Shown here: piece after piece, positions 1 through 64,000 of the stretch
Layout of the letters: each line of letters begins with the position of its first letter
Position numbering within the stretch: position 1 is the stretch's first letter
Origin: an uncultured Oscillospiraceae bacterium
GTDB lineage: Bacteria; Bacillota; Clostridia; Oscillospirales; Ruminococcaceae
Length of the DNA: 64,000 nucleotides
NCBI GenBank assembly: GCA_934481385.1
Contig: CAKSPD010000008.1
Coordinates: forward strand, 1-64,000
Reading direction: 5' to 3'
The notes under the pieces: model-generated
What the model was told of the DNA's origin: nothing
What the model saw: only the letters and a program-made list of their open reading frames with translations
Databases searched by the model: none
Translations under genes and position numbers: made by a program

Positions 1-2189
<2,189 letters not shown>

Positions 2190-2200
2190 ACTGAATCACC

Positions 2201-3721
2201 TCACTGCTTTTTATCGGACATATACTTTTCGGCAAAACTGCTGAGTGCCTCTTTAAGCTTTGTTTCGATTTCATCTGAAAGCTGACCTGTTGTTCTTATT
2301 GATTCAGTGATTTCAGAATATGAAGTATCAATATATTCAAAAAGAGCATTCTGATAGTCTGAAATCAGCTTTACAGGTATATCTTTAAGATAGTTGTTTA
2401 CAACGGCATAAATGATTATAACCTGATTTTCAACGGCAACAGGCTTGTTTCTGTCCTGTTTGAGAACTTCAACGATACGTTCGCCCTGTTCAAGTCTTTC
2501 CTTTGTATCTTTATCAAGGTCAGAACCGAACTGTGAGAATGACTGAAGTTCACGATACTGGGAATACATAAGTTTAAGAGAGCCTGAAACCTTTTTCATA
2601 GCTTTAATCTGTGCAGCACTTCCTACACGGGATACAGAAATACCGGGGTTTACGGCTGGTCTTATACCTGCGTTGAAAAGGTCTGTTTCGAGGAATATCT
2701 GACCGTCTGTAATTGAAATTACATTTGTCGGGATATAGGCTGAAACATCTCCCGCCTGTGTTTCAATAATCGGGAGAGCTGTAAGAGAACCGCCTCCGTA
2801 ATTTTCATTGAGCGAGCAGGCACGTTCAAGAAGTCTTGAGTGAAGATAGAATACATCTCCGGGGAATGCTTCACGTCCCGGCGGTCTTTTAAGAAGAAGT
2901 GAAAGTGTTCTGTAAGCAACGGCATGTTTTGACAAATCATCATAAACGCAGAGTACGTCCTGACCTTTGTCAAGGAAATATTCACCGATTGCACAGCCTG
3001 CATATGGTGCTATATACTGGAGCGGTGCAAGTTCTGAGGCTGTTGCGGATACAACGATTGAATAATCCATAGCTCCCGCTTTTGTAAGTGTTTCAACAAC
3101 GTTTGCAACTGTTGAACGTTTCTGACCGATTGCAACATAGATACATACAATATCCTTGCCTTTCTGGTTAATGATTGTATCAAGTGCAATTGCAGTTTTA
3201 CCTGTCTGACGGTCACCTATTATAAGTTCACGCTGTCCTCTGCCTATCGGAATCATAGAATCTATGGCTTTGATTCCTGTCTGGAGAGGTTTATGAACTG
3301 ATTTTCTTGTAATGATTCCTGAAGCGATTTTTTCAACAGGAGCAGTAAGAGTAGTTCTTATAGGGCCTTTGCCGTCAATAGGTCTGCCGAGAGCATCTAC
3401 AACACGTCCTATCATTTCTTCTCCTACCGGAACGGAAACAATCTGACCTGTACGCTTTACAACAGAACCTTCTTTTATATCAGTATCAGAACCGAGCATA
3501 ACAGCTCCGACAAAATCCTGTTCGAGATTGAGAGCCATACCCTTTACACCGTTTTCAAATTCAAGAAGCTCACCTGACATACAGTTTTCTATACCATGGA
3601 TATTGGCAATACCATCTCCGACAGTCATAACTGTTCCTGTATCAGAAAGCTCAAGCTTGTTTTTATAGTGCTTAATCTGTTCCTTTATGATACCGCTGAT
3701 TTCTTCAGGGCGTAAATTCAA
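2201..3721 (-). CDS. atpA: F-type ATP synthase subunit alpha
   Basis: Non-catalytic nucleotide-binding subunit of F1, 506 residues. The N-terminal beta barrel is followed by the P-loop GDRQTGKTA near residue 170 and by the family signature [17 protein letters not shown], in which the serine-arginine segment reaches the catalytic site. The start is a TTG at 3721 behind AAGGTG; no ATG gives a better N-terminus. It lies 15 bp downstream of atpH. Confidence 0.97.
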
Positions 3722-3736
3722 TATAATACACCTTCT

Positions 3737-4279
3737 TTAAATATTATTGTTCTTGAGTTCCTTGGAGATAGAATTTATTCTTGTTGCTATGCTGTTGTCG
3801 ATAAGAGTATCGCCATAAGAAAGCCTTACTCCTCCTATCAGGGATTTGTCAACATTTTCAATAAGCTTTATTCTTTTTCCGAGTTTTTCCTGAAGCTTTA
3901 CAATAAGTCTGTTGCGTTCGGATTCATCGAGAGGTATACTTGTTGTAACAGTAACCTCCTCAATATTTTTATGCTTGTTGTAAAGTCCTTTAAAGTCAGC
4001 ACATATTTCTGAAATATAGCCTATGCGGTGTTTTTCTGTGAGCAGGCAGAGAAAATTCATAAGTATTCCCTCATCATCTCCGAAAACCTTTTTAAGTGTT
4101 TCTGTCTTTTCCTCCAGACTCAATTCCGGAGCAGAAAGCAGATTCAGAAATTCGGGATTTTTTTCAAAAATATCATTAACTGAAATCAGGTCAATGGAAA
4201 TATCTTCAAGGCAGTCAGTTTCGCAGGCAAGCTCAAAAAGAGCCTCTGCATAAACTGATGATATTTTAGGTTCAGTCAT
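3737..4279 (-). CDS. atpH: F-type ATP synthase subunit delta
   Basis: Peripheral-stalk subunit that ties the b dimer to the top of the alpha3-beta3 head. The protein is 180 residues from the ATG at 4279 (MTEPKISSVYAEALFE), which has AGGTG at proper spacing. An upstream in-frame GTG at 4288 would add three residues but lies inside that ribosome site. It overlaps the end of atpF by 8 bp, suggesting translational coupling. The C-terminal SLIGGVRLSYGDTLIDNSI segment is typical of delta/OSCP. Confidence 0.95.
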   Translation of the reverse strand: MTEPKISSVYAEALFELACETDCLEDISIDLISVNDIFEKNPEFLNLLSAPELSLEEKTETLKKVFGDDEGILMNFLCLLTEKHRIGYISEICADFKGLYNKHKNIEEVTVTTSIPLDESERNRLIVKLQEKLGKRIKLIENVDKSLIGGVRLSYGDTLIDNSIATRINSISKELKNNNI

Positions 4280-4775
4280 TATTTTCACCTACATTTTCGA
4301 TAAACTCATCGATAAAACGGCGATGGTCATCACTGTTTATTTCCTTGTCAATAACCTTTTCGGCAACCATAACTGCAAGGTCTGAAACTTCATCACGAAC
4401 AGCAGAACGTGCATTTGCTTTTTCACGTTCAATTTCGGAGTTGGCTTTTTTGATAATCATATCAGCATTGCTCTTAGCCTCGGAAATAATTTCCTCTGAG
4501 CGTCTGTTGGCAGTTTCGGAAGCATTTTTAATAATCTTTGCGGATTCTTCTCTTGCATTTCCGATAAGGTCATTATATTTCTTTTCTGATTCCTTTGCAT
4601 TTTCAAGAGCCTCATCAGCCTTTGAATAAGTTTCCTCAACGTCATGCTTACGCTGTTCAATGATGTCATTTACAGGCTTGAAAAGAAAATGTTTTATAAC
4701 AAGAAAGAGTATGAGAGTATTTGCAAGGTTGAAAATTATTGAACCCGGGTCAATAGTCAAAAAATCAAGATTCAA
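4272..4775 (-). CDS. atpF: F-type ATP synthase subunit b
   Basis: Membrane-anchored peripheral-stalk subunit, 167 residues. One N-terminal membrane segment (about residues 10-30) is followed by FKPVNDIIEQR and a long charged helix rich in Ala, Glu and Lys, as expected for the right-handed coiled-coil b dimer. The start is a TTG at 4775 after GGGAG. It lies between atpE and atpH. Confidence 0.95.
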   Translation of the reverse strand: MNLDFLTIDPGSIIFNLANTLILFLVIKHFLFKPVNDIIEQRKHDVEETYSKADEALENAKESEKKYNDLIGNAREESAKIIKNASETANRRSEEIISEAKSNADMIIKKANSEIEREKANARSAVRDEVSDLAVMVAEKVIDKEINSDDHRRFIDEFIENVGENND

Positions 4776-4797
4776 AATTTCTCACTCCCGAAATTAA

Positions 4798-5839
<1,042 letters not shown>

Positions 5840-5843
5840 AAAA

Positions 5844-6218
5844 TCATTTACCTCCTTTTACTATTGAATACAAAGTGTAAATCACTTTGGGGTAAAAAAG
5901 CGGGAGAACAGCACCGATTGTATTAATCCAGTCAAAGCGGAATGAAGCTACGACTGAAATACATGCGACAAGGGAACGGAAAAGATACCCGCCGAGCATA
6001 GCATTTTTATTCCCTCTGCCCGTAGCTGTGACCTTTCGGATTGACTTGTTAAGATGCCACATATTTATGAGCAAAGTCAGGCTTCCGATTAAAAGCCCGA
6101 GAAGGAAACTTATATTTATACCCATAAAAATTACGGATATGCCATAAGCCACAAGGTCAAGCGAGAGTGTCCACATCAGAATGAATTTCAGTTCGTTTTT
6201 AAAGTTAAAGCTGTTCAT
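5844..6218 (-). CDS. atpI: ATP synthase subunit I-like membrane protein
   Basis: A 124-residue protein with four predicted membrane segments, first in the atp operon and directly upstream of atpB. Position, size and topology fit the AtpI / ATP synthase subunit I family, which helps c-ring assembly or ion supply in other bacteria. Sequence conservation in this family is weak, so the call rests mainly on gene order. The start ATG at 6218 follows ACAGGT. Confidence 0.8.
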   Translation of the reverse strand: MNSFNFKNELKFILMWTLSLDLVAYGISVIFMGINISFLLGLLIGSLTLLINMWHLNKSIRKVTATGRGNKNAMLGGYLFRSLVACISVVASFRFDWINTIGAVLPLFYPKVIYTLYSIVKGGK

Positions 6219-6366
6219 ATTTTTTACCTGTCCAATGGAATTATCCTTAAAGCTTATGGAAATTTTAAGATTATTTCAAGTAAAATTTAAGATTATTTTA
6301 AGAATGGAATAATATAATATAAGCCATAAGGTAAGTTGATTGGAAACTTAATACAATCATATTAAT

Positions 6367-6394
6367 ATTATATCCTTATTTCAGAAAAAGTCAA
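6367..6394 (-). promoter_or_regulatory. Promoter of the atp operon
   Basis: On the minus strand a -35 TTGACT (6389-6394) and a -10 TATAAT (6367-6372) are separated by 16 bp. The start point would be near 6360, giving a 5' leader of about 140 bases before atpI. The rest of the 255-bp gap to the plus-strand dockerin gene is AT-rich; I see no other strong element in it. Confidence 0.8.
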
Positions 6395-6473
6395 GCATTT
6401 GAAAATAAAAAAACCATTAAATCAATATATACATTGGAAATTTAAAAAATAAAATAAAAAAGGGGTTTTTACT

Positions 6474-8570
6474 ATGAAAAAATTAACAGCCATTCTCACA
6501 TCAGCATTTATGCTTACAGCATCAATTCCGTTTGTTCCGGTAAATTATGCTGTTGCTGCTGAAACTTCCGAAACTGAAAGTGAATCTGAAACATATACTA
6601 TTACTCTTTCAGATTCAGGAATTTCAACTAATGCCGGTGAAGATGTTGCCACAATAAGCAACAACTCAATAACAATTATAAAACCTGCTGTATTTGAAGT
6701 ATCGGGCGAAATGTCAGAAGGTCAGATTGTTGTTGATGTTGACAAAACAGCTTATCCGGAAGGTGTTGTTGAGCTTGACCTCCTCGGAGTAAACCTTACA
6801 AACACTTCTGATTCACCAATATATATTGCATCAATCGGTGATGAATGTCAGATAGTTTCAAAAAAAGGCTATGAAAATACTATTTCAGACGGAACAAGCT
6901 ATACAAATGCTGATGGAAAAATGGGTGCAATTTATTCCTGCGATGACCTTAAAATAAAAGGGGCAGGAACTCTCACAGTAAACGGAAACTGCGAAGATGC
7001 TATTGTTTCTAAAAATGACATCAAGATTTTCAACGGCACTTTGATTGTAAATGCTGTTGATGACTGCATAAGAGGAAAAGACAGTGTTACAATCGGCAAC
7101 GCAAAGGATACATCTTTTGATAAGCTCAAAGTTACTGTAAATTCAAAAAGCGGTGATGGAATAAAATCAACTGAAACAGATACAACTTCAGGAAAAGGAT
7201 ATATCACAATAAACGGCGGTACTGTTGATGTAACTGCATATTCAGACGGAATCCACGCATCACAGCTCCTCAATGTAAACGGCGGAGATATAACAATTGA
7301 AACAACCTGTCCTGCAAATTCTTCCTCCGGCGGAAACAGTGGCTGGAATCCCGGCGGTAGCTGGGGAGGCGGTGGAATGGGCGGTGAAAGCTCATCTACT
7401 TCAACAGATGTAAGTGCAAAAGGTCTTAAAGCAGGCTGTACTGATGACGATACAAGTACAACAATTGAAGGAACTATAAATATCGCCGGCGGTAACATCA
7501 ACATAAAATCAACAGATGACAGCGTTCATGGTACTGATATAAACATATCAGGAGGAGATATTCAGGCATCATCCGGAGATGACGGAGTTCACGCTGATAA
7601 TATTCTTACAATTACTGACGGAATTATAAATATAACTGATTCATATGAGGGTCTTGAAGCTTATGATATTGAAATAAAAGGCGGAAATATTCATGTAGTA
7701 TCTTCTGATGACGGCTTCAACGCTGCCGGAGGAAATGACAGTTCAGGCGATTCAAATCCCGGTGGCTGGAATCCCGGCGGTAACTGGGGAGGCGGTGGAA
7801 TGGGAGGAAACTCAACAGGTATCCTCAACATTTCAGGCGGTTATATGTATGTAAGAGCTGAAGGCGACGGTATAGATTCAAACGGAAATATCACAATAAG
7901 CGGTGGTACTGTAATAGTATGCGGGCCGACAAGAGGCGGAAACGGCATATTTGATAAGGGTGACGGAAACTATACTATGACATTTACAGGCGGTACTGTT
8001 TTCGGTATCGGTACAAGTGATATGATGGAAACTCCTTCAACTTCAAACGGCAAATATGCTGTATCAAGAAGTATGACTCTCAGTGCAGGAAATCTTATTT
8101 TTGCTAAAGAGGGCGACAAGGTTATATCAGTTCTCACAGTTCCGAGTGATATAAATATGAACGGTGCAGTTCAGTTCTATTCAGACAGAGCAGGCTCAGA
8201 TATTCAGATTTCATCAGGCGGAACATATGACGGATACCTTAACTCTGACGGCTACGGTGACGGAAGTTCCGAACCGATTGTTACTACTACAACAACAACT
8301 GAAACTACAACCACAACTACAACAACTACTACTGTTACAACAACATCTGAAACTCCTGTTACTTATATCAAAGGTGATGCAAACGGTGACGGTTCTGTTG
8401 ATATAGCCGATGTAGTAGCAATAGCTGCATATGTAGGCGATTCAAAAACAAATACTCTCAGCGATGAGGCAATTATCAGTGCCGATGTTCACAATACAGG
8501 AAACGGAATTACTGCTGATGATGCACTTATGGTTCAGCAGTATATCGCAAATATTATTTCAGAACTTTAA
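6474..8570 (+). CDS. Secreted beta-helix carbohydrate-binding protein with C-terminal dockerin
   Basis: A 698-residue extracellular protein. A signal peptide (residues 1 to about 29, cut after AVAA) leads into a long repetitive region resembling the Cthe_2159 family of pectin/cellulose-binding beta-helix proteins (carbohydrate-binding domain PF14262 type). Repeats containing DGIHA, DGVHA, EGLEA, DGFNA and DGIDS recur about every 40-60 residues. Two Gly/Trp-rich inserts (GWNPGGSWGGGGMGG and GWNPGGNWGGGGMGG) interrupt the helix. A threonine-rich linker precedes a type I dockerin: first calcium loop DANGDGSVDIAD, second loop of the Ruminococcus type (ADVHNTGNGITADDAL). The dockerin implies attachment to a cohesin scaffold; no cohesin gene is in the window. 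The start is the ATG after AAAGGGG. Confidence 0.9.
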   Translation: MKKLTAILTSAFMLTASIPFVPVNYAVAAETSETESESETYTITLSDSGISTNAGEDVATISNNSITIIKPAVFEVSGEMSEGQIVVDVDKTAYPEGVVELDLLGVNLTNTSDSPIYIASIGDECQIVSKKGYENTISDGTSYTNADGKMGAIYSCDDLKIKGAGTLTVNGNCEDAIVSKNDIKIFNGTLIVNAVDDCIRGKDSVTIGNAKDTSFDKLKVTVNSKSGDGIKSTETDTTSGKGYITINGGTVDVTAYSDGIHASQLLNVNGGDITIETTCPANSSSGGNSGWNPGGSWGGGGMGGESSSTSTDVSAKGLKAGCTDDDTSTTIEGTINIAGGNINIKSTDDSVHGTDINISGGDIQASSGDDGVHADNILTITDGIINITDSYEGLEAYDIEIKGGNIHVVSSDDGFNAAGGNDSSGDSNPGGWNPGGNWGGGGMGGNSTGILNISGGYMYVRAEGDGIDSNGNITISGGTVIVCGPTRGGNGIFDKGDGNYTMTFTGGTVFGIGTSDMMETPSTSNGKYAVSRSMTLSAGNLIFAKEGDKVISVLTVPSDINMNGAVQFYSDRAGSDIQISSGGTYDGYLNSDGYGDGSSEPIVTTTTTTETTTTTTTTTTVTTTSETPVTYIKGDANGDGSVDIADVVAIAAYVGDSKTNTLSDEAIISADVHNTGNGITADDALMVQQYIANIISEL

Positions 8571-8587
8571 TAAAACCCAAAAATATA

Positions 8588-8620
8588 AGCGGGCAGATGT
8601 AAAAATCTGTCCGCTTTTTT
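8588..8620. terminator. Rho-independent terminator, probably bidirectional
   Basis: AGCGGGCAGAT (8588-8598) pairs with ATCTGTCCGCT (8605-8615), with one G-U pair, and is followed by a T run. It lies between the 3' ends of the dockerin gene and the convergent phoR-like gene. Confidence 0.9.
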
Positions 8621-8633
8621 ATACTGTATGAAA

Positions 8634-10286
8634 TTAAAATCTTACTGTTACAACAGTTCCCTTTCCGCACCTGCTTTCAAGCTTTATATCTGCTCCGATA
8701 TCCTGAACAGCATGCTTTACAATCGAAAGTCCGAGCCCTGTTCCGCCTGTTTCTTTTGAATGGCTTTTATCAACACGATAGAAACGTTCAAAAACACGTT
8801 CCTGATATTCTTCCGGTATTCCTATTCCTGTATCAGAAACAGAAAGAATTATATTATTTTTATCTCTTGAAATACTGATTTCAACACTTCCGTTTTCAAC
8901 GTTGTATTTTATCGCATTGTCAATAAGATTATATACTATTTCGCTGACAAGAGGTTTCATACTTTTCATCATAAGGCTTTCGCCTTTAAAAGATACAGAT
9001 ATATTTTTCTTTTCTGCTGAACTTTTAAGAACTTCAATATTTTCCTTAACAAGTGAATAAAGGTCAAAATCCTGTTCGGAAAGAGTTGTTCCCTCATCAA
9101 GTTTTGAAAGTTTTATAATATCATTGATAAGATTGAGAAGTCTTGTAGCTTCTGAATGTATATTTCCGATAAATTTCGGCATATCCTCTTTTTTCACAAG
9201 GCCGTTTTCAATAAGCTCAGCACTTCCCATAATGGACTGCAACGGTGACTTAAGCTCATGTGAAACGTTGGCTGTAAATTCTCTGCGACGGTTTTCTGAA
9301 TCACTTTTTTCTGTTATATCAAAAATAAGAATTACAAATCCTGAAAGTTCTCCCATATCTCTTATACAGCTTATATTAAGCTGAAAAATTCTTCCGTTAC
9401 GGTTAACCTGAATTTCACTTGTATCCTGAATTTCAGCCCTTTCGAGAGCTTTTATAATATCCGGATTTCTTTCAAGCCTTATGAAATCCATTCCTGTACA
9501 GTCTGCTTCTGATGTAAAAAAAGATTCGGCTGAAGGATTTATGCTTATAACTTTTTTATCTTTTCCAAGAAGTACAAGTCCCTCATTCATATTTGATGTT
9601 ATTGCAAGAAATTCATTTTTTCGCTGACTAAGCTGATTTTCCTGCAATTTTATTTTCTTCTGCTGATTTGATATTTTACTCAGAAATGGTGACAGTTCGT
9701 CATAAGCATCATTTTCAAGAGGATTATCCAAATCAATTTCATTAAGCGGTTTTACTATTCTCTTTGAAATTCTTGATGCAAAGATAAATGATACAACAAG
9801 TGCTATAACAAAAACTATTGCTACCGGCTGTGCTATTCCTAAAAGAAGTGTTAAAACTGTAAGCTGACTTACAGATATTCGCAGAACTGTTCCGTCATCA
9901 AGAAGTTCTGCACAGTACATCATTTTTTCTGTAAGTGTTGACGAATAACGTTCACTTTCGCCTGAACCATTTGCAAAAGCTTCTTTTACTTCTTCACGTT
10001 CAAGATGATTTTCCATACTTTCAGAATTGCTTTGAGTATCAAAAATTATGTTTCCGGATTTGTCTATCCATGTTATACGATAATCTGTACTCTCATTTTT
10101 AAGATTTTCAAGATATGAAACACCTTCTGTTTCAACGGCATTTTTTACAAGTGAAAGTTCTGCCTTAATCTGATTTTTACGGACATCATTGAAATATCCG
10201 TAAAGAACGCCCATAATAAGAATAATGCTTGCACAAAGAACTGTTACAGCTGAAATACATACAGCCCGAAAAATTCTCTTTGTCAT
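8634..10286 (-). CDS. phoR: PhoR-type sensor histidine kinase
   Basis: Membrane histidine kinase, 550 residues. TM1 is at about 9-31, an extracytoplasmic sensor at about 32-145, TM2 at about 147-170, a short linker and PAS-like domain at about 215-325, the dimerisation/phosphoacceptor region with H343 (FTANVSHELKSPL), and an ATPase domain with NLIDNAIKYN, DTGIGIP and GTGLGLSI. It overlaps the response-regulator gene by 4 bp and is last in the pst-phoU operon, which supports a role in phosphate sensing, presumably controlled through PhoU and PstB. Confidence 0.9.
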   Translation of the reverse strand: MTKRIFRAVCISAVTVLCASIILIMGVLYGYFNDVRKNQIKAELSLVKNAVETEGVSYLENLKNESTDYRITWIDKSGNIIFDTQSNSESMENHLEREEVKEAFANGSGESERYSSTLTEKMMYCAELLDDGTVLRISVSQLTVLTLLLGIAQPVAIVFVIALVVSFIFASRISKRIVKPLNEIDLDNPLENDAYDELSPFLSKISNQQKKIKLQENQLSQRKNEFLAITSNMNEGLVLLGKDKKVISINPSAESFFTSEADCTGMDFIRLERNPDIIKALERAEIQDTSEIQVNRNGRIFQLNISCIRDMGELSGFVILIFDITEKSDSENRRREFTANVSHELKSPLQSIMGSAELIENGLVKKEDMPKFIGNIHSEATRLLNLINDIIKLSKLDEGTTLSEQDFDLYSLVKENIEVLKSSAEKKNISVSFKGESLMMKSMKPLVSEIVYNLIDNAIKYNVENGSVEISISRDKNNIILSVSDTGIGIPEEYQERVFERFYRVDKSHSKETGGTGLGLSIVKHAVQDIGADIKLESRCGKGTVVTVRF

Positions 10287-10966
10287 TTTTCATATGCCTC
10301 CATACGATAGCCCACATTACGCACGGTTTCAATTTTTTCACCGTATTTTCCTATTTTATGTCTGAGCATACGGATATGAACATCAATTGTTCTTGATTCT
10401 CCGATATATTCCTCTCCCCATATTCTGCTGAAAAGATTATCCCTTGTAAAAACTGTTCCGATATTTTCAAGAAAAAGTTTCAGAAGTTCAAATTCCTTAT
10501 ATGTAAGCATAATACGTTCACCGTCAACCGTAACAACATGCTGTTCCAAGTCAACAGAAAGTGTTCCGTATTCAAGAATGGAATTTTCTTTTTGTGTATG
10601 ACATCTTCTCAATACGGCTTTTATTCTTGAAACCATTTCCATCATACCGAAGGGTTTTACAAGATAATCATCTGCACCGAGGTCAAGACTCTGTATTTTA
10701 TCATATTCCATTCCTTTTGCAGTTGCCATAATTACGGGGATATTTTTTGCTTTTGGATTCTGCTTTATACATTTCAGAATTTCTACTCCGTCCATATCAG
10801 GAAGCATTATATCGAGTATAATCAAATCGGGGATTTCATCTTCTTCAAGAGCCTTGAAAAAATCCTTACCGTCACAAAAACCGACAGCCTCAAAGCCTGT
10901 CGATTTCAGAGTATAGATTTCAATATCACGTATACTTTTATCATCTTCAATGCACCAAATCATCAT
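10283..10966 (-). CDS. phoB: PhoB/PhoP-type response regulator
   Basis: OmpR-family transcription factor, 227 residues. The receiver domain (1 to about 120) has phosphoacceptor D52 in IILDIMLPDMDG, acidic pocket EDD near residues 7-9, and the K of LVKPFGM. The C-terminal winged helix has the usual KEFELLKLF and VDVHIRMLR-type pattern. The start ATG at 10966 uses AAAGGAGA formed by the last codons of phoU, so the two are probably coupled. Its likely target is the pst promoter, but no convincing PHO box array was found. Confidence 0.92.
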   Translation of the reverse strand: MMIWCIEDDKSIRDIEIYTLKSTGFEAVGFCDGKDFFKALEEDEIPDLIILDIMLPDMDGVEILKCIKQNPKAKNIPVIMATAKGMEYDKIQSLDLGADDYLVKPFGMMEMVSRIKAVLRRCHTQKENSILEYGTLSVDLEQHVVTVDGERIMLTYKEFELLKLFLENIGTVFTRDNLFSRIWGEEYIGESRTIDVHIRMLRHKIGKYGEKIETVRNVGYRMEAYEK

Positions 10967-10971
10967 ACCGG

Positions 10972-11616
10972 CTAATCTCCTTTATGCACACCGGCAACAG
11001 AAAACTGAACCCATTCTGCAATGTTTACAGCGTGGTCACCGATGCGTTCAAAATATTTTGCTACCATAAGCAAGTCGAGAAGATACTCACCGTCATCTGA
11101 TTTCTGTTTTATAAGATTTATAATAGTTTTCTTTGTCTTTATAAAATAGTCATCAATGACATCATCATATGCTATTGCCGACTGAGCAAGTTCCAAATCC
11201 TTTTTAACGTATGCTTCAATGCTGTCTGAAACCATTTTTATAGAAGCTTCTGCCATAAGATAGATATACTGACAATCATTTTCAGCCTTTTTTCCGAGAT
11301 ATTTTATAAATTCTGAAATATCTTCTGACTGGTCACCGATACGTTCCATATCAGTAATCATTTTCAAAGCTCCGGAAATCTGACGAAAATCACTTGCAAC
11401 AGGCTGTTGCTGAAGCAGAAGTCTAAGACAAAGTGATTCAATATCCCTTTCCATATGGTCAATATCATTTTCAAGCAGGGATATTTTCTTAATAAGCTTT
11501 TCATCTGCTGTTGTAAGTGCCTTTGCCACAATTGCAATTATTTCTTCACACATTGAACCCATTTCAATCATTTTATGATTCAGCAATTCAAGCTGACTGT
11601 CAAATCTGTTTCTCAT
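10972..11616 (-). CDS. phoU: Phosphate transport regulator PhoU
   Basis: Cytoplasmic alpha-helical protein, 214 residues, that links Pst transporter activity to the histidine kinase. The true start is the ATG at 11616 (MRNRFDSQLELLNHKM) with AAGG upstream, one base after the pstB stop; a longer reading would lie inside pstB. Two PhoU repeats are visible with metal-binding-type motifs (DMERIGDQSEDI and YFERIGDHAVNIAEW). Operon order pstSCAB-phoU is standard. Confidence 0.96.
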   Translation of the reverse strand: MRNRFDSQLELLNHKMIEMGSMCEEIIAIVAKALTTADEKLIKKISLLENDIDHMERDIESLCLRLLLQQQPVASDFRQISGALKMITDMERIGDQSEDISEFIKYLGKKAENDCQYIYLMAEASIKMVSDSIEAYVKKDLELAQSAIAYDDVIDDYFIKTKKTIINLIKQKSDDGEYLLDLLMVAKYFERIGDHAVNIAEWVQFSVAGVHKGD

Positions 11617-11617
11617 T

Positions 11618-12373
11618 TTATCCGAACCTTCCTGTAATATAATCTTCAGTTTTCTTATTTTTCGGCTTACTGAACATTTCTTCGGTGTTGCCGTATTCAA
11701 CCAAATCGCCAAGGAGGAAAAATGCTGTATTATCAGAAATTCTTACAGCCTGCTGCATATTATGAGTAACTATAACAATAGTATACTCTTTTTTCAGCTC
11801 AATTGCAAGGTCTTCTATTTTAGAAGTTGAAATCGGGTCAAGAGCTGATGTCGGCTCGTCCATAAGCAGAATTTTCGGCTGAACTGCCAAAGCTCTTGCA
11901 ATACAGAGTCGCTGTTGCTGACCTCCTGACATTCCGAGTGCTGATTTTTTCAGTCTGTCCTTTACTTCGTCCCATATTGCTGAACTTCTCAGAGAACGTT
12001 CAACAATTTCATCAAGTTTTGCTTTTGAACGTATTCCATGTGTTCTCGGGCCGTATGCAATATTATCGTATATACTCATCGGGAACGGATTAGGTTTCTG
12101 AAAAACCATTCCTATTTCACGTCTTAATTCGTTTACATCTCTGTCGGGTGCAAAAATATCCTCTCCGTTGTATCTTATATCGCCTGTAATCTTTACACCG
12201 GGTACAAGGTCATTCATTCTGTTAAGGGTTTTAAGAAATGTTGATTTTCCGCAGCCTGAAGGCCCTATCAGAGCTGTTATGCTGTTTTCTTCAATGTTTA
12301 TATTTATATTTTTAAGAGCCTGTGTTTTTCCGTACCAAAGGCACATATCTTTGACTGTTATAATGTCACTCAT
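11618..12373 (-). CDS. pstB: Phosphate ABC transporter ATP-binding protein
   Basis: ATPase of the PstSCAB high-affinity phosphate importer, 251 residues. Walker A is GPSGCGKST, the Q-loop is [16 protein letters not shown] (typical of PstB), the ABC signature is MSGGQQQR and Walker B is [12 protein letters not shown]. The start overlaps the pstA stop by 4 bp. Confidence 0.97.
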
Positions 12374-13287
12374 GAGCTTCTCCTTTTACTGAAATGCTTT
12401 CCGACAGCATCTGCTGAAAGATTTATTATCATTGTAAGAATCATAAGAATTGCAGATATTGCAAACGCAACTTCAAATTCACCCTGTTCCTTTGCATATA
12501 CATACATTGCAACGGTAAGTGTTGAACCTGAGCTTGAAAGACCGCTTGTGAGAACTCCGTTCTGGAAACTTATAAGACCGTTGAGTGTATGTGCAAAACC
12601 CGCTGTAAAAAGAAGTGCTGCTGATTCTCCGAGTATTCTGCCTGCTGAAAGTATACAGCCTGTTATTACTCCGTCAACGCAGTTAGGAAGTACAACAGTT
12701 CTGATTACTCTCCATTTTCCTGCACCAAGTCCGAAAGCTCCTTCACGGTAACTCTGCGGAACAGTTTTAAGACTTTCCTGTGTAGTTCTCATAATTGTCG
12801 GAAGATTCATAATTACAAGTGTCATTGCTCCTGCAATAAGCGATGTCTGAAATCCTAAAAACTGACAGAAGAACAACATTCCGACAAGTCCGTATATTAT
12901 TGACGGAATACCTGAAAGCGTTTCAGATGCATATTCAATAATTCCGACAAGTTTTTTATTCTTCGCATATTCTGTAAGATATACTGCTGAACCTACTCCG
13001 AGAGGAAGTACAATAAGAAGTGTTGCAAGAAGTATGTAAAGTGTATTTAAAATATCAGGAAGAATTCCTATTTTTCCGGAAAGGTAACTCGGTGATGTTG
13101 AAAGAAGTTCCCAAGAAATATTCGGGATTCCTTTGAAAAGAACATATCCGATTATGAACAGTGTTATCGCACATGTAAAAGTTACAGATATTGCAATAAG
13201 AAGTTTCATCGCAAATATATATGTTTTTCTTCCTGATGATACTTTTCTGTTTTCAGCCGAAACTGAAATTGCTTTTGTATTTTCCAT
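12370..13287 (-). CDS. pstA: Phosphate ABC transporter permease PstA
   Basis: Inner-membrane permease with about six hydrophobic segments, 305 residues. The cytoplasmic coupling loop [23 protein letters not shown] and the [15 protein letters not shown] segment are typical of PstA. It is separated from pstC by 2 bp and overlaps pstB by 4 bp. Confidence 0.95.
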
Positions 13288-13289
13288 AA

Positions 13290-14159
13290 TTATTTCTCCT
13301 TATCACGCTTCAGAAAGAAGTTAAGAACTGCATTTATAAGCATTATGAACAGAAACAATACAAGTGCAATTGAAAAAAGTGCCTGCCTTTGCAATCCTGA
13401 TGAATATGACATTTCACTTGCAACTGCTGTTGTAAGAAAACGTACGCTCTGAAAAAGTGACGGCATATTAGGAACGTTTCCTGAAACCATCATAACAGCC
13501 ATAGCCTCTCCTATTGCTCTGCCGACTCCGAGAACAACTGAAGCTGCAATTCCGCTTTTCGCTGCCGGAACTGATACTCTGAAATATGTTTCTATCGGTG
13601 TTGCTCCGAGTGCAAGCGATGCGTCCTCATATTCTTTCGGAACTGATTCAAGAGCTGTCATTGATACTGATATGATTGAAGGAAGTATCATTACTGCGAG
13701 AACTATTATTGCTGAAAGAAGACTTGCTCCGTCTGAAAGATTAAATGCCTTTTTTATAGCCGGAACAAGTACAAGCATTCCCACAAGTCCATATACAACG
13801 GAAGGTATTCCGGCAAGAAGTTTTACTGCCGTTTCAACAATTCTTTTTACCTTATGCGGTGCAAGTTTTGAAAGATAAACTGCTGTGAAGAAACCTATCG
13901 GGACTCCTATAAGAATTGCACCTGCTGTTCCGTATATACTTGTCATTATAAACGGAAGTATTCCATAGGAAGGATTATCTGATGTTGATGCCCATATCTT
14001 TCCGAAAAGAAAATTGAAAAGTCCTATTTCCTTTATAGCCGGTATTCCTGCAACAATAAGATATACTGTTATAAGAAGTACAAATCCTACCGCTATAAGT
14101 CCGAGTATCAAAAATACACCGTGTACAAAATTTTCAAAAATCCTGTTTTTGTTTTTCAT
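13290..14159 (-). CDS. pstC: Phosphate ABC transporter permease PstC
   Basis: Second membrane permease of the Pst system, 289 residues with about six membrane segments. The coupling loop EYEDASLALGATPIETYFRVSVP and VGRAIGEAMAVMMVSGN identify PstC. It starts 7 bp after the pstS stop. Confidence 0.95.
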   Translation of the reverse strand: MKNKNRIFENFVHGVFLILGLIAVGFVLLITVYLIVAGIPAIKEIGLFNFLFGKIWASTSDNPSYGILPFIMTSIYGTAGAILIGVPIGFFTAVYLSKLAPHKVKRIVETAVKLLAGIPSVVYGLVGMLVLVPAIKKAFNLSDGASLLSAIIVLAVMILPSIISVSMTALESVPKEYEDASLALGATPIETYFRVSVPAAKSGIAASVVLGVGRAIGEAMAVMMVSGNVPNMPSLFQSVRFLTTAVASEMSYSSGLQRQALFSIALVLFLFIMLINAVLNFFLKRDKEK

Positions 14160-14166
14160 ATTATCA

Positions 14167-14985
14167 TCAGTCCTTTGCAGGAACTACACCTGCACTGTAA
14201 ATGATACTCTTTGCATCATCTGAAAGAGCATAGTCAAAGAATTTCTGTGCTGTATCTGAAAGCTTTTTATCAGTCTTTGTAACAAGTACAAACGGTCTTT
14301 GAACAGCATAGCTTCCGTCTTTTACAGTTTCTTCTGTCGGCAAAACTCCTCCCACTGAAACAGCCTTTACATTATCCTTTACAGATGCAAGTGAGGCATA
14401 TCCGATTGCATTTTCATTGCTTGCAACAGTTGTTATAACATCTCCTGTTGATGTAAGTTCCTGACGGTATTTGCACAAATCCTTTGTATTTGTTACAGTT
14501 TCAAAACCGTCCCTTGTACCGCTTCCGGCTTCACGTCCTATAAGAACTATGTCGAGGTCACTTCCGCCGACTTCGCTCCAGTTTGTTATTTCACCTGTAT
14601 AGATTTTTGAAATCTCATCTATGCTCAAATCATCAACGCTGTTTGACGGATTAACTATGATTGCAATTCCGTCATATGCGAGAACTGTTTCAGTAAGTCC
14701 GCCAGCCTTTTCATCATCTTTAAGGCTTCGGCTTGAAAGTCCTATATCACAGCGTCCCTCTGATACGGCTGTTATTCCTGAGCCTGAACCTGTCGGATTA
14801 TATGTAAATGATACTCCGGAATTTTTTGACTGAAAATCTTCTCCCAAAGCTCCGATTACCTTTTCCATAGAAGTTGAACCGTCTGTTGAAACTGTTCCGC
14901 CTGAACTGCCGTCTGAACTTCCGCAACCTGCGAAAGCTGAAAGACACATTATAATTGCTGAGGCATAACAAATCATCTTTTTCAT
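14167..14985 (-). CDS. pstS: Phosphate-binding lipoprotein PstS
   Basis: Extracellular phosphate-binding protein, 272 residues, anchored as a lipoprotein (signal ending AFAGC, acylated Cys at residue 21). Phosphate-contacting motifs are visible: DGSTSMEKV near the N-terminus, GSGSGI, and REAGSGTRDGFE. It is first in the operon, so the main regulated promoter should lie just upstream. Confidence 0.95.
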   Translation of the reverse strand: MKKMICYASAIIMCLSAFAGCGSSDGSSGGTVSTDGSTSMEKVIGALGEDFQSKNSGVSFTYNPTGSGSGITAVSEGRCDIGLSSRSLKDDEKAGGLTETVLAYDGIAIIVNPSNSVDDLSIDEISKIYTGEITNWSEVGGSDLDIVLIGREAGSGTRDGFETVTNTKDLCKYRQELTSTGDVITTVASNENAIGYASLASVKDNVKAVSVGGVLPTEETVKDGSYAVQRPFVLVTKTDKKLSDTAQKFFDYALSDDAKSIIYSAGVVPAKD

Positions 14986-15021
14986 AATTAATATACTCCT
15001 TTGTTTTTTCTTTACAATTAA

Positions 15022-15042
15022 AGTATACTATTTATATGTTAA
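15022..15042 (-). promoter_or_regulatory. Candidate pst operon promoter
   Basis: Minus-strand TATACT (15022-15027) is a plausible -10; no good -35 stands 17 bp away, as expected for an activator-dependent promoter. A TTAACA hexamer (15037-15042), which resembles half of a Gram-positive PhoP repeat, overlaps the region. Only one clear copy was seen, so this is weak. Confidence 0.35.
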
Positions 15043-15078
15043 ATCCGAAACCTTTATTATCGAAAATTTATGTAAAAT

Positions 15079-15107
15079 AAAAAGTCTGCCCTTTTCAGAC
15101 AGACTTT
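15079..15107 (-). terminator. Terminator of the NADAR gene
   Basis: On the minus strand AAAGTCTG (15107-15100) pairs with CAGACTTT (15088-15081), followed by TTATTTTA. The stop codon of the NADAR gene lies in the loop. Confidence 0.75.
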
Positions 15108-15595
15108 TCAATCAGATTATCCCTTGTTTCCGTCAAAGCGTTGCCAAGAAGATTTTTACCGAGCCAGCACGATTTATCAAATCTTTCAGGACTTTTCATT
15201 GAAAGACCTATTCCCCATACTTTATCGTTAACTGCACATTCTGCAAAAATACATTCACTTCCGCCATATGAAAGAAGTTTTTCTTTAAGTTCAGGATTCT
15301 GTGTAAATTTCAGATAAACTCCTTTTAAAACAATATTATATTTATGCTTAGACCATATTCCGTCTTTAAATCCTGAAACCTGTCTGCCAAGTGCTTTAAT
15401 TTCCGCAGGATTATCAATATCAATAATTTTTTCAGCAATTTTCAAATCACCGAAAAGAACCGCTTTCTGATACATCATATACTGTTCCATTGATGTGTAT
15501 GTAATATTATTTTCATCTATGAAACGGCTCGGATACCAGTTGCTTAAAAACCCGTTAATTTCGTCCGGATTATGAAAACATATGATTTTCTGCAT
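15095..15595 (-). CDS. NADAR (YbiA-like) family protein
   Basis: A 166-residue protein of the NADAR fold. Visible hallmarks are SNWYPSRF, the TSMEQYMMYQKA helix, and KVWGIGLSM with the C-terminal WLGKNLLGNAL. Family members include YbiA N-glycosidases that remove toxic riboflavin-pathway intermediates; others act on ADP-ribose derivatives. The start is the ATG at 15595 after GGAGG, with its own promoter, so it is a monocistronic unit between the pst and sulfate operons. Confidence 0.85.
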   Translation of the reverse strand: MQKIICFHNPDEINGFLSNWYPSRFIDENNITYTSMEQYMMYQKAVLFGDLKIAEKIIDIDNPAEIKALGRQVSGFKDGIWSKHKYNIVLKGVYLKFTQNPELKEKLLSYGGSECIFAECAVNDKVWGIGLSMKSPERFDKSCWLGKNLLGNALTETRDNLIEKSV

Positions 15596-15623
15596 TTTTA
15601 TACCTCCATAAATAATTTTCTTC

Positions 15624-15652
15624 ATTTTAACATGATTAAATCAGAATGTCAA
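15624..15652 (-). promoter_or_regulatory. Promoter of the NADAR gene
   Basis: Minus-strand -35 TTGACA (15647-15652), 17-bp spacer, -10 TAAAAT (15624-15629), about 30 bp before the start codon. Confidence 0.75.
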
Positions 15653-15661
15653 TAAGTATCC

Positions 15662-15691
15662 GTAAAAAAACAGGCGGATAATTCCGCCTGT
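15662..15691 (-). terminator. Terminator of the sulfate operon
   Basis: ACAGGCGGA (15670-15678) pairs with TCCGCCTGT (15683-15691); on the minus strand the hairpin is followed by seven T. It ends the operon just after cysN. Confidence 0.9.
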
Positions 15692-15699
15692 CTGAAAAA

Positions 15700-17373
15700 T
15701 TACTTTGAAAATACAACCTTGCGGTATGTATCAAATTTAAACCACTTTCTGAAATATTCCGCACTGTCGGGATTATATTCATCAAGGAACTGTTTTACTT
15801 CTGAATCGGATTTTACCTTAATTTCAAAACCTCTGCCGTTTATAAGAGGAAATCCGCTGTATTTATATTCACTGAAAGGAATTATTTCAGCAATTTTCTT
15901 GTTTCTGATTTTAACAGCTGTTCTATCTCTTAAAACAAGTATATCAAAGCTTTCAGGATAATTATAGCTTTCGCCTGATACCTGAATTTCATCGCCGATT
16001 GTATATGTTTTATGAACAGGCTGATATTTCAGAACGTTAAGGCTTGAGGCATCATAGAAAAATTCTTCAAAAATATCGCCTCTTGCAGTAATATCACCGT
16101 TTTTGAAAGATGCTCTTTCAGAAGATTCAATCTTTTCATCTGTCTTTTCAACAACTCCGCATGCAGATGTCATATTTGTTACCCTGTCAATAAGTATGAG
16201 TTCACCGAGTGTCTTGTGTGATGAGAATAAATCTGCAACAATTCCCTCTGCAAGCTTTATATCACATACTGCTATACCGTTTTTTGAAAGACTGTCTGTC
16301 TTTATATGTTCACCGGTATTTACATCAACAGCATACTGAATATCTGTAACTATACCTGATATTGTCTTTGTACCAAGTTTTACAAGATAATCATTTCCCT
16401 CTGCAAGAGGTTCATCGTCTGTCCAGAGAAGTGAAACAGTGAGCTTTTTATATACTCCGATATTGTTTCCCTTTGTAAGAACACAACCTCTTGAAACGTC
16501 AACTTCCTTATCAAGTGAAATTGTTACAGGCTGACCTTTATGTGCATTTTCAGAATTTTTATCAGTTACAAGTATGCTTTTTACATGAGCTTTTTCATTG
16601 CTCGGGAGTGCTGTGATTTCATCGCCGACACTTATACTGCCTGATTCAATCTGCCCCTGAAATCCTCTGAATGTATGGTCAGGACGGCATACTCTCTGTA
16701 CAGGCATATAGAATCCCTGTTCATTATCATCAGAATTTATATCAACATTTTCAAGATATTCAAGCAGAGGTTCACCTGTATACCATGGTATATTTTCAGA
16801 CTTTACAGTAACATTATCGCCCTCTGTTGCGGAAAGCGGAATGATTTTAACATTTTCAAGAGAAAGTTCTGATTTAAGTTCTGCAATCTGCTTTTCAATT
16901 TCTCTGAAACGTTCTTCGCTGTAACCAACCAAATCCATTTTATTTACAGCGAATACGAAATATTTTATACCCATAAGACTGCATATTCTTGCATGGCGTC
17001 TTGTCTGTACAAGAACGCCCTGTGATGCGTCAACAAGAATTACTGCAAGGTCAGCAAATGATGCACCTACTGCCATGTTTCTTGTATATTCTTCATGTCC
17101 GGGGGTATCCGCAACTATAAAACTGCGGTGGTCTGTTGTAAAATAGCGGTATGCAACATCTATTGTAATACCCTGTTCACGTTCTGCCATAAGACCGTCA
17201 AGCAAAAGTGAATAGTCAATTTTTCCGTTTCTGCTTCCGACCTTACTGTCAAGCTCAAGAGCTTTTTTCTGGTCTGCATAAAGCAGTTTTGAATCATAAA
17301 GAATATGACCTATAAGTGTTGATTTTCCGTCATCTACACTTCCGCATGTGATAAATTTAAGTAAACCTTTCAT
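15700..17373 (-). CDS. cysN: Sulfate adenylyltransferase large (GTPase) subunit
   Basis: GTPase subunit of ATP sulfurylase, which with CysD makes APS from sulfate and ATP. The 557-residue protein has an EF-Tu-like G domain: GSVDDGKST (P-loop, about 11-19), switch region EQGITIDVAYRYF, DTPGHEEY and NKMD. Beta-barrel domains follow to about residue 420. It is longer than typical single-domain CysN (about 475 residues). The roughly 130-residue tail has no GLSGAGKST P-loop, so it is not a fused APS kinase, and I do not recognise it. The start ATG shares its A with the cysD stop (TGATG). Confidence 0.93.
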   Translation of the reverse strand: MKGLLKFITCGSVDDGKSTLIGHILYDSKLLYADQKKALELDSKVGSRNGKIDYSLLLDGLMAEREQGITIDVAYRYFTTDHRSFIVADTPGHEEYTRNMAVGASFADLAVILVDASQGVLVQTRRHARICSLMGIKYFVFAVNKMDLVGYSEERFREIEKQIAELKSELSLENVKIIPLSATEGDNVTVKSENIPWYTGEPLLEYLENVDINSDDNEQGFYMPVQRVCRPDHTFRGFQGQIESGSISVGDEITALPSNEKAHVKSILVTDKNSENAHKGQPVTISLDKEVDVSRGCVLTKGNNIGVYKKLTVSLLWTDDEPLAEGNDYLVKLGTKTISGIVTDIQYAVDVNTGEHIKTDSLSKNGIAVCDIKLAEGIVADLFSSHKTLGELILIDRVTNMTSACGVVEKTDEKIESSERASFKNGDITARGDIFEEFFYDASSLNVLKYQPVHKTYTIGDEIQVSGESYNYPESFDILVLRDRTAVKIRNKKIAEIIPFSEYKYSGFPLINGRGFEIKVKSDSEVKQFLDEYNPDSAEYFRKWFKFDTYRKVVFSK

Positions 17374-18272
17374 CAGAAATAACCTTCTCTCTTTCTTCTT
17401 TCCATACTTCCGGCAGCTTCATTGTCGATAACTCGTGTTGTACGCTCTGAAGATACAGCACTCAGTGTTTCATCAATAATTTCATCAAGAGTTGTTGCAG
17501 TGGATTCAATTCCGCCTGTAAGAGGATAACAGCCCAGTGTTCTGAATCTTACTGATTTGTATTCCGGAACTTCACCCTCTCTTAACGGGAATCTGTCATC
17601 ATCAACCATAATAATATTACCGTCACGCTCTACAACAGGTCTTTTATCTGCAAAGTAAAGCGGAACTATATCTATATTTTCACGTTTGATATACTGCCAG
17701 ATGTCTTTTTCAGTCCAGTTTGAAAGCGGGAAAACTCTTATGCTTTCACCTTTTTTGATTTTTGCATTGTAAAGTTTCCACATTTCAGGACGCTGATTTT
17801 TAGGATTCCAAGCCTGTGCCTCATTTCTGAAAGAGAATATTCTCTCTTTTGCACGAGATTTTTCCTCATCACGTCTGCCTCCGCCGAATGCAGCAGTAAA
17901 GCCGTATTTTGTAAGAGCCTGTTTCAATGCCTGTGTTTTCATAATATCAGTATAGGCTGAACCGGAATCAAATGGATTTATTCCCTGTTTTATGCCCTCC
18001 TGATTTGTATATGTAAGCATTTCTATTCCAAGTTTTTTTGCTGTTTCATCACGGAATTTTATCATATCTCTGAATTTCCATGTTGTATCAATATGTAAAA
18101 ACGGGAACGGCGGTTTTTCAGGGTAAAATGCTTTCATAGCAAGATGAAGCATTACTGAACTATCCTTTCCTATTGAATAAAGCATTACAGGCTTTTCACA
18201 TTCAGCAGAAACTTCCCTTATTATATATATAGCCTCTGCCTCAAGCTCATCGAGATGTGAGTATTCGCTCAT
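17373..18272 (-). CDS. cysD: Sulfate adenylyltransferase small subunit
   Basis: PAPS-reductase-superfamily catalytic subunit of the CysDN ATP sulfurylase, 299 residues. The pyrophosphate loop [31 protein letters not shown] and [15 protein letters not shown] are diagnostic of CysD. It follows the AprB-like ferredoxin by 13 bp and overlaps cysN by one base. Confidence 0.97.
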
Positions 18273-18285
18273 TATAATTCACTCC

Positions 18286-18597
18286 TTAGTATTTGTTTGA
18301 TTCTTTTCGATTAATTGGTATTTCTGTAATTCTGCCGTCATAATGTTCAACAATCCAGTTAAGAACATCTCCCTTGCTTTCAGTGTGAACCAGACTTCCC
18401 ATACCGCCTATATCAGCTCCGAGGAAAAATTTTACGGCATTTACAGGACATTCCTTTATACAGGAGGCACAGCCCCAGCAGTCTTTAGGATATTTTATAT
18501 ATGCCTTTTTTTCTTCAAGTTTTATGAGATTTCCGGGGCATACGACTGAACATTTTCCACAGCCGACACATTTGTTTCTGTCAATTGCTATGCTCAT
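18286..18597 (-). CDS. aprB: APS reductase beta-subunit-like ferredoxin
   Basis: A 103-residue protein with two 4Fe-4S motifs, CVGCGKCSVVCP and CWGCASCIKECP, and a short tail. It starts within the 3' end of the flavoprotein gene (17-bp overlap); its ribosome site AAGGAG is provided by Lys-Glu codons of that gene. Paired with an AprA-like flavoprotein it fits the electron-donating subunit of adenylylsulfate reductase. It lacks the long C-terminal tail of dissimilatory AprB, which fits an assimilatory enzyme. Confidence 0.85.
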   Translation of the reverse strand: MSIAIDRNKCVGCGKCSVVCPGNLIKLEEKKAYIKYPKDCWGCASCIKECPVNAVKFFLGADIGGMGSLVHTESKGDVLNWIVEHYDGRITEIPINRKESNKY

Positions 18598-20263
18598 AAA
18601 TCTGATTCTCCTTTACAAGTTCACGCTTTATAATTCTTATTGAACCATTTTCAAGCTTTGAATTTATATAGCATCTGAAATTTTCATTATCCTTTTCGGG
18701 ATAATCAAGATTTTCAGCAAAGCTGTGCCAGCGTGTTTCTTTTCTTGCCCTGAGATGTGCGATAAGACTACGGCAGACGGTCAGACGTTCTTTAAGCTCA
18801 TATATAAGCATAAGCTCATGTAAATCATCTGCGTGAAGACTTTCCGAAAGTTTTTCAAGCTTTTTGATTTTTTCATCTGCAAGGTCAAGCTGACTTTCAT
18901 TAAAGCGGTAATTTGTTTTAATACCGCCTGCATATGAATCCATTACAGTCTGCATAGCTTCTTCAAGCTGTTCGCAGGTGAAGAATGAATTTCTTTCTGA
19001 AAGATATTTTTCAGCTTCAGAAAGATGTTCTGATGTTTCGGATTCGTCTATGCCCTGAACTTCATGTAATTTTATGTAATCAAGTGCTGAAAGTGCTGAA
19101 ATTTCGCCCTCTGCCAATGCACCTGTGACATACTTCTGCGGACAGCCTCCTGCAACATCTCCTGATGCAAAAAGACCGTTTATTGTTGTGGCTCTCTTTG
19201 TATCAACCCAGTAACCGCTTGCGGTATGACCTCCGACAATATAAGGTTCTGTTCCCTCTATTTCAACATTCTGCTGTGAAGGATTTTTTCCGCTTTCTAT
19301 CCATTTTATAGTCTGCGAAGGTGACATATTGAGATAAGCCTTTATAAGTGATTCGTCCTGTTCGGGAGTAATTCCGACTGTTTTAAGATAACATGGACCT
19401 CTGCCCTCAATGTTTTCCATAACAGTTCCGTATACTCTCTGCGAGGTTGTCAGACCGTATTTATTTTCATAAACTTCTCCGAGAGAATTTATCTGTTTTG
19501 CACCTACACCCTGTGCAAGAGTTCCTGTCGGTGAAATTGTATCCTTACATCTTAAAGCTATAAAACGCATTTCAAATGTTGTCATCTCTGCACCTGAACG
19601 GATTCCCATTGCATATCCTGCACCCGTATTGAACGGAGAATACCACATTTTATGACGTGAAAATCCGGGATTGTTAGGCTTATAGAGTCCTGATGCACCG
19701 CCTGTTGCAATTATTACTGCCTTTGACTGTATTGTGTAGAATACTTCTTTTTCTGTACTGAAGCCGAATGCACCTTTTATTCTGTTATCTTCAACGGAAA
19801 AATCAGTGATATTTACATGGTTCATAATTTTCACGTTCGGAAGATTTTCAACAGCCTGTGCAAGTATAGGTTTTATATTTTCACCGTTTATTTTAAGATT
19901 TCTGTTACCTCTTGCAACATACTTTCCATTGCTGTCTTTAAGAATTACCAGACCGAGTTTTTCAAGGTTTTCTGTTACTTCATTAAGTTTTTCAGACATT
20001 GTCAAAAGAAGGTCGCCTCTTACAATTTCATCGGCATCTTTTCTTGCATAGTCAACATAATCCTGCGGTGTATGACCTTCAGTTATATATGCGTTAAGAG
20101 CATTTACTCCTGATGCAAGACAACCGCTGCGTTTTATATTTGCCTTTTCACAGATAATAACTTCTGTATCAGGAGATTCCTTTGCAATAGTCAGCCCTGC
20201 ATAACAGCCTGCTGTTCCTCCGCCGATTATAAGTATATCTGCTGTAAGTTTTTCTGACTGCAT
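18581..20263 (-). CDS. aprA: Adenylylsulfate reductase alpha-subunit-like flavoprotein
   Basis: FAD protein of the fumarate reductase/AprA family, 560 residues. The dinucleotide fold IIGGGTAGCYAGL is at the N-terminus, followed by KRSGCLASGVNALNAYI, FEMRFIALRC and a C-terminal GLFASGDVAGG FAD segment. It should reduce APS to sulfite and AMP, taking electrons from the adjacent ferredoxin. It is about 100 residues shorter than dissimilatory AprA, and no Qmo or Dsr genes are nearby; with CysDN and a sulfate importer in one operon the role is assimilatory. The start follows GAAGG. Confidence 0.88.
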   Translation of the reverse strand: MQSEKLTADILIIGGGTAGCYAGLTIAKESPDTEVIICEKANIKRSGCLASGVNALNAYITEGHTPQDYVDYARKDADEIVRGDLLLTMSEKLNEVTENLEKLGLVILKDSNGKYVARGNRNLKINGENIKPILAQAVENLPNVKIMNHVNITDFSVEDNRIKGAFGFSTEKEVFYTIQSKAVIIATGGASGLYKPNNPGFSRHKMWYSPFNTGAGYAMGIRSGAEMTTFEMRFIALRCKDTISPTGTLAQGVGAKQINSLGEVYENKYGLTTSQRVYGTVMENIEGRGPCYLKTVGITPEQDESLIKAYLNMSPSQTIKWIESGKNPSQQNVEIEGTEPYIVGGHTASGYWVDTKRATTINGLFASGDVAGGCPQKYVTGALAEGEISALSALDYIKLHEVQGIDESETSEHLSEAEKYLSERNSFFTCEQLEEAMQTVMDSYAGGIKTNYRFNESQLDLADEKIKKLEKLSESLHADDLHELMLIYELKERLTVCRSLIAHLRARKETRWHSFAENLDYPEKDNENFRCYINSKLENGSIRIIKRELVKENQIYEHSN

Positions 20264-20285
20264 TTTTTCATACCTTCTTTCCTTA

Positions 20286-21350
20286 TCAGATAACTACTGA
20301 GTTTTCTGAAAGTGTCTTGTTTTCGAGGATATATGCCTTGTTTCCCGATGTAACAAAAATACGGTAAAGAAAGACATCAACTTTTTCCCCGACTTTTATT
20401 TCAGAGTGATTAAGACCACGATGTGCTGTAACTACACTGCCGTTTACATTTATTTTAAGCTCTGTTACATCTCCTCTGAACGAAACCTGAGTAACTTCAC
20501 CTTCTGATGCAGATGCACGATATATAATATTTTCGGTCTTTTTTGCAACTTTTACAAATTCCGGACGTACAATAGCTTTTTCTGCATTGGGTATCTTTTC
20601 AAAACTGCTGAATTTTGTATAATCTTCAAGGAATGATGTATGGCCGAAAAATGATGCCGTAAAAGCTGTTTCAGGTCTTTGATAAACTTCAACAGGAGTT
20701 CCCATCTGTTCAACTCTGCCCTTGTTTGTGATTATTATTTTATCAGCAACTTCAATTGCTTCGTCCTGGTCGTGTGTAACGAAAATACTTGTAATTCCGA
20801 GCTTTGTTATAATATCTCTGAGCCAGCTCCTGAGTTCCTGCCTTACTTTCGCATCAATAGCGGAAAAAGGTTCATCAAGAAGAAGCAACTGCGGATTTGG
20901 TGCTAATGCTCTTGCAAATGCAACTCTCTGACGCTGACCGCCTGAAAGCTGACTCGGATAACGCTTTTCAAGTCCTTTGAGTCCGATAAGCTCAATAAGT
21001 TCATTTACACGGCTTTTTATATAACTTTTATCAGCTTTCTGAACTTTGAGTCCGAATGCTATGTTTTCATAGACTGTCATATAGCGGAAAAGTGCATAAT
21101 TCTGAAATACAAATCCTATTCCGCGTTTGCTCGGGTGAATATTGTTTACAACTTTGCCGTCAATGATTATTTCACCGCTGTCAGGAGTTTCAAGTCCTGC
21201 AATCATTCTGAGTATTGTGGTTTTACCGCTTCCGCTCGCTCCGAGAAGTCCTATAAGACTTCCCTTTTCTATTCCGAAGCTTACATTGTCAGATGCCTTG
21301 TAATCTCCGAATTTTTTATTTATATTTTTCAGCTCAACGTACATCTTCAT
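20286..21350 (-). CDS. cysA: Sulfate/thiosulfate ABC transporter ATP-binding protein
   Basis: ATPase of the sulfate importer, 354 residues. Walker A GASGSGKTT, Q-loop VFQNYALFRYMTVYEN, signature LSGGQRQR, Walker B LLLLDEPFSAID, and a C-terminal TOBE-like regulatory domain. The start ATG at 21350 (AGAGG upstream) lies inside the end of cysW (17-bp overlap); a second ATG six bases later is possible. It is followed by aprA. Confidence 0.94.
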   Translation of the reverse strand: MKMYVELKNINKKFGDYKASDNVSFGIEKGSLIGLLGASGSGKTTILRMIAGLETPDSGEIIIDGKVVNNIHPSKRGIGFVFQNYALFRYMTVYENIAFGLKVQKADKSYIKSRVNELIELIGLKGLEKRYPSQLSGGQRQRVAFARALAPNPQLLLLDEPFSAIDAKVRQELRSWLRDIITKLGITSIFVTHDQDEAIEVADKIIITNKGRVEQMGTPVEVYQRPETAFTASFFGHTSFLEDYTKFSSFEKIPNAEKAIVRPEFVKVAKKTENIIYRASASEGEVTQVSFRGDVTELKINVNGSVVTAHRGLNHSEIKVGEKVDVFLYRIFVTSGNKAYILENKTLSENSVVI

Positions 21351-22167
21351 TATTCCTCTTTCCGATATATTCAATAACACTTCTTATAACAAGTATTGCA
21401 ACTGCAAGAATTACAAGTATTGAAGATACTGCAAATGCAGGAACATACTGAAATTCATTGAACAGTATTTCAACATGAAGCGGAAGTGTGTTTGTTTTTC
21501 CTCTGAGATGTCCTGAAAGAACCGAAACAGCTCCGAATTCTCCGATTGCTCTTGCTATACAGAGAACAATTCCATAAAGAAATGCCCATTTTATATGAGG
21601 AAATGTGATTTTCCTGAATATTTTGAATGCTCCTGCACCCATAATTGAGGCTGCTTCTTCTTCATCAGTTCCCTGAACTTCAAGTACCGGAATAAGTTCT
21701 CTTGAAATAAACGGAAATGTTACAAATACCGTTGCAAGAATTATTCCCGGAACTGCAAATACAACATTTATATTAAGCTCCTGAAGATACGGATATAAAA
21801 AGCTCTGTCTGCCGAATGTAAGAACAAATATAAGACCTGCTATTATCGGTGAAACTGTTACAGGGACATCTATAAGTGCTGTAAGAATTTTTTTGCCTTT
21901 GAAACGATACTTTGTGATAGTCCACGCTGCAAATAGTCCGAAAATCGTATTGAATATAACTGCAAATGCTGTTGCCTCAAGAGTAAGAAGAAGTGCTTTT
22001 ACTGTATATTTATCAGTAACTGCTTTGACATATGTATCCCAGCCACTTCTCAGTGCCTCTGTTATTACTGTGATAAGCGGAAGTATCAGCATAACAAACA
22101 TAAACAGAAAGCTGATTCCTATAAGAACCCATTTTGTAATTTTTGAACCGATGGTTTTGTTTTCCAT
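21334..22167 (-). CDS. cysW: Sulfate ABC transporter permease CysW
   Basis: Membrane permease, 277 residues with about six membrane segments. The coupling loop DEEEAASIMGAGAFKIFRKITFPHI and the CIARAIGEFGAVSVLSGH segment are typical of CysW. Order sbp-cysT-cysW-cysA is canonical. Confidence 0.94.
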   Translation of the reverse strand: MENKTIGSKITKWVLIGISFLFMFVMLILPLITVITEALRSGWDTYVKAVTDKYTVKALLLTLEATAFAVIFNTIFGLFAAWTITKYRFKGKKILTALIDVPVTVSPIIAGLIFVLTFGRQSFLYPYLQELNINVVFAVPGIILATVFVTFPFISRELIPVLEVQGTDEEEAASIMGAGAFKIFRKITFPHIKWAFLYGIVLCIARAIGEFGAVSVLSGHLRGKTNTLPLHVEILFNEFQYVPAFAVSSILVILAVAILVIRSVIEYIGKRNNEDVR

Positions 22168-22181
22168 AGTTTTTCAGCCTC

Positions 22182-23009
22182 CTATCTGCCGAGAATTTTA
22201 GTATTTCTTGCCTGTATAAGATTTACGATAAAAAGTATTAAAAACGCTGTAATAAGCATTACAAGAGCTATGGCTGTTGCACTTGAATAGTCAAATTCCT
22301 GAAGTTTTGACATTATTATAAGAGGTGTTATTTCTGTTTCATAAGGTTTGTTTCCTGCTATAAATACAACACTGCCATATTCTCCAAGACATCTGCCGAA
22401 TGCAAGTCCGAATCCGGTAATTGCCGGAGGAAGTATTTCAGGAAGAATTACACTTCTGAATATTTTTCCTCCTGATGCTCCCATTACCTTTGATGCCTCC
22501 TCATATGAGGGGTCAAGTTTTTCAAGTACAGGCTGTACTGCACGGACTACAAACGGAATACCTACAAATACAAGTGCAACGGTTATGCCTATTCTTGTAT
22601 ACGCTATTTTTATACCAAAGTTTGCAAAGAATTTTCCGATAAGTCCTTTATCAGATGTAAGTGATGTAAGGGCAATTCCGGCTACCGCCGTAGGCATTGC
22701 AAAAGGCAGTTCAATAAGTCCGTCAACAAGTTTTTTCAGCGGAAAATCATATCTGACAAGAACCCATGCAAGAATTATTCCCATAATCATATTTATAAAA
22801 GATGCTATAAAAGCTGTTATAAAACTCACTTTAAAGCTTGCAAGAACTCTTTCACGTGTTATGGTTTCCCATATTTCAGAAAAACTCATATGTGATGTAT
22901 ATATTACAAGTGATGCAAGAGGAATTATTACTATAAGACTTACCATTGACAAGGTAACTCCCATAGAAATTCCAAATGCCGGAATAACTCTTTTTCCTGC
23001 CTTTTTCAT
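22182..23009 (-). CDS. cysT: Sulfate ABC transporter permease CysT
   Basis: Membrane permease, 275 residues with about six membrane segments. The coupling loop SYEEASKVMGASGGKIFRSVILPEI and FGRCLGEYGSVVFIAGN match CysT (CysU). It lies 15 bp after the binding-protein gene. Confidence 0.94.
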   Translation of the reverse strand: MKKAGKRVIPAFGISMGVTLSMVSLIVIIPLASLVIYTSHMSFSEIWETITRERVLASFKVSFITAFIASFINMIMGIILAWVLVRYDFPLKKLVDGLIELPFAMPTAVAGIALTSLTSDKGLIGKFFANFGIKIAYTRIGITVALVFVGIPFVVRAVQPVLEKLDPSYEEASKVMGASGGKIFRSVILPEILPPAITGFGLAFGRCLGEYGSVVFIAGNKPYETEITPLIIMSKLQEFDYSSATAIALVMLITAFLILFIVNLIQARNTKILGR

Positions 23010-23024
23010 GCCGATTAATGCTCC

Positions 23025-24050
23025 TTATTTTTCATATATCTTGTCGAAAATTCCGCCGTCTGCGAAATGCTTTTCCTGTGCCTCGTCCCAGCCTCCGAAA
23101 TCATTTATTGTGACAAGATTTACACTGAGGTCAAACACATCTGAAAATTCATTGAGAATATCCGGATTTGACGGACGATAATAATTTTTTCCTGCAAGTC
23201 GCTGTGCATCATCGGAATAAAGATAATTAAGATATTCCGTTGCAACTTCTCTTGTACCACGTTTATCAACCACGCTGTCAACAACTGCAACAGACGGCTG
23301 TGCAAGAATACTTACGCTTGGTGTAATTATTTCATATTCATCAGGATTGTCCTTGATTGAAAGATAAGCTTCATTTTCCCATGCAATAAGCACATCTCCC
23401 TGACCGTTTTCAACGAATGTTGTAGTAGCTCCTCTTGCTCCTGAATCAAGTACAAGAACATTTTTATAAAGATTTCTTACAAAATCCTCTATCTGAGTTT
23501 CATCACCGTTGAATTTTTTATCGGCGTATGCCCACGAAGCAAGATAATTCCACCTTGCACCGCCTGATGTTTTCGGATTCGGTGTTATAACTCCTACACC
23601 ATCTTTTACAAGGTCGTCCCAGTCATTAATATTTTTCGGATTGCCCTTGCGTACAAGAAATACGATTGTTGAAGTATATGGTGAACTGTCCTTATCAAAT
23701 TCATCAATCCAGCCGTCTTCTATAAGACCTGAATTCTGAACAGCCTTGACATCATATTCAAGTGCAAGTGTTACAACATCAGCTTCAAGGCCGTTTGCAA
23801 CTTCAAGAGCCTGTTTTCCTGAACCGCCATGTGACTGTGTAACTTCAACGTCCTGACCTTTAAGTTCTTTCCAGTGATTTGCGAAAATGTCATTATATGA
23901 AGAATAAAATTCTCTTGTAGGGTCATATGATACATTTGTTATAGATACTTTTCCGCTGTCAGAGCTTGTTTCGGCAGAACCGCAACCTGTTAAAACGAAT
24001 GTAAAAGCTGTTACTGTTGCCAATAAAGCAGAAATTATTTTTCTTTTCAT
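23025..24050 (-). CDS. sbp: Sulfate-binding lipoprotein
   Basis: Extracellular sulfate-binding protein of the importer, 341 residues, with a lipoprotein signal (VLTGC). Family motifs visible are VSYDPTREFY near the N-terminus, QSHGGSGKQA (anion-binding loop) and the NPKTSGGARWNYLASW segment. Its ribosome site GAGG lies 9 bases before the ATG and can be paired by an upstream complementary stretch (see the leader features). It is the first structural gene of the sulfate operon. Confidence 0.95.
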   Translation of the reverse strand: MKRKIISALLATVTAFTFVLTGCGSAETSSDSGKVSITNVSYDPTREFYSSYNDIFANHWKELKGQDVEVTQSHGGSGKQALEVANGLEADVVTLALEYDVKAVQNSGLIEDGWIDEFDKDSSPYTSTIVFLVRKGNPKNINDWDDLVKDGVGVITPNPKTSGGARWNYLASWAYADKKFNGDETQIEDFVRNLYKNVLVLDSGARGATTTFVENGQGDVLIAWENEAYLSIKDNPDEYEIITPSVSILAQPSVAVVDSVVDKRGTREVATEYLNYLYSDDAQRLAGKNYYRPSNPDILNEFSDVFDLSVNLVTINDFGGWDEAQEKHFADGGIFDKIYEK

Positions 24051-24055
24051 AATAT

Positions 24056-24102
24056 ATTACCTCATTTCATAAAAATAGATTTAAAGGAGAAAGTGAAGTA
24101 AT
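24056..24102 (-). promoter_or_regulatory. Candidate translation-blocking hairpin over the sbp ribosome site
   Basis: On the minus strand ATTACTTCA (24102-24094) is complementary over nine positions, with one G-U pair, to TGAGGTAAT (24064-24056), which contains the sbp Shine-Dalgarno. The loop is 29 bases. The first arm begins 2 bases after the stop of the 16-codon leader ORF, so a ribosome held on its Cys codon would cover it. Pairing was done by eye. Confidence 0.6.
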
Positions 24103-24103
24103 T

Positions 24104-24154
24104 TTAACAGCGGATTAGACCTCCGGCTTTTGAGAGTACAAAAAATATCTTCAT
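24104..24154 (-). CDS. Leader peptide MKIFFVLSKAGGLIRC, candidate cysteine sensor
   Basis: A 16-codon ORF between the sulfate-operon promoter and sbp, with GAGG ten bases before its ATG at 24154. The final sense codon is TGT (Cys), immediately before TAA, and it is the only Cys codon. The transcript's predicted start (about 24197) is some 43 bases upstream. Position and content suggest a regulatory leader that reports Cys-tRNA supply rather than a functional protein. I do not know this exact peptide; Cys-ending leaders upstream of sulfur genes are known in actinobacteria. Confidence 0.65.
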   Translation of the reverse strand: MKIFFVLSKAGGLIRC

Positions 24155-24180
24155 AATTTAAATTCCTCAATTCATACATT

Positions 24181-24193
24181 TTCGATAGGTTTA
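24181..24193. promoter_or_regulatory. Candidate Rrf2/CymR operator, start-site proximal
   Basis: CCTATC read on the minus strand within TAAACCTATCGAA, just downstream of the predicted start point. An inverted relative, GATAGGAATA, lies upstream of the -35 (see 24265-24273). CymR-type regulators bind TAT/CCTAT-rich sites in sulfur promoters; assignment here is inference. Confidence 0.35.
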
Positions 24194-24203
24194 ATATACT
24201 TGG

Positions 24204-24232
24204 ATTATAGCACAGTAATTTCCATTTGTCAA
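24204..24232 (-). promoter_or_regulatory. Promoter of the sulfate operon
   Basis: Minus-strand consensus promoter: -35 TTGACA (24227-24232), 17-bp spacer, -10 TATAAT (24204-24209). Such a strong promoter implies control by repression and/or by the leader. This 306-bp gene-free stretch (24051-24356) also holds the leader ORF, the hairpin, two CCTAT-type boxes and the upstream gene's terminator. Confidence 0.88.
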
Positions 24233-24264
24233 GGGTTAATGCAATTTTCTGTACTATTGATGAT

Positions 24265-24273
24265 TATTCCTAT
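24265..24273. promoter_or_regulatory. Candidate Rrf2/CymR box upstream of the sulfate promoter
   Basis: TATTCCTAT on the plus strand (ATAGGAATA on the minus), identical to the nine bases at 24806-24814 in the leader of the Rrf2-type regulator gene. It sits about 33 bp upstream of the -35. Confidence 0.4.
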
Positions 24274-24321
24274 CTGTTTTATATGAATTATTGTGAAAAC
24301 AGTACAATAAAATTCCAAAAT

Positions 24322-24350
24322 AAAAGGCTCACCGTTCTGGAAAGCCTTTT
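24322..24350 (-). terminator. Terminator of the Rrf2-type regulator gene
   Basis: AAAAGGCT (24322-24329) pairs with AGCCTTTT (24343-24350), just after the regulator's stop. On the minus strand a TTTTATTTT tract follows. Confidence 0.8.
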
Positions 24351-24356
24351 AAAAAT

Positions 24357-24767
24357 TCAGATACAGTAGTCAAAATAATTTTTCTGATGTTCAATAATAT
24401 CCTGTACAGAAATGCTGTCAATACAGGTTTCCATAACGTTGTGGATTTCCTCCCATACAAATGCAACAGGCTTATCCGATTCATACTGAGGATTTTCTAT
24501 GGGGATAAGTTCACCTTCTGTTGCCCGAAGAACATCTCCGACCGTACAGCTGTATGTTGGCTTATTAAGCATATATCCGCCCTTATTTCCTCTGTTTGTA
24601 CATAAAATTCCGGATTTTACAAGCATAGGCACAATCTGTTCCAGATATTTTTTAGAAATATTCTGTCTTTTTGAAATATCTGAAAGAGAAATATAGCCGT
24701 TATTCTGATGTTCAGCCAAATCCACAAGTAATTTAAGGGCATATTTTGCTTTTGCCGAAAATTTCAT
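24357..24767 (-). CDS. Rrf2-family transcriptional regulator, CymR-like
   Basis: A 136-residue Rrf2 protein: winged helix at the N-terminus (KFSAKAKYALKLLVDLAEH, ISLSDISKRQNISKKYLEQIV, NRGNKGGYMLNKP) and a helical dimerisation part. It lacks the three-cysteine cluster spacing of IscR, so it is more likely a CymR-type repressor of cysteine/sulfur genes. It is directly upstream of the sulfate operon on the same strand, with its own promoter and terminator, and shares an ATAGGAATA box with that operon. The effector is unknown; in Bacillus CymR works with CysK. Confidence 0.82.
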   Translation of the reverse strand: MKFSAKAKYALKLLVDLAEHQNNGYISLSDISKRQNISKKYLEQIVPMLVKSGILCTNRGNKGGYMLNKPTYSCTVGDVLRATEGELIPIENPQYESDKPVAFVWEEIHNVMETCIDSISVQDIIEHQKNYFDYCI

Positions 24768-24805
24768 AAAATCTTCCCTTTCCTTTCAAGCTGGATAAAT
24801 ATTAC

Positions 24806-24814
24806 TATTCCTAT
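24806..24814. promoter_or_regulatory. Candidate autoregulatory Rrf2 box
   Basis: TATTCCTAT just downstream of the regulator's predicted start point, matching the copy at 24265-24273 exactly. It lies among TTACTAT/TTTACTAT direct repeats. Confidence 0.4.
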
Positions 24815-24833
24815 TTATTTACTATGATTTTTT

Positions 24834-24862
24834 ATTATATCACAATATCCTGTATTTGTCAA
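24834..24862 (-). promoter_or_regulatory. Promoter of the Rrf2-type regulator
   Basis: Minus-strand -35 TTGACA (24857-24862), 17-bp spacer, -10 TATAAT (24834-24839). Confidence 0.85.
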
Positions 24863-24874
24863 TAGCTCTGTCAT

Positions 24875-24901
24875 AAAAAAAGCAAGCCGGTGGCTTGCTT
24901 T
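24875..24901 (-). terminator. Terminator of coaBC
   Basis: AAAGCAAGCC (24879-24888) pairs with GGCTTGCTTT (24892-24901) around a 3-base loop; on the minus strand a T run follows. It lies 3 bp after the coaBC stop. Confidence 0.9.
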
Positions 24902-24904
24902 AAT

Positions 24905-26107
24905 TTATTTATTATAACAGGAAATTATGCTGTCGAGAATTTTTCCTGCCACCTCGGATTTATCCATAAGTTCAAGCTGTTTTTCGCCTGATTTCGTTAT
25001 AATCGTAACAATGTTTGTATCAGTTCCGAATCCTGCACCTTTCTGATTAAGAGAATTTGCACATATCATATCAATATTTTTTGAAATCAGTTTCTTTCTT
25101 GAATTTTCAAGCATATTTTCAGTTTCCATTGAAAAACCGCAGATAAACTGTTCAGGCTTTTTTATTCTTCCGAGTTCAGCTATTATATCATCGGTACGTT
25201 TCATTGCAACGGAGAGATTTCCGTCATGTTTTTTAATTTTCTGACTGCTTACAGTTTCGGGAGTATAATCTGCTACTGCTGCCGATTTTACTACTATATC
25301 ACATTCAGAGAATTTTTCCATAACGGCATTATACATATCCTTTGCAGATACTACCGGAACAAATTTTACTCCCTCCGGAACATCAAGATTTGTTCTGCCA
25401 CTTACAAGAATTACATCTGCTCCGCGTCTTACAGCCTCCTGAGCAACTGAATATCCCATTTTCCCTGTTGAATGATTTGTGATATATCTCACAGGGTCAA
25501 GAGCCTCCTGAGTAGCTCCTGCTGTAACAAGAATTTTTTTACCTGAAAGGTCTTTTTTATAGAGTGAACGTATAACATATTCAAGAAGAATTTTTTCATC
25601 AGGCATTCTTCCGTCACCGTCATCACCGTTTGCAAGCATACCATGTGTGGCAGGAATTATTGTATATCCGTAATTTTCAAGCTTTGAAATATTATCCTGA
25701 ACTATCGGATTATGATACATATTATGATTCATAGCAGGTGAAATAATTTTAGGTGCAGTGCTTGCCATAACAGTTGTAGTCAGCATATCATCTGCAATTC
25801 CGTTTGCAATCTTTCCGATTACATTAGCCGTTGCAGGAGCTATTATTATTGAATCGGATTTTTTTGCAAGTGCCACATGTTCAACGCTGTACTGAAAATT
25901 TCTGTCGAATGTATCAACAATGCATTTATTTTTTGTGAGTGTTTCAAAAGTAAACGGAGTTATAAAATTTGTGGCGTTCTGAGTCATAATTACATTTACT
26001 TCCCCGCCAAGCTTTACAATCATTCTTGCAAGATTGGGAATTTTATATGATGCAATTCCCCCTGTAACTCCTATGAGAACCGATTTATTTTCCAGAATTT
26101 TATTCAT
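24905..26107 (-). CDS. coaBC: Bifunctional phosphopantothenoylcysteine decarboxylase / phosphopantothenate-cysteine ligase
   Basis: Makes 4'-phosphopantetheine for coenzyme A from phosphopantothenate and cysteine. 400 residues from the ATG at 26107 (AAGGAAG upstream); a start 18 bases earlier would place the ribosome site inside the gene. The N-terminal CoaC flavoprotein domain has GVTGGIASYK, IAPATANVIGKIANGIADDML and PAMNHNMY. The CoaB domain begins near 195 with ILVTAGATQEALDPVRYITNHSTGKMG and has AAVADYTP and the KxKK-type KIKKHD. It uses cysteine, which fits its place beside sulfur genes, though it has its own promoter and terminator. Confidence 0.96.
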   Translation of the reverse strand: MNKILENKSVLIGVTGGIASYKIPNLARMIVKLGGEVNVIMTQNATNFITPFTFETLTKNKCIVDTFDRNFQYSVEHVALAKKSDSIIIAPATANVIGKIANGIADDMLTTTVMASTAPKIISPAMNHNMYHNPIVQDNISKLENYGYTIIPATHGMLANGDDGDGRMPDEKILLEYVIRSLYKKDLSGKKILVTAGATQEALDPVRYITNHSTGKMGYSVAQEAVRRGADVILVSGRTNLDVPEGVKFVPVVSAKDMYNAVMEKFSECDIVVKSAAVADYTPETVSSQKIKKHDGNLSVAMKRTDDIIAELGRIKKPEQFICGFSMETENMLENSRKKLISKNIDMICANSLNQKGAGFGTDTNIVTIITKSGEKQLELMDKSEVAGKILDSIISCYNK

Positions 26108-26147
26108 TGAAAAACTTCCTTTCATTTTTTATATAATATATAGTATA

Positions 26148-26176
26148 ATTATATATTATTTTTTCCCTGATTTCAA
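26148..26176 (-). promoter_or_regulatory. Promoter of coaBC
   Basis: Minus-strand -35 TTGAAA (26171-26176), 17-bp spacer, -10 TATAAT (26148-26153). Confidence 0.75.
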
Positions 26177-26260
26177 GAATATTGCAAATTTATATCCTGA
26201 TTGGAAAATAATGTATAAAGTTCGCAGGTTTTTTTAAATGATTCTTTCAGAAAGCTGTGC

Positions 26261-26266
26261 TATAAT
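26261..26266 (+). promoter_or_regulatory. -10 element for the rtcB / RNA array / Ro-like operon
   Basis: TATAAT about 45 bp before the rtcB start. No good -35 lies 17 bp upstream, which could mean activator control; the enterobacterial rtc operon uses an activator, but no rtcR-like gene is visible here. Confidence 0.55.
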
Positions 26267-26311
26267 ACAATCATACCAAACAGCAGAGATTATTTCAGAG
26301 AGGTGAACAGA

Positions 26312-27547
26312 ATGTTCGTACAATATAATAAAAATTCCCAGAAATTCCCTATAAAGATATGGTGTGAAAATGCTGAATCCATTGACGAAAATTGTATGGA
26401 ACAGGCTATGCACCTCGCTAATCTTCCTTTTATATACAAGTGGGTGGCACTTATGCCCGATACTCATATGGGAAAAGGTATGCCTATCGGTGCAGTCATC
26501 GCTTGTAATGATGTTGTCATTCCTAATGCCGTAGGCGTTGATATTGGCTGTGGTATGGGATTTATTCAGACAAATATTCCTGTAAAGCTACTTAAAGAAA
26601 CTGTAACAGGAAGCGGAAATCTTGTAAAGGTCATTGTCGGAAATATTCAGAGAACTATTCCGCTTGGCGTTGCACATTACAAAAAACCGCAGGAATCTGC
26701 TGTTCTTTCTGAAGCAAAAAAGGAAATGGAAAAATACAGTTCAGAATCAGAACTTATTTCTGAAATTGATGAGGGATTTTTTCAGGTTGGTACTCTTGGC
26801 GGAGGAAATCACTTTATTGAAATTCAGGAGGACGAAAACGGTCTTGCCTGCATTATGCTACATTCCGGTTCAAGACATTTCGGAAATGTAATTGGTCAGC
26901 ATTTCAATAAAATTGCAAGGGAACTTAACAGAAAATACTGGTCAGATGTTCCCGAAAGCTATAATCTGCCGTTTCTTCCTGTCGATACTACGGAGGGAAA
27001 AAGCTATCTCAACTATATGAACCTCGCTATGAATTTTGCCTTTGAAAACAGAGCTGTTATGCTCCGAAAAGTAAAAGATATTTTCAGCGAAAACGTTCAG
27101 AAGTTTGCAGGAGTCACAACAGAATTTTCAAATGAAATAAACTGCCACCACAATTATGCATCACTCGAAAATCATTTCGATAAAGATGTATGGGTACACC
27201 GCAAAGGTGCAGTAAGGGTTTCAGAGGGTGAACTTTCAATAATTCCCGGTGCTATGGGAAGTTTCAGCTATATAGTAAAAGGGAAAGGAAATCCTGAAAG
27301 TTTTATGTCATCTTCTCATGGTGCAGGCAGAAAGCTTTCACGAACAAAGGCTGTTGAAACTTTTTCCGTTGAAACTGTTATGACAGACCTCAAAAAACAA
27401 GACGTTGTTCTTGGAAAAAATAATAAATCCGATGTTGCAGAGGAATCACGCTTTGCATATAAAGATATTGACGTGGTTATGGAAAATCAGAAAGATTTGG
27501 TTGAACCCGTCAAAAAGCTCTTTACAGTCGGAGTAGTAAAAGGATAA
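26312..27547 (+). CDS. rtcB: RNA-splicing/repair ligase RtcB
   Basis: GTP- and Mn2+-dependent ligase that joins 2',3'-cyclic phosphate or 3'-phosphate RNA ends to 5'-OH ends. 411 residues from the ATG at 26312 (AGAGG eight bases upstream); an in-frame GTG at 26303 overlaps that site. Motifs: MPDTHMGKGMPIGAV, VGVDIGCGM (metal-binding Cys), GGGNHFIEI, CHHNYA, and SSHGAGRKLSR, whose H336 is the guanylylated histidine position. No archease or RtcA gene is adjacent. The gene is followed at once by an array of tRNA-like RNAs and a Ro60-like gene on the same strand, so its substrate is probably damaged or processed RNA in that context. Confidence 0.95.
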   Translation: MFVQYNKNSQKFPIKIWCENAESIDENCMEQAMHLANLPFIYKWVALMPDTHMGKGMPIGAVIACNDVVIPNAVGVDIGCGMGFIQTNIPVKLLKETVTGSGNLVKVIVGNIQRTIPLGVAHYKKPQESAVLSEAKKEMEKYSSESELISEIDEGFFQVGTLGGGNHFIEIQEDENGLACIMLHSGSRHFGNVIGQHFNKIARELNRKYWSDVPESYNLPFLPVDTTEGKSYLNYMNLAMNFAFENRAVMLRKVKDIFSENVQKFAGVTTEFSNEINCHHNYASLENHFDKDVWVHRKGAVRVSEGELSIIPGAMGSFSYIVKGKGNPESFMSSSHGAGRKLSRTKAVETFSVETVMTDLKKQDVVLGKNNKSDVAEESRFAYKDIDVVMENQKDLVEPVKKLFTVGVVKG

Positions 27548-27556
27548 TATTTATTT

Positions 27557-27615
27557 AAGACGCTTACAGCAATCTGATTTATTTCATTTTATGGTATGAT
27601 AAAATATAGCGTCTT
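27557..27615 (+). ncRNA. Array element 1: stem-loop with ACAGCAA motif
   Basis: AAGACGCT (27557-27564) is a perfect complement of AGCGTCTT (27608-27615). Directly after the first arm comes TACAGCAA, the sequence found at the same place in the larger units of the array. The 43-base interior is AT-rich with no tRNA-like part. It begins 10 bp after the rtcB stop and is not followed by a T run, so it is not an ordinary terminator. Confidence 0.5.
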
Positions 27616-27628
27616 GTAAAAACTGAAT

Positions 27629-27756
27629 ACGATACATACAGCAAATTATATCCTCGCCAACCACCAGTGCGTGAGCAGAACAGTCCGCAGTTTACTGCGG
27701 AAAGATGCAGTTCGAGTCTGCCGTTGGGGAATGTAGTTCAAAGCACAATGTATCGT
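27629..27756 (+). ncRNA. Array element 2: tRNA-like RNA, divergent
   Basis: ACGATACAT (27629-27637) pairs perfectly with ATGTATCGT (27748-27756), enclosing 110 bases. TACAGCAA-type sequence follows the first arm. The interior has a T-arm-like hairpin (GCAG, loop TTCGAGT, CTGC), a strong CCGCAG-TTTA-CTGCGG hairpin, and CCAAC/GTTGG arms, giving a partly tRNA-shaped fold in ordinary 5'-3' order. It differs from the three later permuted units but shares their T loop. No CCA end and no proper anticodon loop, so it is not a functional tRNA. Confidence 0.5.
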
Positions 27757-27771
27757 GCAAATTTATTAAAC

Positions 27772-27835
27772 GTTGCAGACAGCATTTTTTCAGATTTAGT
27801 TATTTAGCTATTAGGGTGAAAGACCTTAATGCAAC
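27772..27835 (+). ncRNA. Array element 3: stem-loop with GACAGCA motif
   Basis: GTTGCA (27772-27777) pairs with TGCAAC (27830-27835); GACAGCA follows the first arm, resembling the ACAGCAA motif elsewhere in the array. An inner TTAGG...CCTTAA hairpin is conserved in the spacers before the next two units. The short stem makes this the weakest element. Confidence 0.35.
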
Positions 27836-27847
27836 CTGCACAACCTT

Positions 27848-27960
27848 ACGGTGCTTACAGCAAAAAAATAGCAATATCTGGTCATCGGTTCGAGTCCGAT
27901 TGCCCGTCTGTTTCAGGCTGGTATAGCTCAGCTGGTAGAGCGATACTTTTTACGCACCGT
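27848..27960 (+). ncRNA. Array element 4: Y RNA-like, circularly permuted tRNA mimic (copy A)
   Basis: A 113-base unit enclosed by ACGGTGC (27848-27854) and GCACCGT (27954-27960). In order inside: TTACAGCAA motif; GTC then a T arm (ATCGG, loop TTCGAGT, CCGAT; 27884-27900); an acceptor-like helix closed by a TTT loop (27901-27923); TA at the tRNA 8-9 positions; a D arm (GCTC, loop AGCTGGTA with GG, GAGC; 27926-27941). So the 3' half of a tRNA precedes the 5' half and the acceptor end is sealed, as in the tRNA-like module of bacterial Y RNAs. The inner stem next to the D arm (AATATC with GATACT) has one mismatch here. Confidence 0.75.
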
Positions 27961-28020
27961 GTATACGATACTATCATAGCTATCAAGGTGCAAAACTTTA
28001 ATGCAACGTGCAAAATCTTT

Positions 28021-28133
28021 ACGGTGCTTACAGCAAAAAAATGGCAGTATTCGTCATCGGTTCGAGTCCGATTGTCTGTCTGTTTCAGACCGGCATAGCT
28101 CAGATGGATAGAGCGATACTTTTTACGCACCGT
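28021..28133 (+). ncRNA. Array element 5: Y RNA-like, circularly permuted tRNA mimic (copy B)
   Basis: Same plan as copy A: terminal stem ACGGTGC/GCACCGT, ACAGCAA motif, inner stem AGTATT/GATACT (six pairs, one G-U), T arm identical to copy A, sealed acceptor helix (TGTCTGTCTG, loop TTT, CAGACCGGCA), U8-A9 equivalent TA, D arm with loop AGATGGATA. Relative to copy A the acceptor helix changes C-to-T and T-to-C on its two strands in ways that mostly keep pairing. The D-loop GG and T-loop TTC needed for elbow contacts are intact. Confidence 0.78.
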
Positions 28134-28193
28134 GTATACGATACTATCGTAACTATCAGGGTTCAAAAACCTGATTCAACGTACAAAACCTTT

Positions 28194-28317
28194 ACGGTGC
28201 TTACAGCAACCAATATTTTTTATGAATTACAGTATTTGTCATCGGTTCGAGTCCGATTGTCTGTCTGTTTCAGACCGGCATAGCTCAGCTGGTAGAGCGA
28301 TACTTTTTACGCACCGT
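28194..28317 (+). ncRNA. Array element 6: Y RNA-like, circularly permuted tRNA mimic (copy C)
   Basis: Same plan as copies A and B, 124 bases long because the loop after ACAGCAA is extended. Terminal stem ACGGTGC/GCACCGT, inner stem AGTATT/GATACT, identical T arm, acceptor helix identical to copy B, D loop identical to copy A. The spacer before it has a TCAGG/CCTGA hairpin at the place of the hairpins preceding the other copies. Confidence 0.78.
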
Positions 28318-28321
28318 GTAT

Positions 28322-28376
28322 ACGATACATACAGCAAAAATAATTGTGAAAAATTTACAGATTTTTATCGTATCGT
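28322..28376 (+). ncRNA. Array element 7: stem-loop with ACAGCAA motif
   Basis: ACGATAC (28322-28328) pairs with GTATCGT (28370-28376); ATACAGCAA follows the first arm. It reuses the ACGATACATACAGCAA sequence that opens element 2. No T run follows, so transcription can continue into the Ro-like gene 33 bp downstream. Confidence 0.5.
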
Positions 28377-28408
28377 GAAAAAGAAATCAATGCAGGGAGG
28401 AATTTTCA

Positions 28409-29890
28409 ATGAGTTTTCTGAAAAAACTTAAAAATCAGTCAAATATTACATATACTGAAAACGGAGCTGTTACAAACAAAAGCTCTCTTTCAGATTGTCT
28501 TGACCTTTTCTTTATAGCAGGTGCTTCAAGAAATTTGTCTAATAAGGATATTTATGATAAAGTAACAAGGGCTTTTGTTGAGGACAAAGACTTAACTATG
28601 AAAATTCTTTTCTTTGCAAGAGATATAAGAGGCGGTCTGGGCGAAAGAAGATTTTTCAGAATTGCTATGCAAATCGTTTCAAGATTAAGTCCTGAATCAG
28701 TGGATAAGAATTTAAAATTATTCTCTGAATACGGCAGATATGATGATATACTTGCTGTCTATTATTCACCTGAAATTCATGACAGTGTACTCAGTATAAT
28801 CAAAAATCAGCTTGAAGAAGATAAAAATAACATGAATGAGCAGAAACAGGTTTCACTTCTTGCAAAATGGCTTCCGTCTGTAAATGCTTCATCGATTGAA
28901 ACAAAAAATTTTGCAAGAAAAATTGCTTTCGACCTCGGAATAAGTGAACCTGAATACAGAAAAACTCTCTCATCACTCAGAAAGTATATCGATATTCTTG
29001 AAAGCAGACTCTGCAAAAAGGATTATACTTTTGATTATTCAAAACAGCCTTCAAATGCTATGCTTAAATACAGAAAAGCCTTTTTACGCAACGATAACGA
29101 ACGATACACAAAGTTTATTGAAGATGTAGTAAAAGGAAACAAAAAGCTCAATGCAGGTACTCTTTATCCATATCAGATTGTTAATAAAATCAAAAAAAAT
29201 ATCTTCTCTTTAAGTGATGATGAAAAAAAATCACTCGATGCAACATGGAAATCTCTCAGCAATATTGAAAATTCTCAGAATGCAATTGCTGTTATAGACG
29301 GTTCAGGCTCTATGTACTGGAGCAGTCAGTCTGTTATACCTGCTGATGTTGCAATTTCACTCGGAATTTATTTTGCTGAACACAACAAGGGTGCTTTTAA
29401 AAATCATTTCATAACTTTTTCAATGACTCCGAAACTTGTTGAAATCAAGGGAAATGATATTTATGAAAAGGTAAAATATGTATCATCATTCAATGAGTGT
29501 GCAAATACGAATATACAGGCTGTCTTTGACCTTATTTTAGATACGGCAGTAAAAAATAAAACTCCTCAGGAGGAACTTCCTGAAACTGTTTATATCATAT
29601 CGGATATGGAATTTGACGAATGTGCCAGAAACGGTCAGAATAAATTCACCAACTATGAAACAGCAAAACAGAAATTCAATAAAAAAGGATATGCTCTTCC
29701 GAACGTTGTTTTCTGGAATGTAAATTCCCGTGTATCACAAGTTCCTGTAACTATGCACGAAAACGGTACAGCTCTTGTTTCAGGTGCAACACCTCAGATT
29801 TTCGATATGGTAAAATCAGGCGATATAAATCCTCTTTCAATTATGATGGATATTTTAAATTCAGAAAGATATTCAAACATTACAGCTTAA
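28409..29890 (+). CDS. Ro60/TROVE-like (DUF2828-type) RNA-binding protein with vWA domain
   Basis: A 493-residue protein. Residues 1 to about 285 are helical and resemble bacterial TROVE/DUF2828 proteins (FFIAGASRNLSNKDI, MKILFFARDIRGGLGERRFFR, EYGRYDDIL), the HEAT-like ring that binds Y RNA and misfolded RNA in Ro60. Residues about 290-490 form a vWA domain with an intact MIDAS: D297-G-S299-G-S301, T367 and D399 (ISDMEFD). The start is the ATG at 28409 with GGGAGG eight bases upstream. It follows the tRNA-mimic array and rtcB on the same strand with no terminator between, as Ro, Y RNA and RtcB are grouped in enterobacteria. Whether it belongs to TROVE proper or to the related DUF2828 group needs a profile search. 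Confidence 0.8.
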   Translation: MSFLKKLKNQSNITYTENGAVTNKSSLSDCLDLFFIAGASRNLSNKDIYDKVTRAFVEDKDLTMKILFFARDIRGGLGERRFFRIAMQIVSRLSPESVDKNLKLFSEYGRYDDILAVYYSPEIHDSVLSIIKNQLEEDKNNMNEQKQVSLLAKWLPSVNASSIETKNFARKIAFDLGISEPEYRKTLSSLRKYIDILESRLCKKDYTFDYSKQPSNAMLKYRKAFLRNDNERYTKFIEDVVKGNKKLNAGTLYPYQIVNKIKKNIFSLSDDEKKSLDATWKSLSNIENSQNAIAVIDGSGSMYWSSQSVIPADVAISLGIYFAEHNKGAFKNHFITFSMTPKLVEIKGNDIYEKVKYVSSFNECANTNIQAVFDLILDTAVKNKTPQEELPETVYIISDMEFDECARNGQNKFTNYETAKQKFNKKGYALPNVVFWNVNSRVSQVPVTMHENGTALVSGATPQIFDMVKSGDINPLSIMMDILNSERYSNITA

Positions 29891-29892
29891 AT

Positions 29893-29928
29893 AAAAGGCA
29901 GTCGGAAAGTTTTCTGACTGCCTTTTTT
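29893..29928 (+). terminator. Terminator of the rtcB - RNA array - Ro-like operon
   Basis: AAAAGGCAGTC (29893-29903) pairs with GACTGCCTTTT (29916-29926), with further pairing inside, followed by T residues. It is the first good terminator after rtcB. Confidence 0.92.
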
Positions 29929-29957
29929 ATGTTAAAAAAATATTTTCATAAAAATAC

Positions 29958-29986
29958 TGGACAAATCGTTATTATTGTGATATAAT
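29958..29986 (+). promoter_or_regulatory. Promoter of the zinc-ribbon protein gene
   Basis: -35 TGGACA (29958-29963), 17-bp spacer, -10 TATAAT (29981-29986). Confidence 0.75.
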
Positions 29987-30019
29987 AATCATAATGTTTT
30001 TTTTAAAGGAGCAAAAATT

Positions 30020-30487
30020 ATGGGCATTATGTCAATATTCAAACCTAATAAAAAATATTTCAGCAAAACTATTCCGCCGAAATGTGATTACTGCCATTTC
30101 GGAAAACGTGCAAAATCGGGAAATAAAGTCCTCTGCGAAAAAAGCGGTCTTGTTGACTGTACATATTCATGCGGAAAATTTGTATACTCACCTCTCAAAA
30201 GAATACCTGTAAAACAGCTTAAATTCGCCGGAAGTCTTGCTGATGAAGATATATATATTGAATCAGCTTATGAAAAACAGCAAAAAGAAGCTGAACAGGC
30301 TAAAATTAAACAAAAAGAAGAAGAAAAAAATAATAATAATCCTGAACCTGCTGAAAAAAAATCCAAACCTGTTTCTAAAACTAATCAGCAACAGGAAGAA
30401 GATATAAATATTGAAAGCATTGAAACATATCACACTGATACAAATCAGTATGAAGATGACGAACAGGACGAAATTATACATAACTGA
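30020..30487 (+). CDS. Small cysteine-rich protein of unknown function
   Basis: A 155-residue protein I cannot assign to a named family. The N-terminal third (IFKPNKKYFSKTIPPKCDYC...) has a CDYC pair and three more Cys in a spacing that could form a zinc site (C-x2-C, then C, C and C by residue 51). The rest is a low-complexity, Lys/Glu/Asn-rich, probably disordered tail ending in acidic residues. No signal peptide. It has its own promoter and terminator. The start is the ATG after AAAGGAG. Confidence 0.7.
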   Translation: MGIMSIFKPNKKYFSKTIPPKCDYCHFGKRAKSGNKVLCEKSGLVDCTYSCGKFVYSPLKRIPVKQLKFAGSLADEDIYIESAYEKQQKEAEQAKIKQKEEEKNNNNPEPAEKKSKPVSKTNQQQEEDINIESIETYHTDTNQYEDDEQDEIIHN

Positions 30488-30501
30488 TTTTTTTAAAATT
30501 C

Positions 30502-30530
30502 ACAGGCAAAGTTTATTCTTTGTCTGTTTT
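30502..30530 (+). terminator. Terminator after the zinc-ribbon gene
   Basis: ACAGGCAAAG (30502-30511) pairs with CTTTGTCTGT (30518-30527), one G-U pair, followed by TTT. Confidence 0.75.
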
Positions 30531-30556
30531 CATTAGTAATATCAGGAGGAATTTCC

Positions 30557-31492
30557 TTGAATCCGTTTAAGTATTCTGACGACAATAAACGTTATCACAC
30601 TCTTAATTATTATAACAGGCACAGATATGGATTTAAAGTATATAAAGCTGTTATTGAAGCCGGTTTTTCCTGTCCCAATATTGACGGTTCAAAAGGTATC
30701 GGAGGCTGTATATTCTGTGACGGCGGAAGCGGTTATTTTACAAATCCCACTTTAAGCATTGAAAATCAGATTAAATCCGAGCTTGAACGTATTCACAGAA
30801 AAGTTCCCGATTCAAAGGCTGTTGCATACTTTCAGGCTAATACAAACACTTATGCCACTGTTGAAAAACTGCGTGAGCTTTTTGAAATTCCGCTGAAATT
30901 CAATGGTATCTGCGGTATATCAATAGGAACTCGTGCGGACTGTCTGTCTGATGATATTACAGAATATCTGAAAGAACTTAATTCACGCACAAATCTTACT
31001 GTTGAACTCGGACTCCAGTCCGTTCATGACAAAACACTTGAATATATCAACAGAGGATATTCACATAATGAATTTCTTGAGGGATATTACAGACTTAAAG
31101 AAAATAATATTCGTGTATGCCTGCATATTATAAACGGTCTGCCCTGTGAAAATTATGATATGATGATTGAAACTGCCCGTCAGGTTGGTGAAATGTCACC
31201 TGATGCGGTTAAAATTCAGATGTTGCATATTATAAACGGCACTCGCCTTGCTGACATTTATTCTGAAAATAATTTCAGTATGCTTTCTATGCAGGAATAT
31301 ATTAATATAACAGTCCGTCAGCTTGAACTTCTTCCGCCTGAAACAGTAATTGAAAGAATTACAGGTGACGGAAACAGAAAAAAACTTATTGCACCTCTTT
31401 GGAGTGCAAATAAAATCGCCGTTTTGGGCGGTATTGATAAACGGCTGGCGGAGCTTGATTCCTTTCAGGGAAAATTTTTCAAAAACACATGA
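30557..31492 (+). CDS. Radical SAM protein, YhcC / TIGR01212-like
   Basis: A 311-residue radical SAM protein. The cluster motif is C-x12-C-x2-C (CPNIDGSKGIGGCIFC), the spacing of the YhcC family. SIGTRADCLSDDI, ELGLQSVHDKTLEYINRGY and HIINGLPCENYDMM are further family hallmarks. The biochemical role of the family is not settled. The start is a TTG seven bases after AGGAGG. Confidence 0.88.
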   Translation: MNPFKYSDDNKRYHTLNYYNRHRYGFKVYKAVIEAGFSCPNIDGSKGIGGCIFCDGGSGYFTNPTLSIENQIKSELERIHRKVPDSKAVAYFQANTNTYATVEKLRELFEIPLKFNGICGISIGTRADCLSDDITEYLKELNSRTNLTVELGLQSVHDKTLEYINRGYSHNEFLEGYYRLKENNIRVCLHIINGLPCENYDMMIETARQVGEMSPDAVKIQMLHIINGTRLADIYSENNFSMLSMQEYINITVRQLELLPPETVIERITGDGNRKKLIAPLWSANKIAVLGGIDKRLAELDSFQGKFFKNT

Positions 31493-31517
31493 CAAATCCC
31501 GCAAAATGATGTATAAT
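31489..31517 (+). promoter_or_regulatory. Promoter of metG
   Basis: -35 ATGACA (31489-31494), overlapping the stop codon of the radical SAM gene, 17-bp spacer, -10 TATAAT (31512-31517). No T-box or other tRNA-sensing leader fits in the short 5' leader. Confidence 0.65.
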
Positions 31518-31554
31518 ATAAATTACAGATTTATCCAGAAAAGGAGATTTTGAA

Positions 31555-33492
31555 ATGAATAAAAAATTTTATATCACTACCCCGATTTATTATCCTTCGG
31601 GCAATCCTCATATAGGTCACTGCTATACAACTGTTGCATGCGATTCTATCGCAAGATACAAAAAAATGCAGGGATATGACGTTAAGCTCCTTACAGGAAC
31701 TGACGAACATGGTCTTAAAATTGAAAAAAAAGCTCTTGAAAAGGGCGTAACTCCAAAGGAATATGTTGATGAAATTGTTAAAAAATTCAAAAAGCTTTGG
31801 AGCTATATGAATGTTGATTATGACAGATATATCAGAACTACCGATGATTATCACATTGAAACAGTTCAGAAAATCTTTAAAACACTTTATGATAAGGGTT
31901 ATATCTATAAGGGTGAGTATAAAGGAAAATACTGTACTCCATGCGAAAGTTTCTGGACAGAATCACAGCTCAAAGACGGAAAATGTCCTGACTGCGGACG
32001 TGAAGTTAATGATGCCAAAGAGGAGGCTTATTTCTTCAAAATGTCCCCTTTTGCTGAACGTCTTGAAAAACTTCTGACTGAAACTGATTATCTTATACCT
32101 AAGACCCGTGCTGTTGAACTTGTAAACAACTTTATAAAACCCGGTCTTGAAGATTTATGCGTTTCCCGTACAAGCTTTACATGGGGTATTCCGGTAACAT
32201 TCGATAAAAAGCATGTTATTTATGTATGGATTGATGCTCTTTCAAACTATATTTCAGCTCTCGGATACATGAACGAAAAATATGATGACTTTGAAAAATA
32301 CTGGCCTGCTGATGTTCATATGGTTGCTAAGGATATTATGAGATTCCATGCAATTATCTGGCCTGCTATGCTTATGGCTCTTGATTTACCGCTTCCGAAA
32401 CATCTTGCTGTACATGGCTGGATTACATTCAACGGACAGAAGATGTCAAAATCACTCGGAAATGTCGTTGACCCGTTTGTTCTTGGTGAAAGATACGGCT
32501 GTGACGCTATACGTTATCACATTCTTCGTGAAATGGCTCTCGGTTCAGACAGTTCATTCTCAAATGAAATCATGATAAACCGTATAAATTCAGACCTTGC
32601 AAATGACCTCGGAAACCTTGTTTCAAGAACCGTTGCTATGGTTATAAAATACTTTGACGGCACTCTGCCCGTTGAAAAAGTATTCGATGATACTGCCGAT
32701 TCAGAACTTAAAGAAATGGCTCTTTCTGTAAGAGAAAAGGTTGACGGATTTATTGATAAAGTTCAGATTAATCTTGCTCTTGAAGAAATTTTCAAGGTTG
32801 TTTCAAGAGCAAACAAGTATATAGATGAAACTGCACCCTGGGTTCTCGCTAAAGATGAATCACTTAAACCACGTCTTGCCGGAGTTCTTTATAATCTCCT
32901 TGAGGCAATCAGAATTGCTTCAACACTTCTTTTCCCTTATATGCCTTCAACAATGCCTAAAATATGGGAACAAATCGGAATTTCTGCTGATGACGCAAAC
33001 TATGAAAATGCCGGACTCTGGAACGTTCTCCCTGCTGATGTAACTGTACACAAGGGTGAAGTTCTTTTCCCGAGAATTGATGTTGCAAAGGAAATTGAAG
33101 AACTCAATGCACTTATTCTTGCAAATGCTCCTAAGGAAGAAAAAACTTTTGACGCTCCGGAACTTGCTCCGGAAATAACTATTGAGGATTTCCAGAAATC
33201 TGACCTTCGTGTTGCAAAAGTAATATCAGCAGAAAAGGTTAAGAAATCAAAAAAACTCCTCTGTCTTCAGCTTGATGACGGAATGGGCGGACGTCAGGTT
33301 GTTTCAGGAATTGCAGAATATTACAAACCTGAAGAACTTGTCGGAAAGAAAGTTCAGATTGTTGCAAATCTCAAACCCGTAAAGCTTTGCGGTGTTGAAA
33401 GCAACGGTATGATTTGTGCCTGTGATACTCCGGACGGTGTGAAAGTATTGTTTGCTGATGACAGTATTCCGGCAGGTGCTAAAATAAGATAA
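31555..33492 (+). CDS. metG: Methionyl-tRNA synthetase
   Basis: Charges tRNA-Met with methionine. 645 residues. Class I signatures: NPHIGHCYT (HIGH box) and GQKMSKSLGN (KMSKS). A zinc knuckle (CTPCESFWTESQLKDGKCPDC) is in the connective region. The C-terminal about 105 residues form the Trbp111/EMAP-type tRNA-binding domain (FQKSDLRVAKV, GGRQVVSGIAEYY), as in dimeric bacterial MetRS. ATG after AAAGGAG. Confidence 0.97.
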   Translation: MNKKFYITTPIYYPSGNPHIGHCYTTVACDSIARYKKMQGYDVKLLTGTDEHGLKIEKKALEKGVTPKEYVDEIVKKFKKLWSYMNVDYDRYIRTTDDYHIETVQKIFKTLYDKGYIYKGEYKGKYCTPCESFWTESQLKDGKCPDCGREVNDAKEEAYFFKMSPFAERLEKLLTETDYLIPKTRAVELVNNFIKPGLEDLCVSRTSFTWGIPVTFDKKHVIYVWIDALSNYISALGYMNEKYDDFEKYWPADVHMVAKDIMRFHAIIWPAMLMALDLPLPKHLAVHGWITFNGQKMSKSLGNVVDPFVLGERYGCDAIRYHILREMALGSDSSFSNEIMINRINSDLANDLGNLVSRTVAMVIKYFDGTLPVEKVFDDTADSELKEMALSVREKVDGFIDKVQINLALEEIFKVVSRANKYIDETAPWVLAKDESLKPRLAGVLYNLLEAIRIASTLLFPYMPSTMPKIWEQIGISADDANYENAGLWNVLPADVTVHKGEVLFPRIDVAKEIEELNALILANAPKEEKTFDAPELAPEITIEDFQKSDLRVAKVISAEKVKKSKKLLCLQLDDGMGGRQVVSGIAEYYKPEELVGKKVQIVANLKPVKLCGVESNGMICACDTPDGVKVLFADDSIPAGAKIR

Positions 33493-33494
33493 AA

Positions 33495-33527
33495 AACAAA
33501 GGCGGATTTTTAATCCGCCCTGTTTTA
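33495..33527. terminator. Bidirectional terminator between metG and the spore-protein gene
   Basis: GGCGGATT (33501-33508) pairs with AATCCGCC (33512-33519), flanked by A-rich and T-rich tracts, between two convergent genes. Confidence 0.9.
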
Positions 33528-33539
33528 TTTTAGTTAAAT

Positions 33540-33719
33540 TTACTGCATTTTATAGCTTTCAATCATTTTCTTGACCATCTGCCCGCCGATTGAACCAGCC
33601 TGTCTTGCTGTAAGGTCACCGTTGTAACCCTGCTTGAGAGTTACGCCTACTTCGCTTGCAGATTCCATCTTAAATCTTTCAAGAGCTTCCTTGCCCTTCT
33701 GAGTAAATTCACCTTTCAT
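33540..33719 (-). CDS. Small acid-soluble spore protein, alpha/beta type
   Basis: A 59-residue DNA-coating spore protein from the ATG at 33719 (GGAG eight bases upstream); a reading 60 bases longer has no ribosome site. Family hallmarks are SASEVGV, GYNGDLTARQAGSIGGQMVKKMI. SASPs saturate spore DNA and protect it from UV, and the neighbouring genes are uvrB and uvrA. It implies that this lineage forms, or recently formed, endospores. No clear sigma-G promoter was picked out. Confidence 0.9.
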   Translation of the reverse strand: MKGEFTQKGKEALERFKMESASEVGVTLKQGYNGDLTARQAGSIGGQMVKKMIESYKMQ

Positions 33720-33807
33720 AGTTAAATCTCCTTTAAAGTTTTTTGATGCCGTAATAGTATTATAACCTGAGTATTTCAATATATTTCAGGTAATTTTTTC
33801 ATATCAA

Positions 33808-33821
33808 AGAAATTTTGTTCG
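33808..33821. promoter_or_regulatory. Weak candidate LexA/DinR box upstream of uvrB
   Basis: AGAAATTTTGTTCG matches the CGAAC-N4-GTTCG consensus at eight of ten positions. It lies upstream of the TATAAT at about 33861 preceding uvrB, the expected region for SOS control. Confidence 0.3.
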
Positions 33822-33905
33822 GATTTTTTTATATATCCCTTTATTTTACAGCCGATATGTGATATAATAATAGAACAGACTCAAAATTTCAGGGAGGTTA
33901 ATTTT

Positions 33906-35870
33906 ATGGACTGCTTTAAACTTGTTTCAGAATATAAACCATCAGGTGACCAGCCTCAAGCAATTCAGAAACTTGCGGACGGTATACTTTCCGGAAAAAA
34001 AGAACAGGTATTAATGGGCGTTACAGGTTCGGGAAAAACGTTTACTATGGCAAACGTTATCGCAAAAGTAAACAAACCTACTCTTGTTCTTGCACACAAT
34101 AAAATACTTGCAGGACAGCTATGCTCCGAATTCAAGGAATTTTTTCCCGAAAATGCTGTTGAATACTTTGTATCATACTATGACTATTATCAGCCTGAAG
34201 CATATATTCCAAGCACAGACAGCTATATTGAAAAGGACTCATCAATAAATGAAGAAATCGACAAGCTCCGCCATTCTGCAACCTCCGCACTTGCCGAAAG
34301 AAAAGATGTTATAATTGTTGCAAGTGTTTCATGTATATATTCTCTCGGAAGTCCTGAGGAATACCGTTCAATGATGGTTTCACTGCGACAGGGTATGGAA
34401 AAATCCCGTGATGAAATTATAAATGAACTTGTTAAAATACAGTATGAACGAAATGACGTAAATTTTGTACGAAATAAATTCAGAGTCAGAGGAGATGTTC
34501 TTGAAATATTTCCGTCTGATTCTGATGATACTGCTATCAGAGTTGAATTTTTCGGAGATGAAATTGACAGAATTTCTGAAATAAATGTTCTTACGGGAAA
34601 CGTTAAAGCTACTTTATCGTATGCATCAATATTTCCTGCATCACATTATATAGTAAGTCCCGATAAACTTGAAACTGCTATAAAAAATATTCAGTCCGAA
34701 CTTGCGGAACGTGTTGAATATTTTACGGCAAATCACAAACTTATTGAGGCTCAGAGAATCACACAGCGTACCAATTATGATATTGAAATGCTGAGGGAAA
34801 TCGGATTCTGCTCCGGAATTGAAAACTATTCAAGAATACTTTCCGGACGTCCTGCCGGAAGTACCCCTATGACACTTCTTGACCACTTTCCTGACGATTT
34901 TCTTATTATAATAGATGAAAGTCATGTTACTATTCCGCAGGTCAGAGCTATGTATGCCGGTGACCACGCAAGAAAAAATACTCTTGTTGAATACGGTTTC
35001 AGACTTCCGAGTGCTTTCGATAACAGACCGCTTAATTTTGATGAATTTTATTCGCATGTAAAAAATATCATATTTGTAAGTGCTACTCCTGCTGAATTTG
35101 AAAAAAGCAAAACGGATACAATAGTTGAACAGGTTATACGTCCTACGGGACTTGTTGACCCTGAAATTATTGTAAGAAGTACAGAGGGACAGATTGACGA
35201 TTTGCTTTCTGAAATAAACAAACGTGTCGAAAAAAAAGAACGTGTGCTTATTACAACTCTTACAAAGAAAATGGCAGAAGACCTTACCGAATATTATTCA
35301 AATCTTGGAATAAAGGTAAGATATATGCATTTTGGTATAGATACTATCGAACGTATGGAAATTATCCGTGATTTGCGTAACGGTGAATTTGATGTTCTTG
35401 TGGGAATAAATCTCCTGAGAGAGGGACTCGATATTCCGGAAGTTTCACTTGTTGCAATTCTTGATGCCGATAAAGAGGGATTTTTAAGAAGTGAAACTGC
35501 ACTTATTCAGACTATCGGACGTGCTGCCCGAAACAGTGAAGGTCAGGTTATAATGTATGCCGATGAAATTACAGGTTCTATGGAACGTGCCATAACTGAA
35601 ACTGCAAGACGACGCAAAATTCAGACAGAATACAATATACAGCATAATATCACACCGCAGACAATCAAAAAAGATGTGAGAAAAGTTATTGAAATCACAT
35701 CTAAGGAAAATATCGACAAAAAGACATCATCAAAGAAAATGACTAAGGCTCAGAAAGAAAAGCTCATTGAAACGCTTACTGCTGAAATGAAAAAATGTGC
35801 CGAAATGCTTGAATTTGAACATGCATCATATTTAAGGGACAAAATAAAAGCTCTGAAAGGTGAAAAATAA
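33906..35870 (+). CDS. uvrB: Excinuclease ABC subunit B
   Basis: Damage-verification helicase of nucleotide excision repair, 654 residues. Walker A is [15 protein letters not shown]; the beta-hairpin region [16 protein letters not shown] box, and helicase motifs ([39 protein letters not shown]) are intact. The C-terminal UVR motif ([17 protein letters not shown]) that binds UvrC is present. It overlaps the next ORF by one base. Confidence 0.97.
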
Positions 35871-36358
35871 TGGAAACTTTATGGGTTCTTCTTTTTATTT
35901 CCGTTGTGCTTATAATTCTGAATAAATTTTTCGGATTCAAAGATATTATCAGAAAAAAGCTGAATCCCCTGCCACCTGCTCCGCCTGAACCTGAATATCC
36001 TTACTGTAAAAAAAATCTGCTTAACAGTTATGAAACAGAGTTTTTCAAAAAAATAAAATCTCTCGCTGATGAATATTCACTTACTGTAAACATCAAAACA
36101 AATCTCAATAATATAGCAGATGTAAAAAACTCTGAAAATCAGACTGATGATGATTTAAAAAAATTCAATTCAGCTATTGCGGATTTCATTATTTCAGACC
36201 CTGACAGTATGTCAGCAGAATGTATTATAAAACTTTCTGATGATGACGGTTTTATTAAAAAATTCTGCGAAAAAAATAATATCGATTTTATATTGTATAA
36301 CGGCGATTTCAATGAAATCATAAGCTATTTTGATGAAAACTGGGAGAAACAAGAATGA
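35870..36358 (+). CDS. Membrane-anchored DUF2726-like protein between uvrB and uvrA
   Basis: A 162-residue protein with one N-terminal membrane segment (about 3-20), a Pro-rich linker, and a domain from about residue 50 that resembles DUF2726 in layout ([16 protein letters not shown] ... [24 protein letters not shown] ... [12 protein letters not shown]). DUF2726 is related to restriction-endonuclease-like and topoisomerase-associated domains. The match is remote and the usual catalytic acidic/Lys residues are not clearly present, so activity is uncertain. The start ATG shares a base with the uvrB stop and the end overlaps uvrA by 4 bp, so all three are probably translated together. Confidence 0.65.
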
Positions 36359-39189
36359 AAGATAAAATAATTATAAAAGGTGCAAGAGAACACAATCTTA
36401 AAAATATTGACCTTGAACTTCCTCGTGACAGTTTTATTGTTATGACAGGACTTTCAGGTTCTGGAAAATCTTCACTTGCATTTGATACTATATATGCGGA
36501 CGGTCAGAGAAGATATATTGAAAGTCTTTCCTCATATGCAAGAATGTTCCTCGGTCAGATGGAAAAGCCTGATGTTGACAGCATTGAGGGACTTTCCCCT
36601 GCTATATCAATTGACCAGAAAACAACTTCAAAAAATCCACGTTCAACTGTCGGAACAGTTACGGAAATTTACGATTATCTGCGACTTCTTTATGCAAGAA
36701 TAGGCGTTCCGCACTGTCCTGTCTGCAACCGTGAAATACATCAGCAGAGTATTGACCAGATTGTTGACAAAATTATGAATCTTGAAAAAGGTACAAAAAT
36801 TCAGTTGCTTGCTCCGATTGCAAGAGGAAGAAAAGGACAGTATGCAAAGGAACTTGAAAGTGCAAGAAAAAGCGGTTTCGTAAGAATACGGATTGACGGC
36901 ATTATGTACGACCTTTCCGAAGAAATAAAGCTTGATAAAAATAAAAAGCATAATATTGAAATAGTTGTGGACAGACTTGTCATTAAAGAGGGCATTGAAT
37001 CCCGACTGACTGACAGCCTTGAAACTGTTTTTTCAATCACAGACGGAATTGTTGCTGTTGACGTAATCGGAAGCGATGAACTTCTTTTTTCACAGAATTA
37101 TGCCTGCCCTGAACACAATATAAGCATAGAGGAACTCAATCCCCGTATGTTCTCTTTCAACAATCCTTTCGGAGCTTGTCCGAGCTGTACAGGTCTGGGA
37201 ACTCTGCGTCATATTGACCCTGATATTATCGTTCCCGACAAAAAACTGAGTATTCTTGAAGGTGCAATAAAAGCAAGTGGCTGGAATACCATTGAAAAGG
37301 ATTCAATTGCACTTATGTATTACAATGCAATTGCAGATAAATTCAATATAAGCCTTGATACTCCTTTCGGAGAACTTCCGGAAAAAATTCAGAAAATATT
37401 TCTGTATGGAACAGATGAAAAACTTGAACTTAAAATTATTGAATCATTCGGAGGCGGTGTGAGATACGGTGGATTTGAAGGTGTCATAAACAATCTTGAA
37501 AGACGATACAGAGATACAAACAGTGATTATGTAAAATCTGAAATAGAATCCTATATGACTGAATCCGAATGCCCTGATTGTCATGGAAAACGTCTAAAAC
37601 CCGAAAGCCTTGCTGTTACAGTAGGTGAACTTAATATATATGAACTAACTCAGATGTCAGTGCGTGACTGCCTTGAATTTTTCAGAAATCTCAATCTTTC
37701 TGAAACAGAAAAAATGATAGGCGGAAGAATTATAAAGGAAATCTGTGAAAGACTCGGATTTCTGAAAAGTGTCGGACTTGAATATCTTACACTTTCACGT
37801 TCTTCGGGAACACTTTCAGGCGGTGAAAGTCAGCGTATAAGGCTTGCAACACAAATTGGTTCATCACTCACAGGAGTTCTTTATATACTCGATGAGCCAA
37901 GTATCGGACTTCATCAGCGTGACAATGACAAACTCATAGCAACTTTAAAGCGTCTGCGTGATTTGGGAAACACTCTTATAGTAGTTGAACATGATGATGA
38001 TACAATGCTTTCTTCTGATTATATTGTTGACATCGGTCCGGGAGCAGGAATAAACGGCGGAAACGTTGTATTTTCCGGAACTGTTGAAAATCTCCTTAAA
38101 TGTGAGGAATCAATAACAGGTCAGTATCTGAGCGGAAAGAAAAAAATTCCCGTTCCTGATAAAAGACGAACCGGAAACGGTCTGTATCTAACTGTAAAAG
38201 GTGCTTGTGAGCATAACCTCAAGAACATTGATGTAAAAATTCCGTTGGGTGAATTTGTATGCGTTACCGGTGTTTCAGGTTCAGGAAAATCATCACTTGT
38301 CAATGAAATTATATACAAGTATCTCGCTGTAAAGCTTAATCATGCAAAAATGAAAAGCGGTAAATTCAGCGAAATCCTCGGCACAGAAAATCTTGATAAG
38401 GTTATAAACATTGACCAGTCACCTATCGGAAGAACTCCACGTTCAAATCCTGCAACTTATACAGGTGTTTTCACTGATATTCGTGAACTTTTTGCAAAAA
38501 CTGCTGATGCAAAAGCTAAGGGATATACAAGCGGACGTTTTTCGTTCAATATAAAGGGCGGACGCTGTGAAGCATGTGAAGGTGACGGAATAAAAAAAAT
38601 TGAAATGCACTTTCTGCCTGATATTTATGTTCCATGTGAAGTCTGCAAGGGTAAACGCTATAATCGTGAAACGCTTGAAGTTCACTATAAAGGAAAATCA
38701 ATCTATGATATACTCGAAATGTCAGTAGATGAGGGAGTAATTTTCTTTGAGCATATCCCGAAAATTTACCGAAAACTCAAAACCTTACAGGAAGTCGGAC
38801 TCGGATATATAAAAATCGGTCAGCCGGCAACTACTCTTTCAGGCGGTGAGGCACAGCGTGTAAAACTTTCAACAGAGCTTTCAAAACGTCCGACCGGAAA
38901 GACTATCTATATACTTGATGAGCCTACAACAGGACTTCATACTGCTGATGTTCATAAGCTTATTGATGTCCTCCACAGACTCACCGACAGCGGAAACACT
39001 GTCCTTGTAATTGAACATAACCTGAATGTAATAAAAGTTGCAGATTATATAATTGATTTGGGAGCTGAAGGCGGTGACGGTGGCGGAGAAATTGTTGTAT
39101 GCGGTACGCCTGAAGAAGTTGCAGAATGTGAAAAATCCTATACAGGAAAATATCTTAAACCTTATCTTTCAGAATCTTCGGATTCATAA
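36355..39189 (+). CDS. uvrA: Excinuclease ABC subunit A
   Basis: Damage-recognition ATPase of nucleotide excision repair, 944 residues. Two ABC modules with Walker [14 protein letters not shown] and [13 protein letters not shown], signatures [12 protein letters not shown] and [12 protein letters not shown], and zinc modules (CPVC/CPEH..CPSC region, and CEACEGDG...CEVCKGKR). Full length. The 3' end overlaps the convergent thioesterase gene by 28 bp. Confidence 0.98.
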
Positions 39190-39605
39190 CCGATATATCT
39201 GTGAAAAACATCATATATTTCAGGATAATTTGACTTTGTTCTTACCGGTTTCATATTCATATCAGTAAAACAGTGGGAAGTTTTTCCGACAGCACAAAGC
39301 TTTCCGCTGTCACGGCTTACTATTCTGTAAGAAATTTCAAGACGTACACCGCTGAACTTCTCAATTTTCTGATAAACGGCAAACTTCTCATCAAATACAA
39401 GAGGTGAAAGATAATGACATTCCGCTGAAAGTACAGGAACCATTATATCAAAAGCCTCTATACTGCTGAAAGGAAGCCCTGCTTTCCGGAGAAAATCAAC
39501 ACGGGCTTCCTCAAACATGCGTATATAATTTGAATGATGAACAACACTCATTTTATCGGTTTCATAATAGAAAACCTTTCTTTCATAAGGTGTTATAATA
39601 TTCAT
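39162..39605 (-). CDS. Acyl-CoA thioesterase, YbgC/4HBT hotdog family
   Basis: A 147-residue hotdog-fold protein. The N-terminus [28 protein letters not shown] matches the YbgC/4-hydroxybenzoyl-CoA thioesterase motif, with the Asp of YETD as the catalytic residue position. It should hydrolyse short acyl-CoA esters; the true substrate is unknown. It reads against uvrA, and the two coding ends overlap by 28 bp with no terminator between them. ATG with GGAAG-type site upstream. Confidence 0.88.
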
Positions 39606-39670
39606 AAAAAAGCACTTCCTTTCAGAAGTATTATATCATATTTTTTTAAATTATTCAAGAGGTGATTTAT

Positions 39671-41206
39671 TTGAAAAAGATTTTAAGCAAAATTTTCAGC
39701 CGGCTTGTCTTTACTATATTCCTTATGCTTGTACAGGTTGCAGTTCTTGTACTCGGAGTATGGAAACTCAATGAAAAATTTTACTTTGTATACGGATTAC
39801 TGACTCTGCTCGATATTATACTTGTTATATATATTAACAATCGTGATGACAACCCCTCCTATAAGCTTTCGTGGATAATGCTGATAAGCGTAATTCCGGT
39901 TTTCGGTGGTCTTACTTATCTTTACTTAAAAATACAGTTCAGCCGTAAAATATTCATAAAGGCTCAGGAACGCAGTACCGAATACGGAAATAATTATCTC
40001 AGACAGTCTGAAGATACAGAATTACTTCTTGAATATGAAGATAAAGGAATGTATAATCTTTCAAGATATATACAGAATGTTTCAGCATATCCTGTCTATA
40101 ATAATACAAAGGTAAAATATTATTCTGTCGGTGAACTTCAGTTTGAAGATATTGTTTCCGAGCTGAAAAAGGCTGAAAAATTCATATTTATGGAATATTT
40201 TATAATATCCCCCGGCTATATGTTTGATACTATTGCTGAAATTCTCAAACAGAAAGCCCGTGAAGGTGTTGAAATCAGAATTATGTATGACGGTGTGGGA
40301 ACTCAGATAAATATGCCTGAAAAATATTTTCGTGAACTTTTACAGTATGGGATAAAATGCAAAATATTCAACCCTTTCAGACCATTTCTTTCATCTGTAC
40401 AGAATAACCGTGACCACAGAAAAATCCTTGTAATTGACGGTCATACCGGATTTAACGGCGGTACTAATATTGCAGATGAATATATAAACCGCAAGGAACG
40501 ATTCGGTCACTGGAAAGATACTGCACTTATGATTAAGGGCGAGGCTGTATGGAATCTTACTGTTATGTTCTTACAGATGTGGGAAATAGATGAACCTGTA
40601 CTCTGCAATTATCTGGAATTTATTCCGAAATACAATGTAAAGGGAAATTTTATAAATGACGGATTTGTACAGCCGTTTTCTGACTCTCCTCTTGACAATG
40701 AACATATCGGCGAACTTGTGTACATGGATATTATCAGCAATTCACAGAAATATCTCTATATAACTACCCCGTATCTTATTCCCGACAATGAGCTTTTAAC
40801 ATCTCTGAAACTTTCCGCAAAAAAAGGTGTGGACGTCAGAATAATTACTCCGCACATTCCTGACAAATGGTATGCCTATGTGATTGCATGGACGTATTAT
40901 CCTGAACTTATAAAGGCAGGCGTTAAAATTTATGAATATACCCCCGGATTTATTCACGCAAAAAACTTTGTATCAGATGATAATGTAGGGGTTGTCGGAA
41001 CGATAAATCTTGATTACAGAAGTCTTTATCTGCATTTTGAATGTGCAACCATACTCTATAAAAATTCCGCAGTCAAGGATATTCGTGATGATTTTCTTGA
41101 AACACAGGAACGTTCTCAGCTTATAACTTTGAAAGACTGTGCAGAACGTCCGCTGAAAAATAAAATTGCCGGATATATTCTCAGAATGTTCGCACCTCTT
41201 TTATAA
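39671..41206 (+). CDS. cls: Cardiolipin synthase
   Basis: Phospholipase D-type enzyme that joins two phosphatidylglycerols to make cardiolipin. 511 residues from the TTG at 39671 (AGAGG eight bases upstream); a GTG at 39662 overlaps the ribosome site. Two N-terminal membrane segments are followed by PLD domains with HKD motifs HRKILVID...GGTN and HAKNFVSDD...GTINLD. The length is normal for bacterial Cls. Confidence 0.93.
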   Translation: MKKILSKIFSRLVFTIFLMLVQVAVLVLGVWKLNEKFYFVYGLLTLLDIILVIYINNRDDNPSYKLSWIMLISVIPVFGGLTYLYLKIQFSRKIFIKAQERSTEYGNNYLRQSEDTELLLEYEDKGMYNLSRYIQNVSAYPVYNNTKVKYYSVGELQFEDIVSELKKAEKFIFMEYFIISPGYMFDTIAEILKQKAREGVEIRIMYDGVGTQINMPEKYFRELLQYGIKCKIFNPFRPFLSSVQNNRDHRKILVIDGHTGFNGGTNIADEYINRKERFGHWKDTALMIKGEAVWNLTVMFLQMWEIDEPVLCNYLEFIPKYNVKGNFINDGFVQPFSDSPLDNEHIGELVYMDIISNSQKYLYITTPYLIPDNELLTSLKLSAKKGVDVRIITPHIPDKWYAYVIAWTYYPELIKAGVKIYEYTPGFIHAKNFVSDDNVGVVGTINLDYRSLYLHFECATILYKNSAVKDIRDDFLETQERSQLITLKDCAERPLKNKIAGYILRMFAPLL

Positions 41207-41217
41207 AAAAACAGCTA

Positions 41218-41246
41218 TTGACTTATTTTCTGTCAGATGCTATAAT
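41218..41246 (+). promoter_or_regulatory. Promoter of the Mrp/ApbC gene
   Basis: -35 TTGACT (41218-41223), 17-bp spacer, -10 TATAAT (41241-41246). Confidence 0.8.
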
Positions 41247-41266
41247 AAAAATGTAAAAATATTCAG

Positions 41267-41290
41267 AACTCATTGCTTCGGCAATGAGTT
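41267..41290 (+). promoter_or_regulatory. Leader hairpin with cUUCGg tetraloop before the Mrp/ApbC gene
   Basis: AACTCATTGC and GCAATGAGTT form a perfect 10-bp stem closed by TTCG, about 15 bases into the predicted transcript and 20 bases before the start codon. No T run follows, so it looks like an mRNA-stabilising or regulatory element rather than a terminator. Confidence 0.65.
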
Positions 41291-41310
41291 TATTTAAGGA
41301 GTGATTTTTT

Positions 41311-42123
41311 ATGAGCGAATGTAATCACGATTGCTCAAGCTGTTCTTCAGCCGGTAACTGCGAATCCAAAAGCTTTATCGAAAAGCCAAACAAATTAAGC
41401 AGAATAGGTAAAGTTATCGGAATTGTCAGCGGTAAAGGCGGTGTAGGAAAAACTCTCGTTTCATCTATGCTTGCTGTAAATATGAAAAAAACCGGCAAAA
41501 ATGTCGGTATTCTTGATGCTGATGTCACAGGCCCTTCAATTCCTAAGGCTTTCGGAATCCATAAACGTGCAGAGGGAACTAATGACGGTCTTATTCCTGT
41601 TAAGAGCAAGGGCGGTATTGATGTTATGTCAATAAATCTCCTGCTTGAAAATGATACTGACCCTGTTATATGGAGAGGCCCTGTTATAGGCGGTGTTGTA
41701 AAACAGTTCTGGACTGATGTTATATGGAAAGATGTAGACTATCTTTTTGTTGATATGCCTCCGGGAACAGGCGATGTTCCGCTTACTGTTTTCCAGTCAA
41801 TACCTGTTGACGGAATAATCATTGTAACATCTCCGCAGGAACTTGTTTCAATGATTGTCGGAAAAGCTGTTAAAATGGCTAAGATGATGAATATCCCCAT
41901 TATCGGCATTATCGAAAACATGAGTTATCTTGAATGTCCCGACTGCAAGAAGAAAATAAAAGTATTCGGCGAAAGTCACGTTGATGAAGTTGCTATTGAA
42001 TATGGTATTCCTGTTCTCGGAAGAATCCCGATTTGTCCAGACCTTGCACTTGCATGCGACAAGGGAGAAGTTGAAAACTTTGATTCAAAAGACTGGTTTA
42101 ATGAGGCTTTATCAAATCTCTGA
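41311..42123 (+). CDS. Mrp/ApbC-family Fe-S carrier ATPase
   Basis: P-loop NTPase, 270 residues, of the Mrp/NBP35 group that carries and transfers Fe-S clusters. The deviant Walker A is GKGGVGKT; DADVTGPSIPKAFG and DMPPGTGD are family hallmarks. The N-terminus has CNHDCSSC plus a further Cys at about residue 17, resembling the NBP35-type N-terminal cluster. The C-terminal CPDC, which binds the bridging cluster, is present (SYLECPDCKKK). Confidence 0.92.
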   Translation: MSECNHDCSSCSSAGNCESKSFIEKPNKLSRIGKVIGIVSGKGGVGKTLVSSMLAVNMKKTGKNVGILDADVTGPSIPKAFGIHKRAEGTNDGLIPVKSKGGIDVMSINLLLENDTDPVIWRGPVIGGVVKQFWTDVIWKDVDYLFVDMPPGTGDVPLTVFQSIPVDGIIIVTSPQELVSMIVGKAVKMAKMMNIPIIGIIENMSYLECPDCKKKIKVFGESHVDEVAIEYGIPVLGRIPICPDLALACDKGEVENFDSKDWFNEALSNL

Positions 42124-42129
42124 AAAAAA

Positions 42130-42164
42130 ATAAAAAGGGCGGAATAAATTCCGCCCGATTTTTT
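42130..42164. terminator. Bidirectional terminator
   Basis: GGGCGGAA (42137-42144) pairs with TTCCGCCC (42149-42156), flanked by A and T runs, between the convergent Mrp gene and the sugar transporter operon. Confidence 0.92.
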
Positions 42165-43064
42165 TTATTCTTTTACACCACCGAGTGCTACACCGGCAAT
42201 AATGAACTTTGAAAGGAAAACATATGCTACGATAATCGGTATTACTGAAAGGGCAATAGCCATATAAACTACACCGTAGTCAATTTTATCACTTGCTGTA
42301 AGTGATGCCATCATCATAGGGAGTGTTTTCTTTTCTACACCTACTGAAAGGAGTATCATCTGAGGTGTATAGAGGTTGTTCCAGTTCTGAATGAATGCGA
42401 AGATTGACTGTACTGCAATAGCAGGCTTCATCATAGGAATAGCAATTTTAATAAATGTTCCGAATTCGCCTGAACCATCAATACGAGCTGCTTCAACGAT
42501 TTCAAGCGGGAATGATGACTTCATATATGAACGCATGAAGTATACAACCGCAGGAGCTGCAACAGCAGGGATAATAAGTGGCCAGAATGTGTTATGTAAC
42601 TTAAGGTCAATCATAAAGCTAAGGAATCCGGCACCGGTTACCTGTACAGGAACCATCATAACCAAAAGGATTATTGTGTAAGAAATTTCTTTAAGCTTAA
42701 AATCATAAACGTGGATACCGTATGAAGTAAGTGCTGAGAAGAATACGGTAAGAATTGTTGCACATATTGTAATGATTGCACTGTTCTTATAACCATAAGC
42801 CATATTTATTGATGACTTGAACTGTGAACTTGTTGTAAGAGTTTTAAAGTTTTCACCAAAACTTCCGCTTGGAATAAGTGAGAAACCGTTCTGAATTTCA
42901 ACTGATGAACGTGTTGAGTTAATCAGGAGAATATATATCGGCAAAAGACAGATAATAGTAAGTATAACCATCCATGCAAATAAAACCCATGATTTAATTT
43001 TAATCTTCTTGGTGTAGTTGTCCTTAGCTGCACCATAAGTAGATTTCATACTGTTTTTACTCAT
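42165..43064 (-). CDS. Carbohydrate ABC transporter permease, MalG type
   Basis: Second permease of a CUT1-family sugar importer, 299 residues with six membrane segments. The coupling loop EIVEAARIDGSGEFGTFIKIAIP is the EAA motif of MalG-type proteins. It overlaps the preceding permease by 4 bp. No ATPase gene is in the cluster, so a shared MsmK-like ATPase encoded elsewhere is likely, as is common in Firmicutes. Confidence 0.93.
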   Translation of the reverse strand: MSKNSMKSTYGAAKDNYTKKIKIKSWVLFAWMVILTIICLLPIYILLINSTRSSVEIQNGFSLIPSGSFGENFKTLTTSSQFKSSINMAYGYKNSAIITICATILTVFFSALTSYGIHVYDFKLKEISYTIILLVMMVPVQVTGAGFLSFMIDLKLHNTFWPLIIPAVAAPAVVYFMRSYMKSSFPLEIVEAARIDGSGEFGTFIKIAIPMMKPAIAVQSIFAFIQNWNNLYTPQMILLSVGVEKKTLPMMMASLTASDKIDYGVVYMAIALSVIPIIVAYVFLSKFIIAGVALGGVKE

Positions 43065-44095
43065 ATACTAAGACCTCCAAACTGCTTGCTCTTTGCCTTA
43101 GCATCTTTCTGAAGCTTTTTACGCTGTTTTTTCTTGGCAATTTCGTCCTTATCTCTGTTGAGATAGAAAGTAATTGAACCGAGAATGAGTGTTACGATAA
43201 AGAGTATTACTGATGCTGCACCGGCATAACCGAACTGTGCACCGTTCTTGTTTTTATATCTCTGGAAGATATAAACTGCAACAGTCTGGATATTCTTGTT
43301 AATTTCTGTACCTGTATGATAAAGGTAAGGAATATCGAACATCTGAAGACCACCTATCATTGATGTTACGAGTGTGTAAACCATGATAGGGCTGAGAAGC
43401 GGAATTGTGATTTTCCAGAAAGCCTGAGTACTTGTAGCACCGTCGATTTCAGCAGCTTCAAAGAGTGAAGGGCTGATACCCATAATACCTGACATAAGCA
43501 TTATCATAGTATTACCGAACCAGAGCCATGTCTGAATGAACATTACAGTTCCTCTTGATGCAACAGGGCCTTTAAGGAAGTCAACAGGGCCTAAACCGAT
43601 TGTACCGAGAATCTGGTTTACTGCACCGTTATCTGAACAGAGTGACATAAAGAGAACTGATACTGATGCGGCTGTAATAATATTAGGAAGGTACATTACA
43701 ACTTTGAAGAATCCCTTACCAGCAATTTTAAGTCTTGCATCTGTAAACCAAGCTGCGAGTGAAAGTGAAAGTATAATCTGTGGAATAAAGTTACCGAACC
43801 AAAGAATTATAGTATTTTTGAAAGCACTGAAAAATTCTTCATGCTGCATTCTGAGGTTACGGGCATCTCCTCCTGAAAGGAGAGTTGAATAGTTGTCAAA
43901 GCCTACTAACACATCATTACTTGTAGTATTTTTTTCGGAAGGGTTACCATTTCCGTGGAAACTAAGAATAAAAGTGTTAATTAAAGGCCATAGCTGAAAA
44001 ATAAAATAAACAATAAAAAATGGCAATATAAAGAAATATCCGTATTTTGCATAGCTGATTGACTTAATGCGTCGCTGTGCACCTGTTGCTGCCAT
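43061..44095 (-). CDS. Carbohydrate ABC transporter permease, MalF type
   Basis: First permease of the sugar importer, 344 residues from the ATG at 44095 (AGAGGG upstream). A longer reading to 44137 would run through a strong hairpin and lacks a ribosome site. EAA motif SLFEAAEIDGATSTQAFWKITIPLL is present. The C-terminus is Lys-rich and cytoplasmic. Confidence 0.92.
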   Translation of the reverse strand: MAATGAQRRIKSISYAKYGYFFILPFFIVYFIFQLWPLINTFILSFHGNGNPSEKNTTSNDVLVGFDNYSTLLSGGDARNLRMQHEEFFSAFKNTIILWFGNFIPQIILSLSLAAWFTDARLKIAGKGFFKVVMYLPNIITAASVSVLFMSLCSDNGAVNQILGTIGLGPVDFLKGPVASRGTVMFIQTWLWFGNTMIMLMSGIMGISPSLFEAAEIDGATSTQAFWKITIPLLSPIMVYTLVTSMIGGLQMFDIPYLYHTGTEINKNIQTVAVYIFQRYKNKNGAQFGYAGAASVILFIVTLILGSITFYLNRDKDEIAKKKQRKKLQKDAKAKSKQFGGLSI

Positions 44096-44138
44096 AAAAC
44101 ACACCCTCTCTATTGATATGGAAATAAAATAACACACA

Positions 44139-44167
44139 CCTGAGGAATAGCATAGCTATCCCTCAGG
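44139..44167 (-). promoter_or_regulatory. Intercistronic hairpin between binding-protein and permease genes
   Basis: On the minus strand CCTGAGGGATAGC and GCTATTCCTCAGG form 13 pairs (one G-U) around a TAT loop. No T run follows. It sits 33 bp after the binding-protein stop, where a hairpin can protect the upstream message or reduce read-through so that more binding protein than permease is made. Confidence 0.7.
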
Positions 44168-44200
44168 CAATTAAACGTGGTTTAATTTTATGTTATTAAA

Positions 44201-45688
44201 TTATTCAACAGTAACTTCTTCGAGTTCTACTGATACAGCGTCCTTGAAGTCTTCAACTGTTTCGTCCCATGACTTGCCGCCCTTTACATAAGATTCCTTA
44301 ACTGTGTCGAGGAACTTGGACTTGATTGTTGCGTCATAAGGAGTTACAAGGCCGTTAAGGTTAATACCCTTTACAGATTCGTCAAGAACTTCAAAGTAGT
44401 TCTGTCCGCCGAGGTTGTTGAGAACGTATGTATCCTTGTATTCAGGGTTAGCAACGATGTCACCCATAACTGTCATATTGTTGCAGTATTCAGGCTTGTT
44501 GAGAGCATATTCCTTGATAGAAGCATCATCAACTGTGAATGTCTTGATGAATGACTGGCATTCTTCAGCATTGTCTGTACCTGGGTTAACAACCATCCAA
44601 GTACCGCCCCAGAAGTAGTTCTGCGGGCCAACGCAAACATTCCACTTACCATATGTAGCACCGTCTTTACCGCCGGCAGCAGTTGTAAGGATTGTATCAC
44701 CGAAGCCCCATGTTGATACGAAGTATCCCATTACGCTGTCAGTCTGTCCAGCTGGGAGCCAGTCTGGTGACCACTGGTCAACCTGCATAACGCCGCCTTC
44801 GTCCCAGAGTTCTTTAGCGAGGTCTGCAAATTCCTTGCATGAGTCATCAACCTTAAGTGTGTTGCTTGAATCAACCCAAGGCTGTGTACGTCCAGCAGCG
44901 AATACCTGCCAAAGACCACCGAGTGTATCAGCAAGAGCTGTCTTTCCGCCTGACTGTTCTGAAACTGTCTTAGCAGCAGCCTTGAAGTCGTTCCAGTTGC
45001 CAACCTTAGCCTGCATTTCTTCAGGTGTCTTAACACCGAGGTACTGTTCAGCAAGGTCTGTTCTGTAAGCGAAACCACCTGCGGCAGCCTGCCATGAAAC
45101 ACCCTTACGAACGCCTGATGATGACTTACCGATTTCATCTGTGTAAGAATAGATATCAGCAAAGTTAGCATCTGTGAAACCGAGTGATTCGAGAGGAGCT
45201 GTTCTTTCATCGTTGTTGATGAACATAAGAGCCCAGTCAGCTTCTACGAAGTAGAGGTCGATGTCATCGCCAGCCTTGAATTTGTTATCGAATTTTTCAG
45301 AAGCTTCGCCACCTGCACAAGCAAGGTTATCGAAAGTAGCCTTCTTACCAGTAGCAGCTTGCCACTGATTAATCATAGCTTCAGCATCGTCAGCATTCCA
45401 TGAAGATACAACGAAGTTGTCACCGCCGGTAGCAAGAGTTACTGCACCAACTTCTTCTGAAGCAGCACCTGCCGGTGTAGCAGCTGAAGATTCGTCTGAT
45501 GATGCTTCTGATGATGCTTCTGAAGATGATTCTTCTGATGATTCTTCTGAAGATGCTTCTGAAGATGATTCAGTAGCTGAAGATGAGCTTGATGATGAGC
45601 CTTCGTTCTTGCTTCCGCAACCAACAAAAGCTGTTGTAGCCATGGCAAGAGTAGCCATTAAAGCTAAAGTTCTTTTAAGTTTGTTCAT
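44201..45688 (-). CDS. Sugar-binding lipoprotein of the ABC transporter
   Basis: Extracellular solute-binding protein (family 1 type), 495 residues from the ATG at 45688 behind AAGGAGG. Lipoprotein signal ends at FVGC. A low-complexity Ser/Glu/Asp/Ala linker of about 55 residues separates the anchor from the binding domain. Context (GH1 beta-glucosidase, LacI regulator) suggests a beta-glucoside or cello-oligosaccharide, but the sugar cannot be read from the sequence. It is first in the transporter operon. Confidence 0.9.
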   Translation of the reverse strand: MNKLKRTLALMATLAMATTAFVGCGSKNEGSSSSSSSATESSSEASSEESSEESSSEASSEASSDESSAATPAGAASEEVGAVTLATGGDNFVVSSWNADDAEAMINQWQAATGKKATFDNLACAGGEASEKFDNKFKAGDDIDLYFVEADWALMFINNDERTAPLESLGFTDANFADIYSYTDEIGKSSSGVRKGVSWQAAAGGFAYRTDLAEQYLGVKTPEEMQAKVGNWNDFKAAAKTVSEQSGGKTALADTLGGLWQVFAAGRTQPWVDSSNTLKVDDSCKEFADLAKELWDEGGVMQVDQWSPDWLPAGQTDSVMGYFVSTWGFGDTILTTAAGGKDGATYGKWNVCVGPQNYFWGGTWMVVNPGTDNAEECQSFIKTFTVDDASIKEYALNKPEYCNNMTVMGDIVANPEYKDTYVLNNLGGQNYFEVLDESVKGINLNGLVTPYDATIKSKFLDTVKESYVKGGKSWDETVEDFKDAVSVELEEVTVE

Positions 45689-45755
45689 TGGTAATTCCTC
45701 CTTAAATATGTATATCACATTATAAAAAATGTAATATGTGTAAATAAAAATAATT

Positions 45756-46769
45756 TTACGGCATTCTGCCGACTGTACGACCTGTCACAAGAAAACTTTT
45801 CACAACATTTACCATTTCATCTTGAGGAATGTCCTCCTTTGCGATGACACGCTTCAAAAGGCGACCGGCATTGATGCCGATGTTATAAGTATCCTGTTTT
45901 ATAGTCGTGAGAGAAAGGTTTTTGATTTTTTCAGCGAGCAGACCATCATAACCTGCCACAGAAATTTCTTTATTCATACTGCCTTCCATATTTTTTATTA
46001 CTTCCATACCGCTTATAGCACAATAATCATCAGGATATATTATACATGTAGGCGGATTGGGTAATTTCAGTAAATTACCGGTAAGAATTTCAGCACGGGA
46101 ACAATCGAAATATTTTCCCTGTCTGAGATAATTCTCATCAGGTCTGATACCAAGCGAATTCAAGGTATCCTTATAAGCGAGTATTCTTGAAGAAGTGACC
46201 TGAGCACTGTCGCCGTATATGTAAGCAATTTTGCGGTGACCAAGACTGTAAATATAATTTACGAGGTCACTCATACCGGCTCTGTTATCAGAAACAACAC
46301 TGCACAATCCGTCCTCTGTATAATCTATTGCAACAAGCGGAACAGAACTTCTGATAAGTTCCTGAACACTTCTGCTTTCAAAATCGACACATGCGGCAAG
46401 AACGCCGTCAACATTCCTGTAAAGGCAATGTTCATAGAATGACATTGTTCTGTCACCGATTTTTTCACTTATAAATACTATATCATAACCTGATTTTTCC
46501 ATTTCACGTTTAAAGCTGTCTATAACAGCCGAAAAGTACACATGAGTAAGACCGCTTTCAGCCTTGTCAGCCAAAAGAACACCAATAAGATAACTTCTGT
46601 TGGTTTTTAAGGCTCTGGCCTGAGAATTTGGCAGATAGCCGAGTCTTTTTGCTGTCTCACAAACAAAGTTTCTTGTAGCCTCACTTATATCTTTGTGACC
46701 ATTCAGTGACTTGCTGACAGTAGCAATGGAAACACCACATTCTTCAGCAATAGTTTTTATTGAAACCAA
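45756..46769 (-). CDS. LacI-family transcriptional regulator
   Basis: Repressor/activator of 337 residues: N-terminal helix-turn-helix and hinge (SIKTIAEECGVSIATVSKSLNGHKDISEATR) and a periplasmic-binding-protein-like effector domain. The start is a TTG at 46769 (MVSIKTIAEE), since no ATG stands before the helix-turn-helix. It is directly upstream of the sugar transporter genes on the same strand and presumably controls them. The 67-bp gap to the binding-protein gene has imperfect CACAT/ATGTG inverted bases but I could not define an operator. Confidence 0.9.
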   Translation of the reverse strand: MVSIKTIAEECGVSIATVSKSLNGHKDISEATRNFVCETAKRLGYLPNSQARALKTNRSYLIGVLLADKAESGLTHVYFSAVIDSFKREMEKSGYDIVFISEKIGDRTMSFYEHCLYRNVDGVLAACVDFESRSVQELIRSSVPLVAIDYTEDGLCSVVSDNRAGMSDLVNYIYSLGHRKIAYIYGDSAQVTSSRILAYKDTLNSLGIRPDENYLRQGKYFDCSRAEILTGNLLKLPNPPTCIIYPDDYCAISGMEVIKNMEGSMNKEISVAGYDGLLAEKIKNLSLTTIKQDTYNIGINAGRLLKRVIAKEDIPQDEMVNVVKSFLVTGRTVGRMP

Positions 46770-46833
46770 AATTAAGATTCACACCTTTTGCTGTTTCAGA
46801 TTTATGATACAACCTGAATGCTTTAGTAACCTA

Positions 46834-46862
46834 AATATACAATATTTTTGTTATAATGTCAA
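46834..46862 (-). promoter_or_regulatory. Promoter of the LacI-family gene
   Basis: Minus-strand -35 TTGACA (46857-46862), 17-bp spacer, -10 TATATT (46834-46839). The remaining part of the gap up to 47024 is AT-rich with no clear further element. Confidence 0.75.
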
Positions 46863-47024
46863 TGGTTTGAGAAGTTCTTTAATATTTTTTGGACATACAT
46901 TACAATTTTCAACAGCTTTTTTTGTGACATCTGACAATAATAAATATAAAAGTTACAAAACGGTTAAAATACACAAATTCAGACATTTAATTTTGTTTAT
47001 AATGAATGGTATGTCAAAGCGAAG

Positions 47025-47903
47025 TTATTCAACCGTAACAAATTTTATTATTTCTGCTACCTGTTGCTGAGTAAGGGATTCAACCATAAGGAGTTCATAA
47101 GGGTGACTGAAATATTGTATTGTATTACGCAGTTCTATAATATCATCAGCAATATTTTCATCAACATAAGGCAGTTTCATAAAATCTTCTTTCAAGGCAG
47201 TATTGAGATTTATCAGAATAAATTCTTCGGTTGTAATTTCAGTTGGTTCTGTTTCCGGAACAGAATCCTGTTCATCTGAAAAATCGGATTCTTGAAGCTG
47301 TATATCGTCATTATTATAATTATAATCATTATCATCATAAATTTCGGGTTCATTAAAAATTTCGGAATCAGAATTATCAGGTTCATCATATGATTCATTT
47401 TCAACAAATATAAAATCATATATTTTTTCAAGTTTCTTTTCACCGATACCGCTGACATTCAGAAGTTCTTCACGGTTTTTGAAACTGCCGTAAGTTTCTC
47501 GGTATTCAATTATTTTTGATGCAGCAGCATCACCTATTCCGTCAAGGGTTTTAAGTTCATCAATTCCTGCTGAATTTATATCTATCGGAAAATTTACGCT
47601 TTCTGTTTCTGCTGTATCTGTTATAACGGTTGTTGCAACAGAAACCTGCGTTTCTTTGGTTGAAGAAGTTTTTGTTTTCTTTTTCCCAGAAGATGTTGTA
47701 TTCACTGCTTTTGTAACTGTCTGAACAGCAGTTATACTATTATATAGTATATCATCAGTATTGGTTTCAGAAGATTCCGTATCGTTTATTATAACAACTT
47801 CAAAATCATTGGTATTCTTATCTTCAGAAAAGGCAATCAGAAATGAGGCAGAAAAAATTATTGCTGTCAGAACGATTAAAAGAGTATAAACTTTTTGTTT
47901 CAA
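47025..47903 (-). CDS. Anchored ComEA-like protein with two helix-hairpin-helix modules
   Basis: A 292-residue protein from the TTG at 47903; a longer reading to 47969 would translate through a consensus promoter, so it is wrong. One N-terminal membrane segment (about 4-24), a Thr/Ser-rich stretch, a ComEA-type DNA-binding module (INSAGIDELKTLDGIGDAAASKIIEYR ... LLNVSGIGEKKLEKI), an acidic Asp/Asn/Glu-rich linker of about 75 residues, then a second degenerate module (INLNTALKEDFMKLPYVDENIADDII). ComEA binds incoming DNA in competent bacteria; no comEC or comEB is next to it, so a role in DNA uptake is only possible. Confidence 0.78.
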   Translation of the reverse strand: MKQKVYTLLIVLTAIIFSASFLIAFSEDKNTNDFEVVIINDTESSETNTDDILYNSITAVQTVTKAVNTTSSGKKKTKTSSTKETQVSVATTVITDTAETESVNFPIDINSAGIDELKTLDGIGDAAASKIIEYRETYGSFKNREELLNVSGIGEKKLEKIYDFIFVENESYDEPDNSDSEIFNEPEIYDDNDYNYNNDDIQLQESDFSDEQDSVPETEPTEITTEEFILINLNTALKEDFMKLPYVDENIADDIIELRNTIQYFSHPYELLMVESLTQQQVAEIIKFVTVE

Positions 47904-47940
47904 GAAGAACACCGCCCGAAATAAATAATATATCAGGCAT

Positions 47941-47969
47941 ATTATATCACTTTCGACAAAATATGTCAA
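47941..47969 (-). promoter_or_regulatory. Promoter of the ComEA-like gene
   Basis: Minus-strand -35 TTGACA (47964-47969), 17-bp spacer, -10 TATAAT (47941-47946). The predicted start point leaves about 30 bases to the TTG start codon. Confidence 0.85.
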
Positions 47970-47982
47970 ATTTTTCCATAAG

Positions 47983-48834
47983 CTATATTTTATTGTTTCT
48001 GAAATCCTTCGGAACTATTCCGAAATATTCTTTGAACTGACGGTTAAAATTTGAAAGATTTCTGAACCCGCAGTTAAATGCTATTTCAGATACACTCAAA
48101 TCAGTATTTTTAAGTTCTTCACCTGCTTTTTTGAGTCTGAACTGCATTACATATTCTATACAGGGTATTCCTACATTTTTTTTAAAGAAGTTCATAAAAT
48201 AAGCTTTGCTGAAATGGCATAAATCTGCAAGCTCAGAAACTTTTATATCCTCCTGATAATTTTCCTGAATATATTGCAGGGCAATCTTTATTTTTTCAAG
48301 ATGCCTGAACGATTCATTCTGAACTTCTATTTTACCATATTTATATAATAAATATATAAGTTTGTAAAGCTCACTTTTAAGCATAAGCTCATAGAATTTT
48401 TCTTTCTGGTTTCCTGTTTCAAAAAGTTTTTTCACACATTCATATATTTCTTCATAATACATATCATTTTCAGTAATAAGCGGTGAAAAGAATTTTGCAC
48501 CGTTAATAATCGGTCTTATATATGATACAGATGCTTTATCATAAAATGCACTTCCAAGAAAATCCATACTTCCGACAAATGTATAGGATTCAAGTGAAGT
48601 ATCTGAATAAACAGAATGAAGCAGATTGGGAGTTATTATTATAATATCGCCCTTTTTGGCATTGATTCGTGTATCCCCTACCTGATACTGCCCCTCCCCT
48701 TTTATAAGCAGATTTATTTCAATTTCAGGGTGCCAGTGAAGTGCAACATCAGGCATATAATCAGGAATCTGACAGCGGTAAAATGAGAACGGTTTAAGCT
48801 GTGTGCTGTGAACTTTATTTTCTTTATGTGACAT
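47983..48834 (-). CDS. AraC-family transcriptional regulator with cupin sensor domain
   Basis: A 283-residue regulator. The N-terminal cupin (HWHPEIEINLLIKGEGQY, DIIIITPNLLHSV) binds a small ligand, probably a sugar. The C-terminal double helix-turn-helix (IKVSELADLCHFSKAYFMNFFKK, VSEIAFNCGFRNLSNFNRQFKEYFGIVPKDFR) is intact. It is divergent from the beta-glucosidase gene with a 137-bp shared upstream region, so it likely controls that gene. Confidence 0.9.
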   Translation of the reverse strand: MSHKENKVHSTQLKPFSFYRCQIPDYMPDVALHWHPEIEINLLIKGEGQYQVGDTRINAKKGDIIIITPNLLHSVYSDTSLESYTFVGSMDFLGSAFYDKASVSYIRPIINGAKFFSPLITENDMYYEEIYECVKKLFETGNQKEKFYELMLKSELYKLIYLLYKYGKIEVQNESFRHLEKIKIALQYIQENYQEDIKVSELADLCHFSKAYFMNFFKKNVGIPCIEYVMQFRLKKAGEELKNTDLSVSEIAFNCGFRNLSNFNRQFKEYFGIVPKDFRNNKI

Positions 48835-48971
48835 AAAAAATTTTTCTCCTTACATGTTATTATAGTATAATTTTTGAGTACAATAATAGTAGATTTTCTG
48901 AATTGATTCATGCTATAATATCAATAATATCACAGCACGAAAAAAATGTCAAACTGAAAGGAGTTTTTATT

Positions 48972-50333
48972 ATGGCTTTAAACAAAAATTTTATATGGGG
49001 TTCTGCTACCGCTTCATATCAGGTTGAAGGAGCTTATCTTGAAGACGGAAAAGGACTCAACATCTTCGATACATTCTGCAAAGTTCATGGAAATATAATC
49101 AACGATGACAACGGAGATATTGCATGTGACCACTATCACAGATTCAGAGAAGACGTTGCACTTATGAAAAAAATCGGTTTAAAGGCTTACCGTTTTTCAA
49201 TAAGCTGGTCAAGAATACTTCCTGAAGGTACAGGAAAGGTAAATCCTGCCGGAATAAAATTCTACAATGAACTTATTGATGAACTTCTTAAAAACGATAT
49301 TATACCTTTTGTAACTCTTTATCACTGGGATATGCCTCTTGCACTCGATAAACTTGGTGGCTGGCGTAATCCTATGATTGTTCAGTGGTTTGCAAACTAT
49401 GCGAAAGTTGTAGCTGAAAACTTTTCTGACAGAGTACAGAATTTCTTTACAATAAACGAACCTCAGGTTATTGTCGGAATGGGTCATCAGTTCGGAAAAC
49501 ATGCTCCGGGACTCCGTCTTACTACTCCGGAACTTCTTGAAATTATGCACAATCTCCTTAAAGCTCATGGTGCAGCAGTTATAGCTCTGCGTACTTTCGG
49601 AAAACAGAAACTCAATATCGGATATGCTCCATGCGGTTGCATGAACATTCCTGCAACTGATTCTCCTGAAGATATAGATGCTGCAAAACGCTCTATGTTT
49701 GAATTTGATGACCCTTCATATGCTCCGAACAGCATTTCATGGTATAATGATGCAGTAATTTTCGGTAAGTATCCTGAAAAGGAATTTAAAATGTGTGAAC
49801 CGTTTATGCCGAAAGTTACTGAATCCGATATGAAACTTATCAGTCAGCCTATTGACTTTTTAGGTCATAACGTTTACTGGGGTATGACAATTTCAGGAAA
49901 ATCAGGAAAAATCAACTATGTAAAAGACCCCGGAGGTTTTGCAAATGACCCTCACAACTGGCCTGTAACTCATGATTGTATATACTGGGGTACAAAATTC
50001 CTCTATGAAAGATATAACATGCCTGTCATAATCACTGAAAACGGTAAATCCTGTCTTGATACCGTATCTGATGACGGTGCTGTTCATGATACCGAAAGAA
50101 TAAGCTATATCAGGGGATACCTCAGAGGTCTTAAAAAATCAGCTGAAGAAGGTACTGATATAAGAGGATATTTCCACTGGTCACTTATGGACAACTTTGA
50201 ATGGGCTTACGGCTATAAGGAACGTTTCGGACTTATTTATGTTGACTATCCGACACAGAAACGTATTCTTAAAGATTCTGCTTATTATTACAGCGATATT
50301 ATAAAATCAAACGGAGAGATTTTAAATGACTGA
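48972..50333 (+). CDS. GH1 family beta-glucosidase
   Basis: Retaining glycosidase of 453 residues from the ATG at 48972 after AAAGGAG; no signal peptide, so cytoplasmic. N-terminal FIWGSATASYQVEGA, acid/base Glu in FFTINEPQV, and nucleophile Glu in VIITENGKS. GH1 enzymes here split cellobiose or other beta-glucosides (possibly phosphorylated forms), which fits the nearby importer. The C-terminal FHWSLMDNFEWAYGYKERFGL is the aglycone-site segment of true beta-glucosidases. A -10-like TATAAT is at about 48914; the -35 is poor, consistent with activator control. Confidence 0.94.
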   Translation: MALNKNFIWGSATASYQVEGAYLEDGKGLNIFDTFCKVHGNIINDDNGDIACDHYHRFREDVALMKKIGLKAYRFSISWSRILPEGTGKVNPAGIKFYNELIDELLKNDIIPFVTLYHWDMPLALDKLGGWRNPMIVQWFANYAKVVAENFSDRVQNFFTINEPQVIVGMGHQFGKHAPGLRLTTPELLEIMHNLLKAHGAAVIALRTFGKQKLNIGYAPCGCMNIPATDSPEDIDAAKRSMFEFDDPSYAPNSISWYNDAVIFGKYPEKEFKMCEPFMPKVTESDMKLISQPIDFLGHNVYWGMTISGKSGKINYVKDPGGFANDPHNWPVTHDCIYWGTKFLYERYNMPVIITENGKSCLDTVSDDGAVHDTERISYIRGYLRGLKKSAEEGTDIRGYFHWSLMDNFEWAYGYKERFGLIYVDYPTQKRILKDSAYYYSDIIKSNGEILND

Positions 50334-50922
50334 AAAGGAAAGAATGGTTAAAGGTCTGCTCTATATTGCCTCTGATGATTCAATACAAAGCATATCAAAG
50401 GAAAACAGAAAGCTTATTGATGCTTTCAACAAGGCTGATGCTGATGAAAGAATGGACTATATCAGAAAAGCTTTTGCACATACCGGAAAAAACGCTTATA
50501 TTGAACCTCCTTTTTACTGTGACCACGGCTGGAATATATCTGTCGGAGATAACTTCTATGCAAATACCGGTGTTATAATTCTTGACCAGTGTCCTGTAAA
50601 TATCGGAGATAATGTTATGCTCGCCCCAAGAGTAAGCATTTTCTGTGCCTGCCACCCGATTGATGCAGAAATCCGCAACAAGCTCTATGAAATGGGAAAA
50701 CCTGTTACTATCGGCAATGATGTATGGATAGGCGGAAACACTGTTATAAACCCCGGTGTAACTATCGGCAGTAATGTTGTAATCGGTTCTGGAAGTGTTG
50801 TAACTCACGATATTCCGGACAATGTTGTTGCTGTGGGAAACCCCTGCCGTGTTCTGCGTGAAATCACTGAAAAAGACCACGAATACTGGCTCAGTCGTCT
50901 GAACAGGGAACGTTCTGAATAA
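50326..50922 (+). CDS. Sugar O-acetyltransferase, maltose/galactoside type
   Basis: Left-handed beta-helix acetyltransferase, 198 residues, of the LacA/Maa group. The N-terminal MTEKERMVKGLLY helix, HGWNISVGDNFYANTGVIILD and the hexapeptide run IGNDVWIGGNTVINPGVTIGSNVVIGSGSVV are characteristic; the catalytic His is in CHPID. It acetylates sugars with acetyl-CoA, perhaps non-metabolised glucosides for export. It overlaps the beta-glucosidase gene by 8 bp. Confidence 0.92.
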   Translation: MTEKERMVKGLLYIASDDSIQSISKENRKLIDAFNKADADERMDYIRKAFAHTGKNAYIEPPFYCDHGWNISVGDNFYANTGVIILDQCPVNIGDNVMLAPRVSIFCACHPIDAEIRNKLYEMGKPVTIGNDVWIGGNTVINPGVTIGSNVVIGSGSVVTHDIPDNVVAVGNPCRVLREITEKDHEYWLSRLNRERSE

Positions 50923-50926
50923 ATGT

Positions 50927-50953
50927 AAAAGGCAGTCGCTCTGACTGCCTTTT
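50927..50953. terminator. Bidirectional terminator
   Basis: AAAAGGCAGTC (50927-50937) pairs with GACTGCCTTTT (50943-50953), with A/T runs on both sides, between convergent genes. Confidence 0.92.
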
Positions 50954-50954
50954 T

Positions 50955-51620
50955 TTATTTTATCTGCTCAACACTATCGAAAAGTGCAAAATATTTTGTC
51001 GGTATATACTTGTCAATATGGCACTTGCCGAAAAACCATTTTCTGAACCAGCAGTTTTTTATTACATCTTCAAAGAATGTATGTACTTCAAGACGCTGAA
51101 AAATATCAACGTTCAGACAGTCTTTAAGAGATGCCGGAGGTTCATGAGTTATTATGTAATCAATTTTCCAGTTGTATTTTTTAAGATTTTCAATAGCTCC
51201 GAGTATTTCGGCATGTGTAGGCTGTTCACGTTTCCACCAGTTCTGACTGTCACAGCGAAATTCAAAATCCTGACTGTGACCGCCTCCGAAAGCAAAGATT
51301 TTCATACCCTCTATTTCATAAATTTCCCCACGCATAAGATGAAAAATATTCTTTCCGAGAACATGAACTTTTCCTTTATTCCATTCAACAGGTTCAGGCT
51401 TTTCAATTATATCAAAATTTTCATGACAGCCGTCAACAAACGCAATATTAAATTCTTTTTCCTCAAGTTTTTTTATTACAGCTTTTTCTTCTTTTGAATC
51501 ATTCCAGAAAAATCCGAAATCACCGCATATTATAAGGGTATCACCCTTTTTAAGACGTTTTATTTTTGAATCTCTGAATCTTTTAAATTCTCCATGCATA
51601 TCTCCTGTGACATATACCAT
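50955..51620 (-). CDS. Calcineurin-like metallophosphoesterase
   Basis: A 221-residue phosphoesterase from the ATG at 51620 behind GGAGG. Metal-binding motifs: GDMHGE (near residue 5), GDFGFFW, DGCHEN (GNHE equivalent), GGGHSQD, and THEPP. The substrate is unknown; similar small bacterial proteins are single-gene phosphoesterases. Cytoplasmic. Confidence 0.85.
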   Translation of the reverse strand: MVYVTGDMHGEFKRFRDSKIKRLKKGDTLIICGDFGFFWNDSKEEKAVIKKLEEKEFNIAFVDGCHENFDIIEKPEPVEWNKGKVHVLGKNIFHLMRGEIYEIEGMKIFAFGGGHSQDFEFRCDSQNWWKREQPTHAEILGAIENLKKYNWKIDYIITHEPPASLKDCLNVDIFQRLEVHTFFEDVIKNCWFRKWFFGKCHIDKYIPTKYFALFDSVEQIK

Positions 51621-51735
51621 TAAAAAATCCTCCTTTTTTTCTTTAATCCAGTAATATTCTATCATATTTTTCATAAAACGTAAACAGCTTTCAAAAAAAT
51701 TTTTAAAACCCCTTTCAAAATATAAAATAATCTGA

Positions 51736-51741
51736 TATAAT
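51736..51741 (+). promoter_or_regulatory. -10 element of the first S11-like gene
   Basis: TATAAT about 35 bp before the start codon; the -35 (TTTCAA at 51713) is weak. Confidence 0.5.
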
Positions 51742-51774
51742 ATAGTTAATATGTGTTAAAGGAGATATTTTTAT

Positions 51775-53181
51775 ATGAAAAAGATACTTTCGTTTGTTAT
51801 GGCTGTTGTGGCATCGGTGTCATTTTTTTGCAGTACTGAAACTAAAGCATTTAATTTTCCGCTTACATCTCAGATAAAAAGCGAATCTGCAATGGTGATA
51901 AATCTCGATTCCAATCTGACCATACATGAAAAAAATGCTGATGTTCAGCAGTCCCCCGGTGCTTTGGTCAATATTATGACCGCTGTAATCTGTCTTGAAA
52001 ACAGCAAAAACCTCAATGAAGAAATTACCGTTGATTCATCAGTTTATTCAGGTCTGTCTGAAAGTGAATACTATATGGATTTGTGCTATGCCGATATATA
52101 TGACGGCGATGTTCTCACTGTTGAGGATTTGCTTTCTGCAATGATGCTTACTTCATCAATAGAGGCTACACAGACTCTTGCTTACCATTTCAGTGACGGA
52201 AATATAACTGAATTTGTAAATATGATGAATGAAAAAGCTCAGGAAATCGGCTGTACAAATACAAATTTTACAAATCCGAACGGTCTTTATGATGCAAAAC
52301 AGTATACAACTGCAAGGGATATGGCTTTATTAACTGAATATGCCCTGAAAGTTCCGCATTTTGAGGAAATCGCAACGCAGACAGAACATACTCCCAGCCA
52401 CCCGAACAGTGAAAGACACAAAATAGAAGAAGGCGAAGACCCGTGGGTATGGACTCATTCAAATCTTATGACTGATACTGAATCAGATTATTACTATGTC
52501 GGTGCAAAGGGAATCAAAACTGCAAATATTTCTTCAGCAGGAAGAAATCTTATAACTCTCGGAAGCAAAAGCGGAAACAACTATCTTGTTGTTCTTATGA
52601 AAGCTCCGTTTACTGATGCTTACGGTGAAAGACAGTTCTATCATCTTGATGATGCAGAAATTATTCTTGACTGGATATTCAACCATTTTTCATATCAGGT
52701 ATTGCTTTCCGATTCAATCGAAATTGATGAAATAGAAGTTGAACTCGGTGAAAATACTGATTATGTTCTTGTAAAGCCTGAAAAGGAATTTACTTACCTC
52801 TGGTATGACGGAATAGACCTTGCACTCATAAAAACTGAAACACACTGTCCTGATTCCATAAAAGCTCCTGTTTCAAAAGGTCAGAACCTCGGAACAGTCG
52901 ATTTAAAATATTCAGGCGAAACTTTAGGAACGGTAAATCTTGTTGCGGTATCTGATGTAAAGCGTTCAAAATCAAAATATAATTTATACGCTGCATCAGC
53001 ATTTCTTAAATCACCATGGTTTAAAAACGCAATAATAATATCATCAGTTCTCTGTCTTATGTACATGCTTATATGCATCTATGCTTTTATATGCTATAAA
53101 AACAGACAGAAACCTGTAAAGCCTATTTATACTGTTCCGAAAACTCCTAAATCAGATGACGGCAAAAAATCAAAGAAATAA
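51775..53181 (+). CDS. D,D-carboxypeptidase (S11) homologue without catalytic residues
   Basis: A 468-residue exported protein: signal peptide (1 to about 25), S11 peptidase-like domain, C-terminal beta domain, one membrane segment (about 420-440) and a Lys-rich cytoplasmic tail. It aligns with PBP5/DacF, but all three motifs are changed. SxxK reads A-L-V-N in SPGALVNIMTAV, SxN reads S-S-I in LTSSIEATQTLA, and KTG reads K-T-A in GIKTANISSAG. It should therefore not cleave D-Ala-D-Ala or bind penicillin covalently; a structural or regulatory wall role is likely. It lies upstream of fbp, and a similar degenerate paralogue lies downstream. Confidence 0.85.
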   Translation: MKKILSFVMAVVASVSFFCSTETKAFNFPLTSQIKSESAMVINLDSNLTIHEKNADVQQSPGALVNIMTAVICLENSKNLNEEITVDSSVYSGLSESEYYMDLCYADIYDGDVLTVEDLLSAMMLTSSIEATQTLAYHFSDGNITEFVNMMNEKAQEIGCTNTNFTNPNGLYDAKQYTTARDMALLTEYALKVPHFEEIATQTEHTPSHPNSERHKIEEGEDPWVWTHSNLMTDTESDYYYVGAKGIKTANISSAGRNLITLGSKSGNNYLVVLMKAPFTDAYGERQFYHLDDAEIILDWIFNHFSYQVLLSDSIEIDEIEVELGENTDYVLVKPEKEFTYLWYDGIDLALIKTETHCPDSIKAPVSKGQNLGTVDLKYSGETLGTVNLVAVSDVKRSKSKYNLYAASAFLKSPWFKNAIIISSVLCLMYMLICIYAFICYKNRQKPVKPIYTVPKTPKSDDGKKSKK

Positions 53182-53187
53182 TTTTCT

Positions 53188-53215
53188 AAGGCGGAAAAAT
53201 TTTTTCCGCCTTATT
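53188..53215 (+). terminator. Terminator after the first S11-like gene
   Basis: AAGGCGGAAAA pairs with TTTTCCGCCTT (53188-53212), followed by a T-rich stretch. Confidence 0.88.
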
Positions 53216-53219
53216 TTTG

Positions 53220-53248
53220 TTGACTGGAAAAATTTTTTAAGCTATAAT
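53220..53248 (+). promoter_or_regulatory. Promoter of fbp
   Basis: -35 TTGACT (53220-53225), 17-bp spacer, -10 TATAAT (53243-53248). Confidence 0.82.
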
Positions 53249-53281
53249 TATACTATAATAATATGAACGGAGGAATTATCT

Positions 53282-55195
53282 TTGGAACTTAAATATTTAA
53301 AGCTTTTATCAAAAGAATATCCCAGCATTGAATCCGCTGCAAGTGCCATTGTAAACTACAATGCTATAAGAAGTCTGCCTAAAGGAACAGAATACTTTTT
53401 CAGCGATTTGCATGGAGAATATGAAAGCTTTCTTCATCTCCTTAAAAGTGCATCGGGACTTATAAAAAATAAAATAGACAAGGTTTTCGGGAAAAGTATA
53501 ACAAGTCAGGAACGTGAAAATCTTGCATATCTTATATACTATCCCGAAAAACGAATGAAAGAACTTGAAAATTCCGGCGGTCTTACTGATGAATGGCAGA
53601 AAATTACGATATATCGTCTTATTCTTGTATGCGAAAGTGTTTCAGCAAAATACACCCGTTCAAAAGTCCGTGAAAAATGCCCTAATGATTTTCTTTATAT
53701 ACTTGATGAACTTCTCAATGTTACGGACGATATAAACAAGGATTTCTATTATGATGAAATTATCTCATCAATCATAGAAACAGGAATTTCACAGCATTTT
53801 ATTGCATCTGTCTGTAATCTCATTCAGGCAATTGCAATCGATAAGCTCCATATAATAGGCGATATTTTCGACAGAGGCCCAAGACCTGATATTATTATGG
53901 ACGAACTTATGAAACGTTCTGACGTTGATATACAATGGGGCAATCACGATATTTCATGGATGGGAGCTTGCTCCGGAAACAAGGCTCTTATTGCAAACGT
54001 TGTAAGAATAGCAATAAGCTATAACGGATTTGATGTTCTTGAGGACGGTTACGGACTCAATTTAAGGGCATTGTCAGTATTCGCAAATGACGTTTATAAA
54101 GATGACCCCTGCACAAGATTTATGCCTCATCTTCTTGATTATAACAAATATGATTCTGTTGAAGATACTCTGACCGCAAAAATGCATAAGGCTATAACTG
54201 TAATTCAATTCAAACTTGAAGGTCAGCTTATACGCAAACACCCTGAATATGAAATGAAAAGCAGAAATCTTCTTACTCAGGTTGATTTCAAAAACGGTAC
54301 AATTACAATAAAAGGAAATGCATATAAACTCAAGGATAATAATTTCCCGACAATAAATCCTGAAAACCCTCTCGAACTCACTCCGCAGGAAGATGAACTT
54401 ATGAATATTCTTTCTGCATCATTCCGCCACAGCCAGAAACTTAACAGACATATGAAATTCCTTTATTCACATGGAAGTATTTACAAGGTATGCAACGGAA
54501 ATATACTCTATCATGGCTGTATACCTATGACGGAATCAGGCGAATTTGAATATATGAACATAGGCGGAAAAAATTATTCCGGAAAAGCTCTCCTTGACAG
54601 AATAAATGAAATTGCAAGAGAAGCATATTACGGAACTTATGGAAGTAAATCAAAAGAACAGGCATGCGATTTTATGTGGTATCTTTGGTGCGGTGCAAAA
54701 TCTCCCATATACGGCAAGGATAAAATGGCTTTCTTTGAAAGATACTTTACTGATGATTCAGCACTTCATAAAGAAATATACAATCCCTATTATAAGCTCA
54801 GCGACAATCCGCAGGTATGCATGAAAATACTTCGTGAATTTGGAGTAAGTGCTGAAAACGGTCATATAATAAACGGTCATGTTCCCGTCAAAATAAAAGA
54901 CGGTGAAAGTCCGATAAAGGCTGACGGAAAACTCTATGTAATAGACGGCGGAATTTCAAAGGCTTACCGCACAAAAACAGGAATAGCCGGCTATACACTG
55001 ATTTATGATTCACACAGTTTACAGCTTGCTGAACATACGGCTGAAAACTATGCTCCGAAAGTTTACATAGTTGAAAAAATGAAAGAACGTGTAAATATTT
55101 CTGATACGGATTTGGGAAAGGAACTTGAAGAAAGAATTTCCGACTTAAATGAACTTTTAAAAGCATACAGAAGCGGTGCTATTCAGGAATCATAA
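53282..55195 (+). CDS. fbp: Fructose-1,6-bisphosphatase, class III
   Basis: Gluconeogenic phosphatase of the Firmicutes type, 637 residues (Bacillus enzyme about 670). Metallophosphatase motifs are visible: FSDLHGEYESF, IIGDIFDRGPRPD, WGNHD and INGHVPVK. The start is a TTG eight bases after GGAGG. It has its own promoter and lies between two degenerate S11-like genes and close to pgi. Confidence 0.95.
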   Translation: MELKYLKLLSKEYPSIESAASAIVNYNAIRSLPKGTEYFFSDLHGEYESFLHLLKSASGLIKNKIDKVFGKSITSQERENLAYLIYYPEKRMKELENSGGLTDEWQKITIYRLILVCESVSAKYTRSKVREKCPNDFLYILDELLNVTDDINKDFYYDEIISSIIETGISQHFIASVCNLIQAIAIDKLHIIGDIFDRGPRPDIIMDELMKRSDVDIQWGNHDISWMGACSGNKALIANVVRIAISYNGFDVLEDGYGLNLRALSVFANDVYKDDPCTRFMPHLLDYNKYDSVEDTLTAKMHKAITVIQFKLEGQLIRKHPEYEMKSRNLLTQVDFKNGTITIKGNAYKLKDNNFPTINPENPLELTPQEDELMNILSASFRHSQKLNRHMKFLYSHGSIYKVCNGNILYHGCIPMTESGEFEYMNIGGKNYSGKALLDRINEIAREAYYGTYGSKSKEQACDFMWYLWCGAKSPIYGKDKMAFFERYFTDDSALHKEIYNPYYKLSDNPQVCMKILREFGVSAENGHIINGHVPVKIKDGESPIKADGKLYVIDGGISKAYRTKTGIAGYTLIYDSHSLQLAEHTAENYAPKVYIVEKMKERVNISDTDLGKELEERISDLNELLKAYRSGAIQES

Positions 55196-55253
55196 ATAAT
55201 TTATCCGCATTTGCAGTATAATATAATAAGTATCAGATGCGGAGGATTTTTTT

Positions 55254-56381
55254 ATGAAAAAACTGTTGTGTATAATATTATCCTTAATGGCAGTAATTAT
55301 GTATATTCCTGATTACTATTCTTTTGCAGAAGAAAACAGTTTTCCGTATGTTCTTATTGAAACATCTACAAAAACTGTAATATGCGAAAACAATCCGGAT
55401 ATGCAGGTAAATGCGGGATATATGTCAAAACTTATGTCACTCCTTGTGATAGCCGATTCAATAGAAACAGGGAAATTCAGAATTGATGATGAACTGACTG
55501 CATCAGCTTCTGTAACAGGAACAAAAGGTTCTGTAATATGGCTTCAGCAGGGCGATAAACTTACGGCTGATGAACTTCTGAAAGGTGTTATAATCGGAAA
55601 TGCAAACGATGCCCTGACTGTTCTTGCAGAAAAATCATGCCGTACTTTAGATGAATTTGTTTCACAGATGAATTCAATGGCTTTCGACATAGGACTCAGA
55701 AATTCAGCATTTACGAATCCTTATGGATATTATTCTGAAAATGATTACACTACTGCTCATGATGTTGCAGTCATATCTGCTGAACTTTCAAAATATGATT
55801 TTCTTCTGCCGTATTTTCAGATTTGGAGAGATTTCATAAAAGAGGGTAAAACAGAACTTGTAAACGAAAACACCCTTTCACGCACATTTGAAGGTCACAC
55901 AGGTTTCAAGGCTTGTCATTCGGAACAGTCAGGATACTGCATAGCTGAGGAAGCTGTAAAAGATGACTGTTCATATATTGCTGTAATTCTTAATGCTCCT
56001 GATGAGGATACTATGTTTTCAAAAGCAAAAAATCTTATAAACAAAGGATTCAGAGAATATAAGGTTACTGTTCCTGCATTCCTTGATGAACTTCTTATAC
56101 CTATGAAAGTCAAATCAGGTCAGGAAAATGCTGTGGAAATTATGCTTGAATCACAGAACAGTGTTGTTGTCCCCAAAGCATCTTCTGAAATAACAAATAT
56201 AATAGTTATTCCTGAATATATTACTGCTCCTGTAAAAAAAGGGCAGAAGATAGGAACTATGGCTTTCTATAATGATGATACCCTGCTCTTTGAAACCAAT
56301 ATTATAACAAAAAATGATGTAAAAAAATCCTCCTTGTTGTTTATTGTAAAAAAATCTCTGTCAAATTTGCTGAAATTATAG
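55254..56381 (+). CDS. Second D,D-carboxypeptidase (S11) homologue without catalytic residues
   Basis: A 375-residue exported protein with signal peptide (1 to about 25) and S11-like domain, followed by a beta domain and a hydrophobic C-terminus. Compared with PBP5/DacF, SxxK reads Y-M-S-K (catalytic Ser replaced by Tyr, Lys kept), SxN reads N-A-N in IIGNANDALTVLAEK, and KTG reads K-A-C in GFKACHSEQSG. Catalysis is therefore unlikely. It resembles the paralogue at 51775-53181 in plan but has lost different residues. ATG after GCGGAGG. Confidence 0.83.
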   Translation: MKKLLCIILSLMAVIMYIPDYYSFAEENSFPYVLIETSTKTVICENNPDMQVNAGYMSKLMSLLVIADSIETGKFRIDDELTASASVTGTKGSVIWLQQGDKLTADELLKGVIIGNANDALTVLAEKSCRTLDEFVSQMNSMAFDIGLRNSAFTNPYGYYSENDYTTAHDVAVISAELSKYDFLLPYFQIWRDFIKEGKTELVNENTLSRTFEGHTGFKACHSEQSGYCIAEEAVKDDCSYIAVILNAPDEDTMFSKAKNLINKGFREYKVTVPAFLDELLIPMKVKSGQENAVEIMLESQNSVVVPKASSEITNIIVIPEYITAPVKKGQKIGTMAFYNDDTLLFETNIITKNDVKKSSLLFIVKKSLSNLLKL

Positions 56382-56422
56382 ATTAGTATTTGTTATATTT
56401 GCACAATTATGACGTTTCCCTC

Positions 56423-56451
56423 TTGCAAAAATTTTAAAAGTATAGTATGAT
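56423..56451 (+). promoter_or_regulatory. Candidate promoter of the leader ORF and pgi
   Basis: -35 TTGCAA (56423-56428), 17-bp spacer, -10 TATGAT (56446-56451). The start point would fall at or next to the ribosome site of the leader ORF, leaving almost no 5' leader. Confidence 0.55.
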
Positions 56452-56470
56452 ATTAAGGAGGCGGAAAATT

Positions 56471-56509
56471 ATGTTTCTGCTCTCTATGTTGCTCATTGGA
56501 GGTTTTTAA
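56471..56509 (+). CDS. Leader peptide [12 protein letters not shown] coupled to pgi
   Basis: A 12-codon ORF with a strong AAGGAGG upstream. Its Gly-Gly codons (GGAGGT) are themselves the ribosome site of pgi, and its TAA stop ends one base before the pgi ATG. Ribosomes translating it would open and then reload on the pgi start, so it looks like a translational-coupling leader. The peptide is hydrophobic and Leu-rich. No homologue is known to me. Confidence 0.6.
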
Positions 56510-56510
56510 A

Positions 56511-57845
56511 ATGTCTTTGAAACTCAATACTAAATATCTCGAAAGCTTCATCAATCCTGATGAACTTAAAGGTATTAAATCACAGGTTGAAACTGCTGCT
56601 AAAACTTTGCATGACAAAAACGGTCTGGGCAGTGATTTTCTCGGCTGGCTCAATCTCCCTACTGATTACGATAAAGAAGAATTTGCAAGAATTAAAAATG
56701 CTGCCAAGAAAATTCAGTCAAATTCAGATGTTCTTATCGTTATAGGAATCGGCGGTTCATATCTCGGTGCAAGAGCTGCTATCGAATTTCTTAAATCACC
56801 TTTCTATAATAACCTTAAAAAAGATACTCCTGACATTTACTATGTCGGAAACAACATCAACCCAACTTATCTCAATGAAGTTATTTCACTCTGTGAAGGC
56901 AGAGATTTCTCTGTAAATGTTATTTCCAAATCAGGTACTACTACTGAACCTGCTCTTGCTTTCAGAGTATTCAAAAAACTTGTTGAAGACAAATACGGCA
57001 AGGAAAATGCTAAGGACAGAATTTTCTGTACTACTGACAAGGCAAGAGGAACTCTTAAAAATCTTGCTGATGCTGAAGGATACGAAACATTCGTTATTCC
57101 TGATGATGTAGGCGGACGTTTCTCAGTTCTTACTGCTGTCGGACTTCTCCCTATCGCTGTTGCAGGCTGTGACATTGATGCTCTTATGCAGGGTGCTGCA
57201 AAGGCTCAGGCTGATTTCACTGCCGATTTCGACAACAATGACTGCTATAAATATGCTGCTCTCAGAAATATCCTTTACAGAAAGGGTAAGTCTGTTGAAC
57301 TTCTTGTATCCTATGACCCTGCTTTTGTTACTATGGCTGAATGGTATAAACAGCTCTTCGGCGAAAGCGAAGGAAAGGACAACAAGGGACTTTTCCCTGC
57401 ATCTGTTGTTTTCTCAACTGACCTTCATTCAATGGGACAGTACATTCAGGAAGGCTCAAGACTTATGTTTGAAACTGTTGTTGACATAAAGAAACCTAAA
57501 AAAGATTTATTCCTTGAACCCGACGAAGCTAACCTTGACGGTCTTAACTTCCTCACAAATCAGAATATGTCTGTTGTAAACAGAAAAGCTTTCGAAGGTA
57601 CTGTTCTTGCTCATACAGAGGGTGGCGTTCCTAATATAATCATCGAAATTGATGATACTGCTGAATTTACACTCGGTTATCTGATTTACTTCTTTGAAAA
57701 GGCTTGTGCTGTTTCAGGATATGTTCTCGGAGTAAATCCTTTCAATCAGCCCGGTGTTGAAAGCTATAAGTCAAACATGTTTGCACTTCTCGGCAAACCC
57801 GGATATGAAGACCGCAAATCTGCTCTTGAAGCTAAGCTCGGCTGA
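56511..57845 (+). CDS. pgi: Glucose-6-phosphate isomerase
   Basis: Interconverts glucose-6-phosphate and fructose-6-phosphate; 444 residues from the ATG at 56511. Motifs: [29 protein letters not shown] (phosphate-binding), [16 protein letters not shown], and the catalytic [18 protein letters not shown] region. A longer reading from a TTG at 56496 overlaps the ribosome site. Length is that of Firmicutes Pgi. Confidence 0.97.
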
Positions 57846-57881
57846 TAATACATTTAAACTTATAATAAAGGAGTAATATTT

Positions 57882-58289
57882 ATGATTAAACTTATTACCG
57901 GAAAAAAAGGCACCGGCAAGACAAAAATCCTTATCAATATGATTAATGACGCTGTAAAGTCAACTAACGGCTGTCTTGTTTGCATCGAAAAAGGCGAAAC
58001 ACTCAGACGTGAAATAAGCTACAAAGTAAGATGGTGCAGTGTTGAACAGTTCAACATCAACAGCTTCGACAGCCTCTATGGTTTCGTTGCCGGTATGCTC
58101 GCCGGAAACTACGATATAAAGGAAATCTTCATTGACGGTATCCTTAAAATCTGTGGTTACGATTTCAATATGCTCGGTGAACTCCTCAACAAGATTGACA
58201 AGCTTACAGGTGAAGATACTGAAGTTGTATTCACAATTTCTGCTGATAATTCAGAACTCCCTGAAAACGTTACAAAGTTTATAAAGTAA
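57882..58289 (+). CDS. Small P-loop NTPase-like protein of unknown function
   Basis: A 135-residue cytoplasmic protein beginning with a Walker A loop (TGKKGTGKTK, residues 6-15). A possible Walker B-like strand is IKEIFIDGILKI near residue 85. It is shorter than most P-loop ATPases and no signature of kinases or AAA proteins is seen. It lies 36 bp after pgi with its own AAAGGAG. Function not recognised. Confidence 0.7.
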   Translation: MIKLITGKKGTGKTKILINMINDAVKSTNGCLVCIEKGETLRREISYKVRWCSVEQFNINSFDSLYGFVAGMLAGNYDIKEIFIDGILKICGYDFNMLGELLNKIDKLTGEDTEVVFTISADNSELPENVTKFIK

Positions 58290-58306
58290 GCTTTTAACTC
58301 TCCTCG

Positions 58307-58345
58307 GGCGGAGCGAATATTTTCCTCCGCCTTAAAAAAATTTTT
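58307..58345 (+). terminator. Probable terminator after the P-loop gene
   Basis: GGCGGAG (58307-58313) pairs with CTCCGCC (58325-58331); the following tract is TTAAAAAAATTTTT rather than a pure T run. Confidence 0.6.
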
Positions 58346-58355
58346 GAAATCCCTA

Positions 58356-58384
58356 TTGACAGATTGTTTATGTTAGTGTATAAT
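58356..58384 (+). promoter_or_regulatory. Promoter of the DUF177-rpmF operon
   Basis: -35 TTGACA (58356-58361), 17-bp spacer, -10 TATAAT (58379-58384); a consensus promoter. Confidence 0.9.
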
Positions 58385-58415
58385 ATAATCTGTAATGCTC
58401 CAGAGGTTCAGTACT

Positions 58416-58865
58416 ATGATTATTAATTTAAAACAGCTTTTCAATATTACCGGTGAACGTAAAAATATTGATTACAATATTACGCCGGACGAGCTTTCAG
58501 ATGTCAATGGTCTTTCCTTTGCATCACCTGTTCATATAAAAGGCGAAATCTGCAACAGAGCCGGTATTGTCACACTTGAATTTTCAGCAGACTTTACCCT
58601 GCATATAACCTGTGACCGCTGTCTTAAAGAACTTGACAGAAATTTCAGCTACTGTTTCTGCCATACTGTCGTTTCTTCTCTCGATAAAGAGGATAACGAT
58701 GAATATATTGTTGCCGAAAAAGAGAGCATTGATTTAAATGATATTGCCATTATGGATTTGATTCTGGAAATGCCTTCAAAACAGCTCTGCAAAGATGACT
58801 GCAAAGGACTCTGTATGAACTGCGGGTGTGACCTTAATGAATCTGAATGCAATTGTCTGAAATAA
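58416..58865 (+). CDS. DUF177 (YceD-like) protein
   Basis: A 149-residue protein of the YceD/DUF177 family, which is found next to rpmF across bacteria and is linked to rRNA or 50S maturation. The conserved CDRCLKEL and the C-terminal cysteine cluster (CKDDCKGLCMNCGCDLNESECNC) are present. The start is the ATG at 58416 with AGAGG upstream; an ATG at 58395 would lie at the very 5' end of the transcript. Confidence 0.9.
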   Translation: MIINLKQLFNITGERKNIDYNITPDELSDVNGLSFASPVHIKGEICNRAGIVTLEFSADFTLHITCDRCLKELDRNFSYCFCHTVVSSLDKEDNDEYIVAEKESIDLNDIAIMDLILEMPSKQLCKDDCKGLCMNCGCDLNESECNCLK

Positions 58866-58911
58866 TCTGCATTATCAGATAAATAATGCGTTGAATAAGG
58901 AGGTGCCGGTA

Positions 58912-59097
58912 ATGGCTGTACCAAAGAGAAAAACTTCTAAGGCAAGACGTGATAAAAGACGTTCAAGTGTATGGAAGCTCGATATGCCTGCTATGTGCAA
59001 GTGTGACCACTGTGGTGCTATAAAAGCTCCGCATAAGGTTTGCAAGAACTGCGGTTTCTACAAGGGCGTTGAGGTTCTTAAAATGGACGCTGAATAA
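58912..59097 (+). CDS. rpmF: 50S ribosomal protein L32
   Basis: A 61-residue ribosomal protein from the ATG at 58912 behind AAGGAGGTG. MAVPKRKTSKARRDKRRS is the L32 N-terminus; four cysteines (CKCDHC and CKNC) form the zinc-binding version. It is coupled to the DUF177 gene as usual. Confidence 0.97.
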   Translation: MAVPKRKTSKARRDKRRSSVWKLDMPAMCKCDHCGAIKAPHKVCKNCGFYKGVEVLKMDAE

Positions 59098-59208
59098 TTC
59101 AGCCGTTTTTCCTTATATGTCAGGAGGAGAGGAGGAGCAATCTTTCTCTCTTTTTTGTTATGGACTTTATCCGTCCGGAAAAAATTTTTTAAAAGGTGAG
59201 TTTGTCTG

Positions 59209-60512
59209 ATGATAAAAATCAAAGAAATTATTCCGGATACTCCGGCATACAGAACACATAAAATCAATGCCGGAGATTCTCTCATAAGCATAAACGGCCA
59301 CAGAATAAATGATGTTCTTGACTATATGTACTATTCGGCAGAAAATGAACTGGCTCTGGTTATTTCACGAAACGGAACAGAATTTACTGTCAATATCGAA
59401 AAAAGTGAATATGACGATTTGGGTATTGAATCAGAAAGCTTTCTTATGGACAAAAAACGTACATGCCATAATAAATGCGTTTTCTGCTTTATAGACCAGA
59501 TGCCTGAAGGTATGCGTGATACGCTCTATTTCAAGGACGATGATGCAAGACTTTCATTTTTACAGGGAAACTATGTCACTTTAACTAATCTCGGACAGTC
59601 TGATATTGACAGAATCATTGATATGAAACTCAATATAAATGTTTCCGTTCATACCACTAATCCGGAACTCCGCTGTAAGATGATGAATAACCGTTTTGCA
59701 GGCGATAAGCTTAAATATCTCAAGCAGATGACTGACAGCGGAATAAAACTCAACTGCCAGATAGTTCTCTGTCCTGAACTCAATGACGGTGCTGAACTTG
59801 AAAGAAGTCTTACAGATTTGGGAAATATGATGCCGAATATTTCAAGTATTGCAGTAGTTCCTGTCGGGCTTTCAAAATTCCGTGACGGACTTTTCCCTCT
59901 GAAAACTTTCAATAAAAAAACAGCAGGAGATGCTCTCGATATTATCAGCAGATTTCAGAATGAATTTCTTAAAAAATATGGAACAAGACTTGTATTCCCT
60001 TCTGATGAATTTTTTCTTATTGCAGAACGTAAAATTCCCACTTCAGATTACTATGAGGATTTTTCACAGTATGAAAACGGTGTAGGAATGCTGCGTTCGA
60101 TAGATGATGAATTTATGCAGGCTCTTGAATGTGCGGACTATGACAACCATAAACGCAAAATTTCAATTGCTACGGGATATTCTGCATATGATACAATAAA
60201 AAGGCTTGCTGTTATGGCAGAAGAAAAATATTCCGGACTTGAATGTAATGTATACAGCATACGAAATGACTTTTTCGGAGAAACTATTACTGTAACAGGT
60301 CTTGTCACCGCAACCGATATTATAAAACAGCTCTCCGGAAAGACCTCGGAACAGAACTTCTTATTTCTTCATCTATGCTCAGACGTGACACTGATATATT
60401 CTTAGATGACCTGACTGTAAGTGATGTTGAAAACAAGCTTGATTTAAAGGTTACAGCAGTTGATAATGACGGATTTGCACTTCTTGATGCAATCCTCGGA
60501 ATTTCGTTTTAA
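59209..60512 (+). pseudogene. DUF512 / PDZ radical SAM-like gene with a frameshift near its 3' end
   Basis: Encodes a DUF512-family Fe-S protein: an N-terminal PDZ-like part (INAGDSLISINGHRINDVLDYMYYS), a radical SAM-type cluster motif CHNKCVFCFIDQMP, and the DUF512 domain. The reading frame stops at 60405 after 398 codons. However, from about 60337 another frame continues the family's C-terminus (KDLGTELLISSSMLRRD ... DVENKL ... NDGFALLDAILG) to TAA at 60510-60512. One missing base in the AAA run at 60339-60341 explains it. Restored length would be about 434 residues. It could be a real mutation, a programmed slip or a sequencing error. Confidence 0.85.
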
Positions 60513-60533
60513 CAGAAAGGAGATTGATAAATT

Positions 60534-61862
60534 ATGCCGTTACCGGTAGTAGCAGTTGTAGGCAGACCAAATGTCGGAAAGTCTACTCTTTTTAATAAAT
60601 TAATCGGACAAAGACTCTCAATAGTTGAGGATACCCCGGGAGTAACCCGTGACCGCATATATTCAAAATGCGAATGGAGAAACCGTGAATTTATGATAGT
60701 TGATACAGGCGGTATCGAACCGCAGAGCAATGATGTCATACTTTCACAGATGAGAAGGCAGGCTGAAATTGCAATTGAAAAGGCTGATGTCATTGTTTTT
60801 GTAACAGATATAAAATGCGGTGTTACTGCTGATGACCATAATGTTGCAAGTATGCTTTTAAAAAGCGGTAAACCTGTTATACTTGCCGTAAACAAATGTG
60901 ATTCTCTCGGTGAACCGCCTCTTGAACTTTATGAATTCTATAATCTCGGGCTTGGCGAACCGTTCCCGATTTCATCTGCACATGGTCATGGAACAGGCGA
61001 TTTGCTTGATGAAATTTTCAAGTATTTTCCTGATGAAAATGCTGAAGACTATGATGAAGAATATATCAAGGTTGCCGTTATAGGAAAGCCGAATGTCGGA
61101 AAATCTTCACTTATAAACAGAATTGCCGGTGAAGAACGTGTTATCGTTTCCAACATAGCAGGAACTACAAGAGATGCAACAGATACAGTCATAGAAAATG
61201 AACATGGGAAATTCGTTTTCATTGATACAGCAGGTATAAGAAGAAAATCAAAGGTAAATGAAAAAATTGAACATTACAGCGTTCTGAGGGCATATATGTC
61301 AGTAGACAGAGCCGATGTATGTGTTATCGTAATAGATGCTGAAACAGGTTTCACTGAACAGGATTCAAAAGTTGCAGGATATGCTCACGAACAGGGCAAG
61401 GCTTGCGTTGTAGCCGTAAATAAATGGGACGCTGTTGAAAAAACTGACAAGACTATGCAGGAATACCGCAAAAAGCTTGAAAATGATTTCAGCTTTATGT
61501 CATATGTTCCGTTTGTATTCATATCAGCTAAAACCGGTCAGCGTGTTGAAAAGCTCTTTGAACTTATAAAATATACCTTTGACCAGAATTCAATGAGAAT
61601 TTCAACAGGTATGCTCAATGATGTTCTTGCCTATGCAACAACCCGTGTTCAGCCACCTTCTGACAAGGGCAGACGGCTTAAAATCTACTATATGACACAG
61701 CCTTCAACAAAACCGCCTACATTCGTAACATTTGTAAACCGTGCTGATTTGTTTCACTTCTCATATCAGAGATACCTTGAAAATCAGATTCGTGAAACAT
61801 TCGGACTTGAGGGAACTCCTGTAAGGTTTATTGTACGTGAACGTGGAGGAAATGACAAATGA
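60534..61862 (+). CDS. der: Ribosome-assembly GTPase Der (EngA)
   Basis: Double-GTPase for 50S subunit assembly, 442 residues. Two G domains: GRPNVGKST...DTPGVTRDR...DTGG...NKCD and GKPNVGKSS...AGTTRDA...DTAGIRRK...NKWD; a C-terminal KH-like domain follows (GRRLKIYYMTQ...PPTFVTFVN). The end overlaps plsY by 4 bp. Confidence 0.97.
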   Translation: MPLPVVAVVGRPNVGKSTLFNKLIGQRLSIVEDTPGVTRDRIYSKCEWRNREFMIVDTGGIEPQSNDVILSQMRRQAEIAIEKADVIVFVTDIKCGVTADDHNVASMLLKSGKPVILAVNKCDSLGEPPLELYEFYNLGLGEPFPISSAHGHGTGDLLDEIFKYFPDENAEDYDEEYIKVAVIGKPNVGKSSLINRIAGEERVIVSNIAGTTRDATDTVIENEHGKFVFIDTAGIRRKSKVNEKIEHYSVLRAYMSVDRADVCVIVIDAETGFTEQDSKVAGYAHEQGKACVVAVNKWDAVEKTDKTMQEYRKKLENDFSFMSYVPFVFISAKTGQRVEKLFELIKYTFDQNSMRISTGMLNDVLAYATTRVQPPSDKGRRLKIYYMTQPSTKPPTFVTFVNRADLFHFSYQRYLENQIRETFGLEGTPVRFIVRERGGNDK

Positions 61863-62524
61863 TGATACTTTTGTCATGTATTATTGCAGGAGTTATAAGC
61901 TATCTTCTTGGAAGCTGTAATTTTGCAATAATTACCGTCAGACTTCTTAAAGGTGAGGATATAAGAAATTTCGGAAGTAAAAATGCAGGTCTTACAAATA
62001 CTTTGAGATGTTTCGGAAAAGGCTGTGCAGTTCTTACGCTCATAGGAGATTTGTCAAAGGGTGTAATTTCCGTTGTTCTCTCACGTCTTATATGTTCGCT
62101 TATGGACGCAGGAATAGACGGCGGAGATACTCATTATATCGGCTATATTGCAGGATTTTTTGCAATAATGGGACATATTTTCCCCATATATTACGGATTC
62201 AAGGGCGGAAAGGGTGTGCTTGTGGGAGTATCAATATTCCTCGCAACAGACCCTCCTACCTTCGCAGTACTGATTCTTATGTTTATAATAATTCTTTCAT
62301 TTTCAAAATATGTATCACTTGCATCTATAATATCAGCAGGCTTTGCCCCTTTTGCAACGTTTCTTGTACACTATTTCATACATCATACTGATATAAAATT
62401 TGCACTTTTATATTCAGTCCTTTCACTTCTGATGGCATCAGTAGTAATATATATGCATAAATCTAATATAGAACGCCTTAGAAACGGCGTTGAAAATAAA
62501 TTTTCATTGAGTTCAAAAAAGTGA
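61859..62524 (+). CDS. plsY: Glycerol-3-phosphate acyltransferase PlsY
   Basis: Membrane acyl-phosphate:glycerol-3-phosphate acyltransferase, 221 residues with about five membrane segments. Conserved motifs are SYLLGSCNFAII, GSKNAGLTNTLR and FKGGKGVLVGVS. It makes lysophosphatidate; gpsA just downstream supplies the glycerol-3-phosphate. Overlaps der by 4 bp. Confidence 0.95.
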   Translation: MMILLSCIIAGVISYLLGSCNFAIITVRLLKGEDIRNFGSKNAGLTNTLRCFGKGCAVLTLIGDLSKGVISVVLSRLICSLMDAGIDGGDTHYIGYIAGFFAIMGHIFPIYYGFKGGKGVLVGVSIFLATDPPTFAVLILMFIIILSFSKYVSLASIISAGFAPFATFLVHYFIHHTDIKFALLYSVLSLLMASVVIYMHKSNIERLRNGVENKFSLSSKK

Positions 62525-62537
62525 GGTGCAGTAAAGA

Positions 62538-63548
62538 ATGGCAAAAATAACTATTTTAGGTTCAGGCGGATTTGGATTAAGTCTTGCTGTAATGGCTGAA
62601 AAATATGGTCATGATGTTACAGTATGGTCAAAATTTCAAAGTGAAATTGACAGCATACGTGCCAAAGGTGAACATGTGCAGAAACTCCCCGGAGTTCCGA
62701 TTTCAGAGAGAATAAAACTCTCAAGTGATATTTCCTGTGTATCCGGCTGTGATATGCTTATTTTCGGGATTCCTTCAAGTTTTGTAAGAAACGTTGCCCG
62801 TGAAGCTAAGAATTATATTGATGACCATATGATTATAGTCAATACAGGAAAAGGCATTGAGGAAGGTTCTCTGAAACTTCTCAGCACTGTTCTTAAAGAG
62901 GAACTTAATTCTGACAGAATTGTAATTCTTTCAGGTCCTTCACATGCTGAAGAAGTAGCAAGAGCTATTCCGACAACAGTTGTATCAGCATCAGAAAATA
63001 TAAAATATGCTGAATATGTTCAGGAAACACTTTCAAACAACGTTTTCAGAATATACATAAATAATGATGTGACAGGCTGTGAACTTGGCGGAGCTTTAAA
63101 AAATATCATTGCTCTTTGTGCAGGAATATGTGACGGTCTTGGATACGGTGACAATACAAAGGCTGCACTTATGACAAGAGGAATACACGAAATAGCAAGT
63201 CTTGGAAAAGCTATGGGCGGTCATATTGAAACGTTCAGCGGTCTTACGGGTATAGGAGATTTAATAGTCACCTGCACAAGCATGCACAGCAGAAACAGAC
63301 GTGCCGGAATACTTATCGGTCAGGGATTAACTCCTGATGAAGCTGTAAAAAAAGTCGGAACAGTTGAAGGCTATTACTGCTGTAAAACTGCACATGAACT
63401 TGCTAAAGAAATCGGCGTTGAGATGCCTATTACAGAACAGCTTTATAATGTTCTTTTCTGTGGCGGTGATGTAAGAAAATCACTTGGTATTCTTATGTCA
63501 AGGCCGAAAAAACATGAAATTGAATCGCTTTTTGAATCAAAAGAATAA
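62538..63548 (+). CDS. gpsA: NAD(P)-dependent glycerol-3-phosphate dehydrogenase
   Basis: Reduces dihydroxyacetone phosphate to sn-glycerol-3-phosphate for phospholipids. 336 residues; N-terminal GSGGFGLSLA nucleotide fold, GKGIE, SGPSHAEEVA, the catalytic Lys in GALKNIIALCAGICDGLGYGDN, and GLTGIGDLIVTC. It follows plsY by 13 bp, a common pairing. Confidence 0.97.
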   Translation: MAKITILGSGGFGLSLAVMAEKYGHDVTVWSKFQSEIDSIRAKGEHVQKLPGVPISERIKLSSDISCVSGCDMLIFGIPSSFVRNVAREAKNYIDDHMIIVNTGKGIEEGSLKLLSTVLKEELNSDRIVILSGPSHAEEVARAIPTTVVSASENIKYAEYVQETLSNNVFRIYINNDVTGCELGGALKNIIALCAGICDGLGYGDNTKAALMTRGIHEIASLGKAMGGHIETFSGLTGIGDLIVTCTSMHSRNRRAGILIGQGLTPDEAVKKVGTVEGYYCCKTAHELAKEIGVEMPITEQLYNVLFCGGDVRKSLGILMSRPKKHEIESLFESKE

Positions 63549-63554
63549 AAAAAA

Positions 63555-63588
63555 CAGGACAGTCATTAAAGACTGTCCGTTTTTTTGT
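63555..63588. terminator. Terminator after gpsA
   Basis: GGACAGTC (63557-63564) pairs with GACTGTCC (63571-63578), followed by a T run and preceded by an A run, between the convergent gpsA and lysA genes. Confidence 0.92.
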
Positions 63589-63594
63589 CTGTCA

Positions 63595-64000
63595 TCAAAT
63601 ATCATTTCTGATAATATCATCAAGTGTTTCCTTTTTGATAACTATTCTTGATTCACCGTTATTTATAAATACAACAGGAGGTTTTGGTATTCTGTTGTAG
63701 TTTGACGACATAGAATAGTTATATGCACCAGTTGCACATACGGCAATAATATCACCTGATTCAGCATGCTGTAAAGGCATATTCTCACCGATTAAGTCAC
63801 CGCTTTCACAGCACTTTCCGGCAATAGTAACCTTTTCATCTCTTGGCTGTGAAGCCTTGTTTGCAACAATTGCCTCATATTCTGACTGATAAAGAATATA
63901 TCTCGGATTATCGCACATACCGCCGTCAATTGATACATATGTACGGATATTCGGGATTTCTTTTCTTGCACCGACAGTATAGAGAGTAATTCCGGCAGGG
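63595..64000 (-). CDS. lysA: Diaminopimelate decarboxylase (5' part off the window)
   Basis: C-terminal about 134 residues of LysA, the last enzyme of lysine synthesis. The gene enters from the right edge. The family's TVGARKEIPNIRTYVSIDGGM block, GKCCESGD (active-site Cys), and GAYNYSMSSNYNRIPKP are visible. The stop is at 63595. The N-terminal PLP-binding barrel lies outside. Confidence 0.95.
   Translation of the reverse strand, partial: PAGITLYTVGARKEIPNIRTYVSIDGGMCDNPRYILYQSEYEAIVANKASQPRDEKVTIAGKCCESGDLIGENMPLQHAESGDIIAVCATGAYNYSMSSNYNRIPKPPVVFINNGESRIVIKKETLDDIIRNDI

Follow-up and report, generated by a model that had tools for sequence, protein, structure and literature searches.

Among the closest described systems is the rsr-yrlBA-rtcBA operon of Salmonella, for which tRNA cleavage is the inducing signal; the available portions of that study leave the roles of Ro and Y RNA beside RtcB unaddressed, and suggest that they may act in decay or as competitive inhibitors of an anticodon nuclease (PMC7790460). 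Ro/TROVE proteins and YrlA-type partners in phages have also been published, according to the accessible text of two papers (PMC7824862, PMC7765460). DUF2828 appeared only in plant papers, by title, in the literature found, and no description of the ACAGCA element or of the anticodon-arm Y RNAs proposed below was found in the available portions of the literature searched, from which absence from print is not claimed.

The window analyzed here is a stretch of 64,000 nt (contig CAKSPD010000008.1 of assembly GCA_934481385.1, positions 1-64,000, forward strand) from an uncultured gut bacterium of the Oscillospiraceae. Its + strand carries rtcB (26312-27547), a gap of 861 bp with no convincing gene (27548-28408), and a DUF2828/DUF7788 gene (28409-29890), after which an intrinsic-terminator-like hairpin of 15 pairs followed by a T run ends the unit (+ strand, 29893-29926). 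A first-pass annotation of this DNA had placed rtcB, a non-coding stretch and the gene of a vWA protein on one strand, with the first good terminator after the last gene, and both statements were confirmed for 26312-29890. The scan of 25900-30100 revealed no + strand terminator-like hairpin between rtcB and the Ro-like gene, and a second site of 7 pairs within the last gene (29566-29583). Predicted promoters were not in excess (21 sites vs 16.1 in shuffles, sd 4.2), and ARAGORN detected no tRNA genes in the window. The neighboring genes coaBC, MnmL, metG and uvrB were conserved only in one of the loci compared (L001) and partly in another (L002).

The first gene starts at ATG 26312, with AGAGAGG upstream (GTG 26303 is a longer option), and its product, scanned from codon 26333, matched Pfam PF01139 with 372.7 bits against a cut-off of 27; its PHROG match was a tRNA splicing ligase. 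In the alignment with Pyrococcus horikoshii RtcB (1uc2) the Asp/Cys, the Asn-His and three further His line up, all of which we take to be catalytic residues. Both the family match and the active-site residues of an RtcB ligase were thus found, in agreement with the initial identification of rtcB. RtcA, archease and RtcR-like domains were absent from the 13 neighboring proteins scanned (part of the window ORFs), and the reported lack of rtcA, archease and an rtcR-like activator holds within that sample.

The protein encoded at 28409-29890 (+ strand, 493 aa) had been described as a TROVE/DUF2828-like vWA protein. Only DUF7788 and DUF2828 were recovered from Pfam at E<=1, so the DUF2828 assignment stood, whereas TROVE (PF05731) gave no match at that threshold. 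The predicted model combines a helical-repeat ring with a vWA domain, which is the Ro60 fold, and Foldseek ranks 1-13 and VIA ranks 1-10 were all Ro60/TROVE, with a moderate likeness (TM 0.36-0.56, 10-16% identity). Residues D297-x-S299-x-S301, T367 and D399 of the vWA domain, presumably the MIDAS metal site, were invariant in 25 sequences. The protein matched PHROG 850 ('RNA-binding protein', present in 681 of 50,697 phage records) with 467 bits, and by sequence is a member of this phage 'Ro-like RNA binding protein' family. PADLOC had no model for RtcB or for the Ro-like protein.

The gap contains seven ACAGCA elements on the + strand in one register, and the closing stem forms 7/7 pairs with a near partner in six of them, so that the array is not a product of chance. 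Elements 1 (27557-27616, AAGACGCTT-ACAGCA, 8 bp) and 7 (28322-28377, ACGATACAT-ACAGCA, directly upstream of the Ro-like gene) are short hairpins, matched by the R1 model with 45.5 bits (E 6e-10) and 41.0 bits (E 7e-9), both rows being themselves part of that model. Element 2 (27629-27757) has a 9-bp closing stem, a long arm (27684-27701) and a T arm (27707-27721; 4 pairs, loop TTCGAGT), which were called by eye and missed by the 5-pair T/D-arm pattern; its region (27624-27760) had a fold z of -4.3, none of 200 shuffles being as good, and its homologue in L001 (5396-5532) keeps both arms. Element 3 (27770-27838) pairs ACGTTGCAG-ACAGCA to a near partner, TGCAACCT (27830-27837), with one C.C mismatch, and could instead pair perfectly with 28002-28009; the R1 model match was weak (11.7 bits, E 0.14), and the stem of its L001 counterpart (5638-5731) is fully paired. 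The other three elements are permuted tRNA-like modules, matching YrlA with 31.8 bits (element 4, 27848-27961, E 8e-5), 34.6 bits (element 5, 28021-28134, E 1.3e-5) and 28.9 bits (element 6, 28194-28318, E 6e-4 for the core at 28233-28302). Element 4 presents a T arm (27884-27900), an acceptor-like hairpin and a D arm (27926-27941), and its closing stem, ACGGTGC/GCACCGT, is repeated in element 5. Tandem duplicates were observed within the array.

Apices with tRNA-like parts were thus present in four of the seven elements (three T-arm/acceptor-like/D-arm modules and one T arm), and no anticodon loop was found in any of the seven. Fold energies of six window elements compared with shuffles gave z values of -4.3 (one), -1.6 to -2.3 (three), and -0.8 and -1.2 (two short ones), indicating that folding energy alone is insufficient to reveal the array, which comparison with relatives does reveal. 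A linear tRNA reading (Rfam tRNA, 37.4 bits), joining a D arm to the T arm of the next element with 94 positions between (27917-28080), was rejected as the main reading: a T arm opens the array and a D arm closes it, and in relatives one closed stem of a single element encloses T then D (L004, L020, L022, L024, L028 and L036). A further element at -2138 from ro (288 nt, inside rtcB) was taken as chance, as were other pairings that span upwards of about 200 nt; the window register and the element counts by gene order include such long pairings. The first-pass proposal of several different Y-like RNAs is therefore supported at the level of sequence elements (seven, three of them matching YrlA below the Rfam cut-off); their number and their sharing with relatives had been missed.

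The motif was evaluated in two separate sets, one of 80 genome loci and one of 80 viral contigs, six phages and one plasmid. In both, ACAGCA headed the ranking of all 4096 hexamers in the stem register, with 254/680 occurrences paired in register in the genome loci (8.6 expected) and 153/405 in the other set (5.7 expected), and with 6/379 and 1/150 on the reverse strand, respectively. With 9-mers swapped in from other loci, pairing dropped from 250/333 to 39/333 on average in the genome set, and from 153/405 to 8/405 on average in the other. Both sides of the stem changed at all 7 pairs (in rows preselected as paired), and a short-form model yielded 88 matches (E<=0.01) in 44/75 viral contigs outside the model-building set, every one in the same orientation as the ro gene. 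The motif, with its fixed register, complementary stems and strand, is shared by bacteria and phages that carry the same protein.

Of the 81 genome loci, the window among them, 23 have the order rtcB-array-ro, supporting the conservation of the three-part order for which a survey had been proposed; 3-7 elements were present in every one of these 23 gaps. Another 17 loci have rtcB just before or after ro in another order; 24 lack it despite 2.5 kb of sequence on both sides, and 17/81 cannot be judged. Three different arrangements of rtcB beside ro were seen in total. Since rtcB is missing within 2.5 kb of ro in 24/64 judgeable genome loci, and beside ro in 63/63 judgeable viral contigs, RtcB is a frequent but not a fixed partner in bacteria. 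The same elements stand next to the gene of the same protein in phages of Bacillus, Listeria, Staphylococcus, Enterococcus, Mycobacterium, Campylobacter and E. coli, and in Synergistaceae, which makes the earlier description as a Gram-positive counterpart too narrow. No element was found in the fetched DNA of 29/87 viral, phage or plasmid loci, nor in 4/12 phage records examined, and none lies within 3 kb in the Vibrio phi-Grn1, Fusobacterium FNU3, Acinetobacter ME3 and Erwinia Kaldavass phages. T4 rnaC and rnaD, stable RNAs beside the T4 tRNA genes, were considered as members and contain no element. In the annotated phage regions viewed, the elements bear no RNA annotation.

The apices of 236 genome and 147 phage, viral or plasmid element bodies were surveyed, using 28 Ruminococcus flavefaciens tRNA anticodon loops as reference (length limits were 75-130 nt for apex counts, 200 nt for T/D-arm pattern counts and 171 nt for element counts by place). 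T loops were found in 49 genome bodies (0.75 expected) and 20 of the other set (0.35 expected), and anticodon-type loops in 57 (9.45 expected) and 53 (7.85 expected), respectively. Loops identical to those of the reference numbered 23 (0.1 expected) and 26 (0.3 expected), whereas 34/57 and 27/53 of the anticodon-type loops were not identical to any loop of this single reference host. Among short elements (<=75 nt, no ARAGORN tRNA overlap), exact loops numbered 17 in the genome set (0.08 expected; 144 bodies, 15 loci) and 20 in the other (0.16 expected; 99 bodies, 17 loci), and 13 different paired stems carried the tRNA-Lys loop CTTTTAA. Some elements resemble a tRNA from the D arm through the T arm but lack its acceptor ends (model positions 4-67, 5-66 and 6-65), and the permuted T arm/acceptor-like/D arm order recurs in relatives (e.g., L024 5784-5877); by the patterns used, 198/259 elements of the genome set and 132/153 of the other had neither a T nor a D arm. 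Many apices are tRNA-like in sequence, and the strand bias, the two-sided pair changes, the constant loop on 13 stems and the filling of every rtcB-ro gap point to selection on RNA.

From sequence, the seven elements are likely to be RNA genes. In the reading that we favor, with a probability of about 0.5, they would be transcribed and processed into separate Y-like RNAs, held by the Ro-like ring of the predicted fold through the ACAGCA motif and stem; the displayed tRNA arms would act as decoys or bait for tRNA-cutting nucleases, protecting tRNAs, and RtcB, acting in a shared pathway, would reseal those that were cut. This decoy reading leans on the relatives because the window lacks anticodon loops, while the loops of relatives are exact; such loops in relatives and phages fit nuclease decoys or bait better than generic decay. 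Against it counts that the induced nuclease did not cut the tRNA-like domain of YrlA in Salmonella, as stated in the available part of that study (PMC7790460). More tentatively, the locus may belong to a cassette of gut bacteria and phages in which a Ro60-like ring is armed with RNAs that have a common handle and exchangeable heads, each copying one tRNA part; these would soak up or trap anticodon nucleases in phage-host conflict, with phages favoring tRNA-Lys(UUU) and RtcB restoring cut tRNAs. Each head under this cassette reading would be the anticodon arm of a particular tRNA, a T arm, or the elbow.

RYPER-like RNA quality control, the reading of the first-pass annotation, is doubtful: Y-like RNAs would link the ring with PNPase or RtcB, for which the tRNA parts would be docking modules, and would pick out structured or broken RNAs to be degraded or sealed. 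The predicted Ro60 fold and the YrlA-like modules are consistent with it, as is the tethering of Rsr to PNPase by a Deinococcus radiodurans Y RNA, reported in the accessible text of PMC7790460 and PMC8394870, but it leaves unexplained the exact, varied anticodon loops on short hairpins and the preference of the phage set for tRNA-Lys loops, and many arrays have no adjoining RtcB. The elements could also form a chaperone or modification hub, whose T-arm and D-arm modules bring Ro together with tRNA-modifying enzymes (TruB, Dus) or with proteins that bind tRNA; DusA and TruB modify YrlA (PMC8394870, in the part available) and the window's T/D modules retain TTCGA and the GG of the D loop, yet the short anticodon-arm elements remain unaccounted for, and we judge this improbable. 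Placement bears on a quite improbable alternative, autoregulation, in which the Ro-like protein would bind the elements in the leader of its own gene and so tune its translation: 252/256 genome elements lie upstream of ro and 14/23 rtcB-array-ro arrays end 11-34 nt before it, but 34/153 phage or viral elements are downstream of ro, two of the three elements of phage wV8 (L085) lie between tRNA genes, the array of L037 precedes both rtcB and ro, a single site would be enough where up to seven exist, and the tRNA loops are left unexplained. That the hairpins are remnants of tRNA genes or sites of recombination, left behind by integration events, recombination or the decay of tRNA arrays and without an RNA role, is highly improbable, since the 64/153 phage elements within 150 nt of tRNA genes and the tandem duplicates of the window are outweighed by the 88/88 strand bias, the two-sided changes, the 13 stems with a constant loop and the elements in every rtcB-ro gap.

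The role of bacterial Ro and Y RNAs beside RtcB becomes testable, as the common motif predicts which RNAs the ring would bind, and the head of each would indicate which tRNA's nuclease it is expected to encounter. If the decoy reading is true, many phages and gut bacteria carry an RNA-based device of defense or counter-defense whose RNA part is unannotated in the phage regions viewed, and DUF2828/DUF7788 proteins gain a role.

Compared with rsr-yrlBA-rtcBA of Salmonella, the window likewise groups RtcB and a Ro-like protein with putative Y-like RNAs that mimic tRNA, in an apparent operon read from sequence; it differs in gene order, in having rtcB without adjacent rtcA or rtcR (among the 13 neighbors scanned), in a protein without a TROVE match at E<=1, and in seven ACAGCA-motif elements, whose relatives display anticodon arms. 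No Rfam family reached its gathering cut-off in the array. Elements 4-6 share with YrlA (RF02553) the permuted T arm/acceptor-like hairpin/D arm and a closing stem starting ACGG, but their scores (28.9-34.6 bits, E 1e-5 to 6e-4) reach at best about half of the cut-off of 69 bits, the Rfam consensus shows neither ACAGCA nor an anticodon arm, and most ACAGCA elements lack the permuted module or have tRNA arms of other kinds. Xenopus Ro (1yvr), D. radiodurans Rsr (2nvo) and Thermus phage phiLo Ro60 (9l5y) are 10-16% identical to the window protein, which is of the DUF2828/DUF7788 type, and six sampled TROVE-family loci (weak or partial matches, about 1.5 kb on each side, one a broken gene) have no ACAGCA element, among 7 ACAGCA motifs on the scanned strand. 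Phage PHROG 850 loci differ in that most viral ones have no nearby rtcB, and share with the window both the protein family and the adjoining element, which lies beside the Ro-like gene in 8/12 phage records examined.

The RNA ligase gene rtcB (26312-27547), a region of 861 bp without a convincing gene (27548-28408) and the 493-residue ro gene (28409-29890) followed one another on the plus strand of the window, and a terminator-like hairpin of 15 pairs (29893-29926, same strand) lay directly after ro, in agreement with the first-pass annotation, which had placed a terminator after the last gene. The RtcB product scored 372.7 bits against the Pfam RtcB model (cut-off 27), and an alignment with the P. 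horikoshii enzyme showed that its catalytic Asp/Cys, Asn-His and three additional His are conserved. None of the 13 neighbouring proteins scanned carried an RtcA, archease or RtcR domain, in line with the earlier remark that rtcA, archease and an rtcR-like activator were missing. A gene for MnmL/YtqA, a tRNA-modifying radical SAM enzyme (30557-31492, 323 bits), was located 0.7 kb past ro; among the loci compared, this neighbour was present only in the relatives L001 and L002.

Seven ACAGCA motifs were found in the rtcB-ro gap, each preceded by nine bases, the first seven pairing with a downstream strand that has a G directly after it. This form was first spotted by eye in the window and afterwards measured in 80 genome loci, fetched via the ro protein as the best-scoring of at least 507 relatives; these are near relatives and mutually non-independent. 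Ruminococcus and further Oscillospiraceae predominate among them, alongside Synergistaceae, Lachnospiraceae, Anaerocolumna and Mogibacterium. Among these best 80 and the window, 256 of the 330 ACAGCA motifs upstream of ro were fully paired (79/81 loci), versus 0/30 on the reverse strand and 1/34 downstream. When all 4096 hexamers were scored at the same distance behind a seven-pair stem with a 3' G, ACAGCA ranked first in the genome set (254/680 vs 8.6 expected; runner-up GCAGCA, 24/413) and also in a separate viral set of 80 viral contigs, six phages and one plasmid (153/405 vs 5.7 expected; 58/87 loci). The elements were defined on the genome set and tested on the viral set, the two having only the protein family in common. 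Pooled, 59 permutations of ACAGCA gave 136/12,714 (genome set) and 172/10,118 (viral set), and swapping the 9-mers between loci lowered pairing from 250/333 to a mean of 39 and from 153/405 to a mean of 8, respectively. Both-sided changes were observed at all seven pairs of 48 aligned short elements (82 cells vs 19.7 in shuffles); since these rows were pre-chosen as paired, the hexamer and 9-mer-swap controls carry the weight.

A covariance model built from the 48-row alignment, which picks up short element forms, was searched against 75 viral contigs outside the model and the window. It yielded 90 matches at E<=0.01, all on the strand of ro: 88 were viral, in 44 contigs, and the two clear matches in the window were rows of the model itself. 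An additional element, recognized by eye between 5531 and 5638 of L001, has CCAGCA replacing ACAGCA and a T arm in its apex; because GCAGCA and TCAGCA were likewise enriched in the genome-set hexamer test, the motif admits variation at its first base. Within the window (27805-28192), a 43-nt spacer was repeated three times alongside tRNA-like elements with a period of 172-173 nt, so elements 4-6 probably derive from tandem duplication.

An rtcB of the window's kind (>50% identity to the window RtcB) stood just before ro, at 317-980 nt, in 23 of the 81 genome loci (window included), and every such gap held 3-7 elements (23/23); the three-part order proposed for the window is conserved to this extent in relatives. 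The first element began within 17 nt of the aligned rtcB end in 13 of these 23 loci, and only about 500 nt past it in two (L065 and L068). A distant rtcB (~28% identity) followed ro in 15 genome loci and preceded it in 2; 24 loci that offered 2.5 kb of flanking sequence to either side were without rtcB, and 17 further loci were not judgeable. Queries with these two kinds of rtcB detected none in the 63 judgeable viral contigs. The order was array-rtcB-ro in fecal phage MT837221 and plasmid OY725878, and in Listeria phage P100 rtcB was found ~1.4 kb downstream of ro. Elements were present in 8 of 12 phage records examined, with none in the 2.5-3 kb flanks of the other four. Because rtcB varies in position or is absent, ro and the array form the core, with RtcB as a recurrent partner attached in several ways.

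Three window elements display a T arm, then an acceptor-like hairpin, then a D arm, the YrlA-type order, with YrlA scores of 34.6, 31.8 and 28.9 bits (cut-off 69); the presence of several different Y-like elements, proposed previously, is supported. Element 2 has a long arm with an adjoining T arm; both recur in L001 (RtcB 85%, Ro 74%), which is among the two nearest loci of the best-80 relatives. The T-D pattern was detected in 12/259 genome elements (the window's three counted) and 4/153 viral-set elements, and the D-T pattern in 9 and 3, respectively, some matches being weak and the apex patterns being loose and missing degenerate parts. In several D-T elements (L037, L058, L062, L071, L087 and L088) the match to the tRNA model begins only at position 4-6 and stops at 65-67, as if the motif stem had taken the place of the acceptor ends of a tRNA. 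Those of L030, L079 and L094 extend over model positions 1-71 and are possibly whole tRNAs enclosed in a stem. An alternative tRNA reading at 27917-28080 of the window (37.4 bits, exceeding the Rfam cut-off of 29), combining the D arm of element 4 and the T arm of element 5, was listed only in a permissive search of a short stretch.

Long T-loop runs, with 13 and 17 motifs within 2.5 kb upstream of ro, were seen in a Clostridiales and a Mogibacterium MAG (L061 and L078), perhaps tRNA arrays as in phages; both loci may be prophages. In P100, a ROOL RNA match (L083 959-1510; 86 bits, just below the cut-off of 99.1, E 6e-16) lies ~1 kb upstream of ro, flanked by two tRNA genes and ahead of the elements. 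T4 species 1 RNA (rnaC, L204 1409-1547) has a terminal T arm, CCGGGTTCGAATCCCGG, and no ACAGCA element.

Seven-nucleotide loops were in excess in folded apices, both in the genome set (120/346 vs 136/1495 shuffles) and in the phage set (74/200 vs 67/832). A fold-free count of such loops on stems of at least four pairs (236 genome and 147 phage-set distinct bodies, 20 shuffles each) gave 49 and 20 T loops (0.75 and 0.35 expected) and 57 and 53 anticodon-type loops (9.45 and 7.85 expected). Loops identical to R. flavefaciens XPD3002 anticodon loops numbered 23 and 26 (vs 0.1 and 0.3), the reference being 28 loops of this one species, from 30 of 47 tRNA matches. Because a few elements overlapped ARAGORN tRNAs (8/241 genome, 5/151 phage set), a recount was limited to elements of <=75 nt without overlap, and it retained 17 exact loops in the genome set (0.08 expected, 15 loci) and 20 in the phage set (0.16, 17 loci), such as Phe CTGAAAA, Lys CTTTTAA, Glu CTTTCAC and Asp CTGTCAC. 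The common loop CTGTCAA (n = 8) has an Asp anticodon, its last base differing from the R. flavefaciens XPD3002 Asp loop; L001 carries it together with a Ser-GCT loop, and the 7-nt loop count gave no anticodon loop in the window's elements. Lys was the commonest anticodon-type loop in the phage set (12/53), and since the Lys loop occurred on 13 different paired stems, it is conserved while the stem changes.

These features suggest a model in which a polycistronic transcript would be cut into small RNAs, the ring gripping the common stem and ACAGCA while the head stays free. The heads would mimic features that tRNA nucleases recognise and, so displayed, would compete for, or trap, these nucleases. 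Many anticodon nucleases leave 2',3'-cyclic phosphate and 5'-OH ends, which RtcB joins, and RtcB could rejoin the ends so generated. PrrC and PARIS nucleases cut tRNA-Lys, which would fit the Lys preference of the phage set. YrlA as a competitive inhibitor of an anticodon nuclease is one possibility put forward by Hughes and colleagues, although fragments of YrlA were not observed (PMC7790460).

Ro/TROVE proteins and YrlA-type RNAs of phages are already in print (PMC7824862, PMC7765460), and overproduction of LeBron gp53, a mycobacteriophage Ro-like protein, is described as inhibiting growth (PMC13148394). The window protein fails the sequence test of the TROVE family, its elements fall below the 69-bit YrlA cut-off, the YrlA Rfam consensus is without an anticodon arm, and the rtcA and rtcR that mark the rsr-yrl-rtcBA operon were not found among the 13 neighbouring proteins scanned. 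In parts, however, the window system would function like the TROVE, YrlA and rsr-yrl-rtcBA systems, and the evidence, all of it computed, points to a variant related to the known Ro/YrlA/RtcB systems.
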